Made by a program: the position numbers and the translations under genes
Source: Porticoccaceae bacterium
GTDB taxonomy: Bacteria > Pseudomonadota > Gammaproteobacteria > Pseudomonadales > Porticoccaceae
Direction: 5' to 3'
Assembly: GCA_023255165.1 (NCBI GenBank)
Contig: JALRJD010000328.1
Location: forward strand, 1 to 32,400
Length of the DNA: 32,400 bases
The notes under the pieces: model-generated
What the model saw: the letters and a program-made list of their open reading frames with translations, nothing else
What the model was told of the DNA's origin: nothing
Databases searched by the model: none
Shown here: positions 1-32,400 of the stretch, one piece after another
Layout: every line of letters starts with the position of its first letter
How positions within the stretch are numbered: position 1 is the stretch's first letter

Positions 1-284
1 CAGATCGACCAGTGCCTTGCGTCTGGCGGAAAAGCCGCGATAAAAATATCCACCCGCACATGGCCGCCGCGCTGCAGGGTAAAGGCGATGCCAAGCATAA
101 ATACCATGCCATGCAGATAGGTGATCGACTCCTGCAGGGCAATCGAGCCGCTCTCGAAATAGTAGCGTAGCACCACAACCACAACGGTCATCGCCACCAT
201 GGCCAAGGTCAGCCAGGAGATCACCCGGCCGGTAAAGTCGGTCACGTAGTCAATGGCGGAAATAAACAGATTGATTGGCCTCAC
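1..284 (-). pseudogene. TRAP transporter small permease (DctQ-like), 5' part only, truncated by window edge; apparent frameshift near 42-46
   Basis: Manual translation from GTG at 284: MRPINLFISAIDYVTDFTGRVISWLTLAMVAMTVVVVVLRYYFESGSIALQESITYLHGMVFMLGIAFTLQRGGHVRVDIF, then a +1 frame change is needed to read YRGFSARRKALVDL. Membrane-protein pattern plus the GHVRVDxFYRxxSxRRKALVDL hallmark of TRAP DctQ subunits. Confidence 0.75.
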
Positions 285-419
285 AGCAGCTCCAGATAAT
301 GCCGGTTCAAACCCGCCAAGTATAGCCGCAGTTGTTCGGCTCTGACAGCGCGCCTCGCCGACCTCCTTTGAAGCAGGTCGGCGCCTGGCAGAACCGGATA
401 AATTAAAATTAAAAACCAT

Positions 420-446
420 TAAAGCTTTCTATTAATCTGCCGATCT
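420..446 (+). promoter_or_regulatory. Putative sigma-28 (FliA) promoter for flaG
   Basis: TAAAGCTT-N11-GCCGATCT against consensus TAAAGTTT-N11-GCCGATAA. Confidence 0.75.
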
Positions 447-518
447 TAGAACGTGATTGGGATGGTTTCCCCTTGCATTAAAGGCCTTGACAGAGGCAGC
501 AAGGGTAAACCTGTAAAC

Positions 519-542
519 TGCTCGCGCTTACCTTTGCGAGCA
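519..542 (+). promoter_or_regulatory. Hairpin in predicted flaG leader
   Basis: Perfect 7-bp inverted repeat TGCTCGC/GCGAGCA with 10-nt loop, between the predicted promoter and the ATG at 564. Confidence 0.4.
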
Positions 543-563
543 CTGACTAAGTTGGTGACAGTT

Positions 564-977
564 ATGTCCGGGATTGAAGTAAATCTCAAACTAGGCACAC
601 CGCCTGCGCCCGCCCCCGCGGCGGCGCGGCCCGCATCTGGCCCTGCGAAAGCAGCGCCCAGCGAGCCAGTGGCAGCACCAACCAAGTCAATTCAGGAAGT
701 GGGTCGCGATGTGCAGGTCACAAAAGGCGAAAGCATCAAGCAGCTCACTCAAAACCTGGAAGAGGTAAAGGCGGCAGTTAAAACCTTAAATATCGCCATG
801 AGAAAAGCGCCGACCAGTCTGCAATTTTCTGTCGACAGTGCCTCTCATCGCTTTGTGGTCAATGTCACCAACAAAGATACCGGTGAGCTGGTGCGCACGG
901 TGCCAGGCGAAGCGGTTTTGCGATTTGCCGAAAACCTTGAATCGTTGAAAGGGGTTTTATTTGACGAACTCTATTAG
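564..977 (+). CDS. flaG: FlaG family flagellar protein
   Basis: ORF 453-977. The start at 564 (MSGIEVNLKL...) fits better because the predicted transcript starts at about 453. C-terminus SLQFSVDSASHRFVVNVTNKDTGELVRTVPGEAVLRFAENLESLKGVLFDELY is typical of FlaG. Confidence 0.88.
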   Translation: MSGIEVNLKLGTPPAPAPAAARPASGPAKAAPSEPVAAPTKSIQEVGRDVQVTKGESIKQLTQNLEEVKAAVKTLNIAMRKAPTSLQFSVDSASHRFVVNVTNKDTGELVRTVPGEAVLRFAENLESLKGVLFDELY

Positions 978-1088
978 GGGTTTGAGCTTTAAACTGCAAA
1001 ATTGCAAATTTTAAAGTTCCAGCCCAAAGAGAAAATAACCCACCTGGAGAAATCCGGGGCAACAGCACCTGACGAGATACCGACAAAG

Positions 1089-1127
1089 CGGCAATCTTGC
1101 GGCAATTTTTGCGGCAAGATTATGCCG
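1089..1127. other. Imperfect inverted repeat between flaG and flagellin 1
   Basis: CGGCAATCTTGC ... GCAAGATTATGCCG (2-nt bulge), with a smaller nested GCAA/TTGC stem. Confidence 0.45.
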
Positions 1128-1222
1128 CCGTTCCCTCTTCTTCAAAATAGTCATCCTCCCAAAAACTCTTAACCCATTGATTCAAATGAGTTTATTTTTT
1201 ATTTCTCCGACTTTTTAAAAAG

Positions 1223-1239
1223 TTGGCATCAGTATTGCA
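1223..1239 (+). promoter_or_regulatory. Putative sigma-54 (RpoN) promoter for flagellin 1
   Basis: TTGGCA-TCAGTA-TTGCA against consensus YTGGCA-N6-TTGCW with correct spacing. Confidence 0.8.
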
Positions 1240-1254
1240 ATTCCTCTATCGCGA

Positions 1255-1342
1255 GCCGTCAAAAAGCCAACAGGCTATGAGACGGCAATTGGTAAATTTT
1301 TAGGTTCATCACGCATTCAGTGTTTGAGCTAAATGAACCTAA
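1255..1342 (+). promoter_or_regulatory. Structured 5' leader of flagellin 1 (two hairpins)
   Basis: GCCGTC(1255-1260)/GACGGC(1281-1286) enclosing AGCC/GGCT, then TTAGGTTCAT(1300-1309)/ATGAACCTAA(1333-1342). Confidence 0.5.
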
Positions 1343-1403
1343 CGATCCCGGTTGCACAACGCGTGTTTTAACGGCAGCCGATCAAAAACTAGAGGAATTT
1401 GAA

Positions 1404-2273
1404 ATGACTGTTATTAATACCAATGTGGGTGCAACCATTACCCAAAACGCTCTGGCAAAAAACGAAAGGTTGATGGGCCAGGCGATGGAGCGACTGTCAA
1501 CCGGCAAGCGCATCAACTCCGCGTCGGACGATGCCGCAGGTCTGGCAATCTCGGCACGTATGACCGCGCAGATTAAAGGTCTGGATCAGGCCGCGCGTAA
1601 TGCCAACGACGCCATTGCAATGATTCAAACGGCGGATGGCGCGTCTATCGAAGTAGCCAATATGCTGCAGAGAATGCGCGAGCTGGCCATTCAATCGATT
1701 ACCGAAACCAATACTGCCACCGACCGCGCGAATCTGAGTGTCGAGTTTGTCGCACTCCAGGCGGAAATTTCGCGTATTTCCACCACCACTCAGTGGAACG
1801 GTGAGAATATTCTGGACGGCTCCGCGGGTACCAATTCAGATGGCGTGGTGATCTATCAGGTTGGCGCCAATGCCAGTCAAACAATTTCCATAGACCTTGG
1901 CGACTGGGCAACCACTGGCGCTGGCGTATACAGTAATGGTGGCGCAGCCAATGATATTTCTTCGGCGGGAATCAGTCTTAGCACTTCTACTGCCGCGGCC
2001 GCAGCTCTGGCAAAAATTGACACTGCCATCAATGGTATTAACACCCAGCGCGCAACCTATGGTGCGGTGATGAACCGTCTTGAATATGTGGTGGATAACC
2101 TGTCCAATGTCTCGCAAAACGCAGCCGCCTCGCGCAGCCGTGTTGAAGATGCCAACTATGCTGCCGAGACCACCGAGCTGGCTCGTACGCAGATTATTCA
2201 GCAAGCCGGCACGGCTATGCTGGCCCAGGCAAACCAGTCTGCGCAATCTGTATTGCAGCTGTTAAAAGGTTAA
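1404..2273 (+). CDS. fliC: Flagellin 1 (sigma-54 type promoter)
   Basis: MTVINTNVGATITQNALAKNERLMGQAMERLSTGKRINSASDDAAGLAISARM... and C-terminal ELARTQIIQQAGTAMLAQANQSAQSVLQLLKG. ATG at 1404 preceded by AGAGGA. The ORF track start at 1320 is probably too early. Confidence 0.97.
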   Translation: MTVINTNVGATITQNALAKNERLMGQAMERLSTGKRINSASDDAAGLAISARMTAQIKGLDQAARNANDAIAMIQTADGASIEVANMLQRMRELAIQSITETNTATDRANLSVEFVALQAEISRISTTTQWNGENILDGSAGTNSDGVVIYQVGANASQTISIDLGDWATTGAGVYSNGGAANDISSAGISLSTSTAAAAALAKIDTAINGINTQRATYGAVMNRLEYVVDNLSNVSQNAAASRSRVEDANYAAETTELARTQIIQQAGTAMLAQANQSAQSVLQLLKG

Positions 2274-2301
2274 ACTTCTCTATCGTTTTCTTGCCCCAGT
2301 T

Positions 2302-2364
2302 TTTTAAGGGCCGAATAGTTTTAAGAGCAGAGTAGTTTTAAGAGCCGAGTCGTTTAAGGGCTTA
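2302..2364. repeat. Short tandem repeat, 17-nt unit, about 3.7 copies
   Basis: ttttaagggccgaatag / ttttaagagcagagtag / ttttaagagccgagtcg / tttaagggctta. Confidence 0.85.
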
Positions 2365-2370
2365 GCACAC

Positions 2371-2405
2371 ACGCCATTCCGGTTAGCCCGGGATGGCGTT
2401 TTTTT
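2371..2405 (+). terminator. Rho-independent terminator of flagellin 1
   Basis: ACGCCATTCC ... GGGATGGCGT stem followed by a T run. Confidence 0.85.
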
Positions 2406-2437
2406 ACAGCCATAAAAAATTAAATCCAAATCAGTAT

Positions 2438-2464
2438 TTAAGTAATCCGATGTCATGTCGATGT
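2438..2464 (+). promoter_or_regulatory. Putative sigma-28 promoter for flagellin 2
   Basis: TTAAGTAA-N11-GTCGATGT. The -10 box is identical to that of the candidate upstream of flgP. Confidence 0.55.
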
Positions 2465-2544
2465 TTAGGGTACGGACGCGCCAGAAAGCGAATGTAATCT
2501 TGGCAACGTGACGAAGAAACCTAATATATTTTGAGGATTTTAAA

Positions 2545-3399
2545 ATGACTGTTATCAATACAAATATCGGCGCTACTATTACGGCCAACTCGCTGGCGAA
2601 AAACGAACGTGCAATGAACACAGCAATGGAACGTCTTTCTACCGGTAAGCGCATTAACTCGGCAGCTGATGATGCAGCTGGTCTTGCTATTAGCCAGCGT
2701 CTGAACGCTCAAGTTAAAGGTCTGGATCAGGCAGCACGAAATTCCAACGACGCAATCTCCATGCTTCAAACTGCGGATGGCGCGGCAATTGAAATCACCA
2801 ATATGTTGCAGCGTATGCGGGAGCTGGCTGTGCAAGCTACCAGCAACAGCAACACCTCTGCCGATGTTGCAAACCTGGATCTTGAGTTTAAAGCGCTGGC
2901 TCAAGAAATTGATCGTATCGTCGACGCAACCCAGTGGAACGGTGAGAATATTCTCGACGGCACTGGCGGCACAACAGGTACTTTCACCTATCAAATTGGC
3001 GCCAACGACACTCAAACCATTGATGTCAATTTTAACGACTTCAATCTGGCTGCTGGCGCAACCGGTGTGATGGGTGCAGACATTAGTGGTATGACTGCTA
3101 CTACCGCCACCATTGATACTTCAACAGCCAATATTATCGCAACTCTGGATACGGCGATCTCTGGTGTAACGACCCAGCGTGCTACTTTTGGTGCGGTAAT
3201 GAATCGTCTGGAGTACACGGTTGATAACCTGAGAAATATTTCTCAGAACACTACCGCCTCTATGAGCCGTATCTCTGATGCAGACTACGCTGCTGAAACC
3301 ACTGAGCTGGCCCGCACGCAGATTATTCAGCAGGCTGGTACCGCTATGCTGTCGCAAGCTAACCAGCAGGCTCAGTCTGTACTGGCACTGCTTAAGTAA
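2545..3399 (+). CDS. fliC: Flagellin 2 (probably the major flagellin)
   Basis: MTVINTNIGATITANSLAKNERAMNTAMERLSTGKRINSAADDAAGLAISQRL...; C-terminal ELARTQIIQQAGTAMLSQANQQAQSVLALLK. Confidence 0.97.
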   Translation: MTVINTNIGATITANSLAKNERAMNTAMERLSTGKRINSAADDAAGLAISQRLNAQVKGLDQAARNSNDAISMLQTADGAAIEITNMLQRMRELAVQATSNSNTSADVANLDLEFKALAQEIDRIVDATQWNGENILDGTGGTTGTFTYQIGANDTQTIDVNFNDFNLAAGATGVMGADISGMTATTATIDTSTANIIATLDTAISGVTTQRATFGAVMNRLEYTVDNLRNISQNTTASMSRISDADYAAETTELARTQIIQQAGTAMLSQANQQAQSVLALLK

Positions 3400-3422
3400 G
3401 ATCTGTCACACCGGCAACATCC

Positions 3423-3451
3423 AAACCCGGCTCTCTGAGTCGGGTTTTTTA
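3423..3451 (+). terminator. Rho-independent terminator of flagellin 2
   Basis: AACCCGGCTC-TCT-GAGTCGGGTT followed by TTTT. Confidence 0.9.
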
Positions 3452-3470
3452 TTGCCCGTCATAATCTGTA

Positions 3471-3498
3471 AAAAACCCCGCGGGTTAGTGCGGGGTTT
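3471..3498 (-). terminator. Terminator at the 3' end of the fliD-side transcript
   Basis: AAACCCCGC-N8-GCGGGGTTT; T run on the minus strand. Confidence 0.8.
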
Positions 3499-3547
3499 CT
3501 ATTGGTTGGCTTTGGGACTAAGAGTAATCCACAGCAGTCTGTTTTAC

Positions 3548-4978
3548 TTACTTATCATAAGCCTTGGAAAGCGATTCCAACTGCCCTTCAAGATAGTCCC
3601 TGGTGCCATTGAGGCGCTCCATCATGGTTTCCATCGCCGCGAACTGGCCCAAATAGCGATCATAAACCGCGGCCATGCGTGTCTCGAGTTCTTCGAGCTG
3701 TTCGGCATAACTTTCCAGCGCCTCTTCCGCGCTGGTCTCACGGGTGGCCAGCAGACTTTCGCTGTCCGTCAGCCCTTCAAGAGTGGTGGCAATATCCTGC
3801 GCCAACCCTTTTGCATCTGTGCCATAGAGATTTTGATCGCTGGTGTTGGCGGTGAGCATCATCACCACATCGTCGTAGCTGTCGGCGATAGCGGTCGCAT
3901 AATCATCTTCATCAAACGTCAGCTGACCTTTTTGATTGATGCTGATGCCAATATCACGCAGACCGGAAATATCCCCGGAAGCGGTTGATGAATCATCAAA
4001 CAGTGCGCTGCGCACCTGGTCCATGACATGTCGTGCAACGGCCATATCGCGTACCAGTGCGCCACTGAATTCAACATCTTCCTGTGGCGCCTTGATAAAG
4101 GTATCCATAATGTCGCGAAAGTCATTGTAGACCGTAACCACATTTTCGATGCCTGTCTTAAGGGTGCTTTGGTCGCTGCTAACGGTTAAACGCGCCGCTG
4201 CGCTGGTGACACTGTTCAGTGTCACAGTCGCACCGCTGATCAGATCAGAGACTTCATTGCTGCTGCGGGTGACCGTTAAACCATTAAAGTCCAACTGGGC
4301 ATCCTGGGCCGACTGCAAGCTGTTGCCGGCATCGGCAAAACCCAGATCCGGAGTCGAGGAGACACTAAACGCGCCCTCACTGCCCGTGGCGCCGCTGAGC
4401 ACAATGCGGTAGTTGGCACCGGCTATACCCGTATCAATCAGGCTTGCCGTGATACCCATATCGGCAGCGTTAATGGCACTGACCACGCCGGCTGGCGTAT
4501 CGGTGGTAACCGTCACCGTGGTGCTGGTTATGCTGCTGGCACCAACGGCAAAGGTAAGGTCAAATGAACTGCCCGCGTTCAACGAGCTGCTGGAGCTGCT
4601 GTATTCCGTCGATTTAACCCGCTGCTCGAGAGCAAGCTGGGTAACGTCAATGGTGTGGGATCCGGCTTCCGCAGTGCCGTCCGGCGTGCTAATGCTGACC
4701 GCGACATCGGTGGAACTGGCGCTATTGGTGGCCAGCTCATCGGCATCATTGAGCGCTTCAAAGGCGGTCTGCAACAAGCTCACCTGATAGGAGATAAGCC
4801 CGTAGGCGGAAATTTTTGCTTCGGTGGCGGCAACCGCGGCCTCGATTTTGGCCTGCTTGGGGGCTTTTTCAATCGAGGTGAGATCGGTGGCCAATTTGGT
4901 GATGTCCAACCCCGAGCCCGCGCCCAGGGTGGTCATAATCTGTGACGTGACGCTTTCGGTTGCTGCTACTTCAGCCAT
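3548..4978 (-). CDS. fliD: Flagellar filament cap protein FliD (HAP2)
   Basis: N-terminal GAGSGLDITKLATDLTSIEKAPKQAKIEA; C-terminal RETSAEEALESYAEQLEELETRMAAVYDRYLGQFAAMETMMERLNGTRDYLEGQLESLSK, typical of FliD. Confidence 0.95.
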   Translation of the reverse strand: MAEVAATESVTSQIMTTLGAGSGLDITKLATDLTSIEKAPKQAKIEAAVAATEAKISAYGLISYQVSLLQTAFEALNDADELATNSASSTDVAVSISTPDGTAEAGSHTIDVTQLALEQRVKSTEYSSSSSSLNAGSSFDLTFAVGASSITSTTVTVTTDTPAGVVSAINAADMGITASLIDTGIAGANYRIVLSGATGSEGAFSVSSTPDLGFADAGNSLQSAQDAQLDFNGLTVTRSSNEVSDLISGATVTLNSVTSAAARLTVSSDQSTLKTGIENVVTVYNDFRDIMDTFIKAPQEDVEFSGALVRDMAVARHVMDQVRSALFDDSSTASGDISGLRDIGISINQKGQLTFDEDDYATAIADSYDDVVMMLTANTSDQNLYGTDAKGLAQDIATTLEGLTDSESLLATRETSAEEALESYAEQLEELETRMAAVYDRYLGQFAAMETMMERLNGTRDYLEGQLESLSKAYDK

Positions 4979-5005
4979 CTAGAATCTCACTCGTGCCGGT
5001 TACGG

Positions 5006-5926
5006 TTAACGGATGTAGTCAAACAAACTGAGCTGGGCAATTTTCGCAAAGCTGCTCTGCCCGGCTTCCAGCGACATAATTTCCGAGGTCAGCTGGGTAA
5101 TCGCCGTGGCATAGTCGAGGTCTTCGGCACCAGACAACAGGGTTTGATAACGCAATTTGGCGTCGGCCAGACTTTCAACCTGGGTTTCAACAATGCGCAT
5201 ACGGCTGCCGACGTCGGCAATTGAAACCGCCAGATTAAGCGTTAGTTCGCTGACCTCGGCAAGACTGTTCTGCAGCTCTTGCGAGTCCTGACTGAGCAGC
5301 GCCGCGCCAAAATCGTCGATCACATTAAAAAAGCCGACGCGCTCACTGACACCATCGGTTTCGCGGATCACGCTAGGGAAAACTTCATTGCCGGGACGGT
5401 TTAGCGCCAGCTGACGCTGATCTGAAACATCCACCAACATGCGGTTTTGGTCGCCCTGATAAACCAGCGTGCCCGAGGCATCCTCCGCGAAAGGCTTGGT
5501 TCTGACCATCGAACCGGCAAACACATAGTTGCCGGAAACATCCTGGGAATTGGCCAGCGACAGCAACTGGTCACGCAGTGCACTGACTTCCGAGGCAATA
5601 ATTTTGCGGTCGCCGGTGGAAAGGGTGGCGTTGTTGGCCTGCACCGCCAGCTCGCGCACACGTTGCATGACGTCTTCCGCGGTCATCAGCGCGGCTTCCT
5701 CGGCGCCGAGGCGACTGTTGATCGCATCAAGGTTACCGGCGTAGACATCTTGCCGATCCAGTGCCGTGCTCAGGCGCTGAATCAGTGCCGCCTGTTCGGG
5801 GCTGTCGCTGGGTCGCAACACCTGCTTGCCGGTAGCCAGCTGCGTCTGCATCTCCGAGACTTTCGCCTGCTGCTTGGCCATCTGTGTGGTGGCGCGATCA
5901 AATACCTGGCTGGTAGAGACTTTCAT
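5006..5926 (-). CDS. flgL: Flagellar hook-associated protein 3 FlgL
   Basis: MKVSTSQVFDRATTQMAKQQAKVSEMQTQLATGKQVLRPSDSPEQAALIQRL; next to flgK. Confidence 0.95.
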   Translation of the reverse strand: MKVSTSQVFDRATTQMAKQQAKVSEMQTQLATGKQVLRPSDSPEQAALIQRLSTALDRQDVYAGNLDAINSRLGAEEAALMTAEDVMQRVRELAVQANNATLSTGDRKIIASEVSALRDQLLSLANSQDVSGNYVFAGSMVRTKPFAEDASGTLVYQGDQNRMLVDVSDQRQLALNRPGNEVFPSVIRETDGVSERVGFFNVIDDFGAALLSQDSQELQNSLAEVSELTLNLAVSIADVGSRMRIVETQVESLADAKLRYQTLLSGAEDLDYATAITQLTSEIMSLEAGQSSFAKIAQLSLFDYIR

Positions 5927-5937
5927 CAGTCAATTCC

Positions 5938-8900
5938 TTAACGAACGCTTAAGATCGATTCAAATAGCTTGGAGGCTACCTGGATAATTTGTGCCGAGGC
6001 CTGATAGGCCTGTTGAAAACGGATCAGCTCGGCGGCCTCTTCATCGAGGCTAACACCGGCAATCTGGTCTTTGGATGCCACTGCCTGGTCATAGACAACC
6101 TGCATGGCTTCCTTTGACATCATGGCCAGCGCGGCCTTGCTACCGACATTGCCAACCATGCTGATATAGGACTCACTTAGGGTGCGGCCATCATCCAGCA
6201 GCGGCTTATCTTGCAGGGCAACGATGCGGCGAATATTGCCATTGTCACCAATGCCGTCTTTGTTGCTGTCAACGCTAAAGCTGTCGCCGGCCAATGGGTT
6301 GCCCTGAATCGCCACCACCATGCCGTGATGAACAATATCTTCGCCCTGGCTGTAACGTCTGGTGGCGACCACGGTGCCGGTCGCATCGTCACTGATGCTG
6401 TATTCAGTGGCGGAAGTAAAATTAATCGTAAAGGGCTGTTGCCAACTTTTGGCCACCGCATCGGCGTCGGGTTTGCCAAAGCCCGCAGCCACCGAGGCAC
6501 TGCCGGTGCCGGTAACAAATACCGCGAGATCTTCGCCGACTGATCCATCGACATAAACGCCGGTGCGCAGTCCGAGCACGGCCAGATCAGAGGGCACACC
6601 CTGGGCGCCAAAGGTAAAGCGAATTTCCTCATCGCCCTGCAACGCCAAGGTGCCGGTGTAGGTGCCATTGAGCTGCCCCAGCGCATTGCTGCTTGAGGAT
6701 GCATCCGGGTTGCCGAGCACAATATTGTCGCCCTCAAAACCGGCGGCATTGCTCAGTTGCAGATTGCCGTCGGCGGTCACCGTGGCCATCACATTGCTGC
6801 TTGCGGTGGCGGCATTAATCGCGGCCACCAGTTGCGCCGGTGAGGTCAGCAGGCTGCCATCGCCAATATTGACGCCATTGATAGTCACCTGTTGGGTAAA
6901 GTCGATGGCGTTGGCGTTCAGTGCAATGCGGTTGCTGGCGGTTGCGGTGACACCGGTTGAGTCGCTGGCACTGTTCAGCCAGGTCGCCATCATTGCCGCA
7001 GAGCTGGTATCACCCGCCGCCAGTGACAAACTGCCCAGTGAGGTGCCATTTAAAACCAGGGCATCGGCACTGATTAAATCAATCGCCACCGAGGAATTAT
7101 TGTCCTGCAGTCGAACAGAATCGGATATGGCGGAGGCGGCGACGGTGGTAATCTCAAAAGCATCGGTAATCCCGCTGTCACTCACCTGCCAGTCTTTGCG
7201 CTCAACCTGCTCGGCCAAAAAGCCGTAGGTGAGCTGCATATCCATGTAGGCGTCGGAACCGGTTGCATTGAGATAGCTGTCGCTGTAGCTGCTGTTGGCG
7301 TTAAACCCGGAATCGCCAGAGAGCATGGTGGCCTGGGCGGCTGCGTCGAGGCTGCGACCCAGAACGTGAACGCCGTCGGCGGTGACAACCTGAAAGCCAA
7401 GATCGCTGTCGTAGGGTACTTCCATCATCAACGATGCTTTGGTGCTGCCCTGGGAAATCACAAAGGCCGGTGACAGATAGTTTGCCGCCACCATTTCGCC
7501 AGCGGCGGCACTGGGATTGTTGCCGAGGCTTTCAAGCGGCTTACCAAAATCAAAAACAGTCTCGCCAAAATCAAAACCGGCCGGCTCAACGGCCATACCC
7601 TGTTCAAGACTGACGGTTGCCGTGCCAAGATTATTAAAGTCACTCATCACGCGCATGGTGTCGGCGGTGGCCACGGCCAGAGGATCGCTCTGCACCACGC
7701 GAATGCCACTGGCAGGTCGAGCCAGCGGATTGATCACATAGCTTTCGCCGTCTGTGGGCATGGCATCAACGGTGATGGTGAGTCCGGCGTAATCAAATTT
7801 GCCGGGGCCCGGCGCAGCCTGGGTGGTCGCGCCAGTGTTGAGATCTTCAATGCGCCAGCTGTTCTGCTCGCTGACCCAGGTCATCCGAATGGGGGCGTAG
7901 TCAAAGGCTTCAGGATCGGTTACCTGTATCTGCACACCTTGGTTGTTGTTGCCCGCCGCCGCATTCACTTCGAAGATTGGGTCGAGGGCGAATAAATCGG
8001 CGCCGGGATTACCGCGGCCATCGAGACCCGAGCGGTGAATCTGGTTGACTTCAGCCACCAGGGTTTGGGCCAGATAGTCAAAGTTGTCCATGGCTGGCGA
8101 GAGCGTCTGGGTGCGGAAGTTTAACAATCCACCCAGTGTGCCGCTGCTCACTGCGCTGGCCGCACGGCGGTCGCCGTAGGGCTCGATAATCAAATCCACG
8201 CGACCCGGATCGCTGCTATCAAAGGCCACGCCGAGATCGTAGGCGGTTTTGCTGTCGGCAATCAGGCTGCCGGCACTGCTGCCAAGACGCACCTGCACCT
8301 GGCCCGAGGTGGACTCGTTAACATGAATTTTGGTCACTGCGGACATGTCGCGCAGCAGTTGATCGCGCTGGTCGAGCAACATTGGCGGCTGACTGTCGAG
8401 GGTAAGATTTTTATTCAGCTGCTTGTTCACAAATGCCAGTTTGTCGGACAGGCTGTTGAGGGTGGCAATCTGAGCCGTGATGCTGTCGCGGGTTTCAATT
8501 TCGACCGCATCGAGCTGTCCGGAGAGTTCGCGAAAGCGCGCCGTCATGCCATCGGCATCGCGGAGAAAGTTACTGCGCAGGTTAATGGAGGCCGGGTCGG
8601 AACTAAGCGCACTGGCCGCGGCAAAAAATTTGTCCATAGCACTGGAGAGCCCGGAGGCCTCGGAACCCATAATATCGACCACGCGATTGGCGTAATCGAT
8701 CAACGGCTGCTGGGTCGCCAACTTGCTGCCGCTGTCGCGCAGGCTCGACTCGGCGAACTCATCATAGGCGCGCTCAATATTGGCCAGCCGCGCACCGGAA
8801 CCCACATACACGGTACCCTGTTGGCTCGGCGTATTCTCCGAAGTCTCGGATATCTGTCGCGAATAACCCTCAGTGTTGAGGTTGGCAATATTGTTACCGA

Positions 8901-8964
8901 CGGTTGAAAGGGCCTGGCGATACAACTGTGTCGCGCCTGCTCCGATCGATAGAATATCTGCCAT
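5938..8964 (-). CDS. flgK: Flagellar hook-associated protein 1 FlgK (large, 1008 aa)
   Basis: N-terminal IGAGATQLYRQALSTVGNNIANLNTEGYSRQ; C-terminal GVSLDEEAAELIRFQQAYQASAQIIQVASKLFESILSVR. Confidence 0.97.
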   Translation of the reverse strand: MADILSIGAGATQLYRQALSTVGNNIANLNTEGYSRQISETSENTPSQQGTVYVGSGARLANIERAYDEFAESSLRDSGSKLATQQPLIDYANRVVDIMGSEASGLSSAMDKFFAAASALSSDPASINLRSNFLRDADGMTARFRELSGQLDAVEIETRDSITAQIATLNSLSDKLAFVNKQLNKNLTLDSQPPMLLDQRDQLLRDMSAVTKIHVNESTSGQVQVRLGSSAGSLIADSKTAYDLGVAFDSSDPGRVDLIIEPYGDRRAASAVSSGTLGGLLNFRTQTLSPAMDNFDYLAQTLVAEVNQIHRSGLDGRGNPGADLFALDPIFEVNAAAGNNNQGVQIQVTDPEAFDYAPIRMTWVSEQNSWRIEDLNTGATTQAAPGPGKFDYAGLTITVDAMPTDGESYVINPLARPASGIRVVQSDPLAVATADTMRVMSDFNNLGTATVSLEQGMAVEPAGFDFGETVFDFGKPLESLGNNPSAAAGEMVAANYLSPAFVISQGSTKASLMMEVPYDSDLGFQVVTADGVHVLGRSLDAAAQATMLSGDSGFNANSSYSDSYLNATGSDAYMDMQLTYGFLAEQVERKDWQVSDSGITDAFEITTVAASAISDSVRLQDNNSSVAIDLISADALVLNGTSLGSLSLAAGDTSSAAMMATWLNSASDSTGVTATASNRIALNANAIDFTQQVTINGVNIGDGSLLTSPAQLVAAINAATASSNVMATVTADGNLQLSNAAGFEGDNIVLGNPDASSSSNALGQLNGTYTGTLALQGDEEIRFTFGAQGVPSDLAVLGLRTGVYVDGSVGEDLAVFVTGTGSASVAAGFGKPDADAVAKSWQQPFTINFTSATEYSISDDATGTVVATRRYSQGEDIVHHGMVVAIQGNPLAGDSFSVDSNKDGIGDNGNIRRIVALQDKPLLDDGRTLSESYISMVGNVGSKAALAMMSKEAMQVVYDQAVASKDQIAGVSLDEEAAELIRFQQAYQASAQIIQVASKLFESILSVR

Positions 8965-9035
8965 AGCTCCCTCCTTTTGTACGTCGTTAATTAATTAGTT
9001 TGTGTCTTTTGCTGTTTTTTACGGCCAGCGCAATG

Positions 9036-9476
9036 TTAGCCGCGGGTGTCCAGTGGCAGCGCAGAGACTGGCTCGCCACGCTTAAGCGATAACGGCCTGG
9101 CCGGGTCGCTCTTGTGCAGTGGCATTGCCGCCGGTGCCTGTTCATAGGCGTCAATCGCCTTGGCCGCGGAGGATGCCTTAACCTGATCGCTGAGCCACTT
9201 GCCCATGCCAAAAGTGCCCTTCTGCGCCATCACCTGCGACAGTTCTTCGTGGTACATCTGCTCAAAGGTGTCGAGATTGGATGAGTCCATCAGTTCGCTC
9301 TTGAGCGGCGCATTGGCTTCGCGCATGGTTTTAAAAATCATCTGCAAAAACATCGCTTCAAACTGCTGGCCCACTTCCTGTGCCGCTTCTGCCTCGTCAC
9401 GCTTGGCGCGCGCCTTGAGGTTGCCGAGACCAGCGAAGTCGAGATAGCTTTTGGCCGAGAGGCTAATGTCCTGCAT
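9036..9476 (-). CDS. flgJ: Single-domain FlgJ rod-binding protein, no muramidase domain
   Basis: QFEAMFLQMIFKTMREANAPLKSELMDSSNLDTFEQMYHEELSQVMAQKGTFGMGKWL (rod-binding domain). Only 71 nt remain before flgK. Confidence 0.92.
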   Translation of the reverse strand: MQDISLSAKSYLDFAGLGNLKARAKRDEAEAAQEVGQQFEAMFLQMIFKTMREANAPLKSELMDSSNLDTFEQMYHEELSQVMAQKGTFGMGKWLSDQVKASSAAKAIDAYEQAPAAMPLHKSDPARPLSLKRGEPVSALPLDTRG

Positions 9477-10628
9477 TTAGATCACCACCAACTCGGCACG
9501 CAAACTGCCGGAGCTTTTCAGCGCTTCAAGAATCGCGATCAGTGAAGAGGGTGTGGCGCCAACCTGGTTGACCGCATCGACTATGTCGCGCAGATCAACG
9601 CCGGGCTGGAACAGGAACATCCTGTTGTTGGGCTCTTCAACCTCGATATCGGCGTTGGTCACACCCGCGGTGACACCCTGGCCAAAGGCGTTGGGCTGAC
9701 TGATTTCATTGGTTGCGGAAATCTTCACCGAGATCGTGCCGTGGGTCACCGCCACCGCGGTGACTTTGACATTGCGATTGATTACCGCGGTGCCAGTGCG
9801 CGAGTTAACCACCACGCGCGCAGGCGGCTCGCCCGGCGTGACATCGAGATTTTCGATCATGCTCATAAAGGCAACGCGCTGCGACGAATCCGCCGGCGCC
9901 ATCACTGCAATCGAGACACCGTCCAGGGCGCTGGCGACACCGGCGCCAAAGGTGCCGTTAATCGCCTGAGTGATCGCCGTCGAGGTAGAAAAATCGTTAT
10001 CTTTAACGTTGAGAACAATATATTCAGAGGTATCAAAAGGCGTTTCCACCAGACGCTCAACCGTGGCGCCATTGGGAATACGACCCGAGGTTGGCACGCC
10101 AATAGTGACACTGCTGCCCGCCGCATCTTCGGAAATACCGGTGACAGTCATCGCCCCCTGAGCCAGGGCATAGGTTTTGCCATCAACACCGCGCAACTGG
10201 GTCAGCAACAGGCTGCCGCCGCGCAGACTTTCGGCGACACCGATTGCCGAGACATTGATATCAATGCGCTGGCCGGGCTTGGCAAAAGCTGGCATCTCCG
10301 CGGTAACCATTACCGCGGCGACATTTTCCAGCTTCATCTCTTTCTGTGCATTCTGGGTTGCCAGCGAGGCCATGGCATCGCCGAGATCAAAATCACTGAC
10401 CGGGCCATCAACACTGACACCCAGGCCCGAGAGCATGGTTTTCAGACTCTGGGCCGAAAGCGGTAGATCTTTGCCATCACCCGTGCCCTGCAGGCCCGCA
10501 ACCAGACCAAAACCGATCAGTTTGTTGGCGCGCACACCGGCGACATCGGTGAGGTCCTTGATGCGATCGGCGCTTACGCTGGTGGCCAGCAGGGCGCTTA
10601 ACAGGACCAATAATTTGAGTTTTAACAT
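9477..10628 (-). CDS. flgI: Flagellar P-ring protein FlgI
   Basis: RIKDLTDVAGVRANKLIGFGLVAGLQGTGDGKD...; C-terminal GVDLRDIVDAVNQVGATPSSLIAILEALKSSGSLRAELVVI. Confidence 0.98.
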   Translation of the reverse strand: MLKLKLLVLLSALLATSVSADRIKDLTDVAGVRANKLIGFGLVAGLQGTGDGKDLPLSAQSLKTMLSGLGVSVDGPVSDFDLGDAMASLATQNAQKEMKLENVAAVMVTAEMPAFAKPGQRIDINVSAIGVAESLRGGSLLLTQLRGVDGKTYALAQGAMTVTGISEDAAGSSVTIGVPTSGRIPNGATVERLVETPFDTSEYIVLNVKDNDFSTSTAITQAINGTFGAGVASALDGVSIAVMAPADSSQRVAFMSMIENLDVTPGEPPARVVVNSRTGTAVINRNVKVTAVAVTHGTISVKISATNEISQPNAFGQGVTAGVTNADIEVEEPNNRMFLFQPGVDLRDIVDAVNQVGATPSSLIAILEALKSSGSLRAELVVI

Positions 10629-10649
10629 GCTGCTCTCTCCGACAACCGC

Positions 10650-11348
10650 TTAGAACGGCCAGAATTTAAACAGAAGCCCTGTGCCCCAGCCCGGCTTTGA
10701 AGCCTTGGCCAGTGCACCGGTGCCCCGGTAGGAAATTTGTGCGTTGGCAATGCGCCGCGACAACACGGTGTTGTCTGGCTGAATATCCGCCGGGCGGATA
10801 ATGCCTTTGACCTGTATAAATTCGCTGCCCTCGGTCAGCGCAAGCTGCTTTTCACCGAGAATGACCAGATTGCCATTGCTCAGCACTTCAACCACCATGG
10901 CCGAGATCGAGCCGGTCAATGAAGCCGCCTGCCCTGCTGTGCCGGTGCCATTGCTGCTGACATTGCCGCCGTCTAATTTAAAATCGCTAAAGAATCCGGT
11001 GCCGCGACCGATCTTATCCAGTACAGAGTCTTTTTGAGCTACCGTCACCACATCATTGGCGGCCGCTCTGCTGGTAGAGATATCACTGGTGCGCGAGGCC
11101 TGGGTTGTTTCGCTGAGCAAAACGGTAATCAGATCGCCGACCTTGAGGTCTCCGCCCTGATAGCTGCGCAGATCGCCAAACAGGCCCATGCCATTGTCAA
11201 AAATAGCGCCGGTAGCGGCCGCTTTGGGTGCAGCCGGCACAGGTTGCACCGGGGCAAATTCCGCCGTTGGACTGAGGTTGGGTTGCGATGCACAGGCGCC
11301 TAAAAAGGTGGCCGTTGCACTAATGATCAGGGCGCGCAAAATGGTCAT
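10650..11348 (-). CDS. flgH: Flagellar L-ring lipoprotein FlgH
   Basis: Lipobox LGACAS; KVGDLITVLLSE; VKGIIRPADIQPDNTVLSRRIANAQISYRGTG. Confidence 0.97.
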   Translation of the reverse strand: MTILRALIISATATFLGACASQPNLSPTAEFAPVQPVPAAPKAAATGAIFDNGMGLFGDLRSYQGGDLKVGDLITVLLSETTQASRTSDISTSRAAANDVVTVAQKDSVLDKIGRGTGFFSDFKLDGGNVSSNGTGTAGQAASLTGSISAMVVEVLSNGNLVILGEKQLALTEGSEFIQVKGIIRPADIQPDNTVLSRRIANAQISYRGTGALAKASKPGWGTGLLFKFWPF

Positions 11349-11357
11349 GGCTAAGCC

Positions 11358-12143
11358 TTAAAGGTTATTGTTGAGGAAGCGCAACATGCCATCTGCCGCG
11401 GCGATTGCCTTGGAGTTAACCTCGTAGGCGCGCTGGGTCTCAATCATATTGACCATCTCTTCAACCACATTGACGTTGGACGCTTCGATTGCGCCCTGCA
11501 TTAACATGCCGGCGCCATCTACGCCGGGCAGCACCACAATCGGGTCGCCACTGGCATTGGTCTGCTGCAACAGGTTGCGGCCAATCGGCTGCAATCCGGA
11601 ATTATTGACAAAGCGCGACAACTGCAACTGGCCAATCTGGCTCGAGCCGCCGCCATTGGCGAGCTCAACCGTAACCGTGCCATCGCGACCAAAGGTCAGG
11701 CTGGCAGCATTCTGTGGCACGGTGATGGCAGGCAGTACAGCCTGACCACCGGCGGTGACCACATTGCCTTCGGCAGAGAGCTTGAAGGAACCGTCGCGGG
11801 TGTAGGCGATAGTGCCGTCGGCCTGCTGCACAGAGAAATAACCATCACCGGAAATCGCCAGATCGAGCGCGTTTTCGGTGGTGATAATATTGCCCTGGGC
11901 GTGTAGTTTCTCGGTAGCGACAACCCGGGTACCTGTACCCAGCATCAGTCCGGTCGGGGTTTCCGACTCGGCATCAACCTGACCACCGGCGGGAACAATG
12001 TTTTGATAGAGCAAGTCTTCAAACACCGCACGGTCTTTCTTGAAACCGGTGGTGTTGACGTTTGCCAGATTGTTGGAAATAACCGACATACGGGTCTGCT
12101 GAGCAGTCAGGCCGGTTTTAGCAATCCACAGTGAAGCATCCAT
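11358..12143 (-). CDS. flgG: Distal rod protein FlgG
   Basis: MDASLWIAKTGLTAQQTRMSVISNNLANVNTTGFKKDRAVFEDLLYQ; C-terminal EEMVNMIETQRAYEVNSKAIAAADGMLRFLNNNL. Confidence 0.98.
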   Translation of the reverse strand: MDASLWIAKTGLTAQQTRMSVISNNLANVNTTGFKKDRAVFEDLLYQNIVPAGGQVDAESETPTGLMLGTGTRVVATEKLHAQGNIITTENALDLAISGDGYFSVQQADGTIAYTRDGSFKLSAEGNVVTAGGQAVLPAITVPQNAASLTFGRDGTVTVELANGGGSSQIGQLQLSRFVNNSGLQPIGRNLLQQTNASGDPIVVLPGVDGAGMLMQGAIEASNVNVVEEMVNMIETQRAYEVNSKAIAAADGMLRFLNNNL

Positions 12144-12177
12144 TGTTTATCTCCTCTTCATTTACGCCTTATAAGGC

Positions 12178-12939
12178 CTAAGGAAGTCTCATCATTGTTG
12201 AGCCAGCCTCATCGATGGACTGGGTTTCTTTAACCAGTTTTAACTGCATTTCAAACTGGCGACTAAAATCGAGCATTTTGACCATGGTCTCTACCGGATT
12301 GACGTTACTGCCCTCGAGCATGCCCGGGGAAACCGAAACCGGATTAGGGCCGCTGGGAAAATCCTGCCCTTTCAAGGCTTCAGCGCGCGGTTCAAACAGG
12401 CCGTCTTTGCGGCGTACCAGCTCTGTCTCACTGGCATCGCGCAGCATCAACTGACCCACGGCAACCGCAGCGGTATCAGGCTCGGTTGGCAGCTGTGCGA
12501 ACACGGTGCCATCCGGGCTGATGGTGATCAGATTGCCGACCGGCAGGGTAATAGCGCCGCCCTCTCCCATCACTAACTCGCCAGCCGCATTTTCCAGCGC
12601 ACCGGTGGAGTTGACGCGAAGGTCGCCACGGCGGGTAAAGGCTATGCCGCCTTCCGGGGTTTGCACCCCCAGCACAGACTGATCATTCATCGCGATATCC
12701 AGAGGCCGCCCGGTACTCATCGGCGTACCCGGGGCAAGATTGATCACATCTTCAATGGTCAGTCCCGGCTGAAAGCGTGAGTCATGTCCGGGTCCATCAA
12801 TCTTGACCGCAGCAGAGGCAATCTGAAAACTGTCCTTAAAACCAATCGTCGAGACGTTGGCCAGGGAGTTGGTGATCGCCGCTCTGACCACAGACTGACT
12901 CTGCATGGCTGACAGTGCTGTGTAGGCTAATTTATCCAT
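12178..12939 (-). CDS. flgF: Proximal rod protein FlgF
   Basis: Rod protein motifs LANVSTIGFKDSF and GSNVNPVETMVKMLDFSRQFEMQLKLVKE; position between flgE and flgG. Confidence 0.93.
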   Translation of the reverse strand: MDKLAYTALSAMQSQSVVRAAITNSLANVSTIGFKDSFQIASAAVKIDGPGHDSRFQPGLTIEDVINLAPGTPMSTGRPLDIAMNDQSVLGVQTPEGGIAFTRRGDLRVNSTGALENAAGELVMGEGGAITLPVGNLITISPDGTVFAQLPTEPDTAAVAVGQLMLRDASETELVRRKDGLFEPRAEALKGQDFPSGPNPVSVSPGMLEGSNVNPVETMVKMLDFSRQFEMQLKLVKETQSIDEAGSTMMRLP

Positions 12940-12997
12940 TTCAGATTCCTCTTATCGCTGATCAAGTCCGTTGTTTAACCCTTTCTTAACCGTTTAT

Positions 12998-15832
12998 TTA
13001 GCCGCGGATCTGAATAATGGTCTGGGTCAACGATGAACTGGTCTCAATCGCTTTGGCGTTGGCCTGGAAGTTTCGCTGGGCGGTAATCAGGTCAACCAGC
13101 TCTGCGGTCAAATCCACGTTGGAGCGCTCTCGTGCACCGGCACGAATGGTTCCAAATCCAGCCGCACCGGGCTCACCCATTGTGGCGTCACCGGAAACCG
13201 ATGTGGCGTAGTAACTGGTGTCACCCACCTGACGCAGACCTTTCGGAGTCGCGAAGTTAGCGAGAATAATTTTGCCCAGTGACTTCTGTGAACCGTTGGA
13301 ATAACTGGCTACCACCAGGCCGTCGTCACCGATGTTTACACCCACCAGATCGCCTTCCGGCGCACCGTTCTGGGACTGACTCAATACCGAAAATGGGCTG
13401 TTAAACTGAGTGCTGTTGTCGTAGTTAAAGGTGATATCACCACCAGTTATGCCGGCACTCTCCAATTTCACACCAGCGACTGGCGAGACCAGCGAACCAC
13501 TGGTATCAAAGGTCAGTTCGCCTTTGTCGAGGAAGATTGGCGTCCAGTAAGGCACGTCATTGGAATCAAACTCACCGCCGTCGGTGGTTTCAATCCAGTC
13601 ACCCTCTTTGGTCTGGGTGACATAAACAGTACTGGTACCGGAGGTGTCCGGGAACAGCTCAATAAAGGTTGAAGATTCACCAAAGCCCGGCGCGATATTC
13701 TCAAGACCCCAGTCAGCGTGACCGGCGATCTGGATAAACGAGTTATCGGTGGTGGTTGAACCGGTAATGGTCAAGGTCTCGGTGGCGTCCTGATAGGCCA
13801 CGGTGATACCGGAAACGCTGCGTCCCAGTGAGTCGGCCATCAGGTTAATTTTTTGCTGCAGGTGCTCGGTGAAAGTACCAATCGAGTAAAGGCCTTCGTC
13901 GAGCTCAATCTGCGCCGAGATCGAATCAATAATCACCGTCATCGACTTGTTGTCAGGGTTTACCGAAAACGCTTTACGCGGGTCGATACCCATCGGGTTG
14001 CCGGTTACCACCGCGGGCGTGGACAGCTGACCACGAACGGCTGGAACGTTGTAGATCTGTGACGTCTCAGGCTGAATCACATCTCCCTGTGGCGAGATGC
14101 CAAACAGACTTTGAGCCAGATCGGTGGCATCCGCCAGCGCCAGACTTGAGGTGTCGCCGGTGGTGCCCGACGCCACGGTAAAGGCGCCTTCGGCGTAGCT
14201 TACTTTCATACCAAAGCGCTGATCGCGGCTGGCGATAATGGCTTCGCCATTCGGCAACACGCCGCGCAGCAAGACATCGGCTTCATCTGTATCCAGTGGC
14301 AATAGCTGGGTGCCCAAGGTGGCCAGGTCGTCCGGACTGAAAGTGCCATCAGCAGGCACGCCGAATACGGCGTTGGCGGTGGCGCCACCGTTCAGATACA
14401 GAGTGTCAGTCGCGGTGCCTGTCTGCACAAAGCGGAAACCCTGGTTGCTGGCGCTGTAGCTGACTTCAACATCAGAGAAATCGGCACTGTCGGCCAGGGC
14501 AGCATTGATCGCATAGGCCAGCGGCTCGGAGGCTACCACACCATCCCAATCCGCATCAGCGGCGTTGGTCAGGGTAGTGTATTGGGCCAGAATGGCTGGA
14601 ATATTGAGGTCGATCGAGGTGCTGTTGTCATCGCCGCGATAAATTCTCAGGGTCTGATTGTCGGCACTGGAGAAATCAAATTTCTTGCCATCGCCAAAAC
14701 GCTCGTTAATCACATTGGTCAACTCAAAGGCAATCTCGGCGCCCGACATCGGAGTAGTGGATCCGGCCAGGTGCTCGAGACCAATGCGAACTTCGGTTGA
14801 GTCATCAACCGACAGGGTAAACATATCTTCCAGCTGTGCTCTGGTCATATTGCTGAAATCGACACCGTCACTGTTGTTGGTCAGGTTCAAGGCGTCAGAA
14901 TAAGCGGAGTCCTCAGCAATCGTCAGTTTGGCACTGGCGGGCACAGAGGGGGTCGGCTCGGAGAGCACATCGTAAGAATACTTCTTGTAAAGAGTACCCT
15001 GGGTAATCAGATATTTCTCACTCTCGGCGCTGGTGCTCTGCAATTCGAGCAGTTCAGAGCGGGTCTTTAGCTCACCATATTTGTTAATAAAGTACTGGTC
15101 GCCGGTGGTGTCGGAGGATTGAATCAGTGCGGTGTCCACTTCCTGGTCGTCAACATAAACATAGGTCTGCCACTTGTTGTATGGCGAGTCCGCTGTCGCG
15201 TTGGCGGTTTTCACATAGTAGATAGTCGCCAGGTTGGCCGATCCCGATGTCCCGTATACGGTCAACGATGTGGTCTTGTGGTAGGTTTCCGGCTTCTCCG
15301 GATTAAAGGTCTTGGTAATCGGCTCTACTTCGGATGGCAGGTTCAAACCCAACTCAACCTGAGTGGTGGGCAAAAACTCTGAAACCGTCGATCGCGGAAT
15401 GGTCAGTGCGCTGGGGTCAACACCAAAGTCCGCTTTGTTGGTCGAATCCACCGGCAGTGACTGCAAAGCCTGGCCGGCACTGTTTACCATCTGGTTCTGC
15501 TCGTTGAGCATAAAGGCGCCGTTACGGGTATAGATCTTGGTGCCGTCTGATGATTCGAGGGGGAAAAATCCGTCACCGGTAATCGCCAGGTCCAACGAGT
15601 TAGCGGAGAATTCAATGTTGCCCTGACTGAACTCCTGACTTACTTCTTTGAGCGACACACCACGACCCACAACACTGGATGCTTTTTCCAGAGGCGAGGT
15701 CGCAAAAATATCGCCGAAGTCGGTGTCGGAGCGCTTAAAACCGCCGGTACCGGAGTTGGCAATATTGTTCGAGGTTACCGACAGCTGCGTGGTCGCTGCG
15801 TTGAGTCCTGTTAACGAGGTATAAAATGACAT
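12998..15832 (-). CDS. flgE: Flagellar hook protein FlgE (large, 944 aa)
   Basis: MSFYTSLTGLNAATTQLSVTSNNIANSGTGGFKRSDTDFGDIFA; C-terminal ERSNVDLTAELVDLITAQRNFQANAKAIETSSSLTQTIIQIRG. Confidence 0.97.
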   Translation of the reverse strand: MSFYTSLTGLNAATTQLSVTSNNIANSGTGGFKRSDTDFGDIFATSPLEKASSVVGRGVSLKEVSQEFSQGNIEFSANSLDLAITGDGFFPLESSDGTKIYTRNGAFMLNEQNQMVNSAGQALQSLPVDSTNKADFGVDPSALTIPRSTVSEFLPTTQVELGLNLPSEVEPITKTFNPEKPETYHKTTSLTVYGTSGSANLATIYYVKTANATADSPYNKWQTYVYVDDQEVDTALIQSSDTTGDQYFINKYGELKTRSELLELQSTSAESEKYLITQGTLYKKYSYDVLSEPTPSVPASAKLTIAEDSAYSDALNLTNNSDGVDFSNMTRAQLEDMFTLSVDDSTEVRIGLEHLAGSTTPMSGAEIAFELTNVINERFGDGKKFDFSSADNQTLRIYRGDDNSTSIDLNIPAILAQYTTLTNAADADWDGVVASEPLAYAINAALADSADFSDVEVSYSASNQGFRFVQTGTATDTLYLNGGATANAVFGVPADGTFSPDDLATLGTQLLPLDTDEADVLLRGVLPNGEAIIASRDQRFGMKVSYAEGAFTVASGTTGDTSSLALADATDLAQSLFGISPQGDVIQPETSQIYNVPAVRGQLSTPAVVTGNPMGIDPRKAFSVNPDNKSMTVIIDSISAQIELDEGLYSIGTFTEHLQQKINLMADSLGRSVSGITVAYQDATETLTITGSTTTDNSFIQIAGHADWGLENIAPGFGESSTFIELFPDTSGTSTVYVTQTKEGDWIETTDGGEFDSNDVPYWTPIFLDKGELTFDTSGSLVSPVAGVKLESAGITGGDITFNYDNSTQFNSPFSVLSQSQNGAPEGDLVGVNIGDDGLVVASYSNGSQKSLGKIILANFATPKGLRQVGDTSYYATSVSGDATMGEPGAAGFGTIRAGARERSNVDLTAELVDLITAQRNFQANAKAIETSSSLTQTIIQIRG

Positions 15833-15866
15833 AAGTTATTCTCCAATTACCTTTTTAATTCTTCTG

Positions 15867-16553
15867 TTAAATTGCAATGCGTTCGATATCGGCAAGCGCG
15901 ACAAACACGTCGTCTCCGACTTCAAGGGTTATTTGCTGAGCGTTCGGATCCCAGCTGACACTTCGGACATCGGCCATAGTGGTCACTGGCACTGTCTCTA
16001 ATTTTCCATTGATCACCGCACTCGCGGTCATCAGATAACTTCCCTGCGGGGCAATCTCACCGTTGCGATCGCGGCCATTCCAATTCAGCTCCGCGCGTCC
16101 TGGCAGACGTCCGCCCTGGGTGTCGCGGTAAACCAGTTCGCCACTAACCGGGTTGTAGACACTGAAAATAATCGACTGGGCGCCGTTGGCGAGGTCGATG
16201 GAACCGGAGGTAATGGCGCCATTGCCACCGGTAAAGTGACCGCCAGCCACCTCAACTTTTTTGCCCACCAGATTGGCGCCTGCAACCATTTGATCCTGGC
16301 GCATGCCATTGACCATATTGTCGAGCGAGCCCTGCATACCTTTAATACCTTCCAGAGATGAGAACTCGGCGAGCTGGGAAACAAAGGCTTCGTTGTCCAT
16401 CGGGTCGAGGGGATTCTGGTTTTGCAGCTGCGCGGTAAACAGAGTCAAAAAAGCGTCGCGGCCAAGCTCGTCTTCGCCATAGGCGACCGCCTTTTGCTGC
16501 TCGTTGTACTGCTCGCTGGTCAAAAATGTGGTGTCTGTAACTGTGCTAACCAT
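15867..16553 (-). CDS. flgD: Hook assembly scaffold FlgD
   Basis: GRDAFLTLFTAQLQNQNPLDPMDNEAFVSQLAEFSSLEGIKGM. Confidence 0.97.
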   Translation of the reverse strand: MVSTVTDTTFLTSEQYNEQQKAVAYGEDELGRDAFLTLFTAQLQNQNPLDPMDNEAFVSQLAEFSSLEGIKGMQGSLDNMVNGMRQDQMVAGANLVGKKVEVAGGHFTGGNGAITSGSIDLANGAQSIIFSVYNPVSGELVYRDTQGGRLPGRAELNWNGRDRNGEIAPQGSYLMTASAVINGKLETVPVTTMADVRSVSWDPNAQQITLEVGDDVFVALADIERIAI

Positions 16554-16578
16554 GGTTGTTTTTCCTGGGGCCTTTGCT

Positions 16579-16622
16579 ACAAGCCCTGTTTTTACAAGCT
16601 CTGTTTTTTACAAGCTCTGTTA
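16579..16622. repeat. Tandem repeat, 15-16-nt unit, 3 copies, at the 3' end of flgC
   Basis: acaagccctgttttt / acaagctctgtttttt / acaagctctgtta, abutting the flgC stop codon. Confidence 0.8.
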
Positions 16623-17048
16623 TTAAGCTTTTATGATATCGAGGGTGCGCATCATCAATTCGCGCGCCGTGTTGACCACTTCAACATTGTTCTGATAGCT
16701 GCGTGCCGCGCCCATCATCTCGACCATCTCGGTGACTTCATTGACGTTGGAGCCGTAGACAAAACCGTCTTTGTCAGCCATCGGGTTACCCGGATCGTGC
16801 ATCTTTTTCGTCGGCGCCTGATCATCGACCATGCCGGCAATTTTTACTCCGCCGAGATACTGCGCTCCCTGAGTTAACTGGTGCTCGTAGAGCAGCGCTT
16901 CAAATACAGGGCGCTTGCCCTTGTAAGCCTCTTCAGGAGAACTGCTAACCGTTCCGGCGTTGGCCATATTCGATGCGGTCGAGTTCATGCGCACCATCTG
17001 CGCGTTCATCGCCGTCCCGGCGATACCAAAAATATTTCCGATAGACAT
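16623..17048 (-). CDS. flgC: Proximal rod protein FlgC
   Basis: FGIAGTAMNAQMVRMNSTASNMANAGTVSSSPEEAYKGKRPVFEALL; VNEVTEMVEMMGAARSYQNNVEVVNTARELMMRTLDI. Confidence 0.97.
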   Translation of the reverse strand: MSIGNIFGIAGTAMNAQMVRMNSTASNMANAGTVSSSPEEAYKGKRPVFEALLYEHQLTQGAQYLGGVKIAGMVDDQAPTKKMHDPGNPMADKDGFVYGSNVNEVTEMVEMMGAARSYQNNVEVVNTARELMMRTLDIIKA

Positions 17049-17053
17049 TACTG

Positions 17054-17443
17054 TTACTCTCCTCGCAGCGCTTTTCTGATGCCGCTAATGTTGCCTTCAA
17101 TAAATCTCAAGGTGGCCTGGTACTCCGCTGCCGCCTTACCATACTTGGCGTGCTCGACAGAGATATCCACGGTGTTGCCATCCAGTGCGGTGTTGAATGG
17201 CACGGTGTAAACCATTTCCGAATCGATATTGGCAGCCTGCTTGATATGGCCAGAATGGGTGGCAAGCATCGCGCCCGAGCGCTGAACATTGCGCAGCACA
17301 TTTTCAAAATCGATGTCGCGAGCTTTAAAGCCCGGTGTGTCAGCGTTGGCGATATTGCGCGAGATCACTTCCATGCGCCTGGCACGCAAATCCAGTGCCT
17401 TCTCGTGTACCCCAAAAGCTGCATCAAAAATTTTCATCATCAA
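17054..17443 (-). CDS. flgB: Proximal rod protein FlgB
   Basis: LDLRARRMEVISRNIANADTPGFKARDIDFENVL; VDISVEHAKYGKAAAEYQATLRFIEGNISGIRKALRGE. Confidence 0.97.
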   Translation of the reverse strand: MMMKIFDAAFGVHEKALDLRARRMEVISRNIANADTPGFKARDIDFENVLRNVQRSGAMLATHSGHIKQAANIDSEMVYTVPFNTALDGNTVDISVEHAKYGKAAAEYQATLRFIEGNISGIRKALRGE

Positions 17444-17538
17444 TTCACTGTTAAATGACTCAAGTTATTTTGTTATCGGTCGATTAGTCTCTGCGTGGTC
17501 AACACAACGTCACTAAAAGAACCTCTCAATCCCGAGAA

Positions 17539-17555
17539 TGCAAAAGCAATGCCAA
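17539..17555 (-). promoter_or_regulatory. Putative sigma-54 promoter for the flgB operon
   Basis: Minus strand TTGGCA-TTGCTT-TTGCA, about 96 nt upstream of the flgB ATG. Confidence 0.85.
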
Positions 17556-17727
17556 CCATTTTCGGATTGCCGCATTTAATTAATTTATTGCTTTAAAACC
17601 AATAAGTTAAAAAACTGTTTCGCCAGTATCAAAAACCGCATTGCCGCTTTTCCGGCAGCTCTTTGCCGCCCGGCTTTGCCGCTATGTCGGTATTGCGTCA
17701 CCCGCTGCCAGCACGCATACTCGCGCC

Positions 17728-18840
17728 ATGCACAGGTTTAAAAAATTACTTTGCTTTTTTCTCGCCGGCAGTCTCGCACTAGGCTTTGCCGCTAGCGTCG
17801 CGGCGCTTGATGGCTCAGCAGAAGGCCACAGTAATAGCGTGCGTAATAATCTGGATAGCAAGCATATTCTGGTCTCGCAGACGCAGCGCTGGGTGGCGCA
17901 GAACCGTCAGCTGGATCAATCGGTTATCGAAGTGGCGCCATCGGATCGACGTTTGATTATTCCGCTCTGTGACAGTCCATTTGAATTTAACTACCCCTTT
18001 GCCACCAGCCAAAAAACCGTGCGTGCCAGCTGCCCGGAAAGCGGCTGGCAAATCTTTTTGGGTATCAATATTCACCAGACAGACAATGCGCTGCGTTACA
18101 CCGGCAGCTTTGGTGCCGGTCATCAGCTCAGCGTCGCGGATATCGAGTCGGTCAATCTGAGCAGTCCGATAGCCGGGCTGGCGAGCGATGCCTCTGCAAT
18201 AGAAGGTTTAACCTTGTCGGTAGCGGTTAGAGCCGGCGATCTGGTGATGCAGAGGCAACTCTCAACCAGCATTGAAGCCTTTCGGCTGAAACGGGATATT
18301 CTTGCCGGCGAGACCATTGATAGTGGCGCGCTGGAAATGGTGTTGCTGGCCGCGGCCACTCTGACCGAAAACCAGAAACTCTCTGCTGACAGGCTAAATG
18401 GCGCCCGCGCGGCGCGGGACCTGAAGAGGGGCAAGCTGCTCTCCAGCTACGATATCAAAGAGAAACATCTGGTATTAATCACCCAGGCTGGCATTGCCCG
18501 TGGCCAACCAGTGACCCGTGCCAATATTGCCCTGCAAGATTATTACGGCAAGTTGCCCGGCGATGCACTGCAGGATTACAACAGCGCGGAGCAGATGCAG
18601 GCGATTCGCAATTTACCTGCCGGTCATCTGTTGCGACTTTCTGATCTGACACCGGTGAATATTATTCGCAAAGGTGACAATGTGCAGTTAACAGTGCGCT
18701 CCGGGGCGCTGGAGATCAGCGTGACCATGCTGGCACTGGAAAATGCACGCCAGGATCAGCGTGTTTTACTGTTAAATCCGGAATCCAATGAAGAGATTCA
18801 AGCCATCGCAACCGGGCCGGGGCAGGCGCGAGGCCTTTGA
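17728..18840 (+). CDS. flgA: P-ring assembly chaperone FlgA
   Basis: Signal peptide MHRFKKLLCFFLAGSLALGFA (start at 17728 preferred over 17641); FRLKRDILAGETIDSGALEMV; AARDLKRGKLLSSYDIKEKHLV; SAF-like FlgA C-terminus. Confidence 0.92.
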   Translation: MHRFKKLLCFFLAGSLALGFAASVAALDGSAEGHSNSVRNNLDSKHILVSQTQRWVAQNRQLDQSVIEVAPSDRRLIIPLCDSPFEFNYPFATSQKTVRASCPESGWQIFLGINIHQTDNALRYTGSFGAGHQLSVADIESVNLSSPIAGLASDASAIEGLTLSVAVRAGDLVMQRQLSTSIEAFRLKRDILAGETIDSGALEMVLLAAATLTENQKLSADRLNGARAARDLKRGKLLSSYDIKEKHLVLITQAGIARGQPVTRANIALQDYYGKLPGDALQDYNSAEQMQAIRNLPAGHLLRLSDLTPVNIIRKGDNVQLTVRSGALEISVTMLALENARQDQRVLLLNPESNEEIQAIATGPGQARGL

Positions 18841-18985
18841 TCACAAGCGCTGTAGGCTGATGCAATCACTCTTGTAATAAAGGCTAAATTAATTTCAAAC
18901 TTTCGCTGTAGAAAAAATAACTTGTGTCGATATACTAAGAGACGAGACAGAATCCCGGGTAAAAGAGCCTGGAAGGAAGACAAAA

Positions 18986-19288
18986 ATGACTGACGGTATT
19001 TCGAAAATTGGGCGCAGCGCGGTTGAGATGAACAGCTCCGCCGACAAGCTCAAAAATAAAGAAGCAAACGAAGCCAAAGCTGAAAAGCCCGCGGCGGCCA
19101 GCTATGCGCCGGCCAATGACGAAGTAATTCTCAGCAAGACGGCTGAGACCGCGCTGGCTGCTGGTGATTTTGATGAGGCCAAAGTGGCTGAAATCAAACA
19201 GGCCATCGCCGAGGGCAACTATCCCCTGGATGAACGGCGCATCGCTGAAAGCTTTGTCGCTATTGAAGCCATGCTGGGCGGCAAATAA
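18986..19288 (+). CDS. flgM: Anti-sigma-28 factor FlgM
   Basis: Small protein with FDEAKVAEIKQAIAEGNYPLDERRIAESFVAIEAML (FlgM C-terminal motif) between flgA and flgN. Confidence 0.93.
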   Translation: MTDGISKIGRSAVEMNSSADKLKNKEANEAKAEKPAAASYAPANDEVILSKTAETALAAGDFDEAKVAEIKQAIAEGNYPLDERRIAESFVAIEAMLGGK

Positions 19289-19328
19289 GTCCGGTGGAAA
19301 ATAAGCTGAGTAAAAAAATTAAATCGGA

Positions 19329-19359
19329 TTCTGGTTATCCAATATTCGGATAACCAGAA
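19329..19359. other. 12-bp perfect hairpin between flgM and flgN
   Basis: TTCTGGTTATCC-AATATTC-GGATAACCAGAA; no T run. Confidence 0.75.
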
Positions 19360-19559
19360 CTCTGTTTAAATCTCTGTAAACTGTCTTCCCCGTTTTTAAG
19401 AATCGCTTGGCTAAAACGCCGAAATAACTCGCCACTCGCTCGCACCGCCTTACTTACAGATAATTAATCTTCTATATAAGTGCTATTCGTTTCTCCCGGA
19501 CATTTACCTTAAGCATAAATCCCCTTCCGTATTTATCTGCTTCACAGTATGCTTGATTT

Positions 19560-19991
19560 ATGACTGACTCCGACCTCAACCATCTGACACAGACTGTGCA
19601 CAAAGCGCAGGCGCTGAAGCGTGTGCTCGACAGCGAGTTTGAGGCGCTCAAGCAACAGGATCTGGCCACCTTTGAAACATTGCAGGCGCAAAAACTGGAG
19701 ATTCTGCATTTTCTCTCCAGCGAGGAGTTGCTGGAAAAAGTCCGGGCCCATACAGATGATCAGGACAAGGCGGCGGCCACCGTGGTGATCTGGGATCAGG
19801 TGACGGCACTGATGACCGAGTGTCGGGATTTACATCGCCGCAATGAAATTTTAATTAACCATAAACTCGAAACCATTCGCGGTGCGCTGCAAACCATTCA
19901 GTCGCCAGACCCGTTGAACAGCGTTGAGATCTACGATCGCCTTGGCAAGTTACGGCCCAATCGCAACCGCACCACCATGGGTGACGCCTAG
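19560..19991 (+). CDS. flgN: Flagellar chaperone FlgN-like
   Basis: Helical ~143-aa protein downstream of flgM; FEALKQQDLATFETLQAQKLEILHFL pattern. Confidence 0.8.
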   Translation: MTDSDLNHLTQTVHKAQALKRVLDSEFEALKQQDLATFETLQAQKLEILHFLSSEELLEKVRAHTDDQDKAAATVVIWDQVTALMTECRDLHRRNEILINHKLETIRGALQTIQSPDPLNSVEIYDRLGKLRPNRNRTTMGDA

Positions 19992-20009
19992 AATTTAACA
20001 ACACCGATT

Positions 20010-20297
20010 TTAATACGAGCCTTTTTCATCCCCCGGCTCCATCCCTTTGAGCCAGTAAACCCAGGATAAAATCACCGACACCGCAACATAGAGACTTTCG
20101 GGAATTTCGTTATTCAGCTCAAGCTGCCCCAATAGCGCGACCAACTGCGGATCTTCGGCAATATAGATACCCTGCTTTTTGGCCTCTTCAATAATCATCT
20201 CGGCGATATCGCCCTGACCTTTGGCGGTCATAACCGGCACTGAACGTTTGCCATATTCAAGGGCGACCGCGCGGCGGGTTGGTTTATAGCTGCTCAT
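20010..20297 (-). CDS. FlhB C-terminal-domain homologue (FlhX-like / EscU-YscU-HrcU family)
   Basis: KPTRRAVALEYGKRSVPVMTAKGQGDIAEMIIEEAKKQGIYIAEDPQLVALLGQLELNNEIPESLYVAVSVILSWVYWLKG aligns by eye to FlhB cytoplasmic domain downstream of NPTH. Confidence 0.9.
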   Translation of the reverse strand: MSSYKPTRRAVALEYGKRSVPVMTAKGQGDIAEMIIEEAKKQGIYIAEDPQLVALLGQLELNNEIPESLYVAVSVILSWVYWLKGMEPGDEKGSY

Positions 20298-21343
20298 GTG
20301 CTGACATCCACAACCTGGCCGCTGCCGCCGAGCCCCTCACTGAGCGAGGGTCGCGGCGCGCTGAGCACATCGAGTTTTTCCAGGGTCAGACCAAAGCGCT
20401 GCAGTTCATACTCCAGCTCGCTGGCAGCTGATCGTGCGCGCTGAGCCACATCCCCGTAGGGAGCCCACAGTATCATTTCAATGTTGGCGGCGGATTTTAA
20501 GGTTGTTTTTAACCATAGCTCGCCGAGGTTGGGGGTCTCTGTGTGCAAGTTGATAATCCACTCCTCACCAGCTTCCGCACCCTGGCGAGCGTCGTGATAG
20601 AGCTCTATTTCAACCGGGTTGGCATCCATAAACGGCAGTACAAAACTGTAGCTTAACTCCCGTGATTGCTGCGCCTGTATGCTCTCAAGCTGTTTGCTCT
20701 CAACCTCGTCAATGGCGCTTTCGAGTTCGGCCACCGCCGCGCTCTGGGGCGGCATACTGCGCAGCAAAATACGCAACAGTTGCTTGATATCCGGCGCTCT
20801 GCCAGGGATGCCCGCGGCAATGAGGTTTTCACCAAACAGTCCTGATTGGGTCAGGCCGCGCTTGACCCCCTCGGGCGATAGTCGCGCCATGGAGAGCAGC
20901 AGGTTGGCACGCAACTGCTGATCGGCACCACTGAGCTGGGCAACAACCGCGTCGAGACCACCGGGCTTAAACAGGTTGGCCAACACCGAGGGTTGGTCGG
21001 GGCGGTGGATCAAACTTAGCAGTCGTGGGGACAGCGTTGGTGCCGCTGCGCCGCGGGTCGGGCGTGCGACAGGAACCAGTGCTCGGCCAAAGATACTCAG
21101 CTCAACCTTGAAGTCGAGCTTGTCGCCGGCATTGAAGCGACCGCTGCCGGGCCAGTCGAGTTCTTTGTTATTGATTACCAGCTTGAGCAGATCGCCACGG
21201 GCGGCGAGAACCCCCTGAACGATTTGGCCATCTTTGAGGCCGAGATCTTTGGCCGCTTGCTGGGTGAGTTGAATCGAGGCCGAGCCTTCGAGAAAAATGG
21301 GCGTTGGGCGGGCGGTAAAATTAATCAGCTCTGGACCTAACAC
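20294..21343 (-). CDS. FliK-like flagellar hook-length control domain protein
   Basis: C-terminal GELWLKTTLKSAANIEMILWAPYGDVAQRARSAASELEYELQRFGLTLEKLDVLSAP; overlaps the FlhX-like gene by 4 nt. Confidence 0.75.
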   Translation of the reverse strand: MLGPELINFTARPTPIFLEGSASIQLTQQAAKDLGLKDGQIVQGVLAARGDLLKLVINNKELDWPGSGRFNAGDKLDFKVELSIFGRALVPVARPTRGAAAPTLSPRLLSLIHRPDQPSVLANLFKPGGLDAVVAQLSGADQQLRANLLLSMARLSPEGVKRGLTQSGLFGENLIAAGIPGRAPDIKQLLRILLRSMPPQSAAVAELESAIDEVESKQLESIQAQQSRELSYSFVLPFMDANPVEIELYHDARQGAEAGEEWIINLHTETPNLGELWLKTTLKSAANIEMILWAPYGDVAQRARSAASELEYELQRFGLTLEKLDVLSAPRPSLSEGLGGSGQVVDVST

Positions 21344-21374
21344 CCTGGTTACCTGCTCTCTGTCTGTCTAGCCC

Positions 21375-21827
21375 CTAAGGGAATTTAACCCAGCTCTGGC
21401 GCTCGTCGCGACGTGACTGCTTTTTATCGGTCTGCTCAACAAACACCACGTTGTGGATATCGTTGGCGCCCGGAAGGCGAAGTCGCTTGTTGGCGTACAT
21501 CCAGTTGGGGTTGCTGCGTTTAAAGGCATGGGGGTTGGCCTTGACCAGTGCCTGGCGCAGGATCGATTTTTTCACCGGCATATTGGGCATCATGCGCTTT
21601 AAAATCATATCCACGGTATCGCCGGGGCGCGTGGTGTAATAGCCGTCTTCACTTTTATTGGCCGCCAGTTTTGACTGCGTGCGCTGCACATCTTTAACCA
21701 GCTGCGCCAGGGCGCGCTCGGCATTTTCCGAAGCCAGCGCAGAGCCATTGCCACACAGGCAGAAAACCAGCGCGACCAGCGACCAACCACCGGCACCCGA
21801 AATTCGATGTAACCCTAAATTGCGCAT
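21375..21827 (-). CDS. Secreted small protein with FimV/LysM-like domain
   Basis: Signal-like hydrophobic N-terminus; YYTTRPGDTVDMILKRMMPNMPVKKSILRQALVKANPHAFKRSNPNWMYANKRLRLPG resembles the FimV N-terminal LysM-like motif. Confidence 0.65.
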   Translation of the reverse strand: MRNLGLHRISGAGGWSLVALVFCLCGNGSALASENAERALAQLVKDVQRTQSKLAANKSEDGYYTTRPGDTVDMILKRMMPNMPVKKSILRQALVKANPHAFKRSNPNWMYANKRLRLPGANDIHNVVFVEQTDKKQSRRDERQSWVKFP

Positions 21828-21848
21828 AGCACTTTCCCCTGTCCTGAC

Positions 21849-23150
21849 TTAAAAATGGATTGCCACATAATGTGAAAAATTGTTGGTTGCCCGGCTGATG
21901 GCGCCAATATCGCCACCCTGGCCGCCGGCGATTGCCACCAGTGTCGCCGAATACGGGCTTACCTCTTGCACCTCGGCAAGCACCAGCTTGTCGATATCAT
22001 CGAGACTGGCTCCCTGCCCGGTAATCTGCGGCGTGCGGCTAAGCAAAAACTGATCCCCGGGCTGCACACCGGCGCGGGTTCCAGCATTAATTCTAATCTG
22101 CCCTGACTCGCCATGTACATCGCTCATATTACCGCTGGAGCGCATAGGCTCGCTGCCGGAGCGTGCATGGTAACCGCCGGAGCGAACATGATAATAATGC
22201 GGCGCACACTGCAAGGTCGTATCCAGCTGCGCGACAAACTCCCTGGCGATTACCGCCCACTGGCTGATAAAGTTTGGCGGCAGTTGCGACTTGTCGTATC
22301 CCCGCGGCAGCCTCGGGTATTCAATCTGCCCACGCTGGGTCAACATCACCTTGCCCAACTGCGGGTCGACAAGGCGCAATTCATAACCCAGCAGTTGCGC
22401 CGGCCAGGGCTGTCGGTCGGCCAGCGGTGCAATTTTGGAGCTGGTCCAGGACAGCGCATCGGCGCTGCGCTGACTGAGATAGTCCTGCGCACCCTTGATA
22501 CTGCGGGTAAATTCTTGCCGCGCCTCACGCAGCGCAATCTGAATCTCCCAGGGTGGACGGCTGTTGCCACTGGCGGACATGGCGCGATGGTAACCACTGG
22601 CAAAGTGCTGGCGCGGCGTGGCGGTCCAGGTTTCACTGCTGGTCAGCGCGGCACTGATATAGCGCTGCGACAATATCGCAACTTCACTTAAATAATGATC
22701 ACCAAGACGCGGGTTGCTATCGCCATAGGACACACTGACCAGCGCCTCGCGGCGCAGACCGGGACGTGCCATCGGGCATTCGCTAGCCGCCATGCTCGCT
22801 TCAAGGCTGGCGCTGCTCATACCCGCCTCTTCCAGATAAGAGAGTACTCGCACACCGCGCACCTGGGAGTGGCTGGTCACGATCGAAGATTCGTGCAGCA
22901 CACCCAACTCATCAATATAGGCGCTGCTGGCCAGCTTTAAATCCGCACCCAAACTAAGGTCGATCAACGCCTGTTTGATCGACTCAAGACGACGGTCCGC
23001 ATCCGGGACAGCGCGATCGAAGGCGCCTAATTCATCAGCAGCTTGGCCAGCAGCAGGGTCAGCAGCCTGCGGGCCTGCGCAAAACAGCAGCGCAAGCAGC
23101 ACCCACTGGCGAGCGATCGACGCGGGGGATATGAATAAGCACTTGCTCAC
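21849..23150 (-). CDS. flgT: FlgT-like flagellar H-ring assembly protein
   Basis: Signal peptide; AREFVAQLDTTLQCAPHYYHVRS plus C-terminal INAGTRAGVQPGDQFLLSRTP...KLVLAEVQEVSPYSATLVAI resemble FlgT middle/C domains; adjacent to an flgP-like gene. Confidence 0.7.
   Translation of the reverse strand: MSKCLFISPASIARQWVLLALLFCAGPQAADPAAGQAADELGAFDRAVPDADRRLESIKQALIDLSLGADLKLASSAYIDELGVLHESSIVTSHSQVRGVRVLSYLEEAGMSSASLEASMAASECPMARPGLRREALVSVSYGDSNPRLGDHYLSEVAILSQRYISAALTSSETWTATPRQHFASGYHRAMSASGNSRPPWEIQIALREARQEFTRSIKGAQDYLSQRSADALSWTSSKIAPLADRQPWPAQLLGYELRLVDPQLGKVMLTQRGQIEYPRLPRGYDKSQLPPNFISQWAVIAREFVAQLDTTLQCAPHYYHVRSGGYHARSGSEPMRSSGNMSDVHGESGQIRINAGTRAGVQPGDQFLLSRTPQITGQGASLDDIDKLVLAEVQEVSPYSATLVAIAGGQGGDIGAISRATNNFSHYVAIHF
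22132..22194 (-). repeat. Intragenic tandem repeat in the flgT-like gene, 21-nt unit x3
   Basis: Encodes YHVRSGG / YHARSGS / EPMRSSG. Confidence 0.8.
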
Positions 23151-23176
23151 GGCTTTAACTCTGTCACCGACAAGTG

Positions 23177-23653
23177 TCAGGCGCCGGGACGGCTGGTCAT
23201 CTGCTCCAGATAGAGCGTGCGCAAATCCCGGACAATATCGCGATCGAGGGACATGGTGACTTCATAGGTGTCCTCTCCCACCGGCGTGATGCTGACCAGA
23301 TGGGCACCGTAGATCACACCCTGCACGCGGGCGCGGAAGGTATCGTTTTCAACTACCAGTTGGCCAACCGTGGTGTTGGCATCCAGATACTGGCCATAGA
23401 CCTGCTCCATCAATGATCTGTAGGCATCCAGTTTTGACGCCCGGATCGACAGCAGTCGCTGTTGCGCGGGATTGTCGTGGGGCTGCACGCTGATTACCGC
23501 ATAACCAGTGGCGAGAATATTGCCCTTTTCGCTAACCAGCGTCTCGACCACGGCGGCGTTATATTCGTCCATGGTCAGTGAGCAGCTTGCCAACAGCGTA
23601 ACGGCGGTTCCCAGAAGGGTGATTTTCAAACTTTTCAATAGCGGTGTTTTCAT
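23177..23653 (-). CDS. flgP: FlgP-like outer-membrane lipoprotein (LPP20 type)
   Basis: Start at 23653: MKTPLLKSLKITLLGTAVTLLASCS lipobox; RLLSIRASKLDAYRSLMEQVYGQYLDANTTVGQLVVENDTFRARVQGVIYGAHLVSITPVGEDTYEVTMSL. Confidence 0.85.
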   Translation of the reverse strand: MKTPLLKSLKITLLGTAVTLLASCSLTMDEYNAAVVETLVSEKGNILATGYAVISVQPHDNPAQQRLLSIRASKLDAYRSLMEQVYGQYLDANTTVGQLVVENDTFRARVQGVIYGAHLVSITPVGEDTYEVTMSLDRDIVRDLRTLYLEQMTSRPGA

Positions 23654-23753
23654 GATGAGTCCTGCTACGGTCGAATCAGTTAACTGCCGTCGGGTTAGGC
23701 TAACGGCGACCCAGCTCTGTCCGTGCTGCAAAGCTGAAGTCTCTGTGGTTTTA

Positions 23754-23780
23754 ACATCGACAGTTTGTGGCTGGTCTTTA
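23754..23780 (-). promoter_or_regulatory. Putative sigma-28 promoter for the flgP-flgT operon
   Basis: Minus strand TAAAGACC-N11-GTCGATGT. Confidence 0.6.
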
Positions 23781-23820
23781 GGCTTGAGCGCGGTTTATGT
23801 AGCCGGCTTTATTTTAGGTG

Positions 23821-23862
23821 CTTTTAGTTTCGGGCTTTTAGTTTCGGGCTTTTAGTTTCGGG
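23821..23862. repeat. Perfect tandem repeat, 14-nt unit x3
   Basis: cttttagtttcggg repeated three times without mismatch. Confidence 0.95.
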
Positions 23863-23968
23863 CTGTGAGTTACGCAGTTTAGGTCAACAGCTCTATGTCG
23901 CCAACGTGTTGCAAAAGTGCGGCGTCACCGAGAATCACCTGCAATCCATTTTCATTTTCGCAAATTCT

Positions 23969-23985
23969 CTGGCACAGATATTGCT
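23969..23985 (+). promoter_or_regulatory. Putative sigma-54 promoter for the flhA operon
   Basis: CTGGCA-CAGATA-TTGCT, matches YTGGCA-N6-TTGCW. Confidence 0.85.
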
Positions 23986-24056
23986 ATCTCTGGATATGAA
24001 AAGAATTTTCAGCCATCGCTGAATTTTAACTTGTTGTTTTTAATGGGCTTTATTTA

Positions 24057-26162
24057 ATGGCTAGTGCAATACTGTCAAACATACGACAGGATATGTCGAA
24101 AATCGAACTGTCTACACTGGGTGTTCCGGCGCTGGTCTTGCTGATTATTTCGATGTTGATCCTGCCGCTGCCATCATTTCTGCTCGATTTTTTGTTTACC
24201 TTTAATATTATTATCGGCCTGGTGATCATTATGGTCGCCATCAACAGTTCCAAGCCCCTCGACTTTTCATCCTTTCCCTCGATTCTGCTACTCGCCACCA
24301 TGTTGCGGCTCGGCCTCAATGTCGCCTCGACGCGGCTGGTGCTGGTAAAAGGTCACGAAGGCCCGGATGCAGCGGGCAAGGTTATTGAGGCGTTTGGCGA
24401 ATTTGTTATCGCCGGCAACTATCTGGTCGGTTTTATTATCTTCTCGATTTTGATGATTATTAATTTTATCGTTGTCACCAAAGGTGCCGGACGGGTTTCG
24501 GAGGTGATCGCACGCTTTACTCTGGATGCAATGCCGGGCAAGCAGATGGCGATTGATGCCGATTTGAACGCCGGTGTTATCGATCAGGAGACCGCCAAGC
24601 GGCGGCGTGAGGAGATTTCCCAGGAATCGGACTTCTTTGGCTCGATGGACGGTGCTTCGAAATTTGTTCGCGGTGACGCCATCGCAGGTCTGTTGATTTT
24701 GATTATCAATATTGTCGGCGGTCTGATTATCGGTATCGGCCAGCACGATATGAGCTTCTCCGACGCCGGCCGCATCTATGTTCTGCTGACCATTGGTGAT
24801 GGTCTGGTGGCACAGATCCCGTCACTGCTGTTATCTCTGGCCACCGCAATTATTGTGACCAGGGTAACCACCTCCGAGTCGATGTCTGAACAGGCCAAAA
24901 GCCAGCTCAACAACCCGATGGCCTTTTTTGTCGCGGCGGGCATTTTGATGCTGCTCGGGCTGGTTCCAGGCATGCCGCACCTGATGTTTTTGGGGCTTGG
25001 CGCCGGCGCTGCAGTGCTCGGTTATTTTCTCGCTCAGGCCAAACAGGCCTACGAGGTCAACGCAACTCTGGAAACCGCCTCCACGGAAACCGAAAAAGCC
25101 AACAAGGAAGAGCTCGGTTGGGATGATGTGGACCAGGTTGATCTGGTCGGTCTGGATATTGGCTACGGGCTGATCCCGCTGGTCAATCCGGATGCCGGCG
25201 GTCAGCTGTTATCGCGGGTTAAAGGGGTGCGCAAAAAACTCTCGGCGGAGCTGGGTTTTTTAATTCAGCCGATTCGCATCCGCGACAATCTCGACCTGGC
25301 CCCGGATGTCTACCATATCGTGATGAACGGCGTGGTGCGCGGCAAAGGCGAAATCAAAGTCGGCCGCGAGATGGCGATCAATCCCGGTCAGGTGCATGGC
25401 CAGTTGGAAGGAACCGCCACCAAAGAGCCCGCCTTTGGTCTCGATGCCGTGTGGATCGACCCCAGCCAGCGCGACTACGCACGCACCCTCGGCTACACCG
25501 TGGTCGATTCGGCCACCGCAATCGCAACCCATCTCAACACATTGCTGCGCGGCAACTCCTCGGAACTGCTCAGCCATGATGAAACCCAACAGCTACTCGA
25601 CAAGGTTGCGGCGCGCGCGCCAAAGCTGGTAGAAGATCTGGTGCCGGACAAACTGCCACTGGCAACCATCACCAAAGTGCTGCAAAACATTCTCGATGAA
25701 TCGGTTTCGGTTCGCGATATGCGCACCATTATTGAGGTGCTCTCCACCGAGAGCGCACACACTCAGGATGCCGATGCCCTGACCGCCGCGGTGCGGCCAC
25801 GACTCGGGCGGATGATTGTGCAGGGGCTGGTTGAAATTAATGACAACCTGCCGGTGATCACCCTCGAGCCCTCGCTGGAACAGATGCTGCACAACGTGCT
25901 GCAGCAGAGCAGCAGCAATCAGGGTTTGATTATTGAACCGAAACTGGCGGAAGGACTGTTTAAAGCGCTGGCTGAAAATACCCAACAAGTTGAAAACCAG
26001 GGGCTGCCCGCGGTGCTGGTGGTATCGCCCGGCATTCGTCCCTGGCTGTCAAAAATCATTCGTCACCGACTCAGCGATCTGACGGTTCTCTCTTATAGCG
26101 AGATTCCCGAAGACCAGGCTGTGAAAGTGGTGGCAACTGTTAATGTCGATGAAGAAAATTAA
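24057..26162 (+). CDS. flhA: Flagellar export apparatus protein FlhA
   Basis: 701 aa; LRLGLNVASTRLVL; FVVTKGAGRVSEVIARFTLDAMPGKQMAIDADLNAGVIDQETAKRRR. Confidence 0.99.
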   Translation: MASAILSNIRQDMSKIELSTLGVPALVLLIISMLILPLPSFLLDFLFTFNIIIGLVIIMVAINSSKPLDFSSFPSILLLATMLRLGLNVASTRLVLVKGHEGPDAAGKVIEAFGEFVIAGNYLVGFIIFSILMIINFIVVTKGAGRVSEVIARFTLDAMPGKQMAIDADLNAGVIDQETAKRRREEISQESDFFGSMDGASKFVRGDAIAGLLILIINIVGGLIIGIGQHDMSFSDAGRIYVLLTIGDGLVAQIPSLLLSLATAIIVTRVTTSESMSEQAKSQLNNPMAFFVAAGILMLLGLVPGMPHLMFLGLGAGAAVLGYFLAQAKQAYEVNATLETASTETEKANKEELGWDDVDQVDLVGLDIGYGLIPLVNPDAGGQLLSRVKGVRKKLSAELGFLIQPIRIRDNLDLAPDVYHIVMNGVVRGKGEIKVGREMAINPGQVHGQLEGTATKEPAFGLDAVWIDPSQRDYARTLGYTVVDSATAIATHLNTLLRGNSSELLSHDETQQLLDKVAARAPKLVEDLVPDKLPLATITKVLQNILDESVSVRDMRTIIEVLSTESAHTQDADALTAAVRPRLGRMIVQGLVEINDNLPVITLEPSLEQMLHNVLQQSSSNQGLIIEPKLAEGLFKALAENTQQVENQGLPAVLVVSPGIRPWLSKIIRHRLSDLTVLSYSEIPEDQAVKVVATVNVDEEN

Positions 26163-26179
26163 TACAAGGTAATTGAACG

Positions 26180-27505
26180 ATGGAACTACAACGCATTCTG
26201 GCCCGAGACACCCGCAGCGCAATGGAAAAAGTGCTCAACCTCTATGGTGAAGACGCGATGATTGTCGCCAACAACAAAGTCAAAGGTCAGACTGAAATTA
26301 TTGTCGCAATCGATCTGGTATCCGAGGTGAAAGCGGCACTCAGCAAAGCGCCGGAACAGGCGGCCATTGTTCACAAAACGATCAATCACGACATCAGCAG
26401 CTTTGGCTCGCTGATCGAAGCGCAAATATCCGGCCAGGCCGGAGCGCCAGCGCAGGATGCTGTTGAAGACAGTGCCACAGACAGCGCAATGACGTTTGGC
26501 ACCGCCTTTCAACCCGTCAGCGAAATCATTAGCGCTCCGCCGAAGCCCGCGCGAGATCCATTGATTGAGACCCCTCTGGAGCAGGTCAGCCAGGCTCTGA
26601 ATGGCGAAAACTACAAAGAGGCCGCCGACCGCGAATACTTAAAAGCCCGCGAGATTGTCGATCTGGTGAAACAGGAGCTGAGCCTGATGCGCAGCGAATT
26701 TAAACTGGCACAACAAAAAGATTCCTGGAGCGGCACCCTGGCGGTTGCCGAAGAGATGCGCCCGCTGGTTGAAGCATTTAATGAAACCGGTATGCCTCTG
26801 GGTCTGCGCGAATCGGTGATTGAAGTGATCAACCAGAGTACTTCAATGAGTGAGGCCATCGCGGAAATCAACTCTGCGATTGGCGATGAGATCGAATCTG
26901 TCGATCTGCTCGATAACCTGCACGGCGTGCATATTATTGCCGGCAGTTCCGGATCTGGTAAAACCCTGATGGCCGGCCGTTTGGCGAAACAGATGGCGCA
27001 AAAGTACGGCGAGGACCAGGTGGCACTGATCAGCTTTAACGATGCCCGCATCGGCGCCTGGGCCCAGACACAATTAATTGGCTCACAGGCCGGAGTAGAG
27101 ACCTTTCGCGCCAGTTCGATCGACATGCTGATGCAGCTGGTCGCCGAAATCGGCGAACGCAAATTGGTACTGATTGACACCTCCGGCGTCGATATCGAAA
27201 GCCATATCAACCAACTCGGCAGCGTGCTGCCCGAGGCGCAAAAACATCTGGTGGTGGCGGCGGATGCATCGGAAGCGTCGGCAAAACGACAGTTGAAAAG
27301 TGATGGCGTGCAGTGGGATTCGGTGATGCTTTCGCGCTTCGAAGGTGATGTTCATCCCTGGGCGGTTATCTATCTGTTATTAAGTAATCCGGTGCCACTG
27401 TCAGTGGCTGCGATGCATCCAACCATTGCCGACAGCGCGACCCCGCTGGACGGATTTAGACTGGCGGAGCAGGCTCTTTCGCAACTGCCTCTGCGCTTCG
27501 TTTAA
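26180..27505 (+). CDS. flhF: Flagellar biosynthesis GTPase FlhF
   Basis: N-terminal ILARDTRSAMEKVLNLYGEDAMIVANNKVKGQTEIIVA; SRP-type GTPase motifs AGSSGSGKTLMAGRLA and LVLIDTSG. Confidence 0.95.
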   Translation: MELQRILARDTRSAMEKVLNLYGEDAMIVANNKVKGQTEIIVAIDLVSEVKAALSKAPEQAAIVHKTINHDISSFGSLIEAQISGQAGAPAQDAVEDSATDSAMTFGTAFQPVSEIISAPPKPARDPLIETPLEQVSQALNGENYKEAADREYLKAREIVDLVKQELSLMRSEFKLAQQKDSWSGTLAVAEEMRPLVEAFNETGMPLGLRESVIEVINQSTSMSEAIAEINSAIGDEIESVDLLDNLHGVHIIAGSSGSGKTLMAGRLAKQMAQKYGEDQVALISFNDARIGAWAQTQLIGSQAGVETFRASSIDMLMQLVAEIGERKLVLIDTSGVDIESHINQLGSVLPEAQKHLVVAADASEASAKRQLKSDGVQWDSVMLSRFEGDVHPWAVIYLLLSNPVPLSVAAMHPTIADSATPLDGFRLAEQALSQLPLRFV

Positions 27506-27545
27506 GCGCGCATTTCGTTTGACTAGGTATGGGGGATAAACGAAA

Positions 27546-27665
27546 ATGGACGCTTCCAGCATAAAAAGAATAAATGTAGCTGCACAGCCATACCGGCAGC
27601 CTATTCAGCAAAGCACTTCAATATTTTCAGCACAGGGATCTTCAGTGCGCCAGGCGCGGCTTTAG
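27546..27665 (+). CDS. Candidate 39-aa small ORF between flhF and flhG
   Basis: MDASSIKRINVAAQPYRQPIQQSTSIFSAQGSSVRQARL*; GGGGGA 9 nt upstream of the ATG; in frame with flhG. Confidence 0.35.
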   Translation: MDASSIKRINVAAQPYRQPIQQSTSIFSAQGSSVRQARL

Positions 27666-27719
27666 ATTGCGCGTGTACAACCAATAGCATTAATTTCACA
27701 CGAGTTGAAATAAATAACT

Positions 27720-28547
27720 ATGAGCACAGCGGCCACACAGATTATCGGCGTTGCCAGCGGCAAAGGGGGAGTCGGCAAGACCACCGTCTCCATTAACCTC
27801 GCCGTGAAACTGGCATCGCTCGGTAAAAAGGTGATGATCTTTGACGCCGACCTGGGGCTGGCAAATGCCCAGCTGGCGCTCGGTATCCGTGCGCCCTTCA
27901 ATTTTAGCCATGTACTGTCTGGCGAGAAAACCCTGAGCGAAGTGATTATTGAAGGGCCGTCCGGCGTCAAGCTGGTGCCCGGTGCCAGTGGTATCCAGCG
28001 CATGGCGGCGCTGGGGCCGCAAGAAACGGCAGGCATTATCCAGGTATTTTCCGAGCTCGAAGACGAGCTGGACTATCTGATTGTCGATGTGGCGGCCGGA
28101 CTTTCCGATTCTGTTATGGCCTTTATGAGCGCCTGCCAATACCGGGTGGTGGTACTGAAAAACGAGCCCTACTCAATTGCCGACGCCTACAGCACCATCA
28201 AGGTAATGATGCAGGAATACAACCTCGACCGTATTTACCTGGTACCCAACGGCGTTGAATCACAACGTGAAGGCCAGCGTCTCTACACCAGCATTAATAC
28301 CGTGGTGCAAAACTTCCTCAACGGGCAGGTTAAATATTTGCACTCGATCAGCGCCGACAGCATGGTGGTACAGGCGATGAAGGCCTCGCAGCCACTGGTC
28401 TCGTACTCCCCCGCTTCACTTGCCGCGAGGGATTTTGGCGATCTGGCCAAGAGAATTATGCAGCTCGAGCCGGATGTTCCACTGAATGGCAATATCCAGT
28501 TTTTTGTTGAACGTGTTGCTGCGCAATTGGCAGCCAAGGTTTCGTAA
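27720..28547 (+). CDS. fleN: Flagellar number regulator FlhG/FleN, MinD-like ATPase
   Basis: IIGVASGKGGVGKTTVSINLAVKLASLGKKVMIFDADLGLANAQLALGI; synteny with flhF and fliA. Confidence 0.96.
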   Translation: MSTAATQIIGVASGKGGVGKTTVSINLAVKLASLGKKVMIFDADLGLANAQLALGIRAPFNFSHVLSGEKTLSEVIIEGPSGVKLVPGASGIQRMAALGPQETAGIIQVFSELEDELDYLIVDVAAGLSDSVMAFMSACQYRVVVLKNEPYSIADAYSTIKVMMQEYNLDRIYLVPNGVESQREGQRLYTSINTVVQNFLNGQVKYLHSISADSMVVQAMKASQPLVSYSPASLAARDFGDLAKRIMQLEPDVPLNGNIQFFVERVAAQLAAKVS

Positions 28548-28549
28548 TT

Positions 28550-29275
28550 ATGTCTGACGCCAGAGTCTACGAAGAAATCCAGAACGGCAGTCAGCCCAGC
28601 ACCTCGCTGGTTGACCATATCGGGCTGGTCAAGCGCGTGGCTCTGCACCTTAAAGCCCGGCTACCCGCCTTTATGGAGCTCGAAGAACTGATTCAGGTTG
28701 GCATGATCGGTCTGATTGAAGCGGACAAATCCTTTGATGGCAGCAAGGGCGTCGACTTTGAAGTATTTGCCAAAAATCGTATTCGCGGCGCTATTCTCGA
28801 TCAGGTGCGCAAGATGTCTTATCTGCCGCGCTCGGCGATTGTCAGCATTCGCGAACACAATGAGGCCACCGAGGCGCTGACCGGCGAACTCGGCCGCGCA
28901 CCAACTCAGTCGGAGCTGGCCGATTTTATGGGTAAAGACCCGGAGACGTTCCAGAAAGAGCGCACCCACGCGCACCGGTTTCAGACGGTATCGCTGGAAA
29001 CCCAGTTGCCGGAATCTGTCGATCTGCCCACCGCCTATGGCAATGAGCAGGAAGATGGACTGGTGGAAGAACAATTTATGCAGGCGCTGGCGACCTCCAT
29101 CGGCAATCTGCCAGAGCGCGACCGCACCGTGGTCTCGCTCTACTATGTCGAAGAGATGAACCTCAAGGAAATCGGCGCGGTGCTGGAAATCAGTGAGTCC
29201 AGAGTGAGCCAAATTCTCTCCGCTTGCGTTAATAAACTGCGCGTGCAAATGCATGACCATGTTTCAGATGAATAA
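28550..29275 (+). CDS. fliA: RNA polymerase sigma-28 factor FliA
   Basis: LIQVGMIGLIEADKSFDGSKGVDFEVFAKNRIRGAILDQVRKMSYLPRSA; LPERDRTVVSLYYVEEMNLKEIGAVLEISESRVSQI. Confidence 0.98.
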   Translation: MSDARVYEEIQNGSQPSTSLVDHIGLVKRVALHLKARLPAFMELEELIQVGMIGLIEADKSFDGSKGVDFEVFAKNRIRGAILDQVRKMSYLPRSAIVSIREHNEATEALTGELGRAPTQSELADFMGKDPETFQKERTHAHRFQTVSLETQLPESVDLPTAYGNEQEDGLVEEQFMQALATSIGNLPERDRTVVSLYYVEEMNLKEIGAVLEISESRVSQILSACVNKLRVQMHDHVSDE

Positions 29276-29289
29276 ATCAGGATAATAAA

Positions 29290-29826
29290 ATGGTATTACC
29301 CATACTCAAGAACAGGGCGATCAAGAAAGCCATGGAGAACGCCAAAGCCTCCTATATCAAGGCGGCTGAAATGAATGGTGTCTCCCGTGAATCGAGAATC
29401 TTCAAATCACGTATTGGCGGTCGCTGCCGGGTTCACCTGGACAAGGTTTTTGTCGAGGGCGCTGAGTACTCCGAGGTCTACCATGAAGCCTGTTTGACAG
29501 CGATATCCGAGGGCAATGAGAAGCCCGAGATGCCTTCGCCAAAACCGTTTCAAACGGTCAAGTCGAACAACGAAACCATCTACACCTACGTGCCATCAGA
29601 ATTTGCCCAGGAAATGTACGCCCTCGGTAATCTCTACCAGGCGGCGCAGATTTCGCCCACCGAAACATTGAAAATGGGTCAGGAACTGGCCGACAGAGTC
29701 AGCTTTGATCTGGGTCTTGAAGAGCCCTTTACCGCGTTGCAGTTTCTGCGCGATGAGCTTGAGGATTCGGAAACCGATGCAGAGGATGCCGACAGCGACG
29801 GTGCGGAGTCTGACTCCAGCTCGTAA
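29290..29826 (+). CDS. Hypothetical cytoplasmic protein with acidic C-terminal tail
   Basis: 178-aa ORF 14 nt after fliA, same strand, with low-complexity acidic tail ELEDSETDAEDADSDGAESDSSS. Confidence 0.8.
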   Translation: MVLPILKNRAIKKAMENAKASYIKAAEMNGVSRESRIFKSRIGGRCRVHLDKVFVEGAEYSEVYHEACLTAISEGNEKPEMPSPKPFQTVKSNNETIYTYVPSEFAQEMYALGNLYQAAQISPTETLKMGQELADRVSFDLGLEEPFTALQFLRDELEDSETDAEDADSDGAESDSSS

Positions 29827-29841
29827 ACCGGGGGTTACATT

Positions 29842-30468
29842 ATGACAACTGTTCTTCTTCTGGCTGTGCTCTTTGGTAGCGTTATCGCGATCATTTTGAT
29901 GGTCTATCTGATTGATCGCGTGAAGCGTCTGGAATTGCTTTCTATTCAAGCCAGCAGCAGCCAAGGCGAACCCGCCGCCGTGGCGGCGGACAATGGTTTT
30001 CTCGGACTCTCGGGCAAAACCTTGTGGGACGCAATGTCTGGCAAAGTACCGGAAGGGTTTAACGAAGCCGACCTGACCGCGTTAAAAAGCCGCTTTGAAT
30101 TTGTACTGCAAAATCATATTGAGACATTGTTTAAGCTCGGCAAAAAAGATCGCAGTGCCGGCAACAATCCGGAAACGCCAAAAAATCCGATTGAAATCTC
30201 CACCCTGCGCGGCACCATCGCCTCGTGGATTCCCGCACAACATGCGTCGACAATCTACAAGGCAGGTCATGAATCGGTGGACGCCGATGACATTACCATC
30301 AACCGCTTAAAAGCCGATATAGACGAAGCCACTGACGTGCTGTTCTCACGAACCGGGCTGACCATCAAGCAGCCTTTCTCGGAAAGATTGCTGGCAGCAG
30401 CAACCGTTGCCCTGCCCAGTGCCGCAATGCTCGATGAAATTGAAGAGGAACCGCCAGAGGAAATCTAG
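29842..30468 (+). CDS. Hypothetical single-TM protein
   Basis: N-terminal TM MTTVLLLAVLFGSVIAIILMVYLIDRV followed by a soluble domain; 15 nt after the previous ORF. Confidence 0.8.
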   Translation: MTTVLLLAVLFGSVIAIILMVYLIDRVKRLELLSIQASSSQGEPAAVAADNGFLGLSGKTLWDAMSGKVPEGFNEADLTALKSRFEFVLQNHIETLFKLGKKDRSAGNNPETPKNPIEISTLRGTIASWIPAQHASTIYKAGHESVDADDITINRLKADIDEATDVLFSRTGLTIKQPFSERLLAAATVALPSAAMLDEIEEEPPEEI

Positions 30469-30476
30469 CGGATCGG

Positions 30477-30507
30477 CTGACAGACATCGGCTATTGATGT
30501 CTGTCAG
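30477..30507. terminator. Hairpin between convergent genes, probable bidirectional terminator
   Basis: 12-bp perfect stem CTGACAGACATC-N7-GATGTCTGTCAG; weak T tract. Confidence 0.65.
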
Positions 30508-30514
30508 TTGTTGA

Positions 30515-30548
30515 TAACGCTTGGGCTGCTGCTTAACGCTTGGGCTGC
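30515..30548. repeat. Direct repeat, 15 nt x2 with 19-nt period, including a stop codon
   Basis: taacgcttgggctgc at 30515-30529 and 30534-30548. The second copy is the last codons and stop (QPKR*) of the minus-strand gene ending at 30533. Confidence 0.9.
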
Positions 30549-31555
30549 ACTGAAATCAGCGGATAGACCACAATCGATGGCGCCGGTTCCGGCTCGGGTT
30601 TGCCCTCCGACTGACGTGCCTCCTCCAATGCCACCTGGCGACTCAGCACATCGAGATATTTCTCCCGCTCCAGAGTAATCAGTGCCTCGACATCGGCATT
30701 TAGCTTCTGCACATTGCTGACGCGGCCTTCAAGAGATTTCATCTGCTTGCCCAGTGCACCCACCGATTTGGAAAGATTGTTAACAATCGTTGCCTGACCC
30801 TCAAGGTCTTTGCTCAGACTGGTGACCTGCGCCACCACCTGATCGGTTTTCTCGCCCACCTGACGGGCGGCAAGATCCGGAACCTCGGTGGCCAATGAAC
30901 GGGCCGAGACTTCACTGCGCGAAACCGCTTCGATCAACAGCATCTGACGCTCGGCAAACTGGGCCTGGCGGCCGGCAAGTTGTTCAATTGAAAAGCGCAG
31001 CTGCTCAAAGGTGGTCAACGCACTGTTCATCTGCACAATGCGCTTGCTCACCGCCACCAGCATGGAGTCAACCTGGGAAACACGGCTGGCCAGCTGGAAA
31101 GAGATAAAACCATAGACAAAAACCGCGATCACCAATGACGACACCGCACCAATCATCACGCGATTGGCGAGCAGAGCACTTTTTTCGCTGGCGCTGTTCA
31201 GGGAATCGACACGGGCCTGGATTTGATCAATGCCTTTTTTCAGCGCGGCAGACGCCTTGCGGCTGACATCCGCGGCGCCGTTGGTCGCCTCTGCGGTTTC
31301 CAGCACGCCCGGGAGCAGCGCATCGATACGCTCGGAGATTTTATCGACAGCGGCATTAAAACTTTCAGCACCGTCTGCGGCCAGAGGATCATTGTCTTCA
31401 GTTAGCTCTGCAGACACGCCAGCGTCCTGTTCCGCGTTTTTTACGTCGGCGTCGCCAATGGCCTCTGGGCTTTCAGCACTGTCAATTGTCGCATCCAGAG
31501 CCGCTTTATCCTGGGCTGGGTCGTCTACTGTCTCTTCAGGTTTTTTATCACTCAT
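30533..31555 (-). CDS. Hypothetical bitopic membrane protein: acidic N-terminus, one TM, long coiled coil
   Basis: TM VMIGAVSSLVIAVFVYGFISFQLA; heptad-like C-terminal region (SLSKDLEGQATIVNNLSKSVGALGKQMKSLEGRVSNVQKLNADVEALI). Confidence 0.8.
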   Translation of the reverse strand: MSDKKPEETVDDPAQDKAALDATIDSAESPEAIGDADVKNAEQDAGVSAELTEDNDPLAADGAESFNAAVDKISERIDALLPGVLETAEATNGAADVSRKASAALKKGIDQIQARVDSLNSASEKSALLANRVMIGAVSSLVIAVFVYGFISFQLASRVSQVDSMLVAVSKRIVQMNSALTTFEQLRFSIEQLAGRQAQFAERQMLLIEAVSRSEVSARSLATEVPDLAARQVGEKTDQVVAQVTSLSKDLEGQATIVNNLSKSVGALGKQMKSLEGRVSNVQKLNADVEALITLEREKYLDVLSRQVALEEARQSEGKPEPEPAPSIVVYPLISVQPKR

Positions 31556-31572
31556 AGCAGGTCCGAAAGCGT

Positions 31573-31890
31573 TTATCCGTCAGTAAATTTTAAATCTCTC
31601 AACTGACTAAAAATATCGGCAGTAACGCGCTTTACTTTAGCGATCCGGGCGCTAAAAACACCACTGTAGGGAGCTCTAACCGGTTGCTTGTTACTCTCCT
31701 GGTTATGCGGAGCTGCAACCGTCGCGGAGGTGAACTTTATAATCTGGCGCGGCTCGCTGAGAGGCACAAAAACAATATTGGCCGGCGTTGGCGACGCGGT
31801 TTGATCACCAGGCGCAACCGTGACCGACTGGGCAGTGCCACCGCGGGTAAATAACTCATCCGCTGCTGTATCTGTCGCTGTATCGTTCAT
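31573..31890 (-). CDS. Hypothetical protein, 105 aa
   Basis: ORF in tandem with the downstream gene (17-nt gap); no recognised motif. Confidence 0.6.
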   Translation of the reverse strand: MNDTATDTAADELFTRGGTAQSVTVAPGDQTASPTPANIVFVPLSEPRQIIKFTSATVAAPHNQESNKQPVRAPYSGVFSARIAKVKRVTADIFSQLRDLKFTDG

Positions 31891-31924
31891 AGTAACTACC
31901 TATTGAAAAAACCTGCGCCTCAAA

Positions 31925-31995
31925 GAAAGCCCTTAGCGCGGGAGAAAGCCCTTAGCGCGGGAGAAAGCCCTTAGCGCGGGAGAAAGCCCTTAGCG
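31925..31995. repeat. Tandem repeat, 19-nt unit, 3.7 copies
   Basis: gaaagcccttagcgcggga x3 perfect plus a 14-nt partial that contains the stop codon of the SPOR-like gene. Confidence 0.95.
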
Positions 31996-32400
31996 TCTTA
32001 CAATACTTTGCAACTGCGGTGCGCCGCGGATCCAATAATCCGCGGGCATGCCCGGATTTTGGGTAAAGGATGCGGCGGCGGGCCTGGAACCAAATGGCCC
32101 GGAGACAACCGCGTAAACATTTTTCTGACTCAACCGCACCGGCACAACCATGGCCTGATTTAGCGCCGGATAGCGTGCGCTGTAGGCCTTGGCCGCAGCT
32201 TCAGTGCTGAGCACAATATGCTGCACAAAATAGTTATTGGGTGGAGCCTCAGCAATCCGCGCCACCGCTAATTGCAGTTCTGTTTGCACGGCTGGCAACG
32301 TGGCGGTTACTGGCTCTGGATCTGCTACGGGCTCTGAATCTGCTACACCATCAAATGCGGATGAGTGATATAATCTTAACTTAAACATAGCACCATCAGC
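31990..32400 (-). CDS. SPOR-like domain protein, C-terminal part; frame remains open to the window edge
   Basis: NNYFVQHIVLSTEAAAKAYSARYPALNQAMVVPVRLSQKNVYAVVSGPFGSRPAAASF...YWIRGAPQLQSIVRR fits the SPOR pattern (YxVxxGxFxxxxxA). Upstream codons A-D-G-A stay in frame, so the start is uncertain. Confidence 0.65.
   Translation of the reverse strand, partial: ADGAMFKLRLYHSSAFDGVADSEPVADPEPVTATLPAVQTELQLAVARIAEAPPNNYFVQHIVLSTEAAAKAYSARYPALNQAMVVPVRLSQKNVYAVVSGPFGSRPAAASFTQNPGMPADYWIRGAPQLQSIVRR
32312..32346 (-). repeat. Intragenic repeat, 18-nt period, encoding VADSEP/VADPEP
   Basis: ggctctggatctgctac (32312-32328) and ggctctgaatctgctac (32330-32346). Confidence 0.75.

Follow-up and report, generated by a model that had tools for sequence, protein, structure and literature searches.

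The stretch of DNA analysed here (the window, 32,400 nucleotides) comes from a genome of the SAR92 genus, Porticoccaceae, and carries near its beginning two adjacent flagellin genes that appear, from their promoter sequences, to be under different sigma factors (Table 1). The closest homologues of flagellin 1 are found in SAR92-clade genomes, namely the isolate MOLA455 and two metagenome-assembled genomes, and its gene is located after flaG both in the window genome and in these relatives. The sigma-28-like promoter that precedes flagellin 2, whose gene begins at 2545, is also present in MOLA455. The first flagellins of other SAR92 genomes (G011, G021, G022, G026, G058, G066 and others) are proteins of about 390-700 amino acids with central insertions, compared with 289 amino acids in this case.

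Table 1. Features of the flagellin locus in the window.
Feature	Position	Strand	Description
GCGGCAA repeat cluster	1088-1130	+	Ends in TGCCGCC; upstream of the flagellin 1 sigma-54 promoter
Sigma-54 promoter TTGGCATCAGTATTGCA	1223-1239	+	Exact consensus match; kept in 4/4 leaders
Hairpin 1	1255-1286	+	GYCGUC/GRCGGC, enclosing GCC-AACA-GGC; some 5 nt downstream of the predicted 5' end
Linker AAUUGGUAAAUUU	1287-1299	+	A/U-rich, single-stranded, invariant (13/13 identical across four leaders)
Hairpin 2	1300-1342	+	10-bp stem UUAGGYUYAU/AUGARCCUAA and a variable inner stem whose partner is UUGAGCU
Possible short upstream ORF MNLTIPVAQRVF (MSLTIPVAQRFY in MOLA455)	1333-1371	+	12 codons; ATG within hairpin 2
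Stem 3	1344-1383	+	GAUC..GGUUGC/GCAGCC.GAUC; 10 pairs, CC bulge
Flagellin 1 Shine-Dalgarno AGAGGA	1391-1396	+	Holds the sole GGA of the leader
Flagellin 1 CDS	1404-2273	+	289 aa, MTVINTNVG...; 93% protein identity to MOLA455
Flagellin 2 sigma-28-like promoter TTAAGTAA-N11-GTCGATGT	2438-2464	+	Also in MOLA455

The spacing of the sigma-54 element (GG-N10-GC) places the predicted transcription start at about 1250, where the initial annotation had also put it, and the distance from this position to the ATG at 1404 is 154 nt, in line with the leader of about 150 nt claimed there. Neither a sigma-70-like promoter nor a terminator-like sequence was found between 1000 and 1500, and the lack of a terminator speaks against the leader as a transcription attenuator. 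Upstream of the promoter, the cluster of GCGGCAA repeats is probably an enhancer that would be bound by the sigma-54 activator. The repeat occurs 23 times in the window against 11.3 expected (0 of 100 shuffles reached this count), the same cluster is present on the minus strand upstream of the flgB sigma-54 promoter (17682-17641), and the flagellin-side copy is recognisable in MOLA455 and in the relative G064. The sequence ACCGACA precedes both clusters. It was also observed that AATTCCTCTA (1239-1248), which adjoins the predicted start, is the perfect complement of the flagellin Shine-Dalgarno region TAGAGGAATT (1390-1399); the 10 bp are retained in G001 through a two-sided change and lost in MOLA455, and the 1239-1248 segment is probably not part of the transcript.

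Two consecutive hairpins had been described in the leader, and both inverted repeats are present at the coordinates given for them (Table 1). Hairpin 1 begins at about +6 of the predicted start, with an outer stem formed by GCCGTC (1255-1260) and GACGGC (1281-1286) and an inner GCC/GGC stem (1266-1268/1273-1275) that closes an AACA loop. In hairpin 2, TTAGGTTCAT (1300-1309) pairs with ATGAACCTAA (1333-1342) over 10 bp without a mismatch, and a perfect inverted repeat of 10 bp was found in only 38 of 5000 shuffles of the leader (<1%). Both hairpins proved more stable than shuffled sequences: hairpin 1 with a z-score of -5.9 in the window (0/1000 shuffles, p<0.001; range in three sequences -4.9 to -5.9) and hairpin 2 with a z-score of -3.7 (3/1000 shuffles, p=0.003) and a minimum free energy of -13 to -21 kcal/mol. 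Both fold significantly in the window, MOLA455 and G064. For the whole leader the z-score against dinucleotide shuffles was -2.7 (0/300 shuffles), and -2.53 for the segment 1250-1420, a signal that comes from hairpins 1 and 2.

A further stem, overlooked in the initial annotation, is formed downstream by GATC..GGTTGC (1344-1355) and GCAGCCGATC (1374-1383). Considered by itself, this stem 3 scores less well (z -1.4 to -2.3); it vanishes in folds with longer context and, since its 10 pairs are all invariant in the four leaders compared below, shows no covariation. Within hairpin 2, UUGAGCU and AUGARCC (1320-1329 and 1333-1339) are near-repeats, either of which can pair with GGYUYAU, so that an alternative fold is possible; in the window, the 10-bp form is preferred by 4 kcal/mol or more. 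Some folds of the isolated leader showed the AAAUUUUU linker covering the Shine-Dalgarno; masking of this kind was discarded as a feature because it became inconsistent once coding context was included.

The leader type of the window is common to four genomes, the window genome, MOLA455 (G057), G001 and G064. Leaving out the near-identical pair G057-G001, the leaders are 81-88% identical, similar to the flagellin coding sequences of the same lineages (81-86%), whereas in the same comparison identity falls to 44-53% in the intergenic DNA that precedes the promoter. Each of the 29 stem pairs in the structure derived for the window is retained in the four leaders. In hairpin 1 two pairs vary and remain paired through G-U, and hairpin 2 shows a compensatory pair as well as a single G-U change, its inner stem retaining the pairing with the fixed UUGAGCU in spite of a diverged 5' arm. 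Altogether, of five variable stem positions two constitute the single compensatory U-A/C-G pair and three are G-U-preserving transitions. Invariant columns amount to 53 of 58 among paired positions and 71 of 98 among unpaired ones, with transversions common in unpaired columns and absent from the stems. When stem substitutions were simulated at random, all pairs were kept with a probability of 0.0005-0.04, depending on the root and the transition bias. Selection on RNA is favoured by the G-U-preserving changes, because these would break a DNA palindrome. The covariation score was matched by 131 of 500 shuffles, and formal covariation statistics are weak since there are only four leaders, two of them near-identical. 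Conservation at the RNA level thus covers both the leader and its pairing in these four SAR92 genomes, so that the lack of conservation and covariation which would have told against the initial annotation is not observed, and the comparative support for pairing in the RNA is good but not conclusive.

A direct DNA search of the relatives matched across the leader in G001 alone. A covariance model built from this leader type (R1) recovered the four leaders with E values of about 1e-46 to 1e-50, and further matches in 50 genomes of the genus and 392 of the order were at chance level. The whole window gave no match to Rfam 15 at the gathering threshold, and a permissive Rfam search yielded nothing credible, its two minus-strand snoRNA matches being at chance level (E 0.93-7.1). 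The exact pattern of the leader core was absent from the viral contigs searched.

A second leader family was found in six other SAR92 genomes (G011, G022, G066, G021, G058 and G026; leaders L086-L091). It occupies the same place, in a locus syntenic with the window (flaG, sigma-54 promoter, structured leader and flagellin), with a different sequence whose core comprises GGCAACYGYGNGUAACNCRCRG and CAUAACUUGAAU. Covariation is clear: eight pairs are changed on both sides, none of 500 shuffles reached the covariation score, and 90% of the alignment cells are paired compared with at most 52% when the alignment is slid. The support for this family is arguably better than that for the leader of the window. 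Its covariance model (R2) seemed to match a window-type leader (G064, E 0.003). However, the Shine-Dalgarno and start codon accounted for much of this score, as they alone gave 21.6 bits under R2 at 2494-2553, and after trimming of the Shine-Dalgarno region (model R3) the window-type leaders L003 and L019 scored at chance level (7.9-11.1 bits, E 1.7-9.9 in 35 kb). Homology between the two leader types is therefore not claimed. Outside the genus, R2 and R3 gave a single chance-level match. Elsewhere in the genus, the leaders of six further sigma-54 flagellins (G069, G016, G060, G023, G061 and G019) fold no better than shuffles, which argues against a leader function general to the genus; structured leaders at the SAR92 sigma-54 flagellin are common, not universal. 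The two leader types might have diverged from a single, rapidly evolving SAR92 regulatory RNA at the sigma-54 flagellin, with a 5' hairpin, a long UUUUUAGR-based stem with inner hairpins, a third hairpin and the Shine-Dalgarno in common; a factor bound to it would then link the translation of early flagellin to the assembly of the flagellum independently of FliW and FlbT. We regard this reading as clearly unlikely.

Most descriptions of structured flagellin leaders whose regulators are known come from Campylobacter and Caulobacter. The C. jejuni flaA leader, a target of CsrA-FliW (PMC4894983), resembles the leader of the window in that the 5' UTR of a flagellin forms two hairpins in succession, which compensatory changes in relatives support. 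It differs in its length of 45 nt and mainly sigma-28-dependent transcription, as opposed to 154 nt and sigma-54, and in the GGA motifs carried by both of its hairpin loops (PMC4894983), whereas each of the four SAR92 leaders has one GGA, at -10 within the Shine-Dalgarno, and hairpins devoid of it. Two-site repression by CsrA, in which two sites including a hairpin loop are required, is unsupported for this reason, even though csrA is present in six of seven SAR92 genomes searched, the window genome included. The fljK-type leaders of Caulobacter, also sigma-54-dependent and subject to post-transcriptional control in cis, are bound by FlbT (PMC3930126, PMC4347634), and the likeness to them is one of promoter class and possible mode of control. 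Neither FliW nor FlbT was found in the seven SAR92 genomes by searches that recovered the positive controls (B. subtilis and T. maritima for FliW, Caulobacter for FlbT), and control of the window's leader by these proteins is consequently unsupported. A third comparison is offered by the stabilising 5' stem-loops of the E. coli ompA/papA class, with which the leader would share, if the predicted start is correct, a stable hairpin near the 5' terminus of an abundantly expressed mRNA. Secondary structure at the 5' end stabilises bacterial mRNA, as RppH and RNase E require this end to be single-stranded (PMC3997798). The leader of the window has two more structured elements and conserved linkers, and stabilisation is suggested here by analogy.

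Several explanations of these observations have been considered. The main rival to a stabilising leader is translational control in trans, in which a protein or a small RNA acting on the linker or the loops would delay the translation of flagellin up to a checkpoint, for instance the completion of the hook, in the manner of FlbT or CsrA-FliW. The invariant unpaired stretches, the linker above all, the presence of csrA and the regulation of the Caulobacter sigma-54 flagellin leaders (PMC3930126) are consistent with such control, but the lack of FliW and FlbT and the single GGA at the Shine-Dalgarno, against two GGA loops in C. jejuni flaA (PMC4894983), make it rather unlikely. A role at the DNA level is improbable. 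The inverted repeats, conserved just 3' of the sigma-54 promoter, would in that case be activator sites downstream of the start, and the 3' arm of hairpin 1 (GRCGGCAA) does resemble the upstream GCGGCAA repeat. FlrC reportedly can bind downstream of the Vibrio cholerae flaA start. The GCGGCAA clusters upstream of the flagellin 1 and flgB promoters are nevertheless better enhancer candidates and make a downstream enhancer unnecessary, hence disfavoured, though conceivable at hairpin 1; moreover, the G-U-preserving changes keep the RNA stem and break the DNA palindrome.

The claim that no protein coding explains the leader holds, with the reservation of a possible 12-codon frame (MNLTIPVAQR..) whose ATG at 1333 is located in hairpin 2. 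Translation of this peptide could open hairpin 2 and stem 3 and be coupled to that of flagellin, and it would account for the near invariance of about 31 nt from the ATG, or 10 codons, as well as for the stop of the MNLTIPVAQRVF and MSLTIPVAQRFY frames at the same place in the window and MOLA455. Yet in G064 the frame extends further, as far as the flagellin start, which leaves its end unconserved; in addition, a clear Shine-Dalgarno is lacking, the ATG lies within the hairpin and the substitutions are too few for a codon test; a leader peptide is considered quite improbable. An N-terminal extension of flagellin from the GTG at 1320 was rejected because of an in-frame stop in G064. It is highly improbable that the leader is ordinary non-coding DNA conserved among close relatives, with hairpins arisen by chance, as could be proposed from the four genomes, two of them near-identical, and the lack of matches beyond the subclade: the adjacent upstream non-coding DNA has diverged far more over the same time, and the folding scores exceed those of shuffles in three distinct sequences.

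The leader is probably a real RNA element of control or stability. The initial annotation had proposed a post-transcriptional control or RNA stability element, and this class of explanation is best backed by the conservation in four genomes, the retention of all pairs and the compensatory pair; the tie to hook completion suggested there gained no support. Within this class, we give an even chance to a structured 5' UTR, specific to the lineage, by which the abundant flagellin message would be stabilised or its translation tuned. The 154-nt 5' UTR would consist, in order, of the 5' hairpin, the A/U linker, the long hairpin 2, a probable stem 3 and an accessible Shine-Dalgarno, and would act in cis on the flagellin mRNA. 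Most likely, the 5' end would be shielded from 5'-end-dependent decay through RppH and RNase E, while the ribosome-binding site would be held in a defined open context, and the abundant early flagellin message could thereby persist long enough. A pure end-protection role is weakened by the approximately 5 nt predicted to be unpaired ahead of hairpin 1, and a function beyond that of a mere barrier is suggested by how strongly the loops and the linker are conserved; these invariant stretches may additionally bind a factor.

The leader of the window constitutes a new RNA family, confined to one lineage and of an already known kind. It represents an unlisted family of flagellin-leader RNA in a marine Gammaproteobacterium that is devoid of the partner proteins of both known systems, FliW and FlbT, and a second, better-covarying leader family is found at the same locus in sister species. 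SAR92, with the isolate MOLA455 carrying the leader type of the window, becomes a testable case of post-transcriptional control of an abundant flagellin message.
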